64,000 nt of DNA from a virus. A program made the translations under genes and the position numbers. The stretch covers positions 1 through 64,000 of IMG/VR virus record IMGVR_UViG_3300027788_000008; one strand, given 5' to 3'. The first letter of the stretch is position 1, and every line of letters begins with the position of its first letter. The notes beneath the pieces were generated by a model that was not told where the DNA came from, did not search any database, and saw nothing but the letters and a program-made list of their open reading frames with translations. This document shows, piece after piece, positions 1 through 64,000 of this stretch.

Positions 1-165
1 GTCTGCGCCAAACCGACAGACGTCTTTATATGCAACGCAAACTTCGACAACATCGAAGAGTATTATCCTTGGCCAATAGAAGTCCGTGACTCTTTCACGA
101 CCATCCAGAAAGAACGTGGTTGTCTGTCCAAGCACAACTACAACGAGAATTATAGGATACTATGA
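1..165 (+). CDS. 3' end of an unidentified gene (cut by window start)
   Basis: An open frame runs from the first base to a TGA at 163-165 and gives the last 54 residues of a protein whose start lies outside the window. The residues seen include VFICNANFDN and a Tyr/Asn-rich end, without a motif I recognise. The stop overlaps the ATG of the next gene by 3 bases (ATGA), so the two are translationally coupled. The two genes that follow look like glycan-related enzymes, so this may belong to the same cassette, but nothing in the 54 residues proves it. Confidence 0.7.
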   Translation, partial: VCAKPTDVFICNANFDNIEEYYPWPIEVRDSFTTIQKERGCLSKHNYNENYRIL

Positions 166-815
166 ACGGATGCTTTGTAACAGGATGTGACAAGAATACC
201 GAATGGCAGATGCCTTGGTTTTTGGATAATTATAACAAGCACTGCGACCTCCCATTATTCATATCAGACTTCGGTATGACTCAAGGTATGCTCGAGAAAG
301 TTTCTGGTTCTGCTCATCGCATTATAACATGTTCCTCGAACGGTTGGTTCTCGAAGATAGAAGCGATGTTGGAGGCATCACACCAAGAGTTTAATAGAGT
401 CTGCTGGATAGACACCGACTGTCAAGTCATGGCAGACCCCAAATCAATATTCAACTATGTTGTTCATAATAAACTGACGATGGTCAAAGATCACCCTTGG
501 AGTTTGCGAAGACCGCAAGAAGGAGACTGGCATAATACTGGTGTTGTTGCGTTCGAAGGAAGACCACCTGTTCTTCGTATGTGGTTAACTGAATCGCAGA
601 ATCAGTTTAGGTATCGCGGCGACCAAGAATCGATGCATGGACTTATAGATGGCGACCCTATTCGTAAGATGATGCTGATAGCAGATGCTCCCCACAGGTT
701 TAATGTTCTTAGAATAGACCATATAGATAAAAATGTTCCGAAAAATCCAGTGATACTGCATTGGACTGGTGAGAAAGGCAATGATGAAATTAGGAGGCAG
801 ATGAAAATAGTATGA
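162..815 (+). CDS. putative glycosyltransferase with DxD motif
   Basis: The 217-residue protein starts with a short beta-strand-like stretch (GCFVTGCDKN). It carries VCWIDTDCQVM with D84-T85-D86, the DxD signature used by GT-A fold glycosyltransferases to hold a metal and a nucleotide sugar, and ends with VILHWTGEKG, typical of GT8-like enzymes. The expected role is transfer of a sugar to a phage or host surface component; donor and acceptor cannot be told. It overlaps both neighbours by 4 bases, so it sits in a tightly coupled operon. A second DxD protein lies at 43292-44050. Seen: motif and layout. Inferred: function. Confidence 0.6.
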   Translation: MNGCFVTGCDKNTEWQMPWFLDNYNKHCDLPLFISDFGMTQGMLEKVSGSAHRIITCSSNGWFSKIEAMLEASHQEFNRVCWIDTDCQVMADPKSIFNYVVHNKLTMVKDHPWSLRRPQEGDWHNTGVVAFEGRPPVLRMWLTESQNQFRYRGDQESMHGLIDGDPIRKMMLIADAPHRFNVLRIDHIDKNVPKNPVILHWTGEKGNDEIRRQMKIV

Positions 816-1435
816 AGAAGGTCCACATACTAGGAAACGGGGACATGTGTGAGATGATGCCAGAGTCCACTAGGTTCAAACGAGAAGGAAAGTTGATTGT
901 ATGCAACAAACCACCATTTGAAGTCGGCGACGTCTACGCCACCTGTATAGTCGACTTCAAAATGTGCGCCGCACTTTTCGAAAGATCTATCGTTCTTGAC
1001 GAATACTCTTGGATCTGCGGCACCCGTCCCAAAATGTTCATGGAATCGAATCCCTCTTTTAGTATGAAGCACTCATCGCATATTCGCGAATTCTACACCA
1101 CAATTCCTTCTTATGCAGGAAAAGGCAATCAAGGCGCAACAAACCTCAACTGTGGCCATCTCGCAACTCATTATGCGGCCACCCGACACAAACCCGATGA
1201 GATCCACATGTACGGTTTCGACTCGATCTTCGACCACAACATGAGATCCTATACGGACATTGTTCTAAACAGCGACCGCACCGACATCAATAATTATCGC
1301 CTTCTCGATATCTGGCGTCCCATTTGGAACGGCATTTTCAATGAGTTTAAAGACATCAAATTCGTCCTATATCACAAGCACCCCAACACCAAAATACCCA
1401 CACCCTCCAATGTGGAATTCGTCACCTCAACGTAA
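812..1435 (+). CDS. conserved phage protein, possibly glycan-related (DUF115/GT42-like)
   Basis: The 207-residue protein opens with a nucleotide-binding-like strand-loop (VHILGNGDMCEMMP). It continues with GNQGATNLNCGHLATHYAA and IHMYGFDSIFDHN, a pattern I associate with the DUF115/MptE-like and sialyltransferase-like proteins in marine phages and surface-polysaccharide loci. The start overlaps the upstream glycosyltransferase stop (ATGA), which supports a shared role in glycan modification. No catalytic residues can be named with confidence. The alternative is a phage hypothetical with a Rossmann-like fold. Its stop codon TAA at 1433-1435 is the first part of a duplicated promoter-leader cassette. 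Confidence 0.5.
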   Translation: MKKVHILGNGDMCEMMPESTRFKREGKLIVCNKPPFEVGDVYATCIVDFKMCAALFERSIVLDEYSWICGTRPKMFMESNPSFSMKHSSHIREFYTTIPSYAGKGNQGATNLNCGHLATHYAATRHKPDEIHMYGFDSIFDHNMRSYTDIVLNSDRTDINNYRLLDIWRPIWNGIFNEFKDIKFVLYHKHPNTKIPTPSNVEFVTST

Positions 1436-1524
1436 GTTGTTGATTCTATTCAGTTTTTCAGACTTTGTCTTTGTACCCTCATCGCGCTATAATGGTTGCA
1501 GTTGAGAGAGAAACCAAGAGGAAG
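1433..1524 (+). repeat. promoter-leader cassette, copy 1
   Basis: This segment is nearly identical to 1746-1838. Both copies begin at the TAA stop of the preceding gene and include GTTGTTGATTCTATTCA, the -35 and -10 boxes, the untranslated leader with GTTGAGAGAGAAACCA and the AGGAAG ribosome site. They differ by a few substitutions and one inserted base. The unit looks like a complete expression cassette copied in front of two successive small genes. Confidence 0.85.
1465..1493 (+). promoter_or_regulatory. sigma70-like early promoter
   Basis: TTGTCT at 1465-1470, a 17-base spacer and a perfect TATAAT at 1488-1493, followed by a short leader and an AGGAAG ribosome site before the ATG at 1530. 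Spacing and -10 box fit the host housekeeping sigma consensus, so this is probably an early phage promoter. Confidence 0.75.
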
Positions 1525-1529
1525 TGAGT

Positions 1530-1748
1530 ATGAAAAACGAAGTCACAGCATATGGTATCCTAAAAGCACTTGGCGAGTCCAACTCGTCTTTGAATGCACA
1601 TGCTATCGCAGTGTTAGCGAACATCGATACTACCAGCGAGAACCTCCAGAAGATCAAAGACGAATTGTATGATTTCGCTGATCTGGGATTCGTGGCGGTC
1701 AATACTGCCCGCAATCGTAACCAACCTTGGTTCAGGGTTGTTGTCTAA
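1530..1748 (+). CDS. small early protein, unknown function
   Basis: A 72-residue protein starting MKNEVTAYGILKAL. I chose the ATG at 1530 over the in-frame GTG at 1524 because the GAGGAAG ribosome site at 1518-1524 would overlap the GTG but is well spaced from the ATG. The sequence suggests a small mostly helical fold resembling a winged helix: a helix around LNAHAIAVLANI, a second helix TSENLQKIKDELYDFADLG, then a strand FVAVNTARN and an end PWFRVVV. A DNA-binding or transcription-modulating role is therefore possible, but this is inference from pattern only. It is the sole gene between the two copies of the promoter cassette. Confidence 0.65.
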   Translation: MKNEVTAYGILKALGESNSSLNAHAIAVLANIDTTSENLQKIKDELYDFADLGFVAVNTARNRNQPWFRVVV

Positions 1749-1838
1749 GTTGTTGATTCTATTCACTTTTTTAGACTTTGCCTTTGTGCCACCATCGCGG
1801 TATAATGGTTGCAAGTTGAGAGAGAAACCAAAAGGAAG
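1746..1838 (+). repeat. promoter-leader cassette, copy 2
   Basis: Second copy of the 1433-1524 unit, 313 bases downstream, again starting with the TAA of the preceding gene and ending in the AGGAAG ribosome site. It differs by scattered substitutions, mostly in the spacer, and one extra A in the leader. Close identity outside coding sequence points to a recent duplication or to shared regulatory function. Confidence 0.85.
1778..1806 (+). promoter_or_regulatory. sigma70-like early promoter (second copy)
   Basis: TTGCCT at 1778-1783, a 17-base spacer and TATAAT at 1801-1806, in the same arrangement as the promoter 313 bases upstream. It precedes the coiled-coil gene at 1844 and could drive the run of small genes up to 2560. 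Confidence 0.75.
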
Positions 1839-1843
1839 AGATT

Positions 1844-2098
1844 ATGTCAGTAGCAGATAAAATGAGTCAAGCGTATGTCCTCGGTGCCGATGATCAAAAG
1901 AGAGCACTGGCGAAACAGATCAACGCGCAAGAAGATACAGTCAAGCAGCAGCGTCAAGAACTCGAAGCACTGCGCGAACTTTGCGATGACCAAGCACGTA
2001 TCATCCAGTCTATGCAGAAGCAGGCACAAAGGAAACTCGAAAGCAAGTTTGCCGAAGACGAGTCAGACGTTGAACAACTTTCAAAGCAAGGGAGATAG
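1844..2098 (+). CDS. small coiled-coil protein, unknown function
   Basis: An 84-residue protein. From about residue 20 to 65 it is a nearly continuous charged amphipathic helix (KQINAQEDTVKQQRQELEA and following), the pattern of a coiled coil, with an acidic C-terminal end (AEDESDVEQ). It follows promoter copy 2, with the AGGAAG ribosome site at 1834 spaced 4-5 bases before the ATG. The next gene begins 3 bases after its stop. No family is recognised; a protein-protein interaction role is likely from the coil alone. Confidence 0.65.
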   Translation: MSVADKMSQAYVLGADDQKRALAKQINAQEDTVKQQRQELEALRELCDDQARIIQSMQKQAQRKLESKFAEDESDVEQLSKQGR

Positions 2099-2101
2099 AA
2101 A

Positions 2102-2350
2102 ATGAACAGTGTATTTGTTATAGAACAAAATGTTGATTATGAAGGTGATACGCTTCGATCCATACACGCCACACGCGAGGGTGCGTTGAGTGAACTGAAT
2201 CGCAGGCATGCCGAGGCGACTGAGTTGGGCGAGGAATATCTTGGAGAGATGCAACTCGAAACGGACAATGTCAACATGTGTATAAAGAGTGCATACTTCC
2301 GCTTTCGCGATGGCGGTTTCTATATGTCAGAGCAAACACTGGAGGCATAG
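2102..2350 (+). CDS. small early protein, unknown function
   Basis: An 82-residue protein beginning MNSVFVIEQNVDYEG. The order is a strand, a helix-like acidic and Ala-rich middle (EGALSELNRRHAEATELGEEY), then strand-like segments CIKSAYFRFRDGGFYM. The layout resembles the small alpha/beta proteins common in early regions of T4-like phages, none with known function to me. It starts 3 bases after the previous stop with GGAGAT as ribosome site and ends 3 bases before the next gene, so it is part of an operon from the promoter at 1778-1806. Confidence 0.65.
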   Translation: MNSVFVIEQNVDYEGDTLRSIHATREGALSELNRRHAEATELGEEYLGEMQLETDNVNMCIKSAYFRFRDGGFYMSEQTLEA

Positions 2351-2353
2351 ACC

Positions 2354-2560
2354 ATGAGAGATAAGATATATTTTGTCGACAGTCCCGATGACAGTCTTTG
2401 GTTCGGTTCATTCCAAGAGGCGAAAGATGAGTTTGTCTACAACCACATAGAAGTCTCTCACACTGAGAGCGTAGAGATAGAGTGGACTGATGAAGACACT
2501 GCCAAATTTGTCTCGAGCGTCGGAGAGTATCGTCTCTGGAGCAAGAAGGTTGTTGGTTGA
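2354..2560 (+). CDS. small acidic early protein, unknown function
   Basis: A 68-residue protein, MRDKIYFVDSPDDSLWFG and onward, rich in Asp/Glu with several aromatics. It resembles its upstream neighbour in size and alternating strand-helix pattern but shows no clear sequence repeat. The last codons overlap the -35 box of the next promoter (TTGACA at 2557-2562). It lies third in the run of small genes behind promoter copy 2. I recognise no family. Confidence 0.6.
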   Translation: MRDKIYFVDSPDDSLWFGSFQEAKDEFVYNHIEVSHTESVEIEWTDEDTAKFVSSVGEYRLWSKKVVG

Positions 2561-2585
2561 CATATCAATCCGTTTGAACGATAAT
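2557..2585 (+). promoter_or_regulatory. sigma70-like early promoter
   Basis: Perfect TTGACA at 2557-2562, 17-base spacer, GATAAT at 2580-2585. The TTGACA with its surrounding TATCAATC resembles the promoters before 4171 and gp32. It precedes the small gene at 2609 and probably drives the genes through gp33. Confidence 0.8.
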
Positions 2586-2608
2586 AGAGTCCATACTCGA
2601 GGAGTTAC

Positions 2609-2767
2609 ATGGCAATTGAAGTAATACTGATCACTTATGAGGGACAAGAAGAGTCTCCGTACAAAAGGCAAGCATCATCATACTCTGCTGCAATGGAGAT
2701 GATCGAGAAACTCGAGCAGGAGTATCCTGACCGTAAATGGAATATTGAAACGAAGGACGTATCATGA
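2609..2767 (+). CDS. 52-residue early protein, unknown function
   Basis: A short gene, MAIEVILITYEGQEESPYKR and onward, with GAGGAG at 2599-2604 as ribosome site and a TGA that overlaps the next ATG by 4 bases. The order strand, short helix (SAAMEMIEKLEQEYP), strand (KWNIETKDVS) looks like a small alpha/beta fold. Translational coupling and the promoter directly upstream support it being real. No family is recognised. Confidence 0.65.
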   Translation: MAIEVILITYEGQEESPYKRQASSYSAAMEMIEKLEQEYPDRKWNIETKDVS

Positions 2768-3036
2768 AGAAGAAGCAAATACCAACCAAAGAAGTTGTTA
2801 TTAGACATATGAAAGGAGGAGTTGTTGCATTCAAATTCACCAAGGCAGACGGCGAGTTGCGCGAAATGAAAGGCACCCTCCAAAGTGCACTCATTGACGA
2901 ACTTTCACACAAAGAGACATCGCCCAATCCACGAACGAACCCAGAAGACCTTGTTGTTTGTTGGGATGTGGAGAAAAAAAGTTGGCGTTCATTCAAACTC
3001 AGCACCCTTGTGGAATATTCTGGATTAACTGGATGA
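2764..3036 (+). CDS. SH3-like beta-barrel protein (DUF2693 type)
   Basis: A 90-residue protein. It has the pattern VVAFKFTKADGELREMKGTL followed, after a variable middle, by VVCWDVEKKSWRSFKLSTLV. This matches the small phage family annotated as SH3 beta-barrel fold or DUF2693, which is frequent in T4-like marine phages and some Bacteroidetes. Its role is unknown; the fold is common in nucleic-acid or peptide binding. It overlaps the genes on both sides by 4 bases. The fold assignment comes from the conserved G-T and C-W-D-x-x-K-x-x-W-R positions; the function is not known. Confidence 0.65.
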   Translation: MKKKQIPTKEVVIRHMKGGVVAFKFTKADGELREMKGTLQSALIDELSHKETSPNPRTNPEDLVVCWDVEKKSWRSFKLSTLVEYSGLTG

Positions 3037-3602
3037 GTGACTTCGAACACCTGCTGACCCCAGCACAAAAACGCGCAACCAAAAAAGAGCAGAAGCGTCT
3101 TTCCATGATGGAAGAGATGGGTATTGCTCCAAGAAGACCTATAAAGCGCAAGCGCAAACCGATGTCCCCCGAGCAGAAAGAAGCAGCAGTCGAAAGACTG
3201 GCAGCAGCACGCGAGAAGAAGAACGCTGGCAAAGCACCAAATTGCCACCCTGACGTTGCTGCTCTCGATGACGCACATCCGCTGAGTTATAATAACACCA
3301 AGGTGATACTCAAAGACTGGCGAGAGAAATTGCGAGCAATGCGCGACCAGAAAGATTCTAAAGATACAAACGCTCGGCGTGAGTATCAAGTCGCCGAGGC
3401 ATATGTCAAGAACCTCGCTATATACATCAAGGACGGAATCTACCTTGACCACAAATATGGTGCAAACAGAGAAGGGACTATGAATACCATTTGCTTGGTC
3501 CCCGCTTACAACCCAGATGGTTCTGTCAAAAGGACTCTCGGTATGTATTATCCAGACCTTGATGCAACATGGACAGAAGAATTTGCTAAAGAATATCAAT
3601 AG
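3033..3602 (+). CDS. conserved phage protein, basic N-terminus, unknown function
   Basis: A 189-residue protein starting MSDFEHLLTPAQKR at an ATG inside a longer open frame; this start gives the usual 4-base overlap with the upstream stop. Residues 10-70 are strongly basic and helical (RKEQ-type and PIKRKRKPMSP), suggesting nucleic-acid contact. The C-terminal half is a mixed fold (LSYNNTKVILKDWREKLRA, and YLDHKYGANREGTM near residue 145). I have seen related hypotheticals in T4-like marine phages upstream of gp33/gp32, but no function is known to me. A regulatory or DNA-binding role is only an inference. Confidence 0.65.
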   Translation: MSDFEHLLTPAQKRATKKEQKRLSMMEEMGIAPRRPIKRKRKPMSPEQKEAAVERLAAAREKKNAGKAPNCHPDVAALDDAHPLSYNNTKVILKDWREKLRAMRDQKDSKDTNARREYQVAEAYVKNLAIYIKDGIYLDHKYGANREGTMNTICLVPAYNPDGSVKRTLGMYYPDLDATWTEEFAKEYQ

Positions 3603-3610
3603 GAGTTATT

Positions 3611-3832
3611 ATGGAAAATGAAGAAAACACGTTGGTGGGATTAACCCGACCAACGTTTAACAGTGTAGTCGATTACCTTATGTCAAAACCATATGGTGAA
3701 GTCTCTACACTGATGCAAGAACTACAACAAGACTCGAAGGTAATTACAGTCAGTCCCACGCAAGAAGTAGAACCCGAGCAGACTTCATTTGAGTCAAACA
3801 AAGGTGGCGGTGAGGAGAGCGCAGATGAATGA
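3611..3832 (+). CDS. small acidic protein upstream of gp33
   Basis: A 73-residue protein with an ordered N-terminal half (GLTRPTFNSVVDYLMSKPYG) and an acidic, low-complexity C-terminal half (EPEQTSFESNKGGGEES). The ribosome site is AGGAG at 3601-3605. Its end overlaps the start of gp33 by 8 bases, so the two are probably translated together. No family is recognised. Confidence 0.6.
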   Translation: MENEENTLVGLTRPTFNSVVDYLMSKPYGEVSTLMQELQQDSKVITVSPTQEVEPEQTSFESNKGGGEESADE

Positions 3833-4070
3833 GGAAGTTAATCCCAACCTCGAATTCTTGACCAAGTCCAAGTTCAGCAAGATTGTTGAACAGACGGTAC
3901 AAGAAATGAGGATGACATACATTGACGCGGTGATTTATTGCTGTGAGAAGAATAAGATAGAAGTCGAAGACTCACGTAAGTATGTGTCGACTGTCATCAA
4001 GGCAAAGTTGGAAGCAGAAGCAATGAGTCTAAACTTTCTCGCGAAGTCAGCAGAGTTACCATTTGATTGA
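3825..4070 (+). CDS. 33: late transcription co-activator gp33-like
   Basis: An 81-residue protein. The central stretch MTYIDAVIYCCEKNKIEVED and the end KLEAEAMSLNFLAKS match the short gp33 proteins of marine T4-like phages, which tether the host RNA polymerase to the sliding clamp for late transcription together with gp55. In T4, genes 33, 59 and 32 are adjacent, and here gp32 follows after one small gene, which supports the call. I chose the ATG at 3825 because GAGGAGAG at 3812-3819 is a strong ribosome site. It is shorter than T4 gp33 (112 residues). The main alternative is a small unknown helical protein. Confidence 0.65.
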   Translation: MNEEVNPNLEFLTKSKFSKIVEQTVQEMRMTYIDAVIYCCEKNKIEVEDSRKYVSTVIKAKLEAEAMSLNFLAKSAELPFD

Positions 4071-4080
4071 TAATCATCTG

Positions 4081-4108
4081 TTGACATCTCATCTTGGATG
4101 CTTATAAT
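4081..4108 (+). promoter_or_regulatory. sigma70-like promoter
   Basis: TTGACA at 4081-4086, 16-base spacer, TATAAT at 4103-4108. The flank AATCATC-GTTGACATCTCA is shared almost exactly with the gp32 promoter 331 bases downstream. Confidence 0.85.
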
Positions 4109-4113
4109 AGAAT

Positions 4114-4143
4114 GTCTGGTTGAGGAAACAATCAGGCATTTTT
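4114..4143 (+). terminator. hairpin plus T-tract in a 5' leader (attenuator-like)
   Basis: A 9-bp stem with two wobble pairs, GTCTGGTTG (4114-4122) against CAATCAGGC (4129-4137), has a 6-base loop AGGAAA and is followed by TTTTT at 4139-4143. It lies immediately downstream of the -10 box at 4103-4108, so it would form at the very 5' end of the transcript. It could terminate read-through from the gp33 operon, attenuate the new transcript or protect its 5' end. A (CA)n run follows at about 4146-4157. Confidence 0.6.
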
Positions 4144-4170
4144 AACACACACACACATAAGGAGACATTT

Positions 4171-4401
4171 ATGTCTAGCAACAAAACTCCATTCGAACTC
4201 AGGTTCGACATCTTCAACGAAGCAAAAAGTATACTCAGTGAGCAATACTACAGTGAAAGAGAAGATGCACTTTCTCGTCACCAGATTGAGACAGAAGCGG
4301 GAAACAAACCAGAATTTCCAGAACTACCATCATACCCATCCTTTTATGCGATCAGGGATATGGCAGCGCGTATAAACAATTTCGTGTCTGATGGCAAATA
4401 A
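4171..4401 (+). CDS. small conserved protein between gp33 and gp32
   Basis: A 76-residue protein, MSSNKTPFELRFDIFNEAK and onward. This start follows AAGGAG at 4158-4163 and matches the way related small phage proteins begin (xxTPxELRxxxxxxA); the longer frame from 4120 runs through the leader hairpin and is rejected. The helix ILSEQYYSEREDALSRH and the end FYAIRDMAARINNFVSDGK resemble short hypotheticals of T4-like marine phages. It stands where T4 carries gene 59 (helicase loader) but is far too short and shows no similarity to it. It has its own promoter. Confidence 0.65.
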   Translation: MSSNKTPFELRFDIFNEAKSILSEQYYSEREDALSRHQIETEAGNKPEFPELPSYPSFYAIRDMAARINNFVSDGK

Positions 4402-4411
4402 TAATCATCCG

Positions 4412-4440
4412 TTGACATCTCAATCCCGTTCGGTTATTAT
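4412..4440 (+). promoter_or_regulatory. sigma70-like promoter of gp32
   Basis: TTGACA at 4412-4417, 17-base spacer, TATTAT at 4435-4440. The predicted transcript start is about 4447, the first base of the leader hairpin pair. Confidence 0.8.
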
Positions 4441-4446
4441 AGATAC

Positions 4447-4490
4447 TCTTGGCGAATACTGCCAAGAACGCATGACGAATACTGTCAGGC
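4447..4490 (+). ncRNA. tandem hairpins in the gp32 mRNA leader (candidate autoregulatory element)
   Basis: Hairpin 1 is a perfect 7-bp stem TCTTGGC (4447-4453)/GCCAAGA (4461-4467) closing the loop GAATACT (4454-4460). Hairpin 2 has stem TGAC (4473-4476)/GTCA (4484-4487), extended across one A-G mismatch by GC/GC, with the identical loop GAATACT (4477-4483). The loops are identical while the stems differ and still pair, which suggests selection on loop sequence plus structure. They lie 23 bases apart at the predicted 5' end of the gp32 mRNA. In T4, gp32 represses its own translation through a folded leader element; a similar role is inferred here. Confidence 0.65.
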
Positions 4491-4527
4491 AAACACAAAC
4501 TATACTTCAGTTATATAAGGATCCAAT

Positions 4528-5442
4528 ATGGATATTAGTAAATTAAAATCTCGTCGTTATGACATTAACAAACTCGTTTCTGCTGCGCAAGAGGCAGGTG
4601 GTGGTGATAAAACCGACCGAAAAGACAACCCCGACATCTGGAAACCAACTGTAGACAAAGCGCAGAATGGTTACGCTGTCATTCGATTCCTCCCTTCCGA
4701 AAGTGAAGTCCCTTGGGTACGCTATTGGGACCACGGATTCAAAGGTCCAACTGGTAAGTGGTACATCGAGAAGTCCCTGACTTCACTCGGCAACCAAGAC
4801 CCACTGGGCGAGTATAATACCAAACTTTGGAACTCTGGTGACGAAGACGATCGCAAAACCGTTCGCCTTCAGAAACGTCGACTCCACTATGTTTGCAACA
4901 TCCTTGTGGTATCAGACCCATCTGCTCCTGAGAATGAAGGCAAAGTCTTCATGTATCAGTTCGGCAAAAAGATCTTCGATAAGATCCAAGAGATGATGAA
5001 CCCTCAGTTTCCTGGAGAAACTCCTGTAGACCCGTTTGATCTTTGGACTGGAGCAGACTTCCAGTTGAAGATTCGTCAGGTTGAAGGTTATCGCAACTAT
5101 GATCGTTCTGAGTTTAAAGCACCAAGTGAATGTTGCAATGGTAACGAAACTGAATTACAAACTGTATGTAATGGTCTGCATGACATTAACCAGTTTGTTG
5201 ATCCAGCAAACTATAAGTCGTATGACGCACTACAAACTAAACTGTTTGAGGTACTGGGTCAGACCGCACCAAGCACTGTCAAAGGTGACGTTGCTATCGA
5301 CACAGTAGCAGAGGCACCTTCCGCCCCCACTGCTCGTGAACCAGAAGTTGCTGTGAGTGCTGCTGCAACTGCTGAAGAAGCAGGCGACGGTGGTGATGAG
5401 GATGCATTCTCATACTTCCAGAAGTTGGCCAACGCTGACTAA
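4528..5442 (+). CDS. 32: single-stranded DNA-binding protein gp32
   Basis: A 304-residue protein (T4: 301) that coats single-stranded DNA in replication, recombination and repair. It has the N-terminal basic cooperativity segment (LKSRRYDINKL, residues 6-16), the core motifs GYAVIRFLPSESE, HGFKGPTGKWYIE and VVSDPSAPENEGKVFMYQFG, then FDLWTGADFQLKIRQVEGY, and an acidic C-terminal tail (EEAGDGGDEDAF) that recruits partner proteins in T4. The histidine of the T4 zinc site is kept in HGFK, but the three zinc cysteines are absent (IEKSLTS and DPLGEYN replace the Cys-bearing T4 segments), so the zinc site is probably lost. AAGGAT at 4516-4521 is the ribosome site; the leader carries two hairpins. 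Confidence 0.97.
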   Translation: MDISKLKSRRYDINKLVSAAQEAGGGDKTDRKDNPDIWKPTVDKAQNGYAVIRFLPSESEVPWVRYWDHGFKGPTGKWYIEKSLTSLGNQDPLGEYNTKLWNSGDEDDRKTVRLQKRRLHYVCNILVVSDPSAPENEGKVFMYQFGKKIFDKIQEMMNPQFPGETPVDPFDLWTGADFQLKIRQVEGYRNYDRSEFKAPSECCNGNETELQTVCNGLHDINQFVDPANYKSYDALQTKLFEVLGQTAPSTVKGDVAIDTVAEAPSAPTAREPEVAVSAAATAEEAGDGGDEDAFSYFQKLANAD

Positions 5443-5463
5443 CATTTAAATCTGTTCAACTAT

Positions 5464-5482
5464 GGCACCCTTCGGGGTGTCC
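5464..5482 (+). terminator. UUCG hairpin after gp32, no U-tract
   Basis: GGCACCC (5464-5470), loop TTCG, GGGTGTC (5475-5481): a C(UUCG)G hairpin, an exceptionally stable type, 22 bases past the gp32 stop. No T-run follows, so it may be a 3'-end stabiliser rather than an intrinsic terminator. A weaker hairpin GGCGGT/CACCGTC follows at about 5487-5503. Confidence 0.5.
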
Positions 5483-5533
5483 TATCGGCGGTATTATCAC
5501 CGTCATTAAACCAAAAATTTGGAATAGACAAGA

Positions 5534-5541
5534 CATAAATA
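5534..5541 (+). promoter_or_regulatory. late-promoter-like box before the porin gene
   Basis: CATAAATA differs by one base from the T4 late box TATAAATA and sits 54 bases before the ATG at 5596. A short dyad CCAGAT-A-ATCTGG at 5550-5562 lies between the box and the gene. No TTGACA-type promoter is seen here, so this is the best candidate. Confidence 0.45.
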
Positions 5542-5595
5542 AATTGTGTCCAGATAATCTGGATTTTTGAATCATTTAATACATAAGGAATTATT

Positions 5596-6315
5596 ATGAA
5601 AACAACTTTAATCTGTGGGGCAGTCACTGCCGCATTATTCGCTGGCAATGCTGCTGCCAATACATTCGTTGAAGACCTGTCACTAGACGGTTCTCTTGCT
5701 GTGACATCCGACTATCGCTTCCGTGGTATCAGTCAGTCCAACGAAGATGTTGCGCTACAAGGTTCTATCAACCTTAATCACACATCAGGTTTTCATGCTG
5801 GTGTTTGGGGTTCTTCAATCGACTTCAATTCTGTCGGTAACGATGAAGCAACCCTTGAACTAGACTACACTGCTGGATATACATTTTCAGTATCCGATGT
5901 TGCGGTTGATGTAGGTTACATCTACTACACCTATCCTAATGACGGTAGCAACGACAACAACGACTACGGTGAAGTTTACGCTGCTGCTGATTGGAAAGGC
6001 GTTGAAGTCGGTGTTAACTGGACTGATGACGGTTATGCTAAAAGCGGTAAGGCGACATATGTCTTTGCTGGATACAGTCACCAATTTGGTATCGTAACTG
6101 TTGGCGCACAAGTAGGTGAAACTTTCTTGGACACTGCTACCTTTGCTAATGGTGATGACAAGTATTTCAACTTTGAAGTATCTGGTGCGGTAACTTTACT
6201 AGAAAAGTTAGATGTAGAAGTCGCATATGTTGGAACCGACTTGAGCAAGAATGATATCGGTGGACTTGACTGGGCAGAAAATGCTGTGGTCGCTACTGTT
6301 ACTCTTAATCTCTAA
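5596..6315 (+). CDS. TorF-family putative porin (outer-membrane protein)
   Basis: A 239-residue protein with a clear signal peptide (Lys near the start, hydrophobic LICGAVTAALFAG, AAA before Asn22 as cleavage site). The mature part shows the hallmark SLAVTSDYRFRGISQS, then ALQGSINLNHTSGFHAGVWG, which marks the gcw_chp/TorF putative porin family of Gram-negative bacteria. Alternating hydrophobic strands and a C-terminal aromatic/hydrophobic strand (VVATVTLNL) fit an outer-membrane beta-barrel. It is unusual for a phage: it may change permeability late in infection, block superinfection, or be acquired from the host. It has its own late-type box and its own terminator, making a self-contained unit. 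AAGGAA at 5584 is the ribosome site. Confidence 0.85.
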   Translation: MKTTLICGAVTAALFAGNAAANTFVEDLSLDGSLAVTSDYRFRGISQSNEDVALQGSINLNHTSGFHAGVWGSSIDFNSVGNDEATLELDYTAGYTFSVSDVAVDVGYIYYTYPNDGSNDNNDYGEVYAAADWKGVEVGVNWTDDGYAKSGKATYVFAGYSHQFGIVTVGAQVGETFLDTATFANGDDKYFNFEVSGAVTLLEKLDVEVAYVGTDLSKNDIGGLDWAENAVVATVTLNL

Positions 6316-6335
6316 TATTTTCTGCATGATCCTTG

Positions 6336-6361
6336 AAGCACCCTGCGGGGTGCTTTTTTTA
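6336..6361 (+). terminator. intrinsic terminator after the porin gene
   Basis: AAGCACCC (6336-6343), loop TGCG, GGGTGCTT (6348-6355), running into a T-tract to 6360. This is an 8-bp GC-rich stem with a classic U-run, 20 bases past the stop. Confidence 0.9.
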
Positions 6362-6387
6362 TTCTTTAAAAACCGCCCACCATTGTA

Positions 6388-6395
6388 TATAAATA
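6388..6395 (+). promoter_or_regulatory. late promoter TATAAATA
   Basis: Perfect T4 late box at 6388-6395, only 5 bases before the ATG at 6401. Transcription would start at or very near the first codon, so the first gene would be read from a leaderless message. It heads the baseplate-assembly operon 6401-10721. Confidence 0.8.
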
Positions 6396-6400
6396 AACGT

Positions 6401-7000
6401 ATGAACGAAACCTTATTCAAAGTATACAAAGACCAACTGGAAGCAGAAGGACTGGACGCCAACACAAAGGCGTCTCGCGATTGGTTCTTTGATAAGATGA
6501 ACGAGATCGGCAACGTAAATGTTGACCGAAATGCGATACGAAGTCGGTTACCAGTTGCGGCAAACTATTTCATTGGAAGGATGTACATGTTCTTATACAA
6601 ACCAGAGAATAGGTTAACATTAAAATATTATGACAGATTCCCCCTTGTGATAATGTTGGAACACTATAAAGAAGGATTTCTTGGATTGAACCTTCACTAC
6701 CTTCCTATCGACCTGCGCCAAAGATTGTACTACAACCTCATCCCCCGTGCAACAACAGAGAAGTTCAATAATAGGACGAGACTCAAGATTAACTATCAGT
6801 ATCTGCTAGGGAAGACGTTCTTGCGCGGACACAAACCCTGTGTGAAGAGGTATCTGTACTCCGGCATAATCGGCAAGGTTGCGAATGTACCTGCTAATGA
6901 ATGGGAAGTAGCGGTCCATCTACCAACAGCATACTTTAAGAAAGCAACTGCAAGCAAAGTACATAAAGAGAGTAGGATGTCGGCAAGGAAAATAAAATGA
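6401..7000 (+). CDS. conserved T4-like virion-region protein, unknown function
   Basis: A 199-residue protein starting MNETLFKVYKDQLEAEG. It carries the pattern MYMFLYKPENRLTLKYYDRFPL followed by GFLGLNLHYLP and a basic C-terminus. I recognise this pattern from T4-like marine phages, where it lies in the structural region, but no function is assigned that I can name. The start is the first ATG downstream of the late box; the longer open frame extends back through the porin terminator and is rejected. It overlaps the next gene by 4 bases. Confidence 0.75.
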   Translation: MNETLFKVYKDQLEAEGLDANTKASRDWFFDKMNEIGNVNVDRNAIRSRLPVAANYFIGRMYMFLYKPENRLTLKYYDRFPLVIMLEHYKEGFLGLNLHYLPIDLRQRLYYNLIPRATTEKFNNRTRLKINYQYLLGKTFLRGHKPCVKRYLYSGIIGKVANVPANEWEVAVHLPTAYFKKATASKVHKESRMSARKIK

Positions 7001-7566
7001 GCACATTTAGCACAGACACGTTGCGCAGCACCATTATAAAACAAAATGGGTTGGCTTCTAACAACCGATATCGGATTGTACTTCCAAGACTCTCGGGTAA
7101 TATAAAGGCAGACGGAAATGTAATCAACAAAGAACCCGCTGACAGGGAAGATCTGGGAACACTTTGTACCAGTGCTAGATTGCCTGGAAAGGTTCTGTCT
7201 GTTGTAGATAGAAACATTGGATTAGAACAGATCAAGATCGCCAATGGTTTTACTTTCAGTGACGCGAACCTGTCATTTTACCTGACCAACGAATACTCTG
7301 CGAGAAAATACTTCCAAGAATGGATGGATTGTGTGGTCTCGCCTAAACCGCCATTCACAGCAGGTTTTCATAGCAACTATGCGAAGAGAATTACAATTGA
7401 ACAGATGGACAGGGATAGCAAAGTCATCTATACAGTTGAATTGATCAAAGCATACCCGACATCCATATCGGAGATAGACCTAAATAATCAAGCACAGACC
7501 GCTGCATTAGAGTTGACCGTGTCTCTGACATATTCAAATTACATCATAAAAGATAACACCAATTGA
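6997..7566 (+). CDS. tail-tube-fold protein (gp19/gp54-like)
   Basis: A 189-residue protein. Its sequence LGTLCTSARLPGKVLSVVDR, the later FTFSDANLSFYLTNEYSARKYFQEWMD and the end ALELTVSLTYSNYI follow the gp19 tail-tube pattern (membrane-free beta fold with a helix bearing F-x-x-W). In T4 the tube proper is gp19, and gp48 and gp54 are tube-fold proteins at the baseplate. This gene lies beside gp26 and not beside the sheath gene, and a separate gp19 occurs at 54101, so it is more likely a baseplate tube initiator such as gp54. The exact T4 counterpart is uncertain. Confidence 0.65.
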   Translation: MSTFSTDTLRSTIIKQNGLASNNRYRIVLPRLSGNIKADGNVINKEPADREDLGTLCTSARLPGKVLSVVDRNIGLEQIKIANGFTFSDANLSFYLTNEYSARKYFQEWMDCVVSPKPPFTAGFHSNYAKRITIEQMDRDSKVIYTVELIKAYPTSISEIDLNNQAQTAALELTVSLTYSNYIIKDNTN

Positions 7567-7579
7567 ACCGGAGTTTATA

Positions 7580-8302
7580 ATGGCATTACCGAAGATTAAC
7601 GAAACGCTGAATTTTAATATGACAATCCCGTCGACGGGAAATAAAATTAAGTACCGACCATACCTGGTCAAAGAAGAAAGGATACTTCTGCAAGCATTCG
7701 AGTCGAAGGATATGCAGATGTGTTTAGTTGCAATGTCTGACACGTTGACGGCATGCATAGACCCAAGGGAAAATATAGAAGTAGATAAACTCTCTACATT
7801 TGACATAGAGTATATGTTCACTCAACTGCGCGCGAAGTCTGTGGGGGAAACCTCTACGATATTGATTTCTTGTTCTGTTGATGACTGCACCGAAAAAAAT
7901 GAATATGTTATCAACCTTGATGATTTGAAGGTGGAAGTGTCGAAAGGAAGCAATGTTATCGTTATAACACCAGAGATATCCGTTGAGATGGCATACCCCA
8001 CGTATGCGACTATGATTAAAGAAGGCACCAGAGATACGAATAAGGAAAGTCCTTCTAATCCAGTTCAGATTATGGCAGGATGCATTGCTGCTGTTCTGAC
8101 CAGAGAAGAGAGAATCGAAGCAGCAGATGAAACAATAGAAAGCATGGAAGAGTTTGTCGGGAATATGACAGCAAATCAGTTGCAACAAATGGCAGCGTTT
8201 TTAGAAAATATGCCTGCATTGAAACATAATGCAGAATTCGAATGTACTAAATGCGAAAAGAAAAACAGCGTAGAGTTGAAAGGGTTATCTGATTTTTTCT
8301 AA
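7580..8302 (+). CDS. 26: baseplate hub assembly protein gp26
   Basis: A 240-residue protein of the T4 baseplate family. MALPKINETLNFNMTIPSTG, then KIKYRPYLVKEERILLQAFES and FDIEYMFTQLRAKSVGE are its signature, and CTKCEKKN near the end is a conserved Cys pair. It acts in assembly of the central baseplate hub, probably as a chaperone. The gene ends GAT TTT TTC TAA. The run T-TTT-TTC at 8293-8299 is a good -1 slippery site, and the -1 frame opens exactly there into a conserved extension (next entry). GGAG at 7570-7573 is the ribosome site. Confidence 0.9.
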   Translation: MALPKINETLNFNMTIPSTGNKIKYRPYLVKEERILLQAFESKDMQMCLVAMSDTLTACIDPRENIEVDKLSTFDIEYMFTQLRAKSVGETSTILISCSVDDCTEKNEYVINLDDLKVEVSKGSNVIVITPEISVEMAYPTYATMIKEGTRDTNKESPSNPVQIMAGCIAAVLTREERIEAADETIESMEEFVGNMTANQLQQMAAFLENMPALKHNAEFECTKCEKKNSVELKGLSDFF

Positions 8303-8490
8303 TATCCCTGTCACACGATAACCTTGTAAACCATTACAAGACCAATTTCGCTTTGATGCAACACCATAATTATAGTTTGACGGAGTTGGATAATATGTTA
8401 CCGTGGGAGAGGGCAATCTACATTATGCTTCTTATTCAGTACATAAAAGAGGAAAACGAAAAAATGGAAGCAAGAAAGGCGGCACGATAA
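8293..8490 (+). CDS. 51: gp51-like hub-assembly extension, probably made by -1 frameshift from gp26
   Basis: The -1 frame opens at 8293, right after its own TGA at 8290-8292, and runs 63 codons past the slip (CTA at 8299) to TAA at 8488-8490. It reads SLSHDNLVNHYKTNFALMQ, then YSLTELDNMLPWERAI and a Lys/Glu-rich end. The PWER motif and position match the small protein that follows gp26 in T4-like marine phages. There is no ATG before 8356, and that one has no ribosome site and would drop the conserved start. Slippage on U-UUU-UUC would give a 303-residue gp26 fusion, like the G/GT tail-chaperone pairs of other phages. The stop overlaps the next ATG (TAATG). Confidence 0.7.
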   Translation, partial: FFLISLSHDNLVNHYKTNFALMQHHNYSLTELDNMLPWERAIYIMLLIQYIKEENEKMEARKAAR

Positions 8491-10721
8491 TGGCAGAGAG
8501 TATACTGGAAGGCGTATCAAAGCAGTTGGTTATATTCAATAACAACTTACCCAACTTGATGGACGCGCAATTCGAGACTATCGAAGGCACGTTTGAGAGT
8601 CTTGCGGAAGTCAACGGCAACGCGATGGATCTCATGGCACAGACCCTCCTGCGTATTGAAATGATCATGCTCGACTTCCTAAAGGTCATTCCCGCTACGG
8701 TTGAAGAAGGGTTTGACAGATCCATCGCATTAGATCTGTTCTTAGAAAAAAAGAGAAGTCGTGAGGAAGACCCTGTCAATAAGAAACCCAAAAAAAAGGG
8801 GAATAAATTCATATCTGCATTCAACGAGGGGAAAGCAGAGGTAGAAAAAGAAGGGTTTGTGGAAGATATTATCGATAAATGGTTGCCACTCACTGCCCTG
8901 ATGGCATCAGCTGGCACAGCGTTTGCCGTGTTAAGCACTGTGATAGTCCCTCTTCTCCCCGTGATCTTGGGAGTTGCTGCTGCAATTGGCGCATTGGTAT
9001 ATGTCTTCATGACAGCACTCGATTATTTCAACAGCAACGAAGGTTCCCTTGGTGATAAACTTCTCGCTGGAATTGAAGGAATTTTTCAGGCCATATTGAG
9101 AATAGTAACGTTGCCTATCGATCTGCTTGTGGGAGCGATAACCACAATTCTTTCCACAATTGCCACGTGGATACTTGGCGAAGGAAATTTTATCAGTAAA
9201 TTTCTAGACGACTTTTCAATATTTGATATCCTTTCTGGGGTCTTAAGCGATGTCTTCGCATTCATCGGCGACATAGTTGATTTTTTCGTCGACGTTGGCA
9301 AGACGATAGGTGGTTATATCTCCAAAGTCTGGGATTCTTTCGAACCTGCACGGAAAGGCATGGCAGCAATGTTCGCCGGAATCGGTAAGTTCATAGATTG
9401 GATTATATCTATCGGAAAAATCGCAGCAAAGTTCTTGGGTCTATCACTTCCCGAAGGTGATGACGAAGAACAAGGAGAATATGTTTCACCGATAGAATTG
9501 TCCCGAGGGCAACAAAATGATGCTGAAAGATCAGCGAAAGACTCTGGTCTTTATGAAAAGAATACAATCGGTCTCACAGGCAATGTTGAATCAGTGGTCG
9601 ATGAGTCGATGCTTGGGAGTGCCACAGCAGAACAACTACAGGCAATAGTCAACGACGGCGACATCTCTGACATGCAGATGGAATTGGTTAAAGACATGTT
9701 GGCGTTAAAGACAGGAACCACCCGCACTGACGTCACCACCACCACGACCTACCTGCCATCCACTCTCACTGGCACACGCTATAGCGAGGACGAAGAGGCG
9801 TCTTCTGCGGGTGATTTGGGTAATGCAATAAAATCCGTCAGACCCGCAATGGACGCAGGAGAAGCAGCAGATGCAGAAGTGAAGGCAGCAGCATCAAAGA
9901 AAAAACGAGATGAATTTTTGGCATCAGTCCCACCCGAAGAACTCGCAGCGATCAAAGCAGAGATGGGTCTCGGTACAAGTGATGTCGAAGTTGTCGAAAC
10001 TGACCAACACAAATTGAATCAGTTTGCTGCGCAAAACCGCAAGTCGCATCGCAGGGCAAGAGAGGCTGAGGTTTACTCGCAGAAAGAACTTACCAGAATG
10101 GCACATGAACAGCAAGCAAATGTTAGTCCAGAAGTGGCCGCTGCTGCGGCACGGCAAGCAGCTTACAAAGCGAGCGGTGGAGCACCGGAGACGGGGTCTC
10201 CCATCAGCATGCTGTCCCCCAACGCGGAAGGGGAGGCGAACATCAAGTCCATGATGAACAATAATGTTACGCCACCCACTGAAGAAGAATATGCCGACAT
10301 GCGATCAAAGGTAATGTCTCCTAAAAATTATGATTTGTCTACGATCACTGCCCCCGTCGATGCCATAAATACAAGACCAGGATACCAAGAAAAACTGGCC
10401 AGCGAACGTCTGCGGAAGAAAGGCACAGTTGCTACTGCTATGACTCGTTCACTTCCACTGCCCGCAGACATGTATCAAGATTATCAAGTTAAACCTGCAA
10501 TGGCACCGCTCTCTAGTGCGGGAGTATCAACAGACCTCGGTGCCCAGTCAGTTAAGTTGAATGATAACAAGTCCGCTGTCGCTGCTACACAATCTGCTTC
10601 GAACACAGTGGTGAGTGCTCCATCTACAACAAACGTTGAGAACAAAACGATAAATTCTGGTCCAATACCATCTGCTATGGACAGGAGTGACCGTACCCAC
10701 AGGAGAAAGGGCACTACCTAA
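8490..10721 (+). CDS. 29: tape measure / baseplate hub protein (gp29-like)
   Basis: A 743-residue protein beginning MAESILEGVSKQL at an ATG that overlaps the upstream stop; the longer frame from 8403 is a shadow over the gp51-like gene. An N-terminal helical part is followed by hydrophobic segments at about residues 135-175 (LTALMASAGTAFAVLSTVI, then LLPVILGVAAAIGALVYVF) and several more to about residue 315. A long Ala/Glu-rich helical C-terminal half follows. Size, hydrophobic stretches and position next to gp26 fit the tail-length ruler; T4 gp29 has 590 residues, so a somewhat longer tail is expected. Its end overlaps the convergent gp4 gene by 8 bases. Confidence 0.75.
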   Translation: MAESILEGVSKQLVIFNNNLPNLMDAQFETIEGTFESLAEVNGNAMDLMAQTLLRIEMIMLDFLKVIPATVEEGFDRSIALDLFLEKKRSREEDPVNKKPKKKGNKFISAFNEGKAEVEKEGFVEDIIDKWLPLTALMASAGTAFAVLSTVIVPLLPVILGVAAAIGALVYVFMTALDYFNSNEGSLGDKLLAGIEGIFQAILRIVTLPIDLLVGAITTILSTIATWILGEGNFISKFLDDFSIFDILSGVLSDVFAFIGDIVDFFVDVGKTIGGYISKVWDSFEPARKGMAAMFAGIGKFIDWIISIGKIAAKFLGLSLPEGDDEEQGEYVSPIELSRGQQNDAERSAKDSGLYEKNTIGLTGNVESVVDESMLGSATAEQLQAIVNDGDISDMQMELVKDMLALKTGTTRTDVTTTTTYLPSTLTGTRYSEDEEASSAGDLGNAIKSVRPAMDAGEAADAEVKAAASKKKRDEFLASVPPEELAAIKAEMGLGTSDVEVVETDQHKLNQFAAQNRKSHRRAREAEVYSQKELTRMAHEQQANVSPEVAAAAARQAAYKASGGAPETGSPISMLSPNAEGEANIKSMMNNNVTPPTEEEYADMRSKVMSPKNYDLSTITAPVDAINTRPGYQEKLASERLRKKGTVATAMTRSLPLPADMYQDYQVKPAMAPLSSAGVSTDLGAQSVKLNDNKSAVAATQSASNTVVSAPSTTNVENKTINSGPIPSAMDRSDRTHRRKGTT

Positions 10722-11223
10722 TCTTAGGTTTCTTGCGATAGGGTGCCATTGGTTTTATTTTCTTAATGGTTCCTGGAGTTTTCTTGAGTATTCCCATTTC
10801 GGTCAACTCCACTTCTGTCCAAATATCAAAACCATAACCATTCTCTTTGGCAATTTTCTCTGCTGCTTCCCACTTATTGCGGTTCTTGATATAAGCGAAT
10901 GCCTCGTTGAGTCCCCTCTTTGATCGAGGGTTCTTTGATTTTGGTGGTTCTGTTTGCCTTTTGGGTTTTACTTCGACGAGTAGTATGGTTCCGTTTTTGA
11001 ACTTAATCCAGAAGTCCATGTGATAGTTGTGGTACTTCTTATCAACCTCATAGAAGTATCTTATTATAAAGTCTTCACTGTTCCACTCTGCAACGCCAGC
11101 GTTCCCGTCGAGATATTTCATGACACTTCTTTCCCAACTGCTTCTGTACACAACGTTATGCTCATCACCCTTATACTTATTTGGGTGTTTGACTTTGTAT
11201 TTGCCTCGATAAGTCTTGTTCAT
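10714..11223 (-). CDS. 4: head completion protein gp4
   Basis: The only minus-strand gene, 169 residues, starting MNKTYRGKYKVKHPNKYKG. YRSSWERSVMKYLD, then YHMDFWIKFKNGTILLVEVKPK and QTEPPK are the signature of T4 gp4 (also called gp50/65), a TnsA-nuclease-like fold protein needed to finish DNA-filled heads before tail joining. The D-x18-ExK pattern (D in YHMDFW, EVKPK) of the nuclease fold is present. I took the Met at 11223 because the family starts there; the frame extends 35 codons upstream into the promoter region. No ribosome site is visible. A TATAAATA box lies on the minus strand at 11252-11259. Confidence 0.9.
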   Translation of the reverse strand: MNKTYRGKYKVKHPNKYKGDEHNVVYRSSWERSVMKYLDGNAGVAEWNSEDFIIRYFYEVDKKYHNYHMDFWIKFKNGTILLVEVKPKRQTEPPKSKNPRSKRGLNEAFAYIKNRNKWEAAEKIAKENGYGFDIWTEVELTEMGILKKTPGTIKKIKPMAPYRKKPKIR

Positions 11224-11227
11224 GGTG

Positions 11228-11235
11228 TATAAATA
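11228..11235 (+). promoter_or_regulatory. late promoter TATAAATA (rightward)
   Basis: Perfect late box at 11228-11235, 34 bases before the ATG of gp48 at 11270. It faces a leftward late box 17 bases away. Confidence 0.85.
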
Positions 11236-11251
11236 AGTGGAAAGATAATAA

Positions 11252-11259
11252 TATTTATA
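11252..11259 (-). promoter_or_regulatory. late promoter TATAAATA (leftward, for gp4)
   Basis: The plus strand reads TATTTATA here, so the minus strand has a perfect TATAAATA, 28 bases before the gp4 start at 11223. Its transcript start (about 11245) almost coincides with that of the rightward promoter, so the two promoters face and overlap each other. Confidence 0.75.
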
Positions 11260-11269
11260 GGGATACAAA

Positions 11270-12022
11270 ATGGCAGAGATAACCTTCCCAGAAGATATCG
11301 AAACATATAAAGGCCAGGTACGGTTCACTTTGGTGGATAATGAGGATCAAGTTATTACAGGCAGACAAGTCAACCTGTTCTTGCCTACGGGTTTGCAGTA
11401 TTCTGATAAAGTAGAGTACGAGAATGCTGATCTTGGCGGAGTCGGCGCAGTAATGGCAGGCGGCGCAGGAAATACAATGGGTGGTGCTCCTTCTGAGGCA
11501 ATGGGCAGCGAAGATGTACGAAAGAGTATTATGGCATCCATCGCATCAAAACTTGGAGATACTACTGGACAGATTGGCCGCGCAAGAACAAAGACCGCAC
11601 CCAACCCAAACACACGTGCCTTATTTAAACAGGTTCATCTCCGCTCTTTTTCATTCCAATTCAAACTTATACCAACCACGGAAACAGAAGCAAACAAAAT
11701 CACTAATATAGTTAAACTGTTTAGAACAGAGTTGTACCCCGATGAGATACCTTATACCGTTCCAGTGACGGGATCCATCATAAGTGTCGGTTATAATTTT
11801 CCGAATAGGTTTAAGATAGAGCAGTTTTATGATAACCGTTTAAATATACACGCACAGAAGATCAAACCAGCATACCTTGATTCTTTCACCACAAACTATA
11901 ATACAACGACCCAAGCATACTTTCAGGGCGAGAACGGCGCATATTTTTCTGAAGTTGATATTGCCATGACCTTTACTGAGTCTAAGACTCTTTCTAGAAT
12001 AAGTATAGGAGAGGGATTCTAA
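11270..12022 (+). CDS. 48: baseplate tail-tube cap gp48
   Basis: A 250-residue protein of the gp48/gp54 family, which caps the baseplate hub and starts tail-tube growth. The conserved stretch NTRALFKQVHLRSFSFQFKL, then KLFRTELYPDEIPY, IKPAYLDSFTTNYN and FSEVDIAMTFTESKTLSR identifies it. An Ala/Gly-rich linker (VGAVMAGGAGNTMGG) lies at about residues 57-75. It is shorter than T4 gp48 (364). It is the first gene after the rightward late box, and gp53 starts 2 bases after its stop. Confidence 0.85.
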   Translation: MAEITFPEDIETYKGQVRFTLVDNEDQVITGRQVNLFLPTGLQYSDKVEYENADLGGVGAVMAGGAGNTMGGAPSEAMGSEDVRKSIMASIASKLGDTTGQIGRARTKTAPNPNTRALFKQVHLRSFSFQFKLIPTTETEANKITNIVKLFRTELYPDEIPYTVPVTGSIISVGYNFPNRFKIEQFYDNRLNIHAQKIKPAYLDSFTTNYNTTTQAYFQGENGAYFSEVDIAMTFTESKTLSRISIGEGF

Positions 12023-12023
12023 A

Positions 12024-12980
12024 ATGTCTGGAACTAAATTTTTCAAGAACTTCCCTGAAACCGATTATCGTTTTGGCGATAATGAACGTCCAGTCCCATT
12101 CGATAATCTTTCGGTGTATATCGATATCTTTGATCAAGTTCGTGAAGATTACATCTATTATGAATCATATTATATAAAGAACAACCAAAGACCCGATCAA
12201 CTCTCGTATGAAATTTATGGAACGACAGACTACTATTGGACTTTCTTTTTATCCAATGAACACCTGCGCGTTCACGGGTGGCCACTTGACAATTCTGAGA
12301 TATATGCTCAGGCAAAACTCTATTACCCCAATCAATCGATCTCTACTAACGGTGTCAGCACAGGTTCCAGCACAAACGAATTGGGGGTCAGAGCAACAGA
12401 CCCTCTTTGTGTTAGCACTAAGTTCATTCCAGGTGCATGGGTTTGGATACCCAGCACCAGACAGGTCGTACAAATATTACGGATTGACCAGCAACTCGCC
12501 ACCATCTATCTAGATACAAAGGAACCAATCTCATCTGGATATGGTGACAGTGCTATTGTTGTTTCCGCTGCCAATGCCACCCTAATCAAACAGATGTATA
12601 TAGATGCACTGGCAGCTGCGCAGGAAGACGATTCGGTCTACACCCTGCCAAACTTCCAGAACATACCCGACCTAATCCTTGAAACGACAACCATAGAGAA
12701 AGCATACCTTGGTTACGATTCGATCCATCATTATGAGCGAGACGTTGTAGATAGTTTTACGAGTAGGGTGGTGAAACAATGGGTCTATCCTCAATTCCAA
12801 ACCTCCAGAGAACTCGCGTATGCGTTTGACTGGTCCACTGTCTCCACTGAAGAGTCTGTGACATACCTGCAAAGGATGCAAGAAACGAATGATGATATTA
12901 GATCAATTTCTATCATTCGCCCATCAACGATAACACAGGTTGTTTCTGAGTTCAATGCGCTGCTGAAGCAGAGGTTATAA
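12024..12980 (+). CDS. 53: baseplate wedge protein gp53
   Basis: A 318-residue protein. The N-terminal domain TDYRFGDNERPVPFDNLSVY, then YYESYYIKNNQRPDQLSYEI and YGTTDYYWTFFLSNEHLR, is the gp53/LysM-like signature. In T4, gp53 joins neighbouring wedges around the hub. The central segment VPGAWVWIPSTRQVV-like part (about residues 135-155) and the C-terminal YLQRMQETNDD complete it. It is longer than T4 gp53 (196). Stop and next start share bases (TAATG at 12978-12982). Confidence 0.9.
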   Translation: MSGTKFFKNFPETDYRFGDNERPVPFDNLSVYIDIFDQVREDYIYYESYYIKNNQRPDQLSYEIYGTTDYYWTFFLSNEHLRVHGWPLDNSEIYAQAKLYYPNQSISTNGVSTGSSTNELGVRATDPLCVSTKFIPGAWVWIPSTRQVVQILRIDQQLATIYLDTKEPISSGYGDSAIVVSAANATLIKQMYIDALAAAQEDDSVYTLPNFQNIPDLILETTTIEKAYLGYDSIHHYERDVVDSFTSRVVKQWVYPQFQTSRELAYAFDWSTVSTEESVTYLQRMQETNDDIRSISIIRPSTITQVVSEFNALLKQRL

Positions 12981-14362
12981 TGCCACAAACCAACGCGCAA
13001 GAATTTAAGATTACTGAAGCGACTATCTTCGCTGAAAGATTTGAAGAAGAATACAACATAACAATGTACCTCGGAGAGTTGTCTTTTTTCGAGGATTTAG
13101 AGAAACCATACGTCACCGCACAAATAGTTTGTATGGATGACCTCGGGGTTTTTGATGAAATAAAGATCCGTGGATCTGAGCAAATAAGATTTACTGTGGG
13201 CACCGCAGAGGAACAACCAAACGGAGAGTTATCATTTACCATAGTGATGAACATTGTTTCGATTATACAAACGAATAAGGTCGGCGACAGATCTGAGATT
13301 TATCACATCAACTGTATCTCCCCTCATGCATATCGCGATGCCAACGTAAAGATCTCGCGATCCTATACAGGAAAATTAGAGTTAATCGCTCAAGCAATCC
13401 TAAAGAACCATCTCGACGTCGACGTTGATACATCTTATATGGGTGCTTGGACTTCTATGCAGAAACCTGTTAAGATAATAACTCCATACATCAGCCCACT
13501 AGAGTCCGTTGAATGGTTGATGAACCGTGCCACAACTTTGATTGGTTCCCCTTTCTATGTCTGGCAAACTATATATGACCAAACGACTGACGGTCATGAT
13601 ACTCTCCGCTTTGGCAATATGGAGTTTATGATGAATGCCGCCACGTTCAACGAAGATCTCCCTCTGACATACTCCGCCGCCACATCAGCGAGCGTGGCAG
13701 ATAAAAAACATCAAAGTCAGACAGGTGTTAAGAGTATAAGGGCAGAGAATATACAAGACACGCTGAAGATGATACACGAAGGTGCTATAGGTTCTAACCT
13801 AAATACAACGGACACGTTCACTGGACAGAGTTTTAGTAGGCACTATTCGATCACCGAACATCTTGAGAGACTAGAAACCATGAGAGTTGTTCCATACGGT
13901 GCTGACCAAAATGTATTTGATGATCAGCAATCGCTGACCTTTTCTGGACAAAAAAAACCAATATCTGCCTGGAACGCTCGCGAATTCAGTACAATTACAT
14001 CGTATGGAACATATGGTTTTGTAAATAGTTATCATGACGTGCAGGATGCTTCTGAGGCACTGAACAAACTACGTGCACCTGCTGTGAAGAGTATGTTTAA
14101 CAAAAACATGTTTGATATAGTAATACCAGGAATTGTTTTCTTCGCAGAACTAGGCAACGGCAATTCCGGTGTTTCTGTCGGAGATACGGTGTTTATAGAC
14201 TTCCTGTCTTCTAATACTGATGATGACGCAGGCGGGGTCTATAATGAAGAAATGTCTGGTAAGTATTTGATTCATAAATGTAGGAATATATTCAAGAACA
14301 CCACGCATGAGATTGTTGTCACGATATCCAAGATTGCAACCAAGCCGGTAAAAATGATATGA
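12980..14362 (+). CDS. 27: baseplate hub protein (gp27-like)
   Basis: A 460-residue protein placed between gp53 and the gp5-like protein. It starts AQEFKITEATIFAERFEEEY and continues FFEDLEKPYVTAQIVCMDDL and SEIYHINCISPHAYRDANVK. Its sequence YISPLESVEWLMNRATT, followed by SPFYVWQ, is a typical hub-ring pattern (the fold shared by T4 gp27 and phage/VgrG hubs, in which a domain of type PxxSVEWLxxRA recurs). Such a trimeric ring joins the tail tube to the central spike. The exact T4 gene is inferred from context; T4 gp27 has 391 residues. The next gene overlaps by 4 bases. Confidence 0.7.
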   Translation: MPQTNAQEFKITEATIFAERFEEEYNITMYLGELSFFEDLEKPYVTAQIVCMDDLGVFDEIKIRGSEQIRFTVGTAEEQPNGELSFTIVMNIVSIIQTNKVGDRSEIYHINCISPHAYRDANVKISRSYTGKLELIAQAILKNHLDVDVDTSYMGAWTSMQKPVKIITPYISPLESVEWLMNRATTLIGSPFYVWQTIYDQTTDGHDTLRFGNMEFMMNAATFNEDLPLTYSAATSASVADKKHQSQTGVKSIRAENIQDTLKMIHEGAIGSNLNTTDTFTGQSFSRHYSITEHLERLETMRVVPYGADQNVFDDQQSLTFSGQKKPISAWNAREFSTITSYGTYGFVNSYHDVQDASEALNKLRAPAVKSMFNKNMFDIVIPGIVFFAELGNGNSGVSVGDTVFIDFLSSNTDDDAGGVYNEEMSGKYLIHKCRNIFKNTTHEIVVTISKIATKPVKMI

Positions 14363-15279
14363 ATGTCATATCCTCAGAGTATTATGGTGATGACGTCCGT
14401 TGGTTTGTCGCTACTGTTATAGACAATTCTCCGCCATATGGTCTTGAAGGTAGAGTACAGGTTCGAATACACGGTATACATTCAACAGACGTTAATGATA
14501 TCCCGCAATTAGACCTACCATGGGCCCAAGTGATGTCGCCCAGCGACACATATGGTAGTTCTGGAATGGGTACGCACTGTCAGATACTTCCTGGCTCTTT
14601 GGTCTTTGGTATGTTCCTTGATGGTAAACACTCACAACTGCCTATGGTACTTGGTTCTTTGCCAAGAATCGAATATCCTTCTTCCGTCCAGGCATCTGGA
14701 CAAAAAGACCAAGAATCATCTCCGTTTTCTTATGACTTTCAACAGTCTAATTCGCAATTCCAAGACCCTGTTTTCTATAATGAGTACGATCCAGAGAATA
14801 CGTCATTCCTAGACTATGTTTCAGTGGACGTTGCTAGGTTCTTTATCGACAACGGATATACAGCAAAACAGGCAAGTTGCATCACTGGTGTTTTATACTC
14901 AGTCAGCGGACTAGACTCAAAATTCTCCTCTGGATACGGTTTATACGGCATTGCTGGGTGGAAAATCGGAAGTCCCCGATATACAATGCTAAATGCATTT
15001 ATCCAAAGACTCTCACCATCCCGTTCAATAGATGATTTTGATGGACAATTGATGTTTGTTCTCCAAGAACTTAGAACAACTAAATCTATTGTATATTCTA
15101 AAATGATGCGACTTACAAACATAAGAAACTTGTACGAGGGCGATATCGCGCAACCCGACGCGTTCGTGAACGGACACGTCTCTGTGCTGCTTAGACACTA
15201 TATAGACAACCCCCTTACGGATCAGACGGATGCTGAAGGCGTCTCGAAATCTATATATGACTCTCTCGGAGGAAGATAA
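14359..15279 (+). CDS. 5: gp5-like hub protein: OB-fold plus degenerate tail-lysozyme domain
   Basis: A 306-residue protein. Residues 10-110 form a gp5 OB-fold (VIDNSPPYGLEGRVQVRIHG, then LPWAQVMSP and GSLVFGMFLDG). Residues about 155-290 resemble the phage tail-lysozyme domain: QASCITGVLYSVSGLDSKF, then YGIAGWKIGSPR and LMFVLQEL. The family's catalytic Glu in an E-S-G-L/F motif is replaced by Val182 (SVSGLD), so it is probably inactive. In T4 one gp5 holds OB-fold, lysozyme and beta-helix needle; here the needle is a separate gene at 20072. The four-base overlap with the hub gene supports a shared complex. Confidence 0.75.
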   Translation: MNVISSEYYGDDVRWFVATVIDNSPPYGLEGRVQVRIHGIHSTDVNDIPQLDLPWAQVMSPSDTYGSSGMGTHCQILPGSLVFGMFLDGKHSQLPMVLGSLPRIEYPSSVQASGQKDQESSPFSYDFQQSNSQFQDPVFYNEYDPENTSFLDYVSVDVARFFIDNGYTAKQASCITGVLYSVSGLDSKFSSGYGLYGIAGWKIGSPRYTMLNAFIQRLSPSRSIDDFDGQLMFVLQELRTTKSIVYSKMMRLTNIRNLYEGDIAQPDAFVNGHVSVLLRHYIDNPLTDQTDAEGVSKSIYDSLGGR

Positions 15280-16164
15280 TGGCAAAAGTGAACCTCGGTG
15301 AACTGAATAATTATGTAAAGTCGCTATACAACCAAGTCAATCTAGAAGAACTGACGGGGATTCACGCTGAAGCTATTCGTGCTTGGTTTATCGAAAATAT
15401 GACCAAGATTGGAAGATACTCCAATAGAGACTTTGAGCGGTTTGGATCCTTGTCATCGACACAAGACAGGCAAGGCAGACAAGACGGTTGGGTTGCCTTG
15501 ACCGAAGAGGTTGCAGATATAGACGCTGTTACATACGGCACAGGCGCACTATACATCCATGGAGAGATGGAGATCCCTGGATCCACAGCAGGGATAAAGG
15601 GCGACACTTTTCATCACTGTGACGCCACTGGACAAGATTTCATTAAAACCCCAAAGAGTTATGGTGATACCAAAGGTGGGTTTTCGGGCGAGGATCGCAC
15701 CAGTGACCAAGGCGAAAACGAACCGGATTTTGCACTAGGGTTTGTCTGGTCGTTTCTAGAAATACCGGCGCAAGGCGGAAACCATGGATATACAGCGATC
15801 ATACAAAGTGTATCCGGTATCCCAATTGCCTCAGAGAAGGCAATTCTCCCGAAGGTCACCTCTGGACGTGCCACCCCTTCTAGATTTAATGACGGAAGTG
15901 TATATCATCTTTCGAACGAGAGAAATAATTACCCATGGGTCATTATAAATTCCACCCAACCAAAAAGTATAGATAACTTATTGAAAAATACTTTTAACAA
16001 TGATACCGGCATGTATGACCGTCGAACGCCTTGGATCGCAAGGAAGGGTGGATATGCTCCTGGCAACCGAGTTAAGGTGACCACTGCCGATAGACAAGAA
16101 ATATTAAACTACATTTCGCCAACCATCGACGAGTACACTCCATTACCTCAAACGGAAGACGACA
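15279..16164 (+). repeat. long direct repeat, copy A (886 bp)
   Basis: This segment matches 17076-17955 at high identity, beginning at the ATG of both genes and ending after GAAGACGACA, where the sequences diverge. Two 3-base indels (one Ser codon near residue 60, one Arg codon near residue 255) keep the frame. The start-to-start distance is 1797 bases. Confidence 0.95.
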
Positions 16165-17051
16165 ACGAAGTGTTCTCGATACCAGATGGTCTGGTAATGT
16201 CGGGTGACATGAATGTCGAAGCGTTTGGATCACGCACAACGTTGACACATGACATAGTAGTACCAGCTGAAGGGCGTACTGTGTCATCAAGTTTTGTTAC
16301 TAGTTCAGACCCGCTACATGGAGCGCAGTTCAATTTTGAACTGCTCACTCTTCCTGGTGGAATGCTGGAAGTATGGGTGTCTGATACTCCTGGTGGTCGT
16401 GCAGTGTCTGGCGATTGTGGAACCATCAAGTCCGCATTTTTGTCTGTTTTGCACGTCAAGCAGCAGTTGACTGGCAGGACGTGTTCTCTCAATACTTCGA
16501 CTGAATACTTCCTGAACATGCGCCACCTAGATCCTTCGGTGGCAGAGAAAACATATCGTAGGACGACAGCTAAGACACTTTCAACTTCGATCGAGGATGA
16601 GTTTGATGTTAGTCCCAGTAATGGAAGATTGTTATTGATCGCTCCCATTCCGCACGAGACAATGGGCAACACAATCAGGCTTGACCAACTTCTCGACCTT
16701 CCGGTTGGGCGTGTGGTGTCAAGCATGTTCACCACCATAGACAGTGTGACATCCTATGGTGAATTTGTTTTCCACGACGTGCCTGGAGACCCCCTGCCTT
16801 ATCCATCTGTGAACTTCTGGATTTCTCGCACACCTAATGGAGCTCCTATAGTAACGGGTGTTATGGAAGTAGAGGCCATTAAATACAACGGGAACGGTGT
16901 CTCTTGGTTGAAGTGGACGAATTACGACGCCGGTTTCTCTGGTTTCATCACATTGGAACCCAACACGGAATATTATCTAAACGTAGAAGATGTCAATAAC
17001 TATGGACAATCTGGTCGAATCGATAGATGGATTCGTGTCCTGCGTCTTTAA
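15279..17051 (+). CDS. baseplate-region protein, duplicated family, copy A
   Basis: A 590-residue protein of unknown function. Residues 1-295 are almost identical to the start of the next gene. Residues about 330-475 and 485-590 are two diverged copies of a small beta-rich module, with the patterns FELLTLPGGMLEVWVSDTPG and PSVNFWISRTPNGAPI, each ending in a Tyr-rich strand (STEYFLNM, NTEYYLNVED). The second module occurs once in copy B. The module ending resembles small beta-sandwich domains of bacterial surface proteins that end YYLNI. Placement between gp5 parts and an amidase suggests a baseplate or host-contact role. The start overlaps the gp5-like stop. Confidence 0.7.
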   Translation: MAKVNLGELNNYVKSLYNQVNLEELTGIHAEAIRAWFIENMTKIGRYSNRDFERFGSLSSTQDRQGRQDGWVALTEEVADIDAVTYGTGALYIHGEMEIPGSTAGIKGDTFHHCDATGQDFIKTPKSYGDTKGGFSGEDRTSDQGENEPDFALGFVWSFLEIPAQGGNHGYTAIIQSVSGIPIASEKAILPKVTSGRATPSRFNDGSVYHLSNERNNYPWVIINSTQPKSIDNLLKNTFNNDTGMYDRRTPWIARKGGYAPGNRVKVTTADRQEILNYISPTIDEYTPLPQTEDDNEVFSIPDGLVMSGDMNVEAFGSRTTLTHDIVVPAEGRTVSSSFVTSSDPLHGAQFNFELLTLPGGMLEVWVSDTPGGRAVSGDCGTIKSAFLSVLHVKQQLTGRTCSLNTSTEYFLNMRHLDPSVAEKTYRRTTAKTLSTSIEDEFDVSPSNGRLLLIAPIPHETMGNTIRLDQLLDLPVGRVVSSMFTTIDSVTSYGEFVFHDVPGDPLPYPSVNFWISRTPNGAPIVTGVMEVEAIKYNGNGVSWLKWTNYDAGFSGFITLEPNTEYYLNVEDVNNYGQSGRIDRWIRVLRL

Positions 17052-17075
17052 CGAACAGCAACAGAGAATTTTAAT

Positions 17076-17955
17076 ATGGCAAAAGTGAACCTCGGTGAAC
17101 TGAACAATTATGTAAAGTCACTATACAACCAAGTCAATCTAGAAGAACTGACGGGGATTCATGCAGCTGCTATTCGTGCTTGGTTTATAGAAAATATGAC
17201 CAAGATTGGAAGATACTCCAATAGAGACTTTGAGCGGTTTGGATCCTTGTCTACACAAGACAGGCAAGGCAGACAAGACGGTTGGGTTGCCTTGACCGAA
17301 GAGGTTGTAGACCCAGGAGAAACCACATACGGCACAGGCGCACTATACATCCATGGAGAGATGAGGATTCCTGGATCCACAGCAGGGATAAAGGGCGACA
17401 CTTTTCATCACTGTTCCGACACTGGACAAGATTTCATTAAAACCCCAAAGAGTTATAGTGAGACCAAAGGTGGGTTTTCGGGCGAGGATCGCACCAGTGA
17501 CCAAGGCGAAAACGAACCGGATTTTGCACTAGGGTTTGTCTGGTCGTTTGTAGAAATACAACCGCAAAGCGGAAACCATGGATATACAGATATCGTAAAA
17601 AGTGTATCCGGTATCCCAATTGCCTCAGAGAAGGCAATTCTCCCGAAGGTCACCTCTGGAAGCGTCACCCCTTCTAGATTTAATGACGGGAGTGTATATC
17701 ATCTCTCTAACGAGAGAAATAATTACCCATGGGTCATTATAAATTCCACCCAACCAAAAAGTATAGATAACTTATTGAAAAATGATATTAACAATTCCAA
17801 CGGCATGTATGATCGCCGAATTCCTTGGATGGCAAAGGGTGGATATGGACCTTCCAGCCGAATTAAGGTGACCACTGCCGATAGACAAGAAATATTAAAC
17901 TACATTTCGCCAACCATCGACGAGTATACTCCATTACCTCAAACGGAAGACGACA
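17076..17955 (+). repeat. long direct repeat, copy B (880 bp)
   Basis: Second copy of the 15279-16164 unit. The 20 bases upstream (17056-17075) also equal those upstream of the amidase gene (18505-18524), which suggests that the duplicated unit was a gene plus its downstream leader. Confidence 0.95.
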
Positions 17956-18485
17956 TGGAACAACGCGAATATTTAGAAGAAGGGACTTACAGTAATTTAA
18001 AATTGCGCGAGACCGCGCCATGGCTTCCTCCGATTATGCACCGCACACAAGTTCATTCAGATGTAATCCCCCTGCCAAAAGGAACGGTGGTCTCAACCAG
18101 GTTCACTACCCCACCTGATAGATTCTCTTCCGGCCAGATAGTTACGATCCATCACCAGCAATATGCCCATTTCATGCCAATGGTGAACTTCTGGATTTCT
18201 AATATACCTAATGGACCTCCTATTGACGCCAACGCCATATTCGAGCGAGGAATTGAGACGTCTGAAATGAACTATACGATAGGTTGGAGCTTTCAGAATC
18301 GAGTGAGATTGGAACCAGACCGAAACTATTACGTCAACATAGAAGATTCGGATCCCTATGGTTCAGAACCTGGATGGACGGGTGGTGGTAATACGCTGCT
18401 CGAGGGTAAAATTAAACGCAAAGTTAAGCATTACGGACCAACACCTTCAGACACTGTATTCGCCAACGATCCCGATGCCGCCTAA
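17076..18485 (+). CDS. baseplate-region protein, duplicated family, copy B
   Basis: A 469-residue paralogue of the preceding gene. Residues 1-293 are nearly identical to copy A (MAKVNLGELNNYVKSLYNQ, then FHHC and FIKTPKSY). The C-terminal part is shorter: one module at about residues 335-450 (MVNFWISNIPNGPPI, then NYYVNIEDS) and an extra tail of 30 residues. The Cys after FHH and many other N-terminal residues are kept, so both copies seem intact. The leader in front of it, CAGCAACAGAGAATTTTAAT, is also found before the next gene. A target-binding role with variable C-terminal modules is inferred. Confidence 0.7.
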   Translation: MAKVNLGELNNYVKSLYNQVNLEELTGIHAAAIRAWFIENMTKIGRYSNRDFERFGSLSTQDRQGRQDGWVALTEEVVDPGETTYGTGALYIHGEMRIPGSTAGIKGDTFHHCSDTGQDFIKTPKSYSETKGGFSGEDRTSDQGENEPDFALGFVWSFVEIQPQSGNHGYTDIVKSVSGIPIASEKAILPKVTSGSVTPSRFNDGSVYHLSNERNNYPWVIINSTQPKSIDNLLKNDINNSNGMYDRRIPWMAKGGYGPSSRIKVTTADRQEILNYISPTIDEYTPLPQTEDDMEQREYLEEGTYSNLKLRETAPWLPPIMHRTQVHSDVIPLPKGTVVSTRFTTPPDRFSSGQIVTIHHQQYAHFMPMVNFWISNIPNGPPIDANAIFERGIETSEMNYTIGWSFQNRVRLEPDRNYYVNIEDSDPYGSEPGWTGGGNTLLEGKIKRKVKHYGPTPSDTVFANDPDAA

Positions 18486-18524
18486 TGGCATCTACGAATA
18501 ATCGCAGCAACAGAGAATTTTAAT

Positions 18525-20075
18525 ATGGCAATTTCTTTTCAATCAACCAGCAACCAGCTAATTGCTGAGGGCATAAAGAATGCAAGTGGATCTCTCGACT
18601 CTCTCGCCACATTTTCTGGCGAATCTATGCCAGAAGTTATTCGTAACCAAATTTCTGACCTGATAGCAGAAAACATTACTATTGATGGCGACATCCCTTC
18701 GGAGATAATCACGGCGGTAGCGGAGATTATGCATAAGTTCACCCCAACGTTGAGTGTCACTGAACTATCAAAGATCCTTTTAACGAACAGTCTATTTGGA
18801 CAACTCTCGGGAACCGAACTTACTATTACTTCTATAATACAAGATAACCTCGGCACATTTATGAATCAGTACAACCTTAAATACCTCGAAATCATTGGAG
18901 GGTTTTCGGCAGTTCTGGGCAATTATGGTATAAGTGATGGTCTGGCAGCAATAACAGACAAACTGTCGGGCGACTTATCAGTACTTGTTACATCATCGTT
19001 AGGCAGTGTGCTCAGTGTATCGGAACTCAGTAAAGTTTCCCCCTCTGTAGTGGCCACATTTCTTAAAGGGGATGGAATTATAAACCTAATTACTGATCTG
19101 CCCGAAGTATATGCTATGCGTCCTATTCCACACATGATTCAGGCTGGCATCATGGGAGATATCGAGGAGGGACTCGACTCAGGTCCACTCGAAGACTTTA
19201 ATATAGATCTCGATGATCAGTCGGATTTCCAAAGAGACAACTTTGCTGCTGCATATGTCAAGACTTCATCGGGTACAGAAGTACCATTCCAAACCTTGAC
19301 AGGAGTAATGGGAAAGACCAGAGGCACAATAGCAGGAACAGTTGAACAAACAGAAATTCTTCCTGGACCTAATCCGTTTCTGATTGATGCAGATACGATA
19401 AACCCATCCGGAAGTTTTATTTCTTCCGTAGAAGAACTTGAGTCAGAAATGGCAAGCATCACTCGGGACATCTCTGAGGTTATAGTTCACTGGTCTGAGA
19501 CATACACCAATGCCAACCTCAGTGGCGCACAACTGACAGAACTTACTGGCGCAGGCGATAACGCATATCACTTCATTATAAGGCGTGATGGTGCGCTAGA
19601 AAGAGGAGTTCCTCTCAATGTAGTCGGTGCGCATTGCGATATCCGTAATCACGACCAATATTCTTTGGGTGTCTGTTTCGTTGGTGGACTTAATGTTTCT
19701 ACTGGTTCTTCAAATGTATATGATGTTGCATCATCTCGTTCTCTAACGTTAGCACAATACAACACTTTCTACCAAATTATGAGAGTTTTCTTTTTGCAAT
19801 ACCCAGGAGGACAGGCACTGGGACACATGGATATCGACCCTGGACATGAAGACCCTGGATTTGATGTGCGGGATTATGTACAAACCAACTTCAACAAGCA
19901 AAGTTTATACTCGAATCCAGAGTCACAACCTGCTCTGTCTCCCACGGACATCATTGATAAGGATGCCACCGCCAGGACGGGTTCTGGTAATTTAGTTCAA
20001 TACACTGAACAGGATAAAACCCAAAGAATCATTGACAGTATCCAAAGAATCCTAAAAGGAGAAGGTTCAGAATGA
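18525..20075 (+). CDS. baseplate-associated N-acetylmuramoyl-L-alanine amidase
   Basis: A 516-residue protein. The first 200 residues are helical and repetitive (LSVTELSKILL and LSVSELSKVSP recur). Residues about 315-455 are an Amidase_2/T7-lysozyme-type domain that cuts the peptide from the glycan of peptidoglycan: VIVHWSETYTNAN with zinc ligand H322, YHFIIRRDGALERG, LGVCFVGG, and GHMDIDPGHEDPGFDV with H434. The third ligand is D443 (the AmpD type) where T7 lysozyme has Cys, and the residue two before it is His instead of Lys. It probably supplies the cell-wall cutting that the gp5-like lysozyme domain has lost. The stop overlaps the next ATG. Confidence 0.8.
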   Translation: MAISFQSTSNQLIAEGIKNASGSLDSLATFSGESMPEVIRNQISDLIAENITIDGDIPSEIITAVAEIMHKFTPTLSVTELSKILLTNSLFGQLSGTELTITSIIQDNLGTFMNQYNLKYLEIIGGFSAVLGNYGISDGLAAITDKLSGDLSVLVTSSLGSVLSVSELSKVSPSVVATFLKGDGIINLITDLPEVYAMRPIPHMIQAGIMGDIEEGLDSGPLEDFNIDLDDQSDFQRDNFAAAYVKTSSGTEVPFQTLTGVMGKTRGTIAGTVEQTEILPGPNPFLIDADTINPSGSFISSVEELESEMASITRDISEVIVHWSETYTNANLSGAQLTELTGAGDNAYHFIIRRDGALERGVPLNVVGAHCDIRNHDQYSLGVCFVGGLNVSTGSSNVYDVASSRSLTLAQYNTFYQIMRVFFLQYPGGQALGHMDIDPGHEDPGFDVRDYVQTNFNKQSLYSNPESQPALSPTDIIDKDATARTGSGNLVQYTEQDKTQRIIDSIQRILKGEGSE

Positions 20076-22477
20076 CAACTAACAATAACAAGATTACAGA
20101 TCGTCTCGCAGCAGAGGGTGGACTTGAGAAAGAATCCACCACTGGTATCGGTCGTGATGGCATGGCAGATCCAACAGGAGAATATCCCCTCCGAGACAAC
20201 TGGTTCAACTCGAGCGTCAGCAACGTTGCACGTGGAATTGTGATCAATGAATTATGGATGGGCGGTTCAACTATGGGAGTGAGTTTCGACATACCATATG
20301 CCACTACATCAATATTCCCGTTTAACCAAGCAAACACAACGCCTTCTGGACACTCCTTTGAAATAGACGACACCCCAGGAAATCAGAGAATACTCATTAA
20401 GCACCATACTGGCGCTGGTGTTGAATTGAAGCAGGATGGTTCTGTTGTTCTCGTTTCGCGCACCCACCAAGTACAGGTCATCGGTGCCGACCATGAATTG
20501 GTTGTTAGTGGACAAGGAAACTTGACATACAATGGCGATCTAAATCTGACTGTCAACGGGGACTACAATGTTGATGTTGGCGGCACATATAATATGCGAG
20601 TAGGTGCTAATTTCAATCACTCTGTCAACGGATCTCACCTGACTGAAGTTGGTGATATCCACAGCACACTTGTTCGTGGCAACAAAGATGTGAAAGTTTG
20701 GGGCGATACGTTCAACTTTTATTCCTCAGAATTGAAGGTTGTTGCAAAGAAAGACATTCGTACCATTGTCGGACAAGACTTCATAGTCAATTCAGCAAGG
20801 AATGTGAGACTTACTTCTGAGGATACTTTCTCAACCTCATCAGGCACTCGCGCCGTTATTTCTGGCGGAGACGTTGTAGTCACTGGTGCCACTGGTAAGA
20901 TCGGCGGCGCGAACTTCCACTACACGGGTTCACTATATACCGGACCATCAGATGATAACGGTTCAGAGACTATATTCCAAGGCAACCTCGTGGGTCGTGC
21001 TCTGGAAGCATGGACCTCAAAGTTCTCGAAGTATTCTGAAGAATCTTTCCACTCACATATCTCAAACTATGCAACCAAGGCGGAATTTGCTGATGAAGCA
21101 AATGTGGCAATTTGGGCCGATGAATGCAACCTAGCCAACTCAGATAATTCCGGCGTCACCCCGCCAGAACCCACTCTAGAGTATGCTGCTTGGACCGCCG
21201 GAACAGCACAGGACGCAAGATCGCATCTTTCTCCCAGCGCAGATGATGGTGAAACACCTGGACCAGAATACCAGTTCGACTGGGGTTGGAGAGTAGAAGA
21301 GAAAACTGTCTTCGATCAGGCACAATCTAGAACAGATTATACCGATGTCACTCCAAATTATTCTACCAGTAGGGAATGGTGGGAAGTATACAATAAGTTG
21401 TCTCCATATGCTGTGCGTAAAGTGGTTATTGACCCCGACAGCACCCTAGAGAATAAAATTTCAAAACGAGACGAATACAGCATGTATTTTAGCTGGTCGC
21501 CGTCAACGTCAGAGATCCGGTCAAAACTAAGAGTGATGGACGGTGGTCAAGATAGTCGGACTGCACCAGAAAAACAAACAGATGGAGAAAAATGTATACG
21601 ATCTCTATTAGAAGAGAACAGAATATCTTCTTCCTATTCCCAGCGTCTTCCAGCTGTAGAGTATTCTACAACAAGGACTGGCCAGCAAGAACCAACGCCC
21701 CGATTTGGATACACTCTTCTCGGCAACCCAATAGAACGTTCGTCAAAAACATTCACTCCAAAGAACAGGGGTGCCGCATCTCGCACCATAGTCGCCGATC
21801 CTATATACAACCCAGACCGCCACAGTCGACCAATAACGAGTTCGACCAAGTTGTCTCGCTCGAATAGCGTTTCGAAGTTTCTCGGTGCACCTGGATCTAA
21901 ATGTTCATTGGATTCTATTCCTCTGCTCGCCACCAGACAAGACCTTGCACGGCAATGGTACCTGCACGCTTGGTTGATGGAAGGTGTTTCTACGATCAAA
22001 GATTTCTCATCTTATAGGTTAGATGTGACTGAAGGTTACTACAAACCAGCGCATGGTATAAGGGAAGCATATAAACCAACTGAAACACTAGATAAAAAAT
22101 ATTGGCGCGAACCATTTAAGTCTACAGATAGTCCGTCAATACATCGTTCCATAGTCACTGACACGCCCAGCATTGCTGAGTTAAAAAACAATGGACGGGC
22201 AGTTGTGTACACCTTATACAACTCCGTGGGCAAGGTTGATTTTGGCGCAACATTCGATCTCTCTCTGCATATAAGAGACATGTTCTTCTTCGACCAACTG
22301 AGTATTGACTACGATGAGACCAATCCAGATGGGACACTATCCCAACAGATTATTATTGTTATGCCCAAGATCACCCCTTCGTTTGAAGCAACCTTCGAAA
22401 TGAAAGTCTGTTCATACTATAATAGGTCCATCTATGGTGGACATGATCTGGTCGAAATCACCAAAAACTCTGGGTAA
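20072..22477 (+). CDS. central spike protein: gp5-type beta-helix needle with long C-terminal part
   Basis: An 801-residue protein. GHSFEIDDTPGNQRILIKHH and GAGVELKQDGSVVLVS (about residues 93-128) are the hub-spike signature that precedes the needle in gp5/VgrG proteins. The following stretch to about residue 270 is a triple-beta-helix repeat of 8-residue steps (YNGDLNLTVNGDYNVDVGG). T4 gp5 carries this as its C-terminal domain; here it is its own gene. Residues 340-801 are extra, with Tyr/Ser/Thr/Pro-rich parts and no family recognised. It likely forms the membrane-puncturing tip; the large C-terminal part is odd for a needle and could form a tip domain. Stop codon lies within a small hairpin. 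Confidence 0.75.
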   Translation: MTTNNNKITDRLAAEGGLEKESTTGIGRDGMADPTGEYPLRDNWFNSSVSNVARGIVINELWMGGSTMGVSFDIPYATTSIFPFNQANTTPSGHSFEIDDTPGNQRILIKHHTGAGVELKQDGSVVLVSRTHQVQVIGADHELVVSGQGNLTYNGDLNLTVNGDYNVDVGGTYNMRVGANFNHSVNGSHLTEVGDIHSTLVRGNKDVKVWGDTFNFYSSELKVVAKKDIRTIVGQDFIVNSARNVRLTSEDTFSTSSGTRAVISGGDVVVTGATGKIGGANFHYTGSLYTGPSDDNGSETIFQGNLVGRALEAWTSKFSKYSEESFHSHISNYATKAEFADEANVAIWADECNLANSDNSGVTPPEPTLEYAAWTAGTAQDARSHLSPSADDGETPGPEYQFDWGWRVEEKTVFDQAQSRTDYTDVTPNYSTSREWWEVYNKLSPYAVRKVVIDPDSTLENKISKRDEYSMYFSWSPSTSEIRSKLRVMDGGQDSRTAPEKQTDGEKCIRSLLEENRISSSYSQRLPAVEYSTTRTGQQEPTPRFGYTLLGNPIERSSKTFTPKNRGAASRTIVADPIYNPDRHSRPITSSTKLSRSNSVSKFLGAPGSKCSLDSIPLLATRQDLARQWYLHAWLMEGVSTIKDFSSYRLDVTEGYYKPAHGIREAYKPTETLDKKYWREPFKSTDSPSIHRSIVTDTPSIAELKNNGRAVVYTLYNSVGKVDFGATFDLSLHIRDMFFFDQLSIDYDETNPDGTLSQQIIIVMPKITPSFEATFEMKVCSYYNRSIYGGHDLVEITKNSG

Positions 22478-22485
22478 AAACCCAG
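22470..22485 (+). terminator. hairpin overlapping the stop of the spike gene, no U-tract
   Basis: CTGGGT (22470-22475), loop AAAA, ACCCAG (22480-22485), with TAA inside at 22475-22477. No T-run follows, so it is a weak terminator at best, perhaps a 3'-end stabiliser. It precedes a new late promoter. Confidence 0.4.
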
Positions 22486-22532
22486 TGTAGCAACTTTGAT
22501 TTCGACTCAGTTCAAATCTCTCTCCGAACCTG

Positions 22533-22540
22533 TATAAATA
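22533..22540 (+). promoter_or_regulatory. late promoter TATAAATA before gp25
   Basis: Perfect late box at 22533-22540, 26 bases before the ATG of gp25, in an 89-base intergenic gap. It probably drives the wedge operon gp25-gp6-gp7-like. Confidence 0.85.
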
Positions 22541-22566
22541 AATACATAATACAAAGGCAGAGAAAT

Positions 22567-23064
22567 ATGGCATTACAAAGAATCGTTCCTGGACTTTCTA
22601 AAAACACGAAGATCACTACAAAGATAAAGTTGTTCTCTGATGTAGATCTCTCTTTCACAGCAAAACAAGGAAGTGAAGACAATGGTAATGGGGTGTTCCG
22701 AGGCGACCTATATAAGAAGGTAGATGCAGCTGCTGTAAAACAGTCGGTGCAGAACATTATACTAACCAATCAACTCGAGAAACCGTTTGAACCAAAATTT
22801 GGAGCAAACCTGAGATCGTTTTTGTTTGGATTGTCAAGTTCATTCTCTGATGATACGATCAAAGATCAAATCAAAACACAGGTAGAACGATGGGAACCCA
22901 GAGCAAAAATTACTGATGTGATTTTCTTTAATGGCCAGACATTAATCCCTCTAGGCACAGGCGACATCTCTACCCACTTCGACAACACCATAAGAATCGT
23001 GATTGAATTTGATATAAATAATAAAGGATTCTCCACCTCTGTACAATTAAATAGGTTTCGATAA
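22567..23064 (+). CDS. 25: baseplate wedge protein gp25
   Basis: A 165-residue GPW/gp25 family protein. The region AAAVKQSVQNIILTNQLEKP followed by FEPKFGANLRSFLFGL is its signature, with ERWEPRAKI and the end IVIEFDINNK following. gp25 lies inside the baseplate, where it joins wedge to sheath and is thought to nucleate sheath assembly. It is slightly longer than T4 gp25 (132) because of the N-terminal extension. AAAGGCAGAG serves as ribosome site; gp6 starts on the last base of its stop. Confidence 0.92.
   Translation: MALQRIVPGLSKNTKITTKIKLFSDVDLSFTAKQGSEDNGNGVFRGDLYKKVDAAAVKQSVQNIILTNQLEKPFEPKFGANLRSFLFGLSSSFSDDTIKDQIKTQVERWEPRAKITDVIFFNGQTLIPLGTGDISTHFDNTIRIVIEFDINNKGFSTSVQLNRFR
23013..23020 (+). 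promoter_or_regulatory. possible internal late promoter before gp6
   Basis: A perfect TATAAATA inside the end of gp25, 43 bases before the gp6 start. It also encodes Asp-Ile-Asn, so it may be chance; position favours use. Confidence 0.4.
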
Positions 23065-24965
23065 TGAGCACCACAATAAAATCTACCGAATTAGATTTCC
23101 AGAACATAAAAGAATCCCTAAAAGAATTCCTGAAATCGGGTGAAGAATTTAATGACTTTGATTTTGAAGGTTCTGCTCTAAATAATATACTTGATGTGTT
23201 AGCATATAACACACACTACAATGCCCTACAGACAAACTTTGCATTGAATGAGTCCTTTCTTGTGACTGCACAATTGAGACCATCTGTTGTTTCTCTTGCA
23301 GAAGGATTGGGTTATGTTCCTGATTCGAAGAAGTCTTCTGTGATAACCGTAAAACTGACAATCGACGCAACTGGAGTTGCTGGACTCCCCCCTACCGCTA
23401 TAACAATTACTCCAGGACAGCTGTCTACACGCGGCACACGAGATAGGATAGACTACACATATACTAACCGAACCAGTCTCAGAGCAGATAAAAGTACTGG
23501 TGTTTTTACATTTCATCCGATTTCTTCTCCAGACGATCCTATCTTATTATATGAAGGAGATCCGCAGAAGGTACAATTCATTGTTGGCAATTCTGCAGAT
23601 TCTATATATATTATTCCCGATAAAGATATCGACATCTCAACAGCAATTGTTAAAGTTTTTGAGAACCAAGGTTCTGCCAATGTGGAGAATGGAGAATACT
23701 CGGTGTATACAAATCTTTTAGACGCGTCTACAATCAGTTCTGGTTCTCGTCTATATGTTCTGCGTGAATCGCCTAACACTTTCTTTGAACTTTCCTTTGG
23801 TAATGGCACCTCTTTGGGACTGACCCCACAAGCAGGAAACGTTATTGAGGTTGACTATCTCCGAACAAACGGGTCTGAACCCAACGGGATTGCCTCACTA
23901 TCTTTAACAGCAGATCTTTACCTTGGGGAAATAGCGATAGAACCCGACAAAGTTGGTATCAGTGTAATAAATCAAGCATCGGGAGGCACCCCCAAAGAAG
24001 GAATAGAATCAATTAGAAAGAATGCCCCATTCCAATTTGCCGCACAGAATAGAATGGTGACCGCTGATGATTATTCTTCCTTGATCTTAAAGAAATATTC
24101 TCCTTTCATAAAGGATATCCAATCTTGGGGTGGTGAAGATAACCCAGACCCTGATTATGGTACTGTGTTTACTTCAATTGTCTGGAAAGATAATATAAAT
24201 GCTACGACCCTGGCCAATACGAGACAGGGCATATTAGATTTATCCGACCAGTTTCAAATAGCATCATTCAAACTAACATTCACCGATCCTGTCGTGACTT
24301 ATATTTCTACTGAAGTTTTTTATCAGTTCAATCCTGCATTGACGGGATTGTCTTCTTCGAAAATCCGCGAGACGGTTCTAGATACAGTCTCTGATTATTT
24401 TGATAATAACACTGGAAAGTTCTCACAAACATTCAGACTATCAAACTTGCTGACAGAGGTGGATGCTGCTGATCCATCTGTGTTATCTTCTCGTGCCAAT
24501 ATTATCCTGAGTAGAAGAATAATCCCTCAGCTGTTAACTACTCGAGACTATGTGGTTAATTTCCCTGCTGCTCTTAGAGATCCTGAACTCTCAACTGTAA
24601 AGACGGTGTGGTCATCTAATTTCACATATAATGGCGGCAGTGTTTTCATCAGAAACAAACTAGACCAAAGGACTGTTGCCGCGAGCGGAGAATATGGTTC
24701 ACAACCATCAAATGTCTTACAGGTGGTGGGAGTTAGCACAGGACAGGTAGTGGTAGACAACATTGGTACATATGATGATGTACTGGGCACCATTTCTATC
24801 ACTGGATTAAGAGTGCAAGACATAGCAGGATCTGTTAATTTTATACAGATGTTTGGTGTTCCCGCCAACCAGTCTGTTATAAACTCTGTTAGGAACAACA
24901 TAATAGAATTTGACACAGTAACGGATACATCTTTCGCCACCCCAATCGTCGTCGAAACAAGGTAA
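23064..24965 (+). CDS. 6: baseplate wedge protein gp6
   Basis: A 633-residue protein of the gp6/baseplate J-like type (T4: 660). FDFEGSALNNILDVLAYNTH and YNALQTNFALNESFLVTAQL, then VVSLAEGLGYVP, are the N-terminal signature. FQFAAQNRMVTADDYSSLIL and FIKDIQSWGGEDNPDPDYG are the J-like core. Twelve gp6 copies form the inner ring of the T4 baseplate. It lies directly after gp25, as in many myoviruses. Confidence 0.93.
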   Translation: MSTTIKSTELDFQNIKESLKEFLKSGEEFNDFDFEGSALNNILDVLAYNTHYNALQTNFALNESFLVTAQLRPSVVSLAEGLGYVPDSKKSSVITVKLTIDATGVAGLPPTAITITPGQLSTRGTRDRIDYTYTNRTSLRADKSTGVFTFHPISSPDDPILLYEGDPQKVQFIVGNSADSIYIIPDKDIDISTAIVKVFENQGSANVENGEYSVYTNLLDASTISSGSRLYVLRESPNTFFELSFGNGTSLGLTPQAGNVIEVDYLRTNGSEPNGIASLSLTADLYLGEIAIEPDKVGISVINQASGGTPKEGIESIRKNAPFQFAAQNRMVTADDYSSLILKKYSPFIKDIQSWGGEDNPDPDYGTVFTSIVWKDNINATTLANTRQGILDLSDQFQIASFKLTFTDPVVTYISTEVFYQFNPALTGLSSSKIRETVLDTVSDYFDNNTGKFSQTFRLSNLLTEVDAADPSVLSSRANIILSRRIIPQLLTTRDYVVNFPAALRDPELSTVKTVWSSNFTYNGGSVFIRNKLDQRTVAASGEYGSQPSNVLQVVGVSTGQVVVDNIGTYDDVLGTISITGLRVQDIAGSVNFIQMFGVPANQSVINSVRNNIIEFDTVTDTSFATPIVVETR

Positions 24966-24970
24966 TATAA

Positions 24971-27900
24971 ATGTCTCTTGATAAAACACTCACTGATTTA
25001 AATCGTAGAGACCTTACGTTCGAGCGATATGATGTTTATGATGCTCTACCCGAGCACTTTGATGAAAAGTATCCCAATTTAGTTCTTTTCCTCCAGGCAT
25101 ACTACAAAAGTCTAGAGGATAAAACAAATCCTGTTTCTAAAATTAAAGAACTCATGGTTGCGAGGGACATAATACAAACTAGAGCAGAGTTTCTTTCTTT
25201 CATAGCAAGCGAACTCCTTCTGGGCAAACCATATTTTGAAGCATTTGCAGATAAACGTTCTGCCCTGCAATACTCCAGTTTGTTGTATCGCTCCAAAGGT
25301 ACTGAGTTCTCCATTAAGCAGTTCTTTCGCATTTTCTTTTCTGTTGACATTGAGGTGAATTATGGCAGGGATGAAATGTTTATCATCGGCGAACCCTCTT
25401 CTGAGATGCTCGAGTATGTGGGCATCGCCGCTGGTGAATCTATGTTCGACTATACATTTCCCAATGGTGACTTCAATATCATCTGTGAAGTCCCCGCTGC
25501 CCTTCAATCCACTTATGGCGAATTCGCTCAACTGATTGCTGGAAAACACTACACTGTTGATTATTCAAATAGGAAGGTCACATTATTACCCCACGCCGGA
25601 CTTGTCGCTGACGACGGCATTAACACCAAGTTGGGTATTCTTCCTACGGGAGTGAGACTCAGAATAAGAACAGAACTTCGATCGTACACCACAATTGGTT
25701 CTGACGCGACAAACAAGAAAATAACAGATAATGAGTTTTATCAGTTATACGGTCTCATGATATCTACTCCTTTATCTGTTAACATATGGAAAGATGCATA
25801 TAAGACTTTTGTGCACCCAGCTGGAATGTTCTTGTCTGGGCAAATCTCACTAAGGTCGATATTCTCCTATGTCGATGTTTATCCGAAGAAGAAAGACCTA
25901 GACACTGGGGTGATATGGCAGATCAGTCTTGGGTTGGGGTCGATGCCCAATGCTACAATCCAACCACCACCACCACTCCTTATACAAGAGATGGCCCGTG
26001 TAATGCTCAAACAAGGAGGGTATGGGTTACACACTACTTCTTATCTCGAGATCGGACCAGGACCAAACGGTTATAGAATACTGACTAGGGTAAATGACCA
26101 AATGGATATTTATTCAGTAGAAAACTGGCACACGCAGTATAACAACCTCGCTCGCGCTGATGATGTCAATGCCCGAACACTGGATGAAGAATCTGTTGAC
26201 GGTGGACCAACACGTGGACCTGATATGTCCAACACAATCAACTTACTCGATGAAGATGTTTGGTACTATAACATCCTACACCCTCAAACCAACTCACCAA
26301 TATATGGGGGAAACTTTCAAGGAGTTTATTCTACTGGAGATCTTCAAACTGTTGCACCAACAGTTTCTGGAACACAGGCAGTAATGCTGGGCACGTTGTA
26401 CGTTGATAATCTTACGGGCGACGATACTAATCCAGGAACCAGCGTGGCTCCTTACGCCACCATCGACCATGCCATGCGCTCGCTGGTTCCTGGATATACC
26501 ACAGTCCTCATTGATAATGGACCATCGAACCCATATCGTGTTCACGACCGCCCCAGTACTGATTATCTTTATGTCAGTAATAAAACAGGCACAGCACTGA
26601 ATCCAATAATTCTTTCGGGTGATCCAGATTCTCAGGCACACACGCGAAATGATCCAGATCGCCCAACAACTCAGTATACCAATGCATATATCGTAGGCAG
26701 TCTCCACCTGACGGGTTGGTATGAATCCTTAACATACACTGATGTTTGGGAAGTCGCTAATCCATTCCCAGATTTTACATCAACCCAACTGTATGGTTGT
26801 ACATACACAAAATGGACGGATGACGGAGTAGTTGGATTAGGAAGACTACTTCCAGGACTCGCCGCTGATAGTCTTTTAGAGGGAGAATGGTGGAAAGACT
26901 CGACCAAACTCTACTACAAACCCAAGGTCGACGATGTCCTATTGGGCGACACCGCCCATCACCTAGAATATTCGGAAAACATGATCTTCAGTTTGAAACG
27001 TATTAAGCATATGACCTTTGACGGTCTATCGCTATCGCATGCTGCTGGTCCAGGTATTCGAACCGCCGGTGCTGGTGTCGTTCGTGATATAGACGATGAT
27101 CTCATACAAGTTGAGGATTGGTGTAACGATATAACGATTCAGAATTGTTTCATCAGAGAAACCAGAACTGGCGTAATTTTATCCCAAGGATCTCGATACA
27201 TAGTCCAAGATTGTGTAATATTAGATACCCAGAATGGTGGTATAGGGTTGATGGGCAGCAATGGAAACTGGCCTAATTCGAACTATTCATATCCAATAAG
27301 CAATACTCTGGTTCAGAATAATATAGTGGGTAGAACAAGAAATAATGATGGAATTTTCTATCACGCCAATAGCGAATATGTAGACGATGTATTCAATGAT
27401 GGACTCGGGCGCACGGATGATATCGGGGATAATCACAGAGCACTGAATAATATATGTTTTTCTTGTGCAGAGAACGGGTTCGACATTACTTCCGGAACTA
27501 GTATCTCACTAGAAGGAAATATTACCCACGATAATAACCAAGTTGGAATTTCTGTCGGGCACTATGCTAGAGATGTCACTATAAGAAATCATCAAAGTAT
27601 TAACGATGATGCTTCTCAGAATTACGGAGGAGCCTTTGGCATAAACGATTCACGAAACGTACTGATTGAAGGAGCTGTTGTTACTAATCCTGGTAGGATG
27701 TGTATATCTATCAGGAATGATGCGCAAAATATCGAGATCAAAAATAGCACATTTACTTCTGGAACAGATACTTCTCGTCTCGAGTTAATAGGTATTTTCA
27801 CCGATGAATCCAAAGAATATAATGTGTCTCCTCGTGGCGGATTTCAACACGGACTCGCTACTGTGCCGCAACGTCCTAAAAATATCACCATCAAGGACAA

Positions 27901-30900
27901 CACATTCAATATTGCTTTCGGCGGCATAAACCAAAACGCAAGCAGGAACAATTACTTCCCCGTGTTTGTAACGTTAAACACGCTTCCGATCAGAGGATAT
28001 AATTTCCAAATCACCGGAAATACATTTAACACATCCTCGAATAACATAGCATTCCAACCTGGATCCACTGGACTTAACGACTTTGGTCCATATAAGGCGG
28101 TGAATACTTTGCCTGATCGAGATATTGGGGGACAACCAACAGTCCACGTGCAGTCGGCAAACCAGGAATTCTTTGCTGCTGGAAACTTTGGAGAGGGGGA
28201 ACTTGCTGACATCTGGAACTTCTGGCCAACCGACGTAACTCCTGTGGGAAGAGATGGCAATACTAGCAAGGGTTTGATATTAAGCGGAAATGTGAAAGGA
28301 AATCTAACTCTTTATTCTTCCGCGCATCAACTTTCCTCCCACTGGGACGCCATAACAGTAGAAGGCGTGAATGGCGATCCAGATGCTAGTTACAGGGAAC
28401 GAACAAACTGGACAATCCCAACACCCTCGCAGATAGGAACATCTAGGGCAGTTGCTTACAAAGATACTTTAAATGCTAATTTATCTGCACAAGCAGAGTG
28501 GTCTGGTGACCATAGAAACTCTGCTGGACCCATAGTCTGCGTTAATATCAACACCACTGCGTTTGGTTTAAGTTTCGTGTGGTATTCTGGTGCTAGTGGC
28601 ACAGACTCCTTCCTTGCTCTTTTTGAGGTTGGACAACAAAGCGAAGACTTGAATCTTGTCGGCATCAGCGCAGCATACCCACATGTTGACGGAACTTCTT
28701 TACGCTTACGAATGGATCTAGATCAAGGCGTATTAAAATGTTACGCAGGAATAAGACCTGTTGGTGGGTCTTCTCTTGTATCATCTACAAACCAATCGGC
28801 ACTTACCCTGATACCCCTGACCGACGCTGAGGGTGGCACATCATTCTCTGACACATATAATGTAGAAACTAATAGTCCTGATTTGTTCTTAGCAACATAC
28901 CATGGTGTTTATCTTATAAACAACCAAGAAGGCGGGGACAGAGATACTAGTATAGACTATGTGCATTATCCAAATTATCTAAGAGATCTCCCCTCCCCGA
29001 TACCTGCAGGGCGATATTTCAGAACAGAATTTACAGACCCAGATACAAGTCGCGCGACTCTAGATGGCACGCCTAATACTTTATGGAGACTGACAAAAGA
29101 TAAATCTATACGAGACTACATAAACTACCACAACACTCAGTGTTGGAGTCCTGATGGAAGATATATATGTATCGAACGTTGGACAACTGGCCCAGGTTCT
29201 GATAACTATTCCGCCGCTGGTGGCAAGGCCAGCATCGAAATTTGGATTATTGACCTCGAATTAGACAAGGAGTTTCGAATAGACTCCGGCATGGCCCCAC
29301 GCTGGGCGAACCTTAGCAACACGCTCTTCTTTGTGCATCGCACTGGAAACGGAGAGGACGTGTATAAGACTACTGCTCCATCAGGATTGGAAGTTAAACG
29401 GTTTGTTGTAGAGACTGGAGAACTTACCACCATATCTTATGGTGTTGAGGAACTGGGCGAGACTAATAGTGATGATACATACTTATATGGTGTCCAGCGT
29501 TACCGCTCAAGCGAACAGCAGAGTTCCGGCGACTATCTCTCGATTCCTGGACAGGAAAGGGTTTCTGTGCTTATGGAAATTCTTCCAGATTCAACCTCAC
29601 AACCTGTCAGATTTGGTGATGGTACAGGAAGTCGTCCTCTCCCCAGCCGAAACCACCCCGTCGTCATTATGAGGAACAAATTGAGAGGTGTAGACCAAGG
29701 AAAACCATTCACTCCCAGTCGAACTCACTCCGACCTTGATGGTACAAATATGCGCACCGGCACGATTTTCATTCAAGCAGGACATCAATCCTGGAATGGT
29801 GATGGATCCTACCACGTGGTAGGAAACTCTCAGGCACAAGGACGTAAATGGAATGAAAGTTATCCAAGTGATATGAACAAATTGGCCAACGCAAGAACCT
29901 CTGACCCAGGACCATGTGGTCATAGTGGAAGGTGGATAGTATCACGCGGGACGATTTTAGATCTAAGGACAGGGGGTCACTGGGAAATGTCCCATGGATA
30001 TTCTAAAATAGTATATCCTTCTGGCACTGGAGATGTTTCTGAACCTTACGACCAAGATGCCAAAGGTAGTCCTGACGGAACAAAGGTTTGTCTTGTTAGC
30101 AACTTTGATCTCGAGAGCAAAGCGGTCACCCGCCCCACTATTCCAACAGGTCGGTCAGACGATGACATTACGGTTTTGTCTACTGCTAATTTTCCAGAAA
30201 GTGGTGATCTAGTTTTTGAGTCAGAAGTTATTGGATATTCTAGTAAAACACCAACATCCTTTAAAGGGATTGAACGAGGAAAGTACACTACCAAGGTGTA
30301 TGGTGTAGAGGCAGGAAAACCTCTTACGCTTCTCGATTCTCGTATCTTAGCAGAACAAGACCGTGACGCTAGCAATAGACCCAACTACATGGACGATACC
30401 AAATTCAACCCCAGTTCTGGTGACCTCCGCCACCAGAATCTGACAGACGCTTATGTTGTGGTCGTGCGCAAACCTGATGCCCCACACCTTCGGGAACATC
30501 CAACCATCATCGGACAAATACAATTGATTCCTGGAGAAAACCACTGGGAAACAGCAGGTTATCGTATCTTCAAAGATGGGCAACCACTGGTTAGTGGCAG
30601 TGCAACTATAGACCCTGGAGCAACCATATCTCTCCCAGCTGGTGTTTACACTGCGACATCTGTCGAATATAACGGGTTAGAAGGCAAGATTAGTAACGAG
30701 ATCACCACCACCACTACTAAGACACTAGACATCTTAGAAGAGATTCCAGGCGACTTCAGTTGGATAATTGAATTGTGGGTTGTTGTTACCGACGGCACCC
30801 CCGCATACACAACCGAGGCACTTGGTCTGGCTGCGCCTGAAGCGACCATGATTGAGTTTCATTATAGTGAAGGAGTAATTTCCTCTAGTTTATATCTCAA

Positions 30901-31342
30901 CGGAAAACGAAGCACGCGGAACTATACTGATTACTTCGGCGTTCAAACCAAAAAAGAGTATTATGATGTTGTAAATGCAGAGAGTGTGCTTAGATTGAGG
31001 GAGTTTTATATAGATCCGACAACCGTGGTCGCAAAAGACGGCTCCGCAATTACCGACGACGAAAAATTGGGTATATACAGCGAAGAAGTTTTTAACACCG
31101 AAACTGGGATGATGATATCGGACAAGCATTGGAGGTATGATAACGATGGATTTGGTGGAGAGAATGTGAAACGCGCAAAGCTTGCCCAGGAGTGGACATA
31201 CAGCAATGGTGTACCGACATCGAATATTGTCGGGGGTAGTGCGAAATATATTAAAGAAGGCGATCTCTGGGTTAGATATAAATGGTCTGGTGGAACGGGA
31301 TATGATCACTACAATCCCGTAGATGATTGGGTAGTGTATTAA
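24971..31342 (+). CDS. 7: giant baseplate wedge fusion: gp7-like head, beta-helix spike, beta-propeller
   Basis: A 2123-residue protein (T4 gp7: 1032). Residues 1-300 look like a wedge protein (LPEHFDEKYPNLVLFLQAYY, then YRSKGTEFSIKQFFRIFF). Residues about 475-1035 are a right-handed beta-helix of the pectate-lyase/tailspike type (GTLYVDNLTGDDTNPGTSV at the start, then many N-N-I-x turns such as NTLVQNNIVG). About 1165-1270 looks like a concanavalin-type sandwich. About 1370-1845 looks like a TolB/oligogalacturonate-lyase beta-propeller (QCWSPDGRYICIERW, later AYVVVVRKPDAPHL). A fibronectin-like domain (1862-1920) and a beta-rich tail follow. A glycan-cutting or glycan-binding arm fixed to the baseplate is inferred. 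Catalytic residues cannot be named. Confidence 0.75.
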   Translation: MSLDKTLTDLNRRDLTFERYDVYDALPEHFDEKYPNLVLFLQAYYKSLEDKTNPVSKIKELMVARDIIQTRAEFLSFIASELLLGKPYFEAFADKRSALQYSSLLYRSKGTEFSIKQFFRIFFSVDIEVNYGRDEMFIIGEPSSEMLEYVGIAAGESMFDYTFPNGDFNIICEVPAALQSTYGEFAQLIAGKHYTVDYSNRKVTLLPHAGLVADDGINTKLGILPTGVRLRIRTELRSYTTIGSDATNKKITDNEFYQLYGLMISTPLSVNIWKDAYKTFVHPAGMFLSGQISLRSIFSYVDVYPKKKDLDTGVIWQISLGLGSMPNATIQPPPPLLIQEMARVMLKQGGYGLHTTSYLEIGPGPNGYRILTRVNDQMDIYSVENWHTQYNNLARADDVNARTLDEESVDGGPTRGPDMSNTINLLDEDVWYYNILHPQTNSPIYGGNFQGVYSTGDLQTVAPTVSGTQAVMLGTLYVDNLTGDDTNPGTSVAPYATIDHAMRSLVPGYTTVLIDNGPSNPYRVHDRPSTDYLYVSNKTGTALNPIILSGDPDSQAHTRNDPDRPTTQYTNAYIVGSLHLTGWYESLTYTDVWEVANPFPDFTSTQLYGCTYTKWTDDGVVGLGRLLPGLAADSLLEGEWWKDSTKLYYKPKVDDVLLGDTAHHLEYSENMIFSLKRIKHMTFDGLSLSHAAGPGIRTAGAGVVRDIDDDLIQVEDWCNDITIQNCFIRETRTGVILSQGSRYIVQDCVILDTQNGGIGLMGSNGNWPNSNYSYPISNTLVQNNIVGRTRNNDGIFYHANSEYVDDVFNDGLGRTDDIGDNHRALNNICFSCAENGFDITSGTSISLEGNITHDNNQVGISVGHYARDVTIRNHQSINDDASQNYGGAFGINDSRNVLIEGAVVTNPGRMCISIRNDAQNIEIKNSTFTSGTDTSRLELIGIFTDESKEYNVSPRGGFQHGLATVPQRPKNITIKDNTFNIAFGGINQNASRNNYFPVFVTLNTLPIRGYNFQITGNTFNTSSNNIAFQPGSTGLNDFGPYKAVNTLPDRDIGGQPTVHVQSANQEFFAAGNFGEGELADIWNFWPTDVTPVGRDGNTSKGLILSGNVKGNLTLYSSAHQLSSHWDAITVEGVNGDPDASYRERTNWTIPTPSQIGTSRAVAYKDTLNANLSAQAEWSGDHRNSAGPIVCVNINTTAFGLSFVWYSGASGTDSFLALFEVGQQSEDLNLVGISAAYPHVDGTSLRLRMDLDQGVLKCYAGIRPVGGSSLVSSTNQSALTLIPLTDAEGGTSFSDTYNVETNSPDLFLATYHGVYLINNQEGGDRDTSIDYVHYPNYLRDLPSPIPAGRYFRTEFTDPDTSRATLDGTPNTLWRLTKDKSIRDYINYHNTQCWSPDGRYICIERWTTGPGSDNYSAAGGKASIEIWIIDLELDKEFRIDSGMAPRWANLSNTLFFVHRTGNGEDVYKTTAPSGLEVKRFVVETGELTTISYGVEELGETNSDDTYLYGVQRYRSSEQQSSGDYLSIPGQERVSVLMEILPDSTSQPVRFGDGTGSRPLPSRNHPVVIMRNKLRGVDQGKPFTPSRTHSDLDGTNMRTGTIFIQAGHQSWNGDGSYHVVGNSQAQGRKWNESYPSDMNKLANARTSDPGPCGHSGRWIVSRGTILDLRTGGHWEMSHGYSKIVYPSGTGDVSEPYDQDAKGSPDGTKVCLVSNFDLESKAVTRPTIPTGRSDDDITVLSTANFPESGDLVFESEVIGYSSKTPTSFKGIERGKYTTKVYGVEAGKPLTLLDSRILAEQDRDASNRPNYMDDTKFNPSSGDLRHQNLTDAYVVVVRKPDAPHLREHPTIIGQIQLIPGENHWETAGYRIFKDGQPLVSGSATIDPGATISLPAGVYTATSVEYNGLEGKISNEITTTTTKTLDILEEIPGDFSWIIELWVVVTDGTPAYTTEALGLAAPEATMIEFHYSEGVISSSLYLNGKRSTRNYTDYFGVQTKKEYYDVVNAESVLRLREFYIDPTTVVAKDGSAITDDEKLGIYSEEVFNTETGMMISDKHWRYDNDGFGGENVKRAKLAQEWTYSNGVPTSNIVGGSAKYIKEGDLWVRYKWSGGTGYDHYNPVDDWVVY

Positions 31343-31345
31343 CTA

Positions 31346-31375
31346 TAAGAGATAAGTTATATAACTTATCCTCTT
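31346..31375 (+). terminator. 20-base perfect dyad after the giant wedge gene
   Basis: The 20 bases at 31351-31370 are a perfect palindrome centred on TTAT/ATAA; AGAG/CTCT extends the pairing to about 31375 with one bulged base. It lies 8 bases past the stop and before the late promoter of gp8. It is AT-rich with only TTT after it: a weak terminator, a processing site or a protein site. Confidence 0.4.
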
Positions 31376-31398
31376 TAGAAATAAACACCCTGGATGCG

Positions 31399-31406
31399 TA
31401 TAAATA
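31399..31406 (+). promoter_or_regulatory. late promoter TATAAATA before gp8
   Basis: Perfect late box 33 bases before the ATG at 31440, in a 97-base gap after the palindrome. Confidence 0.85.
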
Positions 31407-31439
31407 AACACATAGATAGAAATTAAGGACACTATAATA

Positions 31440-32990
31440 ATGACAGCGACAATTACCGATAGAATAAAACGTGAGATGTTGAAGAAAGTATTCGACAGAA
31501 CACAGAACATTGGCATTGAAGTAAATACGGATTCTGACCGCCACTTTCTGGCCATTGGACGTTGTAGCGAATGGCCTGATGAAGCAGATCCACCCACACC
31601 GACTTCTGCTGCGGATGAAGAATTGAAATTTCGTTCAAGCATACAGGCAATGAAACTAATTACCGATGTGTCATATGTTGTTCCGAGACACTCTTGGAAT
31701 TCTGGTAACTTCTATGAGGCATGGTCTACGCAGTATAACTCTAATACAACTATAGGTGCCACAACTGGCAATAGTATTATTCCTAACCCCTACTATGTTC
31801 TAACTGACGAAAACAATGTCTTCATTTGTGTGCAACAAGGCAAGACTGTCTCTGGTGTTGCCCGTCCATCTTTATATAAACCAACTAACACAGCAGATGG
31901 GGTGTTTCCCGCAGGTGATGATGGATACTTTTGGAAGTACATGTACAATATTGGTGCAGAGTTATCTCGAAAGTTTTTAACATCAGCATATATGCCAGTA
32001 GAGCGCATTGTTGATCTCGCCTATGGCGGCCCGAGTGCCGACGACCTATCTATATCCCGACTAAACCAAAGATCGATTCAGGCAGGAGCAATACCTGGAC
32101 AACTAATAGGAATTGCAATAGATAATCCTGGACGGGATTATGTATCGCCACCCACCATAACTATAAAAGGTGTCCCACGCAAAGGTGTTATCGCCAAAGG
32201 GACCACGAACCTCAGCAAGGACGGACACCCCGTCGCCACGGGAGCTATTGCCGCCGCCAAGATTAATGACGGAGGAATATCTGATGTTATTATGAAAAAC
32301 GCTTTCGTAGATACTGCCTTTACTTTCGGTCAAAATTACACCGACGCATCTATATTCGTCAGCGGTGGGGGTGGAAGTGGTGCAGTATTGCGCGCAATCG
32401 TTTCTCATGACTCTGGCATGGGTGGCAACCCAATCATTGACTTAAATTCAACTGCCCTTATGTTCACCACTCAACTCACTGGCAGTGAGAATGAAGATTT
32501 CCCAACCACAAATGACTTCCGCCAGATTGGTATAATACGCAACCCACATAGAGATTCTGCTCAGTATGGTAGTTTTCCTCTAACGGGTGAAGACTCTTAT
32601 GCTAGAGCATCAACTCTGCGAGCATCTAAAGCACTACATGTTACTACTACCACCCTGAATGCCATAAATATAACTGGTGACCAGTCTGTCAGTCAAGTTA
32701 GTAGTCCATCCGTTAACGCAACCATAGACTATTACGATGGAAACGGTATCTTGTATGTTCATCAAACAAGAGAAACTGGATATATGCCATTCGACAGCAA
32801 CTCAGACGTGACGGTGTCTGGTGGCGGTGGAAGCGCAACCACGATTGCTAACGCAGTCAACGATATGCCAATACTGCGCCCTGCTGAGGTTGATAATTTC
32901 TCCGGAGAGATATTATACATAGATAATAGAACAGCAGTTTCTCGCGATGCAGATCAAACAGAAGATATCAAGGTTGTAATTGACCTCTAA
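31440..32990 (+). CDS. 8: baseplate wedge protein gp8
   Basis: A 516-residue protein (T4 gp8: 334). The beginning ITDRIKREMLKKVFDR, then RHFLAIGRCSEWPDEADPPT and VSYVVPRHSWNSGNFYEAWS, is the gp8 signature. DNVFICVQQG-like segments and KPTNTADGVFPAGDDGYFWKYMYN follow. A Gly-rich beta part (VSGGGGSGAVLRAIV, and a second Gly-rich stretch near residue 465) is extra compared with T4. gp8 dimers form part of the T4 wedge arms. AAGGAC at 31426 is the likely ribosome site. Confidence 0.85.
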   Translation: MTATITDRIKREMLKKVFDRTQNIGIEVNTDSDRHFLAIGRCSEWPDEADPPTPTSAADEELKFRSSIQAMKLITDVSYVVPRHSWNSGNFYEAWSTQYNSNTTIGATTGNSIIPNPYYVLTDENNVFICVQQGKTVSGVARPSLYKPTNTADGVFPAGDDGYFWKYMYNIGAELSRKFLTSAYMPVERIVDLAYGGPSADDLSISRLNQRSIQAGAIPGQLIGIAIDNPGRDYVSPPTITIKGVPRKGVIAKGTTNLSKDGHPVATGAIAAAKINDGGISDVIMKNAFVDTAFTFGQNYTDASIFVSGGGGSGAVLRAIVSHDSGMGGNPIIDLNSTALMFTTQLTGSENEDFPTTNDFRQIGIIRNPHRDSAQYGSFPLTGEDSYARASTLRASKALHVTTTTLNAINITGDQSVSQVSSPSVNATIDYYDGNGILYVHQTRETGYMPFDSNSDVTVSGGGGSATTIANAVNDMPILRPAEVDNFSGEILYIDNRTAVSRDADQTEDIKVVIDL

Positions 32991-33002
32991 AGGAAATTAA
33001 GA

Positions 33003-36000
33003 ATGGCAAACCAGTTTACAGGATCAACATTTTCAGGAACATATAAAGACGACTTTTTGGATAGCGCAGGTTATCACAAAATCCTCTTCAATTCTGGACG
33101 TGCACTTCAAGGAAGAGAGTTAAACCAATTACAGACTATTCTGCAAAGACAGATAACTCGTATGGCAAACAACCTCTTCATGGACGGTGCTGCTGTTTCG
33201 CCGAAGTCATCGGGCGCAGGCACCGACATAGTGGATTATGTTATTGTTGAGCGGTTATTTGTTCCCGATGAAGATTACATTGGTGCTGTGTTTAGGGGAG
33301 AAGCAGGAATAGGAACAGGTGGACTTGTTTTTCAAGTATCACATATTGAACCTGCTCCCGACATAGACGCAAATTTAAACGCGAAAGCGTTGTATGGACG
33401 TTATCTTTCTGCTGGACAAGAAGTCACCAATAGTGATGTGCAGACTTCTTTTTTAACATTCAACGATCAAGAGAAATTGACAAATATATCGCACAGCGGT
33501 GCTGGTCTTCTGGCTTCGGTTTATGTGAGAACACAACCTGCTCCGAGTAGTACCCAATCTACAGGTAAAGGCGTCCTCTTTTCTATGCAACGTGCTGATT
33601 TCTATACACAAGGTCACTTCGTTCATGTTTCTAAACAAACGATTGCAATCTCTAAGTTCACCAATTACGCCGACGCTCAAGTCGGTTTCCAAGTTAAACA
33701 AGATATAGTCACAACTGCTGACGATGATGCACTATATGATAATCAAGGCACACGCCCCAACCTTTCTAGTCCAGGTGCAGATCGTTACCGTATTAGGATG
33801 ATCTTGGCCACGCGTGAATCTGTTCCCGATGAAGAAGACTTCGTTACATTCGCTACTGTTCGTGCTTCTAAGATTATACAGATCAAAGAAGGAACTGACA
33901 ACTTCAATCAGAACGAAAGTCGTATGGCAAAACGCCACTTTGATACCCACGGAAACTTTATTGTCAATGACTTCGATATACAGTTCAATGATGCAGACGA
34001 CATTAATAGTTTACTGTATGAAGTGCCAGCTGTACAAAATGGGGTTGCTCCGATTGCCTTCCTTGACGGATATCGTCTCCAACATCAAATCCCTGCTCAG
34101 TTTGTAATTCCAAAACCTCTCACCTATGTAGCAGAGCAGGCCCAGAAACTGGAGGTTGGTTATAAAAACTATATATCTTTGGGTTATGACACTAGAGATA
34201 TAAACTTATCACAACTTGATTTTGGAAACGCAACGGACGCCCCAGGTTCTAGATATTCGGTGAATCATTCCATAGACTTGATCGATTCTGATGGTGTTGA
34301 TGGTCTCGGCGGCAATGTTGTTGGTACTGCCCACCTGAAGACCCTCGTTTCTACAGGAAGGTTAGACTCAGATGCTTACCGTGTATACCTGAAAGATATA
34401 TCTATGGATCCTGGTAAGAATTTCCGTCTGGTAAGGAAACTTCGATCGAGCACAGGCGACGGTTCGGTGTCTTCGCTGAACGCTTTGATGCACCTCGACA
34501 CCCCTCTTGACGGGATTATCCCAACTAATCTTGGCGGCAACTCGCTGGGACACAATGGTAATCTGTATATCACCGAACCCCAAATAAACACCAGTTTGTT
34601 CCGAGTTCCTGGTGGTCGTGTCAAATCATTGATTCCGACAAAGATACCTGTGCAACGCATGGCACAACAGGAAATTGTAGCAGGCACCGACGCAGATGCC
34701 AACGCAATTCTTAAACTGACACTAACATGTTTCAGTGGCGAATCCTTTATCGATACAGCAAACTGGATCATAATTAACAACACCACGAGTGCCGTCATTG
34801 ATATACCGTTTGCTGACATCGACACAAGTGCCGCCAACAATGTGATAATAACTGTCCCTTCTGCGAATGGTGTAGTTGCTACTGATATATGCCAGATAAT
34901 ATACTATGTAGAGAAAAGCGGAGAAACTGGACTCTCCCCAAAAACAAAAACATATACAGAGGCATGGGCCCCATTCACCCGCACTGCTGGCGAAGATACA
35001 TTCAAGGCTGAGATCGCTGGTTATTCAACCCTCTTTGATGGAATAGAGTTGGTGAAAGCACGCGAACGCGGCATTTGGATCTCCGGCCACCCAGATTGGA
35101 TAGATAACAGTGGTTTTGGACCGACCAGCGAAGAGCATGATACATACGAGTCCTTTATGGGACCAGAAGTGACGCACCAGTTGACTTTTGACGGTGGACA
35201 GAGAGACAACTTCTATGGCCCAATCCAGATAAAGGCAGATGGTGTCCAGGATCATGTTCTGGTTATTTATGCGAAAGTTGCATACTTTACACACAGTGCA
35301 ACCGGAGATTATTTCTCTGCCAATTCTTATGTCCTCGATGATGAATTTGCTTATGCAGACATACCATCATTTACATCAAAATCCACCGGAGAATTTTTTC
35401 AACTGCATGACTGTATAGACTTCCGTGGCACTAAGAGCAAAAACCTCACCAGTGCGCTCTTAGGTTCGACTCTCGAAATTCCTCGAGACGGTGGCCTTAT
35501 CGAGTATGACGTGGAATTCTACAACTCTCGTGTAGACCACGTTGCATTGACATATGATGAGTCCTTTAAACCTCAGATAGTTATCAACCAAGGGGAGGAA
35601 TCCCAGAATGTAGTATCTCCAGGAGAGGTGCAAAACCAGATGGTCTTGTTTGATATCTTACTTCCTGGAAACACGAAAGGTGCCACTGACATTATGTTTA
35701 ACCGTCGAGAATATCGCGGATATCAGATGAGCGACATAGAGGCAATTTCACGAAGAGTTTCCAGGGTTGAAGAGACTACATCTCTGAATGCCCTAGAAAA
35801 TGAAGCAAGCAACCTTGTTGAACTCGCACCAGATGGAACTTTACGGTCGAAGACAGGTCTCTTTGTAGATGACTTTGCGAAAGGCATGGCTCTGACAGCA
35901 TCAACAATAGGCAATGACTTCCTCGATGATCCTTCTTTTGCAACTTCTTCCTATGATGAGGACACTAATACAGTCCACGGAAAGTTAGCACTAGAGAGCA

Positions 36001-38987
36001 TTGGGTTCCAATATGACGTCGCCGGAGACAAAATAGGGATTCGTGGTGCTGGGGTATCTGGACTGCCAAGTAATTCTGGACTAGTTGTCAAAACAGAAAA
36101 CCTTCTACTTGAATACGATCATGTGTGCGACCCCTCTATGAAACAAGAAATGATTTCTTGGAAAAGTGGAGATGATGCTGAGGAGCATGGTTATTATAAT
36201 GTCAACCCATTCAATGTATTTCTAGGAGAAGGCATGCTGCGCCTGCGCCCAGCATCCGACACATGGTTCGACCAACGCCGACTACCAGATCTGCACACAA
36301 ATGCCTCGCCAATCTATAAGCAAATCGGAGAAAAACTGGTACCAAGGACGATTACCATGACCCGCACAGCAACGCGCACCTGGATCCTCGCGCGTGGCCG
36401 CCGCATACCCAGAGGTAGGCATGGGGTGTTCGAAGAACAGACCATGAGAACTCAAACCGTCGTTGGCGTAGCTACTCTTTCGCAAGCAGTCGAGAACGAA
36501 TTCGTCTCCAGCCAGTCATCCACTATCAAGACCGGAGAGAGGAGAGTCGCGGTACTCTCTATCCCATTTATGCGTCAAAAGAGAGTATTCGCATCTGCAG
36601 AAGGTCTGCGTCCAAATACCCGTTACTGGCCATTTATGCGTGGCATAAATATGTCACAGTGGTGTATCGACCTCGGTAAGACAGCACACGCGTCTGCACT
36701 ATTGGCTGGAAAACATAGGACCGCACTAGCACCCACAAACGTAAATATGGTTCGATGTCCAGGTACTATTACGTCTGGAATCAACGCCAACCAAAAACTG
36801 ATAACCGACGCAAACGGCGAATTGTATTTCCAGTTATGGATCCCGAACACTGCTCGAGTTTCAGTTCCTAATTCCACCCAGTTCAACACACAGCAGGAAT
36901 GGCAGAAATGGCAGAATAATCAAAAAAGATATGCCAGTACCTATGGCGCGAATTCAGCAGCTGCTATGAATGCGAATGGATGGAAATTCCGTTGCGGCAC
37001 AGCACCAATTAAACTTCTTGATATATCTGTTAACAATGAATCTGATGCACTCTCGCTTGCGCGCACAACTTTTACATCCACGGGAAGTGTGAACGTTATG
37101 CAATCATCCTTCCTTACCACTCGCACAATCTCCTACAAGAACGTTTTTGGTGAAGCTGACGTCACTGGTAGCGTCACCACGACTAATAACGACTGGGTTA
37201 GATGGGTACCAAGAGACCCACTGGCCCAGACGTTCACGGTGGACGGTGGAGAAGGTGTTCCTGGTGTATTTGTGACGAAGATAGACATCTTCTTACATAA
37301 GGCACCAAGGACTGCCACAAATGGAGGACAAGACTTATCGATACCTCTTCAACTCCAATTACGCCCTGTCATTGCAGGTGTCCCAGACCGCGAGATCGTC
37401 AGCGAACAGCACAGTGTCTATAAAACTGCTGATGAGTGCTGGAGTGCTATCAATGGACAAACGCAAACTCTCGCTAAAAATCAAGGCGGCCCACTGGAAC
37501 ACCCAGTCACCTTTGAATTCAAAGAACCAGTCTATCTGCGTTCTGGTGATGAGTATGCATTCGTACTATTGGCCGAAACAGACAACTATGAAGCATATGT
37601 CGCTTCTACATATGATTTGATTTTGGGTTCTACTTCAAAACGTGTGAACAAGCAACCAGCGAATGGTTCTTTGTTCCTTTCACAGAATGGTTCCACATGG
37701 ACTCCAAAGCAGAATCAAGATATGGCATATCGTATCTACACTGCAAAGTTCAAATCTGAGGGTAGAGCAAACTTCTACAGCAACCCAATTGAGAAACATC
37801 GCCACAACTACGATACAAGTCTTTCTGTCGACACTAGTAACCTAAACCGCTTCCGTGTATCCCACCAAGGTCATGGTCTTGGTGTAGGTGACAAGGTTGG
37901 TATGGAAGGTCTCCCCAATTTTGCTGATAACCTCGAAGGTGATGCATCAAAATATTATGGTGTATTGGGTCGTTCTATAATAAATTCTACTAATGTAGTT
38001 GAAGATCCGGACGTTAATGGATACTATGTTACACTTGATTCTGCGTTCGACGCCCAATCTGGCACCTTCGGTTCAACATCATTAGAGACCAATAGAGGTT
38101 TCCCGATTGATGTTGCAGTATTGAACTATCAAGACTTGCTGGTGGAAGAAACTACAATAAAGTATACTTCTAACTTTATTAGCGGTTTCAGTCACTCAAA
38201 TGGTGCACTAAGTGGATCCCAAGACCTGCGCTTTACTGAAGACCCCAGCGACACTATTATGCAAAATGGAACAAACCTGTTTTTCGATACCCCGAAGTAT
38301 GTTGGAAACTTGAATCAAGAATGGTACAGTATCGCACCCCTCAACGACTCTGCGGCCTCCATTGTGATCAGCGCGGAGTTTTCTTCTACACAAACATCGA
38401 CATTTGGAGACCCCACCCCAGCACAGACTGCATCTGGATATGTTTCTGACGTTTCTCCGATGATAGATATGCAGTCAATAAATATGCTTCTAGTCAACAA
38501 CGTCGTAGATAACCAAGTCCTTGCCGATATCGACAATGCAGATACTGCTCTTGGCGGTCGCAACAAACCAGCAAACTTTGTTCCTGAGACTGCCCCATTA
38601 TCAGGCACATCTGCATCGAAGCACATAACAAAGGTTGTCACTTTGAAGCAAGCAGCGAAAGGTCTGCGTATACTGGTTGATGCTTACAAACCACCTGCCG
38701 CAGATTTAGATCTATATTATAGAGTTGGGACAGAATTAGATGATAACCTGTATGAAAGAGATTGGGTTCTACTTCCTAGTCAGAACACACCACCTTCTGC
38801 ATTGCGGAATGCAGAAGTGGAGCAGATGACGTTTGCTGAGTACCGATACCTTGCTGGAATTGGACAAACTTCGACCTCAGCAGACTTAGATGACTTCGTC
38901 ACCTTCCAAGTAAAGGTTGTACTGCGTACCACAAACACCTGTGAGTCCCCTGTGATAAACTCTATTCGTGCCATTGCTCTAATATAA
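33003..38987 (+). CDS. large virion protein, DUF4815 type
   Basis: A 1994-residue protein. The start TYKDDFLDSAGYHKILFNSG and RALQGRELNQLQTILQRQI is the hallmark of the DUF4815 structural proteins found after gp8 in marine T4-like phages. The middle and C-terminal parts are beta-rich, with ERDWVLLPSQN and FVTFQVKVVLRTTN at the end, as in the same family. A peripheral baseplate or tail-fibre-network role (in the place of T4 gp9-gp12) is likely. No gp9, gp10, gp11 or gp12 homologue can be recognised in the window. It follows gp8 by 12 bases, and the next start overlaps its stop. Confidence 0.8.
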   Translation: MANQFTGSTFSGTYKDDFLDSAGYHKILFNSGRALQGRELNQLQTILQRQITRMANNLFMDGAAVSPKSSGAGTDIVDYVIVERLFVPDEDYIGAVFRGEAGIGTGGLVFQVSHIEPAPDIDANLNAKALYGRYLSAGQEVTNSDVQTSFLTFNDQEKLTNISHSGAGLLASVYVRTQPAPSSTQSTGKGVLFSMQRADFYTQGHFVHVSKQTIAISKFTNYADAQVGFQVKQDIVTTADDDALYDNQGTRPNLSSPGADRYRIRMILATRESVPDEEDFVTFATVRASKIIQIKEGTDNFNQNESRMAKRHFDTHGNFIVNDFDIQFNDADDINSLLYEVPAVQNGVAPIAFLDGYRLQHQIPAQFVIPKPLTYVAEQAQKLEVGYKNYISLGYDTRDINLSQLDFGNATDAPGSRYSVNHSIDLIDSDGVDGLGGNVVGTAHLKTLVSTGRLDSDAYRVYLKDISMDPGKNFRLVRKLRSSTGDGSVSSLNALMHLDTPLDGIIPTNLGGNSLGHNGNLYITEPQINTSLFRVPGGRVKSLIPTKIPVQRMAQQEIVAGTDADANAILKLTLTCFSGESFIDTANWIIINNTTSAVIDIPFADIDTSAANNVIITVPSANGVVATDICQIIYYVEKSGETGLSPKTKTYTEAWAPFTRTAGEDTFKAEIAGYSTLFDGIELVKARERGIWISGHPDWIDNSGFGPTSEEHDTYESFMGPEVTHQLTFDGGQRDNFYGPIQIKADGVQDHVLVIYAKVAYFTHSATGDYFSANSYVLDDEFAYADIPSFTSKSTGEFFQLHDCIDFRGTKSKNLTSALLGSTLEIPRDGGLIEYDVEFYNSRVDHVALTYDESFKPQIVINQGEESQNVVSPGEVQNQMVLFDILLPGNTKGATDIMFNRREYRGYQMSDIEAISRRVSRVEETTSLNALENEASNLVELAPDGTLRSKTGLFVDDFAKGMALTASTIGNDFLDDPSFATSSYDEDTNTVHGKLALESIGFQYDVAGDKIGIRGAGVSGLPSNSGLVVKTENLLLEYDHVCDPSMKQEMISWKSGDDAEEHGYYNVNPFNVFLGEGMLRLRPASDTWFDQRRLPDLHTNASPIYKQIGEKLVPRTITMTRTATRTWILARGRRIPRGRHGVFEEQTMRTQTVVGVATLSQAVENEFVSSQSSTIKTGERRVAVLSIPFMRQKRVFASAEGLRPNTRYWPFMRGINMSQWCIDLGKTAHASALLAGKHRTALAPTNVNMVRCPGTITSGINANQKLITDANGELYFQLWIPNTARVSVPNSTQFNTQQEWQKWQNNQKRYASTYGANSAAAMNANGWKFRCGTAPIKLLDISVNNESDALSLARTTFTSTGSVNVMQSSFLTTRTISYKNVFGEADVTGSVTTTNNDWVRWVPRDPLAQTFTVDGGEGVPGVFVTKIDIFLHKAPRTATNGGQDLSIPLQLQLRPVIAGVPDREIVSEQHSVYKTADECWSAINGQTQTLAKNQGGPLEHPVTFEFKEPVYLRSGDEYAFVLLAETDNYEAYVASTYDLILGSTSKRVNKQPANGSLFLSQNGSTWTPKQNQDMAYRIYTAKFKSEGRANFYSNPIEKHRHNYDTSLSVDTSNLNRFRVSHQGHGLGVGDKVGMEGLPNFADNLEGDASKYYGVLGRSIINSTNVVEDPDVNGYYVTLDSAFDAQSGTFGSTSLETNRGFPIDVAVLNYQDLLVEETTIKYTSNFISGFSHSNGALSGSQDLRFTEDPSDTIMQNGTNLFFDTPKYVGNLNQEWYSIAPLNDSAASIVISAEFSSTQTSTFGDPTPAQTASGYVSDVSPMIDMQSINMLLVNNVVDNQVLADIDNADTALGGRNKPANFVPETAPLSGTSASKHITKVVTLKQAAKGLRILVDAYKPPAADLDLYYRVGTELDDNLYERDWVLLPSQNTPPSALRNAEVEQMTFAEYRYLAGIGQTSTSADLDDFVTFQVKVVLRTTNTCESPVINSIRAIALI

Positions 38988-39214
38988 TGTCCAGCAGATA
39001 CATAAAAGTTGAGGGACATTCTGGTTGGTATAAGGACATAGAAACAGGAACTATTATAAATACAAACGAACAAGAGATTTCCATTGCCAGAGCAACTAGA
39101 GAAAATTATCTAAAACGAAAGAATGTGCAAGACAAATTAGAAAATGATGTCTCTTCTTTAAGAAGTGAGATCTCGGAACTAAAAAAACTTATACAAGGGA
39201 TGATAGGAAAATAA
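38987..39214 (+). CDS. small coiled-coil structural-region protein
   Basis: A 75-residue protein, YIKVEGHSGWYKDIETGTII followed by a helical coil (LENDVSSLRSEISELKKLI). This order (a YIKVEGH start, then TGxIINTN, then a coil) is familiar from small genes in the structural region of marine T4-like phages; no function is known to me. The coil suggests oligomerisation or an adaptor role. Its start lies on the last base of the preceding stop codon and the next gene follows after 1 base. Confidence 0.7.
   Translation: MSSRYIKVEGHSGWYKDIETGTIINTNEQEISIARATRENYLKRKNVQDKLENDVSSLRSEISELKKLIQGMIGK
39055..39062 (+). promoter_or_regulatory. possible internal late promoter
   Basis: TATAAATA within the small coiled-coil gene, 153 bases before the fibre-like gene at 39216. 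The bases also encode part of IINTN, so a chance match is possible. Confidence 0.3.
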
Positions 39215-39215
39215 A

Positions 39216-40499
39216 ATGGCATCAATTCTATGGCAACCAATACCACAACCTGTTTATCAAACAACAGACACTTTCCAACAATTAGTCAATAAACTAAATG
39301 ATGGAAGAATGCAACTCGACTCCGACTTATCCTATCTTGACTCTGCGATTGGTCCATTTCAAGAAGGTTCTACCTTTGAGAAAGTATACGGACTAACAAC
39401 AACTGCGTACACCCTTATTGATGCAATACGGGAACTTGATGAAGACCTACATGGACAAGGCGGCGGCACCTTTTCTACTATGACAACCACTAACTCAAGT
39501 AATGTTGTGGGTGCCATCAATGAAATCGAAGCAGTATTTGATGCGAGTCAGGGTAGAATCGACACCACAGGTCCACTCACCTCAACGTCAAACGGTGATA
39601 CTTCCTTCTCACCCACAGGAGACTTCCTCGTTGATGCTACTGGCAGCATAATTTTTGATACTGATGACAATACTGTTGTTCTTAGGGATGGTAGCACAGT
39701 AGATGATGCTCCGGTCAACCGTTTTACTTACACCCTTGGTGGATCTAATGTATTGGATGTCATTGGAAATTACACGATGACCTCCACAGGTGATATACAC
39801 ATTGAATCACAAAGCGGAGACTTTGAATTACGCAATGCCGGCCCACTGTTTGATGGCGTTGGCGCTGGTGTTGTCACAACCACCCTGAGCACCACCACCA
39901 ACCATCATAAGGTCATCACTCCCACACATACTACCTTGAAGGGAGGAGGAAACATATATCTTTCGCCCCTTGGTACGGGTGCTGGCCAGGATGAAGGTTT
40001 AGTTATCTTGACAGACGTCAACGAAAATACAATCTACAGTTTTAAGGTAGTTGATGTCACCGCTCTCGATGAAAATAACGACCTTATCAATTCCACTGCA
40101 GAATTTACCATTAATGGACCAAGCGCAAGGATAAAGAATAGTTCTGGTCCGCTCGAGGTTAGATCATCCGGATCGATCACGTTACGCTCTGCCACAGGAG
40201 AAATTCTTCTCGACAATAATGGGACGAGGTTAGCAAATTTTACTGATGCTAGTGGACATCTAAAGGTCAATTCGGGATCCACTGGTCGCAATGCTCTTCG
40301 TTTCTATGACGCTGATAACGGTGAAGATGTAGGACAAACGAATCTTCAGGTTTATGGCATGATCACCCTGCCAGACACTGGTGCAGGTAGTATAAGTAGT
40401 AGTGAGATAACTTCCAACACAGTGCATGGCGCGATAGACGAGGTGAATGCTCGTATTCCCACTGTCTACAACGCCGCTGGCGTCGCTCTGAACGCATAG
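39216..40499 (+). CDS. tail-fibre-like structural protein
   Basis: A 427-residue protein. The N-terminal part (ILWQPIPQPVYQTTDTFQQL, then LVNKLNDGRMQLDSDLSYLD) looks like an attachment domain. From about residue 110 to 380 it is a beta-rich, Gly/Asp/Thr/Ser-rich rod with repeating short strands (TSTGDIHIESQSGDFELRN, SSGPLEVRSSGSITLRS), as in fibre shafts. The end (NTVHGAIDEVNARI) resembles an oligomerising segment, and a shorter version (NVVGAINEIEAVF) occurs near residue 100. It is likely part of a fibre with the next gene. No receptor domain can be identified. Confidence 0.65.
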   Translation: MASILWQPIPQPVYQTTDTFQQLVNKLNDGRMQLDSDLSYLDSAIGPFQEGSTFEKVYGLTTTAYTLIDAIRELDEDLHGQGGGTFSTMTTTNSSNVVGAINEIEAVFDASQGRIDTTGPLTSTSNGDTSFSPTGDFLVDATGSIIFDTDDNTVVLRDGSTVDDAPVNRFTYTLGGSNVLDVIGNYTMTSTGDIHIESQSGDFELRNAGPLFDGVGAGVVTTTLSTTTNHHKVITPTHTTLKGGGNIYLSPLGTGAGQDEGLVILTDVNENTIYSFKVVDVTALDENNDLINSTAEFTINGPSARIKNSSGPLEVRSSGSITLRSATGEILLDNNGTRLANFTDASGHLKVNSGSTGRNALRFYDADNGEDVGQTNLQVYGMITLPDTGAGSISSSEITSNTVHGAIDEVNARIPTVYNAAGVALNA

Positions 40500-40507
40500 G
40501 TTTATAA

Positions 40508-42760
40508 ATGCCAACTTTAAAGACAATCCCCGCCTGTGCCACTATTCCATTCGCGCTAAATCCACTCAGCACGGATAAAGAAGATTGGGCATCCAAGAAT
40601 AGTCAAATGGGGAATGTTGTATTGCAACCCGTTACACCAGAAGATGGTGTTGCCAAAAACTACTATGGGTCTATAGATCGCATAGGAAATCACTTAGAGC
40701 AGAGTGATATGTCTTCTATAGGTACGGCCACCGATACAAATTATACGGCAGAAACCGGAGACCACTCAGGAACTACACTTGTAGTTGCTACCCTAACAGA
40801 CAATATCTATCAAAACACCACTACACCCCATAATAATGCAGTGCTCAATTGGGATGGCGAATTCGCCGCCGATGTAGTCTCTTTAGACGATAATGGCGAT
40901 ATCCATGTGATGAATGAGGATGATCTCCTTGCCTATGGTACAAGGTTGCTCCAAAAGAGTTTGGAAACTGAATCCGTCGGTTCATTTCGAATAGCATCAA
41001 ACTACAACGAAGGTGAAGCTGATGGTTCGCCGAATCATCCGGAGGCATTTGAGTCTGATATCGCTGGCACTGGAGGTACATGGGAAAACTGGTCCTCGGG
41101 TTTCATGAACTCCCAATCCGACCCAAAATACAAATACTCGATTTGGCGCAAAACCGCGAATGACCCCGAAACCCCTGCTGGAAAACTTTACAACCCAGAT
41201 GACGTGCCAGAGTTACTAAAAAGATCAAGACCCCTGATTTTGAAAGATACATTTGATTTAGAGGAAATGGACGATTATGCATTTTCTTTCTTCAACGCCT
41301 CATGCACCAACCTAGCTAGATTGAGTACCACGTTAGGTGATATGCTGCTTCTGCCTTCTACGCAAACCCCTGCGGGCAATGGCGAGACTGGAACATGGCA
41401 GACACGCGGTAGTATGAAAGACAGGATCAGGCAGACCACAGATATACAATATACTAGTGCCACCTACAATGGTCCCCAAAACCCTGTAACCTACAACACC
41501 CCATATGAAGGATACTATGCGGGTGTCCGCTTCGTGGACGTTCCTGGTACGTTTCAAGGATACGAGCGTGACAGCTTCGAAGGTACGCGAGATTGGGCGG
41601 GGTCTTATGCTGGATCCAGAAACTTTTCGGGGTCGTATACTGGACAGAGAAACTTTTCACATCAATATGTTGGAACGGGATACTACAATGGACAGAGGAG
41701 GTATCAGGGATCGCGCTCTGCAAATTTCCCTGGACCAAAGCGGTCCTACATTGGACAGGTGGCCACTGGGTTCATCCAGTACATCACCACGACCACCCAG
41801 CGTCCTGACGCTGGCACCTTTTCCGACAGCAGTTTCATCCGTACATATGTCAGTTCCCAGCAATACAGACAGTACCAAAGAAACGTCCAAGGCTCGTTCG
41901 CCGGAATCAAATACTACACTGGAAGTAGGCCATATCTTGGTCGCCGCTATTATCAGGGACGCCGCTATTATGTGGGACCAGGATATTTCAGAGGCAGTTT
42001 CAGAGGCATCGGGAAGCAGATTATGAACCCCCAGCGAGGCGATAATAATCCAGCGATACGGGGGGATGTTCGGATTTTTGACGGTGGTCCCTGGCGGACG
42101 GGTTTCTTTATTGGATATCTCAGCAACTATCATAAGTTTTTATCGAATATCGAACCATTTCTAGGTCAGTGGAAGAATTTCAATTCCCCCCCTCAATCAG
42201 AAAAATTTATCGATCCCAATCACCCATACACAGGAGCGCGCCTCACAAATTTCCCTGGACCAAACTACAGAAGTGTCTGGGCATTTTATAATGGATTTCG
42301 GCAAACTAATGTAAATACCGTGTCCTATGAAACAGTCTACAGGCAGGTCAACACCCCCTACACTGATGGCATTACCTCTTTCGCCGGCACAAGATTTTTC
42401 AACTATGCTCAAGGGGCATTCTCGAGTCCGGCGAATTCCGAGAACTTTACTAATACTGAACAATACGGCGGTTCCAGACAACGCAATAGATCTTTCGATG
42501 GTTTTAGAACTTATCAGGGAAACTATAGTGGATTTCGAACAAAACCTGGTTCTTATAATGGAACCAGAGCTGCCGACTTTAATGGATTCCGCTCGGAGAG
42601 ATACGAAGCACCTGCTTCGCCATATACAGGAACATATCAATCTCAGAGAGTGGTACAGTATAATACGACATCGAATATCCAGTATACCGGAGAAACCATT
42701 GTCGCAGCGATGAGGACTTTAGAGACTTACACGCTGTACGTCAAGGTATCTGAGACATAA
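40508..42760 (+). CDS. fibre-like protein with Tyr/Gly/Arg repeats
   Basis: A 750-residue protein. Residues 1-300 include an ordered domain (KRSRPLILKDTFDLEEMDD). Three blocks, at about 330-420, 460-505 and 615-728, are built from short repeats of the form [YF]-x-G-x-R, such as YAGSRNFSGSYTGQRNF, YLGRRYYQGRRYYVG and YQGNYSGFRTKPGSYNG. The composition is extreme in Tyr, Gly, Arg and Ser. Related repeat proteins occur at the end of the tail-fibre region in marine T4-like phages. They probably give a flexible, sticky adhesin. It ends the fibre run before a 71-base gap. Confidence 0.7.
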   Translation: MPTLKTIPACATIPFALNPLSTDKEDWASKNSQMGNVVLQPVTPEDGVAKNYYGSIDRIGNHLEQSDMSSIGTATDTNYTAETGDHSGTTLVVATLTDNIYQNTTTPHNNAVLNWDGEFAADVVSLDDNGDIHVMNEDDLLAYGTRLLQKSLETESVGSFRIASNYNEGEADGSPNHPEAFESDIAGTGGTWENWSSGFMNSQSDPKYKYSIWRKTANDPETPAGKLYNPDDVPELLKRSRPLILKDTFDLEEMDDYAFSFFNASCTNLARLSTTLGDMLLLPSTQTPAGNGETGTWQTRGSMKDRIRQTTDIQYTSATYNGPQNPVTYNTPYEGYYAGVRFVDVPGTFQGYERDSFEGTRDWAGSYAGSRNFSGSYTGQRNFSHQYVGTGYYNGQRRYQGSRSANFPGPKRSYIGQVATGFIQYITTTTQRPDAGTFSDSSFIRTYVSSQQYRQYQRNVQGSFAGIKYYTGSRPYLGRRYYQGRRYYVGPGYFRGSFRGIGKQIMNPQRGDNNPAIRGDVRIFDGGPWRTGFFIGYLSNYHKFLSNIEPFLGQWKNFNSPPQSEKFIDPNHPYTGARLTNFPGPNYRSVWAFYNGFRQTNVNTVSYETVYRQVNTPYTDGITSFAGTRFFNYAQGAFSSPANSENFTNTEQYGGSRQRNRSFDGFRTYQGNYSGFRTKPGSYNGTRAADFNGFRSERYEAPASPYTGTYQSQRVVQYNTTSNIQYTGETIVAAMRTLETYTLYVKVSET

Positions 42761-42777
42761 AACCCAACAATCTCTAA

Positions 42778-42805
42778 TTGCTCTTTAGTGATTCGCATAT
42801 ATAAG
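42778..42805 (+). promoter_or_regulatory. weak sigma70-like promoter candidate
   Basis: TTGCTC (42778-42783), 16 bases, TATAAG (42800-42805), in the gap before 42832. Both boxes deviate from consensus and no TATAAATA is present in the gap. Confidence 0.35.
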
Positions 42806-42831
42806 TGTACAATTGAAAACCGGAGAATATT

Positions 42832-43314
42832 ATGACAGTAAAATCAAGAAGATGGGAAGACAATGCATTCTGGCACAACCCTGAAAAGGATATGGCGGAA
42901 GCAATCCTTATATTACAAGACGAATCGAATCGGGAAATTACTCAAGTCCTTACTGTTCGAAAACTTAACGAGGAAGGCGACGAGAATTTAGACTTTTTAG
43001 AACTTATCAACAGTGTTGGTATTGATAAAATTGACCAGAATACTGAAGAAAGAAAGATTCGCAAGGAGAAGGAGAAGGAAGAACATTCTATTCGTGAAGA
43101 GTCAGAAAAAAATGCGAGGGAACTGGAAAGACTCTTTGACTCCAAGATCAAGATGCTTGCCCTAGAAGATATTTCTTCTACAAAAAATAAAGTCCTTAAA
43201 AGCAAGTTGCGTCGATCGAAGAATATAGTCGAACTGAATATGTATGCACAACTGATCATTATGGAAAAAAATGGAATTGGATTCGTAACTTATGATACCG
43301 AGCAAAAAGACTAA
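42832..43314 (+). CDS. conserved phage protein with charged coil
   Basis: A 160-residue protein. It starts AFWHNPEKDMAEAILILQD, then shows an almost pure charged helix (NTEERKIRKEKEKEEHSIRE), and ends LKSKLRRSKNIVELNMYAQL. I recognise the end (LKSK-IRRSKSxxE) from hypotheticals of T4-like marine phages; function is unknown. It overlaps the following glycosyltransferase gene by 23 bases. GGAG at 42822 is the ribosome site. Membership in the virion is not shown by sequence. Confidence 0.65.
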   Translation: MTVKSRRWEDNAFWHNPEKDMAEAILILQDESNREITQVLTVRKLNEEGDENLDFLELINSVGIDKIDQNTEERKIRKEKEKEEHSIREESEKNARELERLFDSKIKMLALEDISSTKNKVLKSKLRRSKNIVELNMYAQLIIMEKNGIGFVTYDTEQKD

Positions 43315-44050
43315 AGGTTATCTTATAGTTGCATCCTCAGATGAAATTTATTATCATTGGGCATGCAACCTCCTTGACGGAATAAAAGACTTCTACCCAG
43401 AAGCAAAGATCTGCCTCGTCACAGAACAAAGATTTCTCGATCACAAAGCAGACCAAGCAGATAAAGTTATTATCTGCGAAGACCACTATCGCTCTAAACT
43501 CTGGGGCATGGCTAACACCCCATGGGATCAAACTTTCTACATGGATGCTGATATGGAAATACTGCATGAGGACATCGCCAAGGTGTTTGATGAACAAGGC
43601 GAATCTGACTTGATGTTCTGTGCACTAGAAGAATCCCACTACCACGTATTCATGGGCGGCAAGTTCCCAGGTGGACAGTTCGCACTTGCTGGGGCAGTCT
43701 GCCTGTATCGCAAGAACAAACTTGTTATGGAGTTCATGCAAGACTGGTATGATTTGTATGTCGACCAGCGTGCAGGCAATTGGTGGCCAAAGAATGAATA
43801 TGGACAACCCGATTATAAACTGTATCCAGAAGACTTGGCCATATGGGACCAATTCACTCTTTGGTGGTTGGTTAATAAAGAACCCAAGTATTCATCTCTT
43901 ATTATAGAAACGTTTAAAGACACACTAAAGTGGAACCATTGGTCCACCCTTAACAGGGTAGACTTCCCTTTAAAAGATGACACTGTCCTGTTGCATTTAT
44001 CTGCACGCGCAGCAAAATCGCTTAGTAAGATTGAGATTGATACTATATGA
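43292..44050 (+). CDS. glycosyltransferase with DxD motif (GT8-like)
   Basis: A 252-residue protein. GYLIVASSDEIYYHWACNLL begins the fold, and TFYMDADMEIL carries D85-A86-D87, the metal-binding DxD. ALAGAVCLYRKNKLV and the late VLLHLSARAAKSL fit GT-A enzymes that use a nucleotide sugar. The acceptor might be a virion protein or a host surface glycan. It overlaps the upstream gene by 23 bases and the downstream oxygenase-like gene by 4 bases, so it belongs to the same transcript as the fibre-linked small proteins. It is a second DxD enzyme besides the one at 162-815. Confidence 0.7.
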   Translation: MIPSKKTKGYLIVASSDEIYYHWACNLLDGIKDFYPEAKICLVTEQRFLDHKADQADKVIICEDHYRSKLWGMANTPWDQTFYMDADMEILHEDIAKVFDEQGESDLMFCALEESHYHVFMGGKFPGGQFALAGAVCLYRKNKLVMEFMQDWYDLYVDQRAGNWWPKNEYGQPDYKLYPEDLAIWDQFTLWWLVNKEPKYSSLIIETFKDTLKWNHWSTLNRVDFPLKDDTVLLHLSARAAKSLSKIEIDTI

Positions 44051-44691
44051 TCGACGTGCCTATACTGAATGCTGATTTAAAAACCATACTGGATACATTT
44101 ATCCCTCTGGTTGAATCTATAGACTTTGATAAAGTCTGTCTAACGGACGACATTGTTGATGATTGGTGCAGTGTTGACTATTTAAATCGAATAAAAAAAA
44201 GAGGGCGCACACATGGTGGATATCCAGCAATTCTGAAAGGTACATGTCCAGAATTCAATTCGTTTGACTACAATGACAATGAAGAAAAAACCTCCATTAT
44301 CTCTAGATTTGATAAAGCGGCCCAAGAAATTGCTTCTTGGTCTGGCGCACGTAACCGAGCATTGTGTGCTGTGTATCCCCCAGGAGGTTTTATTTCATGG
44401 CACAATAATGCCAACGCTGCGGGGTATAATGTTCTGTTTACATGGTCTTCAGAGGGTGATGGACAATGGGAACACATAGACCCAATGACCCAAGAACACG
44501 TAGTTATCCCAGACAAGAAGGGTTGGCAATGCAAGTTTGGATATTATGGAACATATGATGAAACTGACAAATTATTGTACCATTGTGCTAGAACAAATTG
44601 CCTGCGCTTCACGATAGCGTTTGTATTCAACGCCGACGAAAGAGGTGAATCTATGGCACAGATGCTGACCGAGGAAATATCTGAATACTAA
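44047..44691 (+). CDS. 2OG-Fe(II) oxygenase-like protein
   Basis: A 214-residue protein. LCAVYPPGGFISWHNNANAA holds H119, followed by YNVLFTWSSEGDGQ and, 60 residues after H119, LLYHCARTNCLRFTIAF with H179 and R187. This is the order of the double-stranded beta-helix oxygenases (H-x-D/E ... H ... R). The usual Asp/Glu two residues after the first His is Asn121 here, so iron binding may differ. Phage 2OG enzymes of this type are common in marine T4-like phages, substrates mostly unknown. It is coupled to the glycosyltransferase upstream, which suggests joint modification of a surface or virion component. Confidence 0.6.
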   Translation: MIDVPILNADLKTILDTFIPLVESIDFDKVCLTDDIVDDWCSVDYLNRIKKRGRTHGGYPAILKGTCPEFNSFDYNDNEEKTSIISRFDKAAQEIASWSGARNRALCAVYPPGGFISWHNNANAAGYNVLFTWSSEGDGQWEHIDPMTQEHVVIPDKKGWQCKFGYYGTYDETDKLLYHCARTNCLRFTIAFVFNADERGESMAQMLTEEISEY

Positions 44692-44780
44692 ATAAGGTTA
44701 ACAAACCATTCAACGAGAACACTCCCTCCACTGCCTCTGGTACTGTAGGAGGAACGATAAACATAATAGGTGCCTAGTGT

Positions 44781-44897
44781 ATGAGACAAATTACTGTCAA
44801 GAAGAAAGACACTCGAAGAATAGTAGTATCTGATAAACAACTACAAAAAGTTGAGATTAAAGAGAAAGAAACAAGATCGATAAAAATAAAATCCTGA
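44781..44897 (+). CDS. 38-residue basic protein (tentative)
   Basis: An ATG at 44781 opens 38 codons with a highly charged product starting MRQITVKKKDTRRIVV, with alternating strand pattern (VVSDKQLQKVEIKEKE). The ribosome site is poor (AGG at 44768-44770). It lies in the 261-base gap between two structural-region genes that otherwise holds no clear gene. The alternation of Val/Ile with Lys suggests a beta-type structural peptide, but the gene could be spurious. Confidence 0.4.
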   Translation: MRQITVKKKDTRRIVVSDKQLQKVEIKEKETRSIKIKS

Positions 44898-44916
44898 ACA
44901 AGTAGTTTGGATAGAG

Positions 44917-44924
44917 ACTAAATA
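44917..44924 (+). promoter_or_regulatory. weak late-promoter-like box
   Basis: ACTAAATA at 44917-44924 differs from TATAAATA at two positions and lies 28 bases before the ATG at 44953. A similar ACTAAATA occurs at the end of the preceding oxygenase-like gene (44687-44694). Confidence 0.3.
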
Positions 44925-44952
44925 GAGAAAAGAAACCCAGGACTGAACAAAG

Positions 44953-45315
44953 ATGGCACAGTACGAAGATTTAGAAATAGACCAAGGGTCTGATACCAAG
45001 TGGCAAATTAAGATGCTACTGGCAGACGGAACCCCAAGAGACATAACTGGATATACAGTCCGTGGTAATGTCAATAGAAGTTATGATGCAGACAATAGCG
45101 AGATGTTAGCGTTCACAACGAGTCTTGTCGCGCCAGCAACAGGTGGTGTCTTAGAGTTCATGTTAACCAATATACAAACAGATGCAATGACGCGCAGGCG
45201 TTATGTGTATGATCTGGAAGTAGAATACGTCCACCCCTCTAGTGGAGCAACCATTGTAGAAAGAATACTTGAAGGCAACCTTGTTGTTTCCCGAAGTGTT
45301 AGCAAATTTGATTAA
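44953..45315 (+). CDS. Ig-like/BppU-like structural protein
   Basis: A 120-residue protein: LEIDQGSDTKWQIKMLLADG, then DITGYTVRGNVNRSYD and RYVYDLEVEYVHPSSGAT, ending ILEGNLVVSRSV. It matches small beta-sandwich structural proteins of marine T4-like phages with IDQG near the start and RxxYDLE in the middle, related in pattern to the N-terminal domain of Siphoviridae BppU baseplate proteins. It is probably a fibre-attachment or neck-whisker component. The upstream gap holds a weak box only. Confidence 0.65.
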   Translation: MAQYEDLEIDQGSDTKWQIKMLLADGTPRDITGYTVRGNVNRSYDADNSEMLAFTTSLVAPATGGVLEFMLTNIQTDAMTRRRYVYDLEVEYVHPSSGATIVERILEGNLVVSRSVSKFD

Positions 45316-45326
45316 GGAGAAATAGA

Positions 45327-45701
45327 ATGGCGGTAACATTATCAGAAACAGCGCGAAACGGTATTGCGGACTATGTCTGTGGGAGGATTAATGATGGAGG
45401 CACCGGTTCTGTCCGATTCTTTACCTCAGGAAATTCTTTGGTTGCAAAATTAAATTTTTCTGACATCGCGTTTCAACCAGCAGTAGGAGGAACCGCTGTA
45501 AATAACCCCATTTCCCCCGATGCGTTTACACTTGGCGGGGTGATCGACACATTCAAAGTATTCTCTGGCGGCGGAATAGAGATATTTGGAGGTACATGTA
45601 GCGCAATATCTGGCGGTGGCGACATTGAGTTATTTACTCTTACGATCACACCAAACGATGTTGTCGATCTCAGTCGACTTACTTTCTCAGCACCATCATA
45701 A
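45327..45701 (+). CDS. small beta-rich structural-region protein
   Basis: A 124-residue protein with short strands and many Gly/Ser (VRFFTSGNSLVAKLNFSD, then GGTAVNNPISPDAFTLGG). The regular alternation and the end LFTLTITPNDVVDLSRLTFS suggest a beta-sandwich, perhaps a fibre or decoration protein. AAGGAG at 45314-45319 is a strong ribosome site. It follows the Ig-like gene by 11 bases. No family is recognised. Confidence 0.6.
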   Translation: MAVTLSETARNGIADYVCGRINDGGTGSVRFFTSGNSLVAKLNFSDIAFQPAVGGTAVNNPISPDAFTLGGVIDTFKVFSGGGIEIFGGTCSAISGGGDIELFTLTITPNDVVDLSRLTFSAPS

Positions 45702-45707
45702 AAACCC

Positions 45708-46205
45708 TTGATAGATTTTCGCGGCAAAAAGTGGGATAATTTCGGCAAGGAGTTTATGTCACGGAATTCAAGTTTGTCCCACTGGGAATGCGATAAATAC
45801 TTCGTCGGAACCGCATATGACCAAATATTCTTTATGGTTCTTTTCAAATACAAACCGAACGATTTAGTCGAGACTAGTGTCAAGACTAGTGTCATTGCAG
45901 ACTGGGACGCAGTACGACTTTGTGGGTTTGATTATAAGCAGAAAATTAAACTAAGAGACATTGCAATTTACGCAGCTGGAAATTATTTCTTTGAAACCCT
46001 CGGACATAACCATGGATATGGGTTCATAAAGAAAACAGACAAGAAGGTCATAAAGTTGATTGATCGTATCAATGAAGCACCTATGGAAGAAAGTGGTCTC
46101 AGTAGTCCATCAGGCGTGCCATTAATGCGATGGGACTTTTACAAAGAGGATTTTAGGAGGGGTGTGCTCTTAGATCGCGCAAAGAAGGCAATATATAACT
46201 TTTGA
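45708..46205 (+). CDS. unidentified protein in the fibre-modification cluster
   Basis: A 165-residue protein if read from TTG at 45708 (MIDFRGKKWDNFG, no ribosome site), or 149 residues from ATG at 45756 (MSRNSSLSHWECDKYFVG), which has AAGGAG just 3 bases upstream. The upstream 16 residues look coding, so the start is unsettled. Sequence features are FFMVLFKYKPNDLVE, GFDYKQKIKLRDIAIYA and PLMRWDFYKEDFRRG. The spacing to the previous stop is 6 bases. No family is recognised. Adjacency to the asparagine-synthetase-like gene (1 base apart) suggests a partner role. Confidence 0.55.
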   Translation: MIDFRGKKWDNFGKEFMSRNSSLSHWECDKYFVGTAYDQIFFMVLFKYKPNDLVETSVKTSVIADWDAVRLCGFDYKQKIKLRDIAIYAAGNYFFETLGHNHGYGFIKKTDKKVIKLIDRINEAPMEESGLSSPSGVPLMRWDFYKEDFRRGVLLDRAKKAIYNF

Positions 46206-46206
46206 T

Positions 46207-47595
46207 ATGAAATTTTTTATATGTAATGATAGATCCAAATTCACTAAACTGCAACCTGAGAATTATGGTGGGTGGTTTTTTATACGCGAACCCGACGTTG
46301 AAATTTGGGAAGGCGAAGACTGTATTGTTCTATATTGCGGTTACCTGATTGAAGGAGACATACAAGAAGTTTGTAAGGAATTTAGTTTTAAAGAAGCGAA
46401 CGGAAACTTCTTTGCAGTTAAACTGACAAAGGATAATTATGAGATATCAGTAGACTATTTTCAGAACCATAAACTATTTGTATCCACCAAATACGGGACA
46501 GAAATAAGCAACCACATCCCTTATATGACGATCGAAGACATAGACCACACTAGGATATGGGTTGAATCGGATGATTATGGTCGTGAGTATTCTGATGCTG
46601 CCCGCACAACCTACTATGATCACATCTCAATATTCAACCCCCAATATAATTACATACAAGATGCCAAAGATTCTCATGCTCAAGAAGTCTGGCAAGACCT
46701 TGATGAACTCACCGAATACATACACCAATGTATGCAGCACCACTCAGAAGTAATCAAAGAAAAGTATCCGTTACGATACTGTTCTCTCAGTGAAGGAATA
46801 GACTCTGCCTTGCAATCAGTTTTCTTCCCTGAAGACCTCCAACTTCTCTATACTGTAGACACAGCAGATTCAGAGCAACATTATGATTTGATCAAACTTG
46901 CACAAAACAACTTTCCTAACACAAACAGATACACATACAAATCAAGACGGAACCGTAAAGATTGCTTAACCCATCTGATAGATTCTTCCTGTCGCTGGAC
47001 GTCGATAATCCCTACATTCAGACATCTTAACATGCAAAAAATTAAACCTGATATTTTTATGTATGGGGTTAATGGTAATGAAATGTTTGTTAGAGATTTG
47101 ATACCGCACGTGCTCGTATTATTTTTAAAATACTATAGTAGTGATACGTCTTCAATGATAGATAAGATTAAATCTGACATTTATGATAAAGGTGATATGT
47201 ATGGTTCCGCATACACTAACTCTGTCGACTACGATTTTGAAGGAACTGTCGATACATGTATAGAAATGTACAGAGGTTTGTCATACGAGGAAATCGAAGA
47301 TATTTTGATGATACTCTCTACACCCAAATTATACACGCGCACTATATCCAGTAACAACAACGTCCTTTCTGCATCATTATATAATGACAGGAGAATATTT
47401 CACGAGGTTATGAAAGGTAGAAATGACTGGTTAGAAACCAATGCAATGGATGCACCGATCATGCGCGCAATACTGGATAAATATGACTACAACTTTGTCA
47501 CCCCAAGGAATTGCACTCTTAGTGCTGACTATGAACAACTGAATTACACCGCACATGAGGCAACTGTAGAACGAGACATTAGACAAAATATATAA
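46207..47595 (+). CDS. asparagine-synthetase-like protein with altered PP-loop
   Basis: A 462-residue protein built like AsnB. An N-terminal part resembles the glutaminase half (EANGNFFAVKLTKDNYEIS, later FVSTKYGTEISNHIPYM) but lacks a Cys at position 2. The second half has YCSLSEGIDSAL (residues 191-202), the ATP-pyrophosphatase loop SGGxDS with the first Gly changed to Glu196, and GVNGNEMF (287-294), matching the G-x-G-x-D/N-E-x-F motif. It would activate a carboxyl group with ATP and transfer ammonia, but the changed loop may weaken ATP binding. Such enzymes also modify sugars of O-antigens, which would fit the glycosyltransferase nearby. Confidence 0.65.
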   Translation: MKFFICNDRSKFTKLQPENYGGWFFIREPDVEIWEGEDCIVLYCGYLIEGDIQEVCKEFSFKEANGNFFAVKLTKDNYEISVDYFQNHKLFVSTKYGTEISNHIPYMTIEDIDHTRIWVESDDYGREYSDAARTTYYDHISIFNPQYNYIQDAKDSHAQEVWQDLDELTEYIHQCMQHHSEVIKEKYPLRYCSLSEGIDSALQSVFFPEDLQLLYTVDTADSEQHYDLIKLAQNNFPNTNRYTYKSRRNRKDCLTHLIDSSCRWTSIIPTFRHLNMQKIKPDIFMYGVNGNEMFVRDLIPHVLVLFLKYYSSDTSSMIDKIKSDIYDKGDMYGSAYTNSVDYDFEGTVDTCIEMYRGLSYEEIEDILMILSTPKLYTRTISSNNNVLSASLYNDRRIFHEVMKGRNDWLETNAMDAPIMRAILDKYDYNFVTPRNCTLSADYEQLNYTAHEATVERDIRQNI

Positions 47596-47613
47596 CTGCG
47601 TGCTTTCTGGATG

Positions 47614-47621
47614 TATAAATA
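47614..47621 (+). promoter_or_regulatory. late promoter TATAAATA before gp13
   Basis: Perfect late box, 26 bases before the ATG of gp13 at 47648. It heads the neck and packaging operon. Confidence 0.85.
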
Positions 47622-47647
47622 GAACTAAACACTGAAGGACGAGAAGA

Positions 47648-48412
47648 ATGGCAGTTATAGCAACGAGACAAGGTCTTATCGATTATTCTCTTAGGAGATT
47701 GGGAGAACCTGTTATCGAAATTAACGTCGACGAAGATCAAATAGAAGATAAAGTCGATGATGCATTGCAGGTGTATCAAGAGTTTCACGATGATGCCACT
47801 ATTCGTCTATACTATGAGCACGTGATGACCTCTGCTGATATAACGAATAAGTATATCACCATACCAAGCAGCATCTTGTATGTAACCAAAATGTTTCCTG
47901 TTAACACCTCCATGGTACAGAGTTCGAACTTCTTTTCATTCCAGTACCAGTTTGCGATGAGCGACATGCAAAATATGACAGGTGCTGGTGGACTGGGTGG
48001 AGGTATGGCATACCTAGAACAAGTTCAGCAGTTTATGTCTCTCATTGATATGAAAATAAATGGACTCCCTCTGATAAATTTCTCTCGGCGGTCCAACCGT
48101 GTCTACCTCCACAGTGATATTTCCGACGGACAGATAAAAGAAGGCGGACATATCGCATTAGAAGTTTACCAGATTGTAGACCCAGCAGTGAACGGTTCTA
48201 TATGGAATGATATGTTTATGAAGGACTACACAACTTCCTTGATCAAAGAGCAGTGGGGTCAGAACATGAGCAAGTTTGAGGGTATGCAACTTCCAGGAGG
48301 TATCACTATCTCTGGCAGACAGATTCTTGAAGAAGCAAAGGGTGAGATAACTGAACTGCGCGAGCGCATGCGACTGGAACAAGAACTCCCACCCGAGTTT
48401 TTTGTAGGTTAA
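47648..48412 (+). CDS. 13: neck protein gp13
   Basis: A 254-residue protein that with gp14 closes the filled head and forms the neck. It begins ATRQGLIDYSLRRLGEPVIE and INVDEDQIEDKVDDALQVYQ, the head-tail connector pattern of gp13. It later shows NFSRRSNRVYLHSDI, DYTTSLIKEQWGQNMSKFEG and MQLPGGITISGRQILEEA, which are highly conserved among T4-like phages. It is smaller than T4 gp13 (309). GAAGGACGAGAAG is the ribosome region, and gp14 follows after 3 bases. Confidence 0.93.
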   Translation: MAVIATRQGLIDYSLRRLGEPVIEINVDEDQIEDKVDDALQVYQEFHDDATIRLYYEHVMTSADITNKYITIPSSILYVTKMFPVNTSMVQSSNFFSFQYQFAMSDMQNMTGAGGLGGGMAYLEQVQQFMSLIDMKINGLPLINFSRRSNRVYLHSDISDGQIKEGGHIALEVYQIVDPAVNGSIWNDMFMKDYTTSLIKEQWGQNMSKFEGMQLPGGITISGRQILEEAKGEITELRERMRLEQELPPEFFVG

Positions 48413-48415
48413 ATA

Positions 48416-49315
48416 ATGGCAACTTCTAGACATTTTAGGCACAACGTTCGGTCAGAACAGAACCTGTATGAAGACCTCATTGTAGAGTCTCTCAAGTTTT
48501 ATGGCACCGACATCTACTATCTTCCACGAGAAGTAGTGTCCCGTGATATGGTATTCAATGATGAAATCCTATCACGCTTTGCCAATGCATATAGCATTGA
48601 GGTATACCTCGAAAACCTTGAGGGGTTTGACGGAGACGGAGATCTGTTTTCGAAGTTTGGTGTGGAGATTCGAGACGCAGCAACCCTATTGATGTCTCGT
48701 CGAAGATGGAACAACGAGATACGAAAGTATCAAGAAACTCCAGAAGAGAAATACTATCGTCCAAGAGAAGGTGATTTGATTCATGTTCCTTTGAGTGGTT
48801 CGACTTTCGAGATAATGAAAGTTGAAGATGAAAACCCATTCTACCAACTCGGAAAATTACCTGTATTCAAGATGCGTTGCGAGTTGTTTGAATTTACTAA
48901 TTCTGATTTTGAGACAGGCGTACCAGAGATCGACGACATAGAAGATTTCACAGCGTACCAGTGGCAGTTGACAATGAACCCTCCTTCTGTTGCATATATT
49001 AAAGGCGAGACTGTCACACAAACCCACAGCACTCACATAATAACTGGTGAGGTTGTGAACTGGCAACCCTCTGATAACATACTTCGCCTCGCCCACGTTG
49101 GCAACAACAAGGGAGACTACAGAGAATTCACAAACTCTATTGCCGTCGTTGGCACAGAGTCGGGTGCTAGTGCCACCCCAACTCTGGTTGAAGAGTTGCA
49201 GGAGATACAACCAGCAAGTCCTGGAGGCGCGAGTGGTAACGTTGACTCATTCAGCGTATCTGCGTTTGAATTCCTCGACTTCAGCGAGACTAATCCCTTC
49301 GGAGGAATCGTATAA
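48416..49315 (+). CDS. 14: neck protein gp14
   Basis: A 299-residue protein (T4: 256). The start HFRHNVRSEQNLYEDLIVES and KFYGTDIYYLPR, then FANAYSIEVYLENLEGF and FEIMKVEDENPFYQLG, is typical for gp14, the neck ring partner of gp13. The N-terminus is rather basic, fitting contact with DNA or the head vertex. gp15 starts on the last base of its stop. The order 13-14-15-16-17-18-19-20 is the T4 order. Confidence 0.92.
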   Translation: MATSRHFRHNVRSEQNLYEDLIVESLKFYGTDIYYLPREVVSRDMVFNDEILSRFANAYSIEVYLENLEGFDGDGDLFSKFGVEIRDAATLLMSRRRWNNEIRKYQETPEEKYYRPREGDLIHVPLSGSTFEIMKVEDENPFYQLGKLPVFKMRCELFEFTNSDFETGVPEIDDIEDFTAYQWQLTMNPPSVAYIKGETVTQTHSTHIITGEVVNWQPSDNILRLAHVGNNKGDYREFTNSIAVVGTESGASATPTLVEELQEIQPASPGGASGNVDSFSVSAFEFLDFSETNPFGGIV

Positions 49316-50112
49316 TGTTCGGCAAGCACTTTTATAATGAGCGTGTACGAAAGTCTGTTGCTGTATTTGGCGCAATGTTTGACAACATATACATTATTCG
49401 TAAACACGGAAGCACAACATACGATCAGATGAAAGTGCCTTTGGCTTATGCTCCCCAACGTAAGTTTCTCGAGCGGATTGCTGAGATGAACAACGGGGAA
49501 GATAACGAAAGGCAACTTGCTATCAAACTACCACGTATGTCATTTGAGATAGTGAACATGCAATATGATGCACAGCGTCAGTTACCGAAGATGAATAGTG
49601 TTTCCAGACCTGGAATGACACCAGGAACTAGACAAAAGTTTCACACCCCAACTCCATACATTATTTCTTTTGAGTTGAGCGTGTATGCCAAGCAACATGA
49701 TGACGCACTACAAGTTGTCGAGCAGATACTACCATACTTTGCTCCACAATATACTCTTTCTGTTAAACCTGTCTCTGACATTGACATAGTTGAAGATGTT
49801 CCTGTCATTTTACAGTCTGTCGCATTCACAGACGACTTTGAAGGCGTTGTTGAGGCAAGGAGAACCATCGTATATACATTACAGTTTGATATGAAGATAA
49901 ACTTCTATGGTCCAAAGGCAAACGACTCTGCGATCATTAACCGAATCGATATGGATTTATATGCCATGGACGGTCCAGTTGGCAATGATTCTGATTATGC
50001 CGAGACAGTGAGGGTCGAAACAAACCCCAACCCTGTTTCGCGTGATTCTGACCACACTATCGTTTCTGACGTACTCGCCACCGACGAATTTGTCCCACAC
50101 CCATTCCAGTGA
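49315..50112 (+). CDS. 15: tail sheath stabiliser and completion protein gp15
   Basis: A 265-residue protein (T4: 272) that caps the sheath and docks the tail to the neck. It begins YNERVRKSVAVFGAMFDNIY and continues VPLAYAPQRKFLERI, the gp15 signature, with MSFEIVNMQYDAQRQLPKMN and TIVYTLQFDMKINFYGP. It has its start on the last base of the gp14 stop. Its ending GYDxx-like acidic region precedes a 43-base gap before gp16. Confidence 0.93.
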   Translation: MFGKHFYNERVRKSVAVFGAMFDNIYIIRKHGSTTYDQMKVPLAYAPQRKFLERIAEMNNGEDNERQLAIKLPRMSFEIVNMQYDAQRQLPKMNSVSRPGMTPGTRQKFHTPTPYIISFELSVYAKQHDDALQVVEQILPYFAPQYTLSVKPVSDIDIVEDVPVILQSVAFTDDFEGVVEARRTIVYTLQFDMKINFYGPKANDSAIINRIDMDLYAMDGPVGNDSDYAETVRVETNPNPVSRDSDHTIVSDVLATDEFVPHPFQ

Positions 50113-50155
50113 GAACCCCTATATACTCTCTGTATGCTAAAGGAATCTGATTGTT

Positions 50156-50548
50156 ATGAGTGATGATAAAGAAGACAAAGATAATGATTATGAATTTGCT
50201 CGAGAGACTCTGTATGATATGATCTGTAAAGGTCGTGATGGCGTAGAGGAAATGCTCGAGGTTGCGAAAGCATCTGAGCATCCCCGCGCATATGAAGTGC
50301 TAGCAAAACTGATGAAGGATACTGCTGATGTTTCTGGACAACTACTACACCTCCACCAACAAAAGAAAAATATAGAGAAGGTAGACAGAGCATCCACACC
50401 AACATCTTCTGGCGACACTAACGTGTTCATTGGTTCTACCACAGACCTCCAACGTATGTTGAAGGATATAAATGGCGAAAAGGATGTGATTCCGACAGAT
50501 TATGACACAATTGAAGATTCCACAGATAGTCGACACGACCAAGAATAA
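50156..50548 (+). CDS. 16: small terminase subunit gp16
   Basis: A 130-residue protein (T4: 164). EFARETLYDMICKGRDGVEE and LEVAKASEHPRAYEVLAKLM, then QLLHLHQQKKNIE, give the central helical hairpin of gp16, which assembles into a ring that recognises DNA and regulates the packaging motor. NVFIGSTTDLQRMLKDI near the end is the conserved segment of the family. It overlaps gp17 by 47 bases, a feature also known for T4 16/17. Start chosen at the ATG after AAAGGAATC. Confidence 0.92.
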   Translation: MSDDKEDKDNDYEFARETLYDMICKGRDGVEEMLEVAKASEHPRAYEVLAKLMKDTADVSGQLLHLHQQKKNIEKVDRASTPTSSGDTNVFIGSTTDLQRMLKDINGEKDVIPTDYDTIEDSTDSRHDQE

Positions 50549-52145
50549 GTCAGATACAAATTATCTCGCTAACCCACATATCAAACGGGACGGCATAGAA
50601 GAAGATTGGACAAAAGAGAAGGTGGGGGAATATGCCAAGTGCATGTCTGACCCATCATACTTTGCTCGAGCATATCTTAAAGTGATCAACTTGAACGATG
50701 GTCTGGTTCCATTTGAACTATATCCATATCAAGAAGAAATGTTCAATCATTTCAACAATAACAGATTCTCCGTAATCCTTGCATGTCGCCAGTCGGGTAA
50801 GTCTATATCCTCTGTTGGATACATTCTATGGTATGCTCTATTTCACCCCGAGAAGAATATCGCTATTGTAGCAAACAAAGGTGCTACTGCGAGAGAAATG
50901 CTCTCTCGTGTTACCCTTATGTTGGAGAACCTCCCGTTCTTTCTACAACCTGGATGTAAGAGTCTGAACAAAGGCACCATTGAATTCAGCAACAACTCAA
51001 AGATATTCGCAGCTGCCACTTCGGGATCTTCTATTCGTGGTCAGTCGGTCAACCTGCTGTTTATGGATGAGTTTGCCTTTGTCGAGAAAGCAGCTGAGTT
51101 CTATACGTCAACATACCCTGTTGTATCTTCTGGTAAGAATACAAAGGTCATCGTGACTTCCACTGCTAATGGCATCGGTAATCCTTTCCATAAGATATGG
51201 GAAGGTGCTGTACAAGGCGTGAATGAATTCAAACCATTTCGTGTTGACTGGTGGGATGTTCCTGGAAGGGACGAGAAGTGGAAGGCAGAAACAATCGCAA
51301 ACACTTCACAAATACAGTTCGACCAAGAATTCGGAAACACATTCTTTGGAACTGGAGATACCCTCATTAACCCTGAAACCCTTCTAAACTTGAAGACTTC
51401 TCGTCCCAAGAAGATCCTTGAGGGTGGCGATCTACTTGTATATGATGAAACCCGCAAGGGTTCGCAATACGTCATGTGTGTTGATGTTGCAAAAGGCAGG
51501 GGGCAGGATTTCTCTACGTTTAACGTGATCGATATTACTAGCAGACCATTCAAGCAGGTCGCTGTCTATCGCAACAATCTTATATCTCCGTTGCTCTTTC
51601 CAGATATTATTTATAAATGGGCAAATTCCTACAATGAGGCATACGTTATTATAGAATCAAACGATGCTGGTGCAATTGTTTGTAATGGTATCTACCATGA
51701 GATGGAATATGAAAACGTACACATGGAGTCAATGACCAAGTCCAGTGGTATTGGTGTAGAGATGACACGAAGAATAAAGAGAATAGGTTGTTCTGGATTT
51801 AAAGACCTATTAGAGACAAATAAACTTGAAGTTGTAGATGAAAATACCATACTAGAGATCTCTACATTTGAGGTTAAGGGTGCTTCATATGAAGCGTCCT
51901 CTGGTAACCATGATGATCTTGTTATGAACTTTGTTATGTTTGGATACCTAACATCGACAACGTTCTTTCAAGAGTTGACTGACATAGATATTAAGAAGAT
52001 GATGTTTGACCAAAGGATGAGAGAGATTGAAGAAGATGTACCACCATTTGGTTTCCAGGACAACACTGGCGTGGAAGAGATTACTTACGAACAGAGAATG
52101 GATCCATGGAGCATGTTGCACGGAGATGAGGAGATCCTTTCGTAG
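50502..52145 (+). CDS. 17: large terminase subunit gp17
   Basis: A 547-residue protein (T4: 610), the ATPase-nuclease that packages DNA into the head. Walker A is CRQSGKS (residues 95-101), Walker B LLFMDE (185-190, catalytic E190), and the coupling motif lies in VTSTANG (219-224). The RNase-H-like nuclease shows VMCVDVAKGRGQD (D328), YVIIESNDAG (E385) and GNHDDL (D471/D472). The start inside gp16 gives the family N-terminus; PYQEEMFNHFNNNRFSVILA before the P-loop is the adenine-binding region. All active residues seem present. Confidence 0.97.
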   Translation: MTQLKIPQIVDTTKNKSDTNYLANPHIKRDGIEEDWTKEKVGEYAKCMSDPSYFARAYLKVINLNDGLVPFELYPYQEEMFNHFNNNRFSVILACRQSGKSISSVGYILWYALFHPEKNIAIVANKGATAREMLSRVTLMLENLPFFLQPGCKSLNKGTIEFSNNSKIFAAATSGSSIRGQSVNLLFMDEFAFVEKAAEFYTSTYPVVSSGKNTKVIVTSTANGIGNPFHKIWEGAVQGVNEFKPFRVDWWDVPGRDEKWKAETIANTSQIQFDQEFGNTFFGTGDTLINPETLLNLKTSRPKKILEGGDLLVYDETRKGSQYVMCVDVAKGRGQDFSTFNVIDITSRPFKQVAVYRNNLISPLLFPDIIYKWANSYNEAYVIIESNDAGAIVCNGIYHEMEYENVHMESMTKSSGIGVEMTRRIKRIGCSGFKDLLETNKLEVVDENTILEISTFEVKGASYEASSGNHDDLVMNFVMFGYLTSTTFFQELTDIDIKKMMFDQRMREIEEDVPPFGFQDNTGVEEITYEQRMDPWSMLHGDEEILS

Positions 52146-52156
52146 ATCGTGATAGT

Positions 52157-52164
52157 TATAAATA
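52157..52164 (+). promoter_or_regulatory. late promoter TATAAATA before the sheath gene
   Basis: Perfect late box 77 bases before the sheath ATG, leaving an unusually long leader. Sheath is one of the most abundant virion proteins, so a dedicated promoter makes sense. Confidence 0.8.
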
Positions 52165-52241
52165 AGAGCATTGAACGCTCGATGGCGGGTGTCATCCTTA
52201 TAATGATACATATAATTTTCGATCGAAACGAGGAATAAAAA

Positions 52242-54077
52242 ATGGCACTAACAACTTCCATGTCCCCCGCAATCGATGTTAAAGAAATAGATCTCACTGG
52301 TGTTGCGCCAAATGTAGAAACTTCTTTAACAGGAATGGTGGGTCAATTTCAATGGGGTCCAGTAAACGAACCTACTTCTATTCAGAATAAACAACAACTC
52401 GTAGAGGTATTCGGAACTCCGTCTCCCACTAATGCTGTTGATTTTTACTCTGCTGATAAGTACCTTCAATACTCATCCAACCTTATAATCAACCGACAAA
52501 TAACTCAGACCGGCGAACCTGATGCTACAGATAGCGCACTGAACTCCACCTTGTCTGGAGGAGTCCTTCTGGTAGAGAACGATAAATCTTGGGAAGGTAT
52601 ATCGACAACCGAAACGTTTGTTGGAAAATATCCTGGATCATTAGGAAACTCTTTGTCAGTTTCTATTTTTGCTATTGAGAGTGGATCAAATGATTCCGCT
52701 TCTGCCACGCTCGATAACTGGGTCTCGTGGCCGTATGCTAATCGTTTTGATGGTATCCCAGGAACTTCTACTTGGGCAAGACAGCAATCTACTTCGACAG
52801 TACATGATGAGGTTCATGTTGTTGTTATCGATCACGGTGGCAAGATCAGCGGCACAAAGAATACTGTACTTGAAATCTACCCATATGTTTCTGTTGCCTA
52901 CGGTGCAAAGACTGTGGACAACGGTAACAACTACATAGGTGATGCTATCAATAATGGTTCATCTTATATTCGTTTCGGCGACTGGACGAAAACAGCTGGC
53001 GTCATCGACGCAGCTGCCATCACCGCATCCCCTTGCGTCTTAGGAGCTAACTGGGGAAAGACACCAGAAGCAGCTGTCAATGCCGGCGTATCAGACTTCG
53101 CCACGGACGTCGCAGTACTCGACTTTACGGCCGCCGGTAAGGTGACAAATCCGTTAACGGGCGGAGCAGACCACCAAGCACTGACTACTGGTGATTTTGC
53201 CCTTGCATTTGATAACTTCGAAGACCCTGAAGCAGTTGATGTTCAGATTTTGGTCGCTCCAGGTATGACGACTTCCGCGTCTCAAATTACAGTAGTCAAT
53301 GACCTCGTGGCCATTGCTGAGGGGATTCGTAAGGATTGCGTCATTGTTACTTCGCCAGACCGAACGTCTGTTGTTAACAATGCAAACCCTGTGGGCACCA
53401 GCATTTTAACATGTAACGGTTTCAGTGCGTCCAACTACTTGTTTGTTGATAACAACTATCTGCGCGTTCGGGACGAATATAATGATAATTATATCTACAT
53501 CCCTGCTGCCTCAAGCACTGCTGGTTTGTTTGCTGCTACTGATGCCAATTATGGTCCATGGTACTCGCCTGCTGGTGAACAGCGTGGAGAATACCTTGGC
53601 ATCAGTGATTTGGCGTACACTCCTAATAAGAGCGACCGTGACACTCTGTATAAAGTTGGGATCAACCCAATAGTACAGTTCAGTGGAAGGGGCGTCTTGT
53701 TGTTCGGCGACAAGACCAAGCAATCACGACCAAGTGCGTTTGACCGCATTAACGTTCGTCGTCTGTTCCTTGCTATTGAGAAATCTATCGCAATCGCTGC
53801 TCGCAACTTTATGTTCGAGTTCAATGATGATTTCACCCGCTCTGAGTTTGTTGCGATCGTAGAACCTCTTCTGCGTGAAATACAATCACGAAGAGGTATC
53901 AGCGATTTCTTCGTTCAGTGTGATAATAGAAACAATACATCAGAAGTCATTGCACGAAATGAAATGGTCGCTTCTATGTTCATTAAACCTGCTTACTCAA
54001 TCAACTTCATTACTCTCAACTTCGTTGCTACCCGCGACGGGTCGGCGTTCGAAGAAGTTGTTGGTACGCTTTCTTAA
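52242..54077 (+). CDS. 18: tail sheath protein gp18
   Basis: A 611-residue protein (T4: 659), the contractile sheath subunit. It begins SPAIDVKEIDLTGVAPNVET and contains GMVGQFQWGPVNEPTSI, the conserved sheath start. The end carries RRLFLAIEKSIAIAARNFMF and EFNDDFTRSEFVAIVEPLLR, with IKPAYSINFITLNFVATRDG, which form the inner domain that clasps the tube. GAGGAATAAAA is the ribosome region. It has its own late promoter and is followed by gp19 after 23 bases. Confidence 0.96.
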   Translation: MALTTSMSPAIDVKEIDLTGVAPNVETSLTGMVGQFQWGPVNEPTSIQNKQQLVEVFGTPSPTNAVDFYSADKYLQYSSNLIINRQITQTGEPDATDSALNSTLSGGVLLVENDKSWEGISTTETFVGKYPGSLGNSLSVSIFAIESGSNDSASATLDNWVSWPYANRFDGIPGTSTWARQQSTSTVHDEVHVVVIDHGGKISGTKNTVLEIYPYVSVAYGAKTVDNGNNYIGDAINNGSSYIRFGDWTKTAGVIDAAAITASPCVLGANWGKTPEAAVNAGVSDFATDVAVLDFTAAGKVTNPLTGGADHQALTTGDFALAFDNFEDPEAVDVQILVAPGMTTSASQITVVNDLVAIAEGIRKDCVIVTSPDRTSVVNNANPVGTSILTCNGFSASNYLFVDNNYLRVRDEYNDNYIYIPAASSTAGLFAATDANYGPWYSPAGEQRGEYLGISDLAYTPNKSDRDTLYKVGINPIVQFSGRGVLLFGDKTKQSRPSAFDRINVRRLFLAIEKSIAIAARNFMFEFNDDFTRSEFVAIVEPLLREIQSRRGISDFFVQCDNRNNTSEVIARNEMVASMFIKPAYSINFITLNFVATRDGSAFEEVVGTLS

Positions 54078-54100
54078 AAGACATCTAAGGAGAAACAAAG

Positions 54101-54640
54101 ATGGCATTTTTACAAGTAGACGATTTTAAAGGCAAGATGAAAGGTGGCGGTGCTCGGGCCAACATGTTTGAAGTTAATGTCAATTATCCAGGATATACTG
54201 GTGGACAGAAAGAAATGACTAACTTTATGTGTCGTGCGGCATCACTGCCTGGATCGACCATTGCAGCTGTGGAAGTCCCATTCCGTGGTCGTATCATTAA
54301 ACTTGCGGGAGACCGCACGTTTGAACCTTGGCAGTTGACTGTATATAACGACACAACGTTTGAAGTCCGTGATGCTTTTGAAGCATGGATGGATGGCATG
54401 AATACTCATGCTGGAAACTCCGCCGAGAGAGCAAACAATAACGGTGTCGGAACATATGCTACCAATATGGAAGTCATACAACTGAATCAACTTGGTGAAG
54501 GAGTCAAGACTTACTTCTTGAAGAACTGTTTCCCAACTAACGTATCTGCGATCGACCTTGATTATTCACAAGCAGGCGAGATCGAGCAGTTCACCGTTAC
54601 TATTGAGTATGATTACTGGACAAACGACAACACCAACTAA
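54101..54640 (+). CDS. 19: tail tube protein gp19
   Basis: A 179-residue protein (T4: 163), the subunit of the rigid inner tube through which DNA passes. It starts FLQVDDFKGKMKGGGARANM and has FMCRAASLPGSTIAAVEVPF, RTFEPWQLTVYNDTTFEVRD and AFEAWMDGMN, the classic gp19 motifs; the end IEQFTVTIEYDYW is also typical. It follows the sheath gene in T4 order. A strong hairpin terminator follows 25 bases after the stop. Confidence 0.95.
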   Translation: MAFLQVDDFKGKMKGGGARANMFEVNVNYPGYTGGQKEMTNFMCRAASLPGSTIAAVEVPFRGRIIKLAGDRTFEPWQLTVYNDTTFEVRDAFEAWMDGMNTHAGNSAERANNNGVGTYATNMEVIQLNQLGEGVKTYFLKNCFPTNVSAIDLDYSQAGEIEQFTVTIEYDYWTNDNTN

Positions 54641-54664
54641 GGTTGGCGAGTCGTCCTAAGTATA

Positions 54665-54693
54665 AGCAGGGGGAGGAAACTCCTCCTGCTTTT
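54665..54693 (+). terminator. terminator after the tail tube gene
   Basis: AGCAGGGGGAG (54665-54675), GAAA loop, CTCCTCCTGCT (54680-54690), then TTT: 11 pairs with one G-U wobble and a stable GNRA tetraloop. The U-run is short, so partial termination is likely, keeping sheath and tube mRNA high compared with the portal gene downstream. Confidence 0.8.
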
Positions 54694-54730
54694 CATCACT
54701 ATATAATGCAATTACGAACAAGGAAAGAAA

Positions 54731-56296
54731 ATGGCAGACAACGGTATTAAACTGTTTGGATTCGAGATAAATCGTTCCAAGAAAGACAAGGAAGCAGTTG
54801 AATCAATTCCTTCAGGCAGCGTTGTGCCACCAACAGACGATGATGGTACTGGTTATGTAACCTCGTCACCTCTGGTCTCTGGCACATACATGGACATCTA
54901 TGCCGACCTAAAATTTAAAGATCAAGCAGATCTTATCCGAAAATATCGCGCCAATTCAACCCACCCTGAAGTGGACATGGCTATAGAAGAAATCGTCAAT
55001 GAAGCAATTGTTATTCCAGATGACGAAAACGTGGTTGAAGTAAACCTCGATAATGTTGAAATCTCAGCAAACATTAAAAAGAAAGTACACGCAGAGTTCC
55101 AACATGTACTGAACATGTTAACATTCAACGAAAGAGCACACGACATTTTTCGCTCCTGGTATGTTGATGGTAGGTTATACCACCACCTAATTGTTGACAA
55201 ATCTCAACTCAAAAATGGTATCCAGGAAGTTCGTTATATCGACTCCACCAAAGTCCGTAAGGTCAAGAACGTCAAGAAGAAAGTTGACGCAGCAACAGGC
55301 GTATCTGTTGTAGACAAGATAGAAGAGTTCTATATCTATAATGAGAAACCTGTCGGCGATAAATCGAACGCAGCATCTCACACAATAGATGCGAAGAATA
55401 CTTCTGTCAGACTGAGTAACGATTCTGTTAGTTATGTTACCTCCGGTTTGTTAGATGAATCGAGGACAATGGTCGTCTCCCACTTACACAAAGCAATGCG
55501 CCCAATGAACCAACTGCGCATGATGGAAGACTCCCTCATTATCTACAGATTAGCAAGGGCACCTGAGCGTAGAATTTTCTATGTAGATACTGGTAACTTG
55601 CCACGTGGTAAGTCTGAGGCATATGTCAACAACCTAATGACACGCTACAGAAACAAACTTGTGTATGATCAAACGACAGGCGAACTGAAAGATTCTCGCA
55701 AGCACATGTCTATGCTGGACGACTTCTGGTTACCTCGACGTGAAGGAGGCCGCGGTACTGAAGTGACTACACTTCCAGGCGGTACAAACCTTGGCGAAAT
55801 TGATGATGTTAAATATTTCCAACGCAAAGTATACCAAGCATTGAACGTGCCTGTTTCTCGCCTTGAGCAAGAACAGGCATACTCCTTGGGTCGTGCGACT
55901 GAGATAAACCGTGAGGAAATAAAATTCCAGAAGTTTATTACTCGACTTCGCGCAAGGTTCAGCAAGTTGTTCTATCATATTTTGCGCCAACAGTTAGTGT
56001 TGAAGGGGGTCATCACTGATGCAGATTGGCAAGAACTCTTTCACAACCGTATCCGAGTCGAGTTCTATAAAGATAATCATTACACAGAGTTGAAAGACGC
56101 TGAAGTAATGACTCAAAGACTCCAACTGGTCGATCAAGCATCACAGTATGTTGGAGAGTACCTGAGTAAAGAGTGGGTAATGACGAATATTTTCCGCTTC
56201 ACCAAAGAAGAAGCGGAAGAGATGGCCACCACTATCAAGGCAGAAATAGAATCTGGTGATGTTGATCCAGACGCAGATGAAAAAGAGCAAAACTGA
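54731..56296 (+). CDS. 20: portal protein gp20
   Basis: A 521-residue protein (T4: 524), twelve copies of which form the DNA gate of the head and start prohead assembly. Conserved segments are RANSTHPEVDMAIEEIVNEA, EFQHVLNMLTFNERAHDIFR, WYVDGRLYHHLIVD, APERRIFYVDTGNLPRGKSE and DDFWLPRREGGRGTEVTTLP. The spacing AGGAAAG before the ATG gives the ribosome site. It ends in an acidic tail (DPDADEKEQN). It begins the head module in T4 order (20-67-68-21-22-23). Confidence 0.97.
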   Translation: MADNGIKLFGFEINRSKKDKEAVESIPSGSVVPPTDDDGTGYVTSSPLVSGTYMDIYADLKFKDQADLIRKYRANSTHPEVDMAIEEIVNEAIVIPDDENVVEVNLDNVEISANIKKKVHAEFQHVLNMLTFNERAHDIFRSWYVDGRLYHHLIVDKSQLKNGIQEVRYIDSTKVRKVKNVKKKVDAATGVSVVDKIEEFYIYNEKPVGDKSNAASHTIDAKNTSVRLSNDSVSYVTSGLLDESRTMVVSHLHKAMRPMNQLRMMEDSLIIYRLARAPERRIFYVDTGNLPRGKSEAYVNNLMTRYRNKLVYDQTTGELKDSRKHMSMLDDFWLPRREGGRGTEVTTLPGGTNLGEIDDVKYFQRKVYQALNVPVSRLEQEQAYSLGRATEINREEIKFQKFITRLRARFSKLFYHILRQQLVLKGVITDADWQELFHNRIRVEFYKDNHYTELKDAEVMTQRLQLVDQASQYVGEYLSKEWVMTNIFRFTKEEAEEMATTIKAEIESGDVDPDADEKEQN

Positions 56297-56340
56297 TACT
56301 CGGAAGAGTATCATAAACATGTAAATTATTGGAGATTATA

Positions 56341-56718
56341 ATGAGTGAAGAAACTGTAGATTATGAAGTGATTACACCAAGCATAGAAAATATGCTAGAT
56401 GCCATCAAAGGCAATAAACCACTAGACTCGGGCAAGATATTCGCCGATCTCATGTCGGGTAAGATCGAAGATGCTCTTGAACAAGAGAAAATTCGCATTG
56501 CTGACGCTGTTTATAATAGAGACGGTTCCGATGATGAAGAAACTGAGGAAGAAACTGAGGAAGAAGAATTTGAGTCCGACGTTGAAGATGAATCCGAAGT
56601 TGAAGATGAATCCGACGTTGAGGAAGTTGAACACGAACTCGAATATGACGTTGAAGAAGAATCTGATGAAGAGATAGAGATGGATATCGAAGACATCCTT
56701 GATGAAGACGAAGATTAG
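56341..56718 (+). CDS. 67: prohead core protein gp67-like, acidic repeats
   Basis: A 125-residue protein between portal and prohead protease, the place of T4 gp67 (80 residues). The N-terminal part (EVITPSIENMLDAIKGNKP, then GKIFADLMSGKIEDALEQEK) matches the helical part of gp67-like core proteins. The second half is almost only Asp/Glu with Val/Ser, built from tandem 12- and 18-base repeats (56535-56558 and 56578-56613). Such acidic core proteins fill the prohead and are cut by gp21. The ATG at 56341 follows GGAG; the frame from TTG at 56329 is not used. Confidence 0.75.
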   Translation: MSEETVDYEVITPSIENMLDAIKGNKPLDSGKIFADLMSGKIEDALEQEKIRIADAVYNRDGSDDEETEEETEEEEFESDVEDESEVEDESDVEEVEHELEYDVEEESDEEIEMDIEDILDEDED

Positions 56719-56724
56719 AGATAG

Positions 56725-56732
56725 TATAAATA
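56725..56732 (+). promoter_or_regulatory. late promoter TATAAATA before the gp68-like gene
   Basis: Perfect late box only 6 bases before the ATG at 56739. Transcription would begin at the start codon, giving a leaderless first gene followed by gp21, gp22 and gp23. Confidence 0.8.
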
Positions 56733-56738
56733 AACAAT

Positions 56739-56939
56739 ATGAGATACTTTACAGAGTTGCGAAATAAAACACCGATAGGCGATCTAGTCTACAGCAAGAA
56801 ACACAACAGAGTTGTTTGTGCTGTATATAAGACCAAGAAAGGTTTTGATGCGTATATTGACGGTGATCATCTCGACACCTTCCGTTCTAATAAGGACGCT
56901 GTAAAAGCAATAGAGACTGCAATCAAGGAATTATTTTAA
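56739..56939 (+). CDS. 68: small prohead-region protein (gp68 position)
   Basis: A 66-residue protein, MRYFTELRNKTPIGDLVYSK and VVCAVYKTKKGFDAYIDGDH, then ALKAIETAI-like end. It occupies the place of T4 gp68 (141 residues) but is half its length, so homology is by position only. Lys-rich composition contrasts with the acidic gp67-like neighbour. Its stop shares a base with the gp21 start. No ribosome site is visible, in keeping with a leaderless message. Confidence 0.55.
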   Translation: MRYFTELRNKTPIGDLVYSKKHNRVVCAVYKTKKGFDAYIDGDHLDTFRSNKDAVKAIETAIKELF

Positions 56940-57604
56940 TGAAACTGATCGCTGAATTCAATGAACAGAATGTCAACTGCATCGTCGAGAAAAACGAGAA
57001 AGGCGAAAAGTCTTACTTCATTGAAGGTGTATTTGCACAAGCAGAGCAAAAGAATCGGAACGGTAGAATCTACCCGAAGAAAATTATGAAGTCTGCTGTG
57101 GACAAGTATGTCGAAGAGCAAGTTTCAAAGAACCGAGCAGTTGGCGAGTTGAACCATCCTGAAGGTCCAACAGTCAACCTCGACAAAGTTTCGCATCTCA
57201 TCACTGACCTTCATTTTGAAGGCAATGATGTGGTCGGAAAGGCATCAATATTAGATACTCCGATGGGTAAAATTGTAAAAGGTTTGCTTGCAGGTGGTGT
57301 CAACCTTGGTGTCTCAACTCGTGGAATGGGTAGTCTTGAGCAACGTGGCGGTGCCTCGTATGTTGGAGAAGACTTTGTTTTAAGTACAATTGATATTGTA
57401 CAAGATCCATCAGCACCAAACGCTTTCGTTAATGGAATTATGGAAGGTGTTGACTGGTACTGGAACAAAGGAATCTTAGTGGCTCAAGAAATATGTGAAG
57501 AACAAGAGACTGAAATCGTTACTCCTACTGTAAGGGCATATTCGTATGCTGAACAGACTCGTGAGTTCAAAAATTTCCTCTCCTCCCTAAAAGAAACCTT
57601 ATAA
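56939..57604 (+). CDS. 21: prohead core protease gp21
   Basis: A 221-residue protein (T4: 212). This serine protease cuts scaffold and capsid proteins during head maturation. GELNHPEGPTVNLDKVSHLI holds the catalytic His73, GVSTRGMGSLE the nucleophile Ser126, and STIDIVQDPSAPNAFV the Asp152 region; all three family motifs are intact. FAQAEQKNRNGRIYP near residue 35 is also conserved. Start overlaps the upstream stop, and gp22 follows after 12 bases. Confidence 0.95.
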   Translation: MKLIAEFNEQNVNCIVEKNEKGEKSYFIEGVFAQAEQKNRNGRIYPKKIMKSAVDKYVEEQVSKNRAVGELNHPEGPTVNLDKVSHLITDLHFEGNDVVGKASILDTPMGKIVKGLLAGGVNLGVSTRGMGSLEQRGGASYVGEDFVLSTIDIVQDPSAPNAFVNGIMEGVDWYWNKGILVAQEICEEQETEIVTPTVRAYSYAEQTREFKNFLSSLKETL

Positions 57605-57616
57605 AAGGAGTCCATT

Positions 57617-58639
57617 ATGGATGAAGAAAGCAATATAGAACTTCATGACGAAGTTGTAGAAGAAACCGATAAGAACACTGAAGATCAGTCTGTTGCGTCA
57701 GTAGACAAAGCAGCAGATGGTACTTCCCAAGCACCAGCACGCAAGGGTGACAAGAAGAACAGTGATCCAATGCCAAAAACCAAAGGTGCAATGATCAACG
57801 CCATGTATAGCAAATTGAGCGGTATGAAGAAGCAAGACCTTGCTGCTTCTTACAGTTCTGTTATGGGCGAAGACGTTGACTTTTCTGATGAAGAAGTTTT
57901 TGCAGAAGAATCTGCTGACTACTCTGAAGAATTGACTGCGCTGGTCGAGTCTGAAGCAACTCTTTCCGAAGAGTTCAAAATTAAGACTGCTGTCATTTTT
58001 GAAGCGGCATTGAATGCAAAACTCGCTGAAGAAGTTGAGCGAATTGAAGATGCTTATGAAACTAAACTTTCGGAAGAATGTGAATCACATTCTGAAGAGC
58101 TAGTTGAGAAAGTAGATTCCTACCTAAACTATGTAGTTGAGAACTGGATGGCAGAGAACGAAGTTGCTGTTCAAAATGGACTGCGCGCCGAGATCGCTGA
58201 GAACTTTATGGAGAATCTGAAAGGATTATTCGTTGAGTCTTATATCGACGTGCCAGAAACCAAGGTCGACTTAGTTGACGATTTGGCAGACCAAGTTGAG
58301 GAACTCGAAGAGGCACTCAATAGAACTACTGAAGAAGCAATCGCACTGAGTGAAGCAGTTGAACTTCTGCAAAGAGACGCTATCGTTTCTGAAGCAGTAA
58401 GCGACCTTGCTGAAACTCAAGCAGAAAAGTTTGAAAAATTAGTTGAAAGTGTAGACTTTGAAGATGCTGAAACTTTCGCATATAAAGTTGCCACTGTCAA
58501 AGAATCTTTCTTTGCCCAAAGTGTTGTGGTAGAAGAAGATGTTATCGAAGATTCTGTTCCTGGCGATGATGTGACCGAAGAAGTTTCTGGTCAAATGTCG
58601 AAATATTTAAACGCAATCCGTAAAGTAAACCAAGTATAA
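57617..58639 (+). CDS. 22: prohead scaffold protein gp22
   Basis: A 340-residue protein (T4: 269), highly acidic and helical, the main internal scaffold of the prohead. The region AMINAMYSKLSGMKKQDLAA is conserved in gp22 of marine T4-like phages, and the middle is a long charged coil (VENWMAENEVAVQNGLRAEI, then DLADQVEELEEALNRTTEE). The end SGQMSKYLNAIRK, after an acidic linker, is the conserved scaffold end that contacts the capsid. AGGAG at 57606 is the ribosome site. Confidence 0.92.
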   Translation: MDEESNIELHDEVVEETDKNTEDQSVASVDKAADGTSQAPARKGDKKNSDPMPKTKGAMINAMYSKLSGMKKQDLAASYSSVMGEDVDFSDEEVFAEESADYSEELTALVESEATLSEEFKIKTAVIFEAALNAKLAEEVERIEDAYETKLSEECESHSEELVEKVDSYLNYVVENWMAENEVAVQNGLRAEIAENFMENLKGLFVESYIDVPETKVDLVDDLADQVEELEEALNRTTEEAIALSEAVELLQRDAIVSEAVSDLAETQAEKFEKLVESVDFEDAETFAYKVATVKESFFAQSVVVEEDVIEDSVPGDDVTEEVSGQMSKYLNAIRKVNQV

Positions 58640-58666
58640 TAATTACCACTCTAGGAGTTTTAAAAA

Positions 58667-60007
58667 ATGGAAATTAACTACGAAAATCTGGTCGCCAAAT
58701 GGGCACCAGTATTAAACGAAGAGTCAGCTGTAGCCATTACTGACCGCCACCGCCGCAATGTAACTGCTTGTATTCTTGAGAACCAAGAACGCGCTATGAT
58801 TGCTGAAAGTGGACAGTCTCAGTTTATGACTGAAGTTGCTGCTAACGTCACAACATCTGCTGCTAAGTGGGATCCAGTATTGATCTCTCTCGTTCGTCGC
58901 GCTATGCCTAACCTTATGGCATATGACATCTGTGGTGTTCAACCAATGACTGGACCAACTGGTCTGATCTTTGCAATGAAGTCTAAGTATAAGACTACTG
59001 CTGGCGGCGCAACTGCCACTGATGAAGCATTGTTCGGCGAAGCAGTGACTCCATACTCTGGCGACACTGCTGTCACACAAACTGCTGACGGTTCTGGTCT
59101 TGACGGTCTCGACGACACTGGCACCGTAAACACCAGTATCGATGACGAGCGAGCTGGTCCAACTGTTGGTGGTGGTATGACCACTGCAACTGCTGAAGCA
59201 CTCGGCAACACTGGTAATGCATTCTCTGAAATGGGTTTCACCATTGAGAAAGCAACAGTTGAAGCAAAGTCACGTGCCCTGAAAGCAGAGTACACCATTG
59301 AACTAGCACAAGACCTGAAAGCAATTCACGGTCTTGACGCTGAAACAGAACTTGCTAACATCTTGTCTGTTGAAATCCTTGCCGAAATCAACCGTGAAGT
59401 TATCCGTACTGTAAACAGTCAAGCAAAGACTGGTGCTAGCACTGCTAACACCGCACTTAACGGTGTATTCAATCTCGACACTGATGCTGACGGGCGTTGG
59501 TCTGCTGAGAAGTTCAAAGGTCTGATGGTACAACTTGACCGCGAATGTAATGCAATCGCGAAAGAAACTCGTCGTGGTAAAGGAAATGTTGCTATCGTCT
59601 CTTCTGACGTTGCTACTGCTCTTGTTGCTGCTGGCGTGCTGGACTACGCTCCCGCAATCTCTGCTAACCTGCAAGTAGACGATACTGGTAACACCTTTGC
59701 TGGTGTTATTAACGGTCGTATTCGTGTATACATCGATCCATATGCTACTGTCGACTATGTTACTGTCGGGTACAAAGGAACAAACGCTTATGATGCAGGT
59801 ATCTTCTACTGCCCATACGTTCCTCTGCAAATGGTTCGTGCCGTTGGCGAGAATGACTTCCAACCACGTATCGGGTTCAAGACTCGTTATGGTATGGCAG
59901 CTAACCCGTTTGCTGGTACAGGCACTTCAGGTGTGGGCGCAGCAACTGCTAAGACCAACCAGTACTATAGGATCTTCCGAGTTGACGCTCTGATGGTTTC
60001 TACATAA
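58667..60007 (+). CDS. 23: major capsid protein gp23
   Basis: A 446-residue HK97-fold capsid protein (T4: 521). AKWDPVLISLVRRAMPNLMA and YDICGVQPMTGPTGLIFAMK are the hallmark sequences, with ALKAEYTIELAQDLKAIHG, LDAETELANILSVEILAEIN and YRIFRVDALM at the end. Possible gp21 cleavage sites of the L/I-x-E type near the N-terminus are IAE47 and ILE39. A strong terminator and a stem region follow it. AGGAG at 58652 is the ribosome site. Confidence 0.97.
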   Translation: MEINYENLVAKWAPVLNEESAVAITDRHRRNVTACILENQERAMIAESGQSQFMTEVAANVTTSAAKWDPVLISLVRRAMPNLMAYDICGVQPMTGPTGLIFAMKSKYKTTAGGATATDEALFGEAVTPYSGDTAVTQTADGSGLDGLDDTGTVNTSIDDERAGPTVGGGMTTATAEALGNTGNAFSEMGFTIEKATVEAKSRALKAEYTIELAQDLKAIHGLDAETELANILSVEILAEINREVIRTVNSQAKTGASTANTALNGVFNLDTDADGRWSAEKFKGLMVQLDRECNAIAKETRRGKGNVAIVSSDVATALVAAGVLDYAPAISANLQVDDTGNTFAGVINGRIRVYIDPYATVDYVTVGYKGTNAYDAGIFYCPYVPLQMVRAVGENDFQPRIGFKTRYGMAANPFAGTGTSGVGAATAKTNQYYRIFRVDALMVST

Positions 60008-60106
60008 TATCCTATAGTACGGTAGAAAGACCTGGACGTCGAACGCGGCGTCCTAACCTTCCCTACCTTGGGACAAAAACCTAAAATAAGAATAACAAGG
60101 TTTATG

Positions 60107-60132
60107 ACCCGCTCTTCGGAGCGGGTTTTTTT
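60107..60132 (+). terminator. intrinsic terminator after the capsid gene
   Basis: ACCCGCTC (60107-60114), TTCG loop, GAGCGGGT (60119-60126), then a T-tract to 60132: a perfect 8-bp GC-rich stem. Upstream, nested stems GGTAG/CTACC (60021-60067) and GGACG/CGTCC (60034-60053) may stabilise the 3' end of the gp23 mRNA. Confidence 0.93.
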
Positions 60133-60212
60133 ATGCCCTCAAAACCTTCAACAACACGTAAAGTAAAATCGCTTCCAAATTTTCCGCTATATTTTTTCGT
60201 CTAAAAACGTTG

Positions 60213-60240
60213 TTGACATTTAAGTCTAAATAGATATAAT
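60213..60240 (+). promoter_or_regulatory. sigma70-like promoter of the recombination operon
   Basis: TTGACA at 60213-60218, 16-base spacer, TATAAT at 60235-60240, 27 bases before the ATG at 60267. It would be read early by host polymerase and leads into uvsY. Confidence 0.85.
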
Positions 60241-60266
60241 AGAGAGAGTTAATCGAGGAAAGAACA

Positions 60267-60782
60267 ATGACAAGTAGTATAAGCAACAACACCAATTTAT
60301 TCCAACCAACAGGATTTAAGGTTATTATTGATCGTCAGAACTTCGCAAACTTAGAATTTTTTGTGCAGGGAATCTCACATCCAGGGGCAAACTGTCCCGC
60401 TATAGAGACAGCTGTTAAGAGACTCCAGGGTATACCAATGCCAGGAGGACAGATGGAGTATAGCGAGTTGACTATGGATGTGTTGCTCGACGAAGACATG
60501 AACTCGTATAAAGAGATGTACAACTGGTTGTTGCGTAGTGTTAATAGTGAAATGATAACTCGTCGCGACGACTTTGGAGGCGGACGTTCCACCCAACCGA
60601 CTTATTCTGACATCACTCTTGTGGCCCTCACCAGTCATAACAATAAAAGTGTAAAGTTTAAATATGTTGACGCACTACCTGTTTCGATCGGAGAAATACG
60701 GTTTGAGGCACAGAACCAGTCAGTTGAGTATGTTACATTCCCCGCAAGTTTTAGATTTTCTTATTTTGAGATAGTTGAATAG
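60267..60782 (+). CDS. tail-tube-fold protein after gp23
   Basis: A 171-residue protein. FQPTGFKVIIDRQNFANLEF, GISHPGANCPAIETAVKRLQ and MEYSELTMDVLLDEDMNSYK, then EMYNWLLR, match the gp19-like tube fold (strand pattern with a P-x-x-x-L helix). Marine T4-like phages carry a similar gene between gp23 and uvsY. A tail-completion (gp3-like position) or tube-related role is inferred from its place and fold. It is unusual in standing behind a sigma70-type promoter rather than a late box. The next gene starts 3 bases after the stop. Confidence 0.6.
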   Translation: MTSSISNNTNLFQPTGFKVIIDRQNFANLEFFVQGISHPGANCPAIETAVKRLQGIPMPGGQMEYSELTMDVLLDEDMNSYKEMYNWLLRSVNSEMITRRDDFGGGRSTQPTYSDITLVALTSHNNKSVKFKYVDALPVSIGEIRFEAQNQSVEYVTFPASFRFSYFEIVE

Positions 60783-60785
60783 TAT

Positions 60786-61226
60786 ATGGATTTAGATGGT
60801 ATTCTTGCCCAGTGGGTAACTGATTGTGAGATTGGACATAACCTTGATTCTGCATCACGCGAGACTCCTCAGTTACACGGCAAGTATCTTGGTTATTATA
60901 TACAAGCAAAACTTATGATGAAACGTGCAGAAGATAAACAACAAATTCTTCTCAAGAACAAATTCTTGTGGTACAACGGAAAATTGTCCCAGGACGAGAT
61001 TGTTGATCTTGGTTGGGTACACGACCCATTCAATGGTCTAAAGATAATGAAGGGTGACCTTTCATACTATTATGACAGTGACCCTGAGATACAAAAAAGC
61101 GAAGCAACCATTGTGTACTACAAGACGATGGTCGAAGCACTCAAGGAGATTATGGACACGTTGAAGTGGAGACACCAAACTATCGGTAACTCTATCCGCT
61201 GGAAGCAGTTCGAAGCGGGAGTATAA
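60786..61226 (+). CDS. uvsY: recombination mediator UvsY
   Basis: A 146-residue protein (T4: 137) that loads the UvsX recombinase onto gp32-coated DNA. WYNGKLSQDEIVDLGWVHDP, then FNGLKIMKGDLSYYYDSDP, and LKEIMDTLKWRHQTIGNSIR are strongly conserved UvsY segments. It needs gp32 as substrate, which is also encoded in this window; UvsX is not. It is followed by UvsW, as in T4. A late box overlaps its stop. Confidence 0.95.
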   Translation: MDLDGILAQWVTDCEIGHNLDSASRETPQLHGKYLGYYIQAKLMMKRAEDKQQILLKNKFLWYNGKLSQDEIVDLGWVHDPFNGLKIMKGDLSYYYDSDPEIQKSEATIVYYKTMVEALKEIMDTLKWRHQTIGNSIRWKQFEAGV

Positions 61227-61229
61227 ATA
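61222..61229 (+). promoter_or_regulatory. late promoter TATAAATA before uvsW
   Basis: Perfect late box overlapping the TAA of uvsY, 27 bases before the uvsW ATG. In T4, uvsW is a late gene, and the box fits this. Confidence 0.85.
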
Positions 61230-61256
61230 CTACATATCCAATAAGGCAATGTAGTT

Positions 61257-62720
61257 ATGAACAATTTAACAGTCCAATTGCTGAATCACTCTATGATGGT
61301 TGTGAAGTGCGATGCTGGAGTACGAGCGGAGTTGTCCGAGTATTTCTCATTCTTTGTTCCTGGACATAAGTTCATGCCGAGTTTCAAGCGCAAGCAATGG
61401 GACGGAAAGATTAGATTGTTTAATGCCATTACCAGTGAACTTAATGTCGGATTGTATGTCAAACTCTGTAAGTTTGCTGCTGACAGACACTACCACTTAC
61501 AGATGGAGCATAGCGACTATGGTCTACCAACCGCAAGAAACAAGGTAAACCACCAACAACTGGTTGCATCACAAGCATTGTGGGGCATGCCCTTTCCTCC
61601 TAGAGACTATCAGTACGAAGCAATCACGCATGGCATATCGAATAAGCGTTGCATCCTGTTATCCCCAACTGGTTCTGGTAAGTCGTTTATTATATATAAT
61701 CTTATGCGTTGGTATCTTGATGGACATGACAAAGCAGTCCTTGTCGTTGTTCCAACGACCTCCCTCGTGGAGCAGATGTACAAAGACTTCTCTGACTATG
61801 GCATGGATGTAGATACCGATGTACATAAAATTTACTCAGGCAAGGACAAGAAGACCACTAAGAGGGTCATTGTCACAACTTGGCAGTCAGTGTATCGCCT
61901 TGGTCCAGATTGGTTTAATGCCTTTGGTTGTGTGTTTGGAGACGAGTGTCATTTATTTAAGGCAAAATCTTTGGCAACAATGATGAATAAGTGCAGCGAA
62001 GCAGAGTATCGTTTCGGGACCACGGGCACGCTGGATGGAACCCAGTGTAACAAGTTGGTACTCGAGGGACTCTTTGGTCCAACAAAGCGAGTGACGTTCA
62101 CCAGAGACCTACAGGACAACGGAACACTCGCTCGATTGAAGATAGACATGCTGATGCTTGACTATCCTTTGCAGCTGCGTAAATTTAACAAGGATCGGAC
62201 ATATCAGGAAGAAGTAGATTTCCTTGTGGGGTATGAACCAAGGAACAGATTGATACGCAACATTGCTTTAACACAAACCGGAAACACTCTTGTACTGTAC
62301 CAGTTCGTCGAGAAACACGGTGAAGTGTTGCATAAAATGATTAAGGAGAAAAATGATCAGGTGTTCTATGTTCATGGTGGCACGGATGTTTCTGACAGAG
62401 AAGCAATTCGTGGAATTGTTGAGCGTAGTGAAGGTGCCATCATTGTTGCCTCAATGGGAACATTTAGCACGGGAATTAACATCAAGAATCTGCACAATAT
62501 TGTATTTGCCTCCCCATCAAAGTCGCAGGTCAAAGTGTTGCAGGCAATAGGAAGAGGTTTACGCAAAGCAGAAAATGGACAGGATACGAAATTGTTCGAC
62601 CTTGCTGATGATTTGTCAGTTGAGTCCAAGAAGAATTTCACCCTAAAGCATTCGGAAGAGAGAGTTAAAATGTATAATACGGAAAAGTTTAAATTCGAAA
62701 TACACAAGGTGGTGTTATGA
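61257..62720 (+). CDS. uvsW: UvsW DNA/RNA helicase
   Basis: A 487-residue superfamily 2 helicase (T4: 503) that reverses stalled forks and unwinds R-loops, switching replication from origin to recombination mode. The N-terminal domain holds PGHKFMPSFKRKQWDGKIRL. Walker A is SPTGSGKS (136-143), DExH-type box GDECH (228-232), motif III GTTGTLDG, motif V SMGTFSTGINIKNL and motif VI QAIGRGLRK. All motifs are intact. The stop overlaps the next ATG by 4 bases. Confidence 0.96.
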   Translation: MNNLTVQLLNHSMMVVKCDAGVRAELSEYFSFFVPGHKFMPSFKRKQWDGKIRLFNAITSELNVGLYVKLCKFAADRHYHLQMEHSDYGLPTARNKVNHQQLVASQALWGMPFPPRDYQYEAITHGISNKRCILLSPTGSGKSFIIYNLMRWYLDGHDKAVLVVVPTTSLVEQMYKDFSDYGMDVDTDVHKIYSGKDKKTTKRVIVTTWQSVYRLGPDWFNAFGCVFGDECHLFKAKSLATMMNKCSEAEYRFGTTGTLDGTQCNKLVLEGLFGPTKRVTFTRDLQDNGTLARLKIDMLMLDYPLQLRKFNKDRTYQEEVDFLVGYEPRNRLIRNIALTQTGNTLVLYQFVEKHGEVLHKMIKEKNDQVFYVHGGTDVSDREAIRGIVERSEGAIIVASMGTFSTGINIKNLHNIVFASPSKSQVKVLQAIGRGLRKAENGQDTKLFDLADDLSVESKKNFTLKHSEERVKMYNTEKFKFEIHKVVL

Positions 62721-63139
62721 GTAAAATAAATTTGGAAGAAGACAAAATACTACAGATAAAATTGATGACAGGACAAGAGATACTTGCCCAGTCTATCGAA
62801 GTTGATACAGAAGATTCATTCGTTGTCAGTCACGCACTAGAAATGGTTGCTGTTGAGTACGAAGATGACGAGTTGCAGTTGAACAAGTCTTATTACATCC
62901 TGCGACCTTTTATTTCTTATCCATCAGCACTTGACGTTGTTGTTTCTATCAACCCAACCGCTATTGTGTGCATCAACAAACCGAGCAAGAAGGTTATTGA
63001 GCAATATACAAGTTCCTGTGATACTATACAAGAGATGCTACTTGATGAAGTTCCTGAAGAGGCAGTACCACACAATACACCAAATGGGAATGTCCTCACC
63101 TTTCCTCCCACCCCACCTAAATTATTGACCGAAGATTGA
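62717..63139 (+). CDS. conserved small protein between uvsW and gp55
   Basis: A 140-residue protein: ILQIKLMTGQEILAQSIEVD, then SYYILRPFISYPSALDVVVS and INPTAIVCINKPSKKVIEQY. The KLMTGQEIL start resembles an Sm/LSm-like strand-turn; this fold often binds RNA, but no binding residues can be named. It recurs at this place in marine T4-like phages as an unnamed protein. The C-terminal part is Pro-rich (FPPTPPKL). It is coupled to uvsW by overlap, and its last codons overlap the gp55 promoter. Confidence 0.65.
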   Translation: MSKINLEEDKILQIKLMTGQEILAQSIEVDTEDSFVVSHALEMVAVEYEDDELQLNKSYYILRPFISYPSALDVVVSINPTAIVCINKPSKKVIEQYTSSCDTIQEMLLDEVPEEAVPHNTPNGNVLTFPPTPPKLLTED

Positions 63140-63164
63140 CATTACACACTACTTGATGTAGAAT
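63136..63164 (+). promoter_or_regulatory. sigma70-like promoter of gp55
   Basis: TTGACA at 63136-63141, 17-base spacer, TAGAAT at 63159-63164, 34 bases before the gp55 ATG. The late sigma gene is thus itself under an early-type promoter, as expected for a cascade. Confidence 0.8.
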
Positions 63165-63197
63165 AGAGTTCTACCGTATGAATAATGGAATACAAGT

Positions 63198-63785
63198 ATG
63201 AAACCTAGCGAACGCCCACATTATGTGAACAATGCACAATTCAGTCAAGCAGTCGTAGACCATGTTAAGTCTGTTCGTGACTCTGAGGGCACAGGCGAGG
63301 AAGCACCGCAAATGCCCACCTATGTTGCTACCTGTTTTCTTAAGATAGCAGAAGGTCTCTCACATAAGTCTAACTTTGTGCGATACACCTATCGAGAAGA
63401 GATGGTAATGGATGCGGTTGAGAACTGCCTTCGTGCATGTAAGAACTATGACATAGAAGCAGCAACCCGCAAGGGCAAACCAAATGCATTTGGGTATTTC
63501 ACCCAGATATCTTGGTATGCGTTCTTACGTCGAATTAAAAAAGAACAACGCCAACAAGATGTCAAGATGAACTATATTGCTGAGTCTGGATTGGACGAGT
63601 TCGTGGTAGATCCTGGTGAAGACCCGCAGGTTGCCAAGGCAGTACAATCGTTTGTCGACAACCTTCGTCTTCGAATTGATGAGGTTAAAAATAAAGACAC
63701 TAAGATAAAGGAATATAAGAAGAAGACTGCAATAAAGCGCACAGTGCGTGTAGACTCTGACCTTTCTAGTTTCTTAGAGGGATAG
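63198..63785 (+). CDS. 55: late-transcription sigma factor gp55
   Basis: A 195-residue protein (T4: 185), the sigma-like factor that lets host RNA polymerase read TATAAATA late promoters. FVRYTYREEMVMDAVENCLR and the following ACKNYDI and GYFTQISWYAFLRRIKKEQR are the sigma region-2-like core. The C-terminal end SDLSSFLEG carries the hydrophobic clamp-binding tail type (T4 gp55 and gp33 bind the sliding clamp by such ends). The many TATAAATA boxes in the window are its predicted targets. Confidence 0.95.
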   Translation: MKPSERPHYVNNAQFSQAVVDHVKSVRDSEGTGEEAPQMPTYVATCFLKIAEGLSHKSNFVRYTYREEMVMDAVENCLRACKNYDIEAATRKGKPNAFGYFTQISWYAFLRRIKKEQRQQDVKMNYIAESGLDEFVVDPGEDPQVAKAVQSFVDNLRLRIDEVKNKDTKIKEYKKKTAIKRTVRVDSDLSSFLEG

Positions 63786-63787
63786 AT

Positions 63788-64000
63788 ATGAAGATCGCAA
63801 TCCTTAACGATACCCACTGTGGTATTCGTAATAGCAGCGATATATTTATCGAGTCTCAGGAACGTTTTTATAACGAGGTTTTCTTCCCATACCTGAATGA
63901 ACACAACATCACAAACGTATTGCATCTCGGGGATTATTATGAGAATCGCCGATTCATAAACTTCAAGGCACTCAACAGCAATCGTAAAGTGTTTCTTGAG
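63788..64000 (+). CDS. 47: recombination nuclease gp47 (5' part, cut by window end)
   Basis: The first 71 residues of an Mre11-type phosphoesterase. MKIAILNDTHCGIRNSSDIF holds the D-x-H metal motif (D8, H10), and LHLGDYYENR has the second motif GD. With gp46 it resects DNA ends for recombination-dependent replication. The start lies 2 bases after the gp55 stop. Confidence 0.93.
   Translation, partial: MKIAILNDTHCGIRNSSDIFIESQERFYNEVFFPYLNEHNITNVLHLGDYYENRRFINFKALNSNRKVFLE

Follow-up and report, generated by a model that had tools for sequence, protein, structure and literature searches.

The locus lies in a window of 64,000 nucleotides, positions 1 to 64,000 of an incomplete 75-kb virus record, whose gene set (terminase, portal, sheath, major head protein, gp25, gp6 and gp8) is that of a T4-like myovirus. 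A single gene at 24971..31342 (plus strand, like its parts and the flanking gp6 and gp8 genes) encodes a 2123-aa fused wedge protein. The ORF is intact: it is open across 2123 codons and starts right behind the gene for the baseplate wedge protein gp6 (23064..24965; phrog_219, E 5e-124). The gene for the baseplate wedge protein gp8 (31440..32990; phrog_438, E 8e-68) follows. The first-pass annotation had raised the possibility of a chimeric assembly of two genes. We checked this, and the fusion is real: a separate, independently assembled contig (IMGVR_UViG_3300009512_000147, hereafter L001) is 99.94% identical to the window across 17.4 kb, with identical junctions. Since L001 spans every domain junction, chimeric assembly is very unlikely. 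L001 lacks one G at window position 26617 (residue 549), a 1-base frameshift; in the alignment, the window has the frame kept by all other relatives at this position. The deletion would cut the fused protein short after about 574 aa, and may be a sequencing error or a natural off-variant.

Residues 1–300 (24971..25870) form a gp7-type wedge core. Residues 1–434 match baseplate-wedge PHROGs (E 1e-16) and TIGR02242, with PF23786 below its cut-off. When a profile of 26 wedge proteins was compared with five T4-like gp7 proteins by hhalign, the match had a probability of 95.5 and E 1.6e-8 over 238 columns, in the core only. The profile aligns to residues about 637–899 of T4 gp7, and the motifs SKGxxxSxxFxFxxxF and FVHPxG are common to both. 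Because the profile aligns with five T4-like gp7 proteins, the gp7 identity first proposed for the start of the protein is supported, as it is by the position between gp6 and gp8. The gene order gp25-gp6-wedge-slot-gp8 is found in about 60 related viral contigs and equals the T4 order 6-7-8. In most relatives the wedge homologue stands alone, mostly at 316–530 aa and usually ending near residue 434. In marine T4-like phages (L043–L076, L114), the short ORF that separates gp6 from gp8 is a homologue of this core; phrog_3465 names part of this ORF “head closure Hc2”, a label that the record of phage C48C1 carries too. The C-terminal segment of the wedge, residues 366–451 (26066..26323), is found again at the start of the stand-alone ORFs that encode a helix or a propeller (L037, L039–L041, L133, L135), and because of this recurrence ahead of split-off modules we call it the proposed docking segment.

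A right-handed beta-helix module follows at residues ~453–1040 (26327..28090), in good agreement with the tailspike beta-helix initially placed at about 475–1035. PF13229 matches it above the family cut-off. The AlphaFold model of this region is partial (mean pLDDT 38.6), with helix coils at pLDDT 66–86 across residues ~818–950 of the fused protein and beta-helix-like strand triplets across ~640–980. Foldseek searches with the model returned almost exclusively right-handed beta-helix proteins, at low TM-scores. The best match was a Klebsiella phage depolymerase (E 2.8e-4), and further matches were to polygalacturonase, the PfbA adhesin, GH87, AlgE epimerase, fucoidan lyase and tailspikes; the majority are depolymerases, lyases, hydrolases or epimerases, and some, such as PfbA, are plain adhesins. 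A profile match to BT_1002 (5mqp), a beta-helix glycoside hydrolase, was marginal (E 0.19, 28 residues aligned). The sandwich-like C-terminal part of the cassette, residues ~1041–1344 (28091..29002), moves together with the helix and aligns end to end in L037, L040, L041 and L133. Across the whole cassette (~453–1344), identity is 43–50% in L032, L037, L039, L040, L041 and L133. These relatives were reached with alignments, a search of viral contigs with the window helix sequence alone having recovered only the near-identical copy.

The second cassette comprises a TolB/oligogalacturonate-lyase-like beta-propeller region (residues ~1370–1837; 29078..30481), an Fn3-like domain (~1838–1930; 30482..30760) and a MORN/YwqK-like beta-meander (~1931–2110; 30761..31300). 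Its AlphaFold model is also partial (mean pLDDT 59.8): some blades, the Fn3-like domain (pLDDT 72–94) and the strands of the meander are well resolved, and the middle of the propeller poorly. Because both AlphaFold models are partial, the domain borders given here are approximate, and the middle sandwich and any count of blades are tentative. Of the sandwich and fibronectin-like domains in the first-pass annotation, the latter holds as an Fn3-like domain, and the former is a sandwich-like stretch modelled at pLDDT < 50. Foldseek matched the propeller to oligogalacturonate lyase 3pe7 (E 5e-5, probability 1.00), 3c5m and TolB, with TM-scores of 0.19/0.32 against 3pe7/3c5m for the partial model, and the meander to MORN/YwqK, SdgB and OspA meanders. 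In a profile search, the Fn3-like domain had a weak, marginal match (E 0.33) in YesX, PL11, to a part that is also Fn3-like. Pfam searches found no match for the meander region, and the window propeller sequence alone reached no Pfam propeller family; PD40 was above its cut-off in three of the seven bacterial propeller homologues tested. The Foldseek matches, and PD40 in the bacterial homologues, support the TolB/oligogalacturonate-lyase-type propeller originally assigned to residues 1370–1845, here placed at ~1370–1840. Membership of PL22, suggested for comparison at the outset, is not supported by sequence: PF14583 had no match at E ≤ 1 in the fused protein or its relatives, and we therefore do not assign the propeller to PL22. 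The PF14583 matches examined in Gammaproteobacteria were TolB-like. Inside the propeller, the motif STxGFPxSGxL...EVIxYxxKTxTxFxGxTRG (window ~30110–30280; residues 836–894 of the L009 wedge protein) is common to the bacterial homologues and the virion proteins phrog_2885 and phrog_22827. No PDB entry was matched by sequence when the query was the full fused protein, the helix module or one of the bacterial propeller proteins.

Both modules have bacterial relatives. Residues 1345–2113 match bacterial proteins of ~700 aa with signal-like N termini at 33–50% identity overall; the propeller cassette is 44–45% identical (tblastn) to sequences from Halioglobus, Haliea and a Mariniblastus MAG, and 33–36% identical to proteins of Armatimonadota, Verrucomicrobia, Pirellulaceae and Phycisphaerae. 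Helix homologues of 577–590 aa, predicted to be secreted and 27–28% identical, occur in two Halieaceae genomes (L101/L103) and keep the N-D, H, D, H, E, D, H and N-H-x-S positions. The polar residues that do not vary between phage and bacterial versions (segment numbering) are N319-D320, H325, H349, E361, D365, H391, H401 and D406 in the helix, and R37, N41, H43-N-T-Q46, R100, H261, R310, D350, D352 and K354 in the propeller. The propeller family is present in three of 140 Halieaceae genomes, and both genomes with the helix family are among those three. Because the three are close kin and not independent cases, this co-occurrence is suggestive only; a Halieaceae-like host is a reasonable guess from it. 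In the Halieaceae genome G130 (L107–L109), the propeller gene is broken by several stops and the helix homologue is intact. Neighbours of the bacterial homologues include an Apiosidase-like protein at L089 and L091 (below the family cut-off, although Collagen_bind_2 passes its cut-off), an acetyl-xylan/glucuronyl-esterase-like protein at L091, a GHL10 hydrolase at L087 and a GFO/IDH/MocA oxidoreductase at L082. In Halieaceae, sequence alone points to a sulfotransferase and a probable glycosyltransferase as neighbours.

The same modules are arranged differently among the related contigs. The wedge alone is the commonest state. Propeller fusions to the wedge occur in L002, L003, L006, L009 and L010, a helix fusion in L032 (which ends at the contig end), and a wedge-helix-propeller fusion in the window. 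Elsewhere the wedge is followed by a separate ORF: segment 366–451, a repeat linker and the helix in L037, L039, L040 and L041; segment 366–451, the propeller and then the helix, the reverse of the window order, in the 2316-aa ORF of L133; and segment 366–451 with the propeller in L135, an ORF cut at its start. The L133 propeller is without the CGxSGR motif. Linkers of imperfect ~12–14 aa repeats, such as GSGTLEAQASTVDG, lie between docking segment and module in L037–L041, L002 and L032, and the same repeat abounds in a 416-aa ORF of L039 (13391–14641). Where wedge and module are split, the wedge ORFs of L041 (8001–10403), L037 (4362–6752) and L133 (2607–5009) have their own ~400-aa C-terminal extensions; these had no Pfam match and are possibly lectin-like sandwiches.

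One pair of contigs shows how a module arrived. L003 and L076 are 91.8% identical in DNA over 8.9 kb up to the wedge end, and L003 carries about 2.7 kb extra, the propeller. About 60 bases past the new stop in L003 lies a remnant of the old wedge end (TTATTCACGACAGCGACTAATATAA, vs TTATTTACGATAGCGACTAATATAA in L076), which gives the direction as insertion. One insertion event is thus supported directly, as are gene integrity, gp7-core homology, module homology and modular shuffling. In a propeller tree that left out L133 and L135, all five phage sequences group together (100/100), next to the Halieaceae/Mariniblastus group, and L003 is the sister of the window (99/99). In contrast, L003 falls with L076 in the wedge tree (97/100), and the window joins L032, L015, L002, L006 and L009 (96/99). 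Monophyly of the five propeller-bearing wedges was rejected (AU p 4e-44; the tool warned of long branches). The comparison of L002 with L009 gives a dS of 0.24 for the propeller against 1.04 for the wedge. The discordant trees and the low propeller dS make it very likely that the propeller module was transferred between phage lineages. In two pairs, dN/dS is 0.5–0.7 in the propeller versus 0.13–0.17 in the wedge of these pairs. The high value fits a surface-exposed part on which demands change, and relaxed constraint would give the same picture.

What would such a protein do? We propose that two bacterial-type, carbohydrate-directed modules have been joined in frame at a C-terminal socket of the gp7-type wedge subunit of a marine T4-like phage. 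The core would hold the wedge together, and the socket segment would direct the arms outward. In T4, gp7 is a monomer that occurs six times and binds gp9 and gp10 (PMC3004832). By this homology, one gp7-type protein per wedge and six per baseplate may reasonably be expected, so the six arms envisaged in the first-pass annotation are plausible as single chains around the baseplate. Helix and propeller would both act on a single polysaccharide of the host surface, with one of them gripping or cutting it while the other trims or cuts it, and removal of the polysaccharide would clear a path for the tail. We consider it probable that the protein forms such wedge-anchored arms; presence in the virion, copy number, glycan target and catalysis are what we infer within that reading. 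In its favor are the conserved gene order and the gp7 profile match, the bacterial relatives of both modules, which have signal-like N termini and in some cases adjoin glycan genes, the overlap of both families in Halieaceae, the joint presence of both modules in L133, the invariant polar residues, the propeller dN/dS and the mostly enzymatic structural matches of the helix. Against it, neither module could be assigned to a catalytic family, the structure models are partial with low TM-scores, some helix matches are plain adhesins, and the CGxSGR motif is lost from the L133 propeller. More tentatively, and with somewhat less than even confidence, we suggest that the C-terminal end of gp7 could be a general plug-in socket: captured host enzymes would enter it in frame, leave it again together with a duplicate of the socket segment, pass between lineages and work in pairs as a covalent, monomeric two-step polysaccharide-processing machine, six per virion.

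Alternative explanations differ in how much of this they would remove. That the fused gene is an assembly artefact or a decaying gene is extremely improbable: the frameshift at residue 549 in L001 would fit it, but the independent contig refutes an artefact, fusions of a similar kind occur in L002, L003, L006, L009, L032 and L133, and dN/dS is below 1 in the informative pairs. A second view is that the extension is structural, substituting for a gp9/gp10-type connector and holding other fibres. In both L003 and L076, the wedge is followed by the connector gene, recognized in L076 by its gp9/10 N-terminal domain (PF07880). In the window, L002, L006, L009 and L010, the slot lacks this gene, and it was not found in the 75-kb record, which is incomplete. 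These empty slots suggested connector replacement, which we rejected because L003, L037–L041, L133, L135 and L138 have both modules and a connector gene, and L015 has neither. The modules also resemble secreted bacterial proteins rather than virion proteins, and we regard a structural role of this kind as very unlikely. The presence of modules alongside the connector gene in relatives also speaks against the earlier suggestion that the arms replace separate tailspikes, as do other possible fibre genes beyond 39 kb in the incomplete record. Past a 1994-aa protein, the window encodes a 750-aa protein (40508–42760) that has many YxGxRxYxGxR-type repeats and matches no family convincingly.

A more serious alternative, though still an unlikely one, is that the modules serve purely as adhesins, arms without catalytic activity that bind glycan for reversible attachment and do not cut it. 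The PfbA adhesin is among the structural matches of the helix, propeller dN/dS is high, and the wedge protein of Pseudomonas phage K8 is already known as a glycan binder (PMC9887876). On the other hand, charged or polar residues are invariant between the phage and Armatimonadota propellers and between the phage and Halieaceae helices, and some bacterial relatives adjoin glycan-degrading genes. Because of these invariant residues, enzyme activity (lyase, hydrolase or epimerase) appears likelier than pure binding for the wedge-anchored arms.

The protein shares features with several known systems. It resembles T4 gp7 (PMC3004832) in its core, its position between genes 6 and 8 and its expected single copy per wedge; however, about 640 residues of other domains precede the core in T4, whereas in the window the core comes first and bacterial-type modules follow, with no comparable helix or propeller annotated in T4 gp7. 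Depolymerase tailspikes (K64-1 S2-4, Dettilon, HK620, P22) share the beta-helix fold, the tail location and an assumed glycan target. Unlike them, the window helix has no tailspike N-terminal binding domain, is joined to the wedge (in relatives, to a wedge-derived segment), and has secreted bacterial proteins as its nearest cellular relatives. Tailspikes are trimers, whereas the window helix is covalently attached to a wedge subunit whose T4 counterpart is monomeric, and the arm is expected to be monomeric by analogy with gp7. With PL22 and TolB propellers, it shares a probable propeller-type fold (by Foldseek with the partial model) and, in its bacterial relatives, PD40-like repeats; the window protein differs from PL22 in not reaching PF14583 and in adding Fn3 and meander domains. 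In K8, the putative baseplate wedge protein GP075 is likewise implicated in host glycan binding, a likeness of role: the change there is a point mutation, and here whole modules are added. Beta-helix and propeller depolymerases are known from phages, N-bladed propellers being a recognized class (DepoScope, PMC11326577), as is mosaicism of tail proteins (PMC10684548). In the literature searched, which was partially covered, we found no phage with helix and propeller on the wedge, and both modules on gp7, together with the series of swaps, are apparently undescribed. The early impression that no described phage has this domain order also survived a search of 50,697 phage records: seven matched the fused protein at E ≤ 1e-5, all within the wedge part, and no isolate had the order.

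The glycan-active parts of phage tails are usually separate, replaceable trimeric spikes or fibres. Here, putative glycan modules are welded onto a core wedge subunit, as a candidate six-copy monomeric arm, and relatives show capture under way in two contigs, 92% identical, of which one has the propeller and the other lacks it. Two unassigned bacterial protein families emerge that may act on marine polysaccharides. A further result is a short gp7 core in marine T4-like phages, although gp7 has been reported absent from pelagi- and cyanomyophages (PMC7029224). Overall, this phage family appears to exchange glycan modules at one fixed socket, and the occurrence of the same two modules fused, split and reversed gives a testable route by which a bacterial secreted protein may be captured and mounted on a baseplate.
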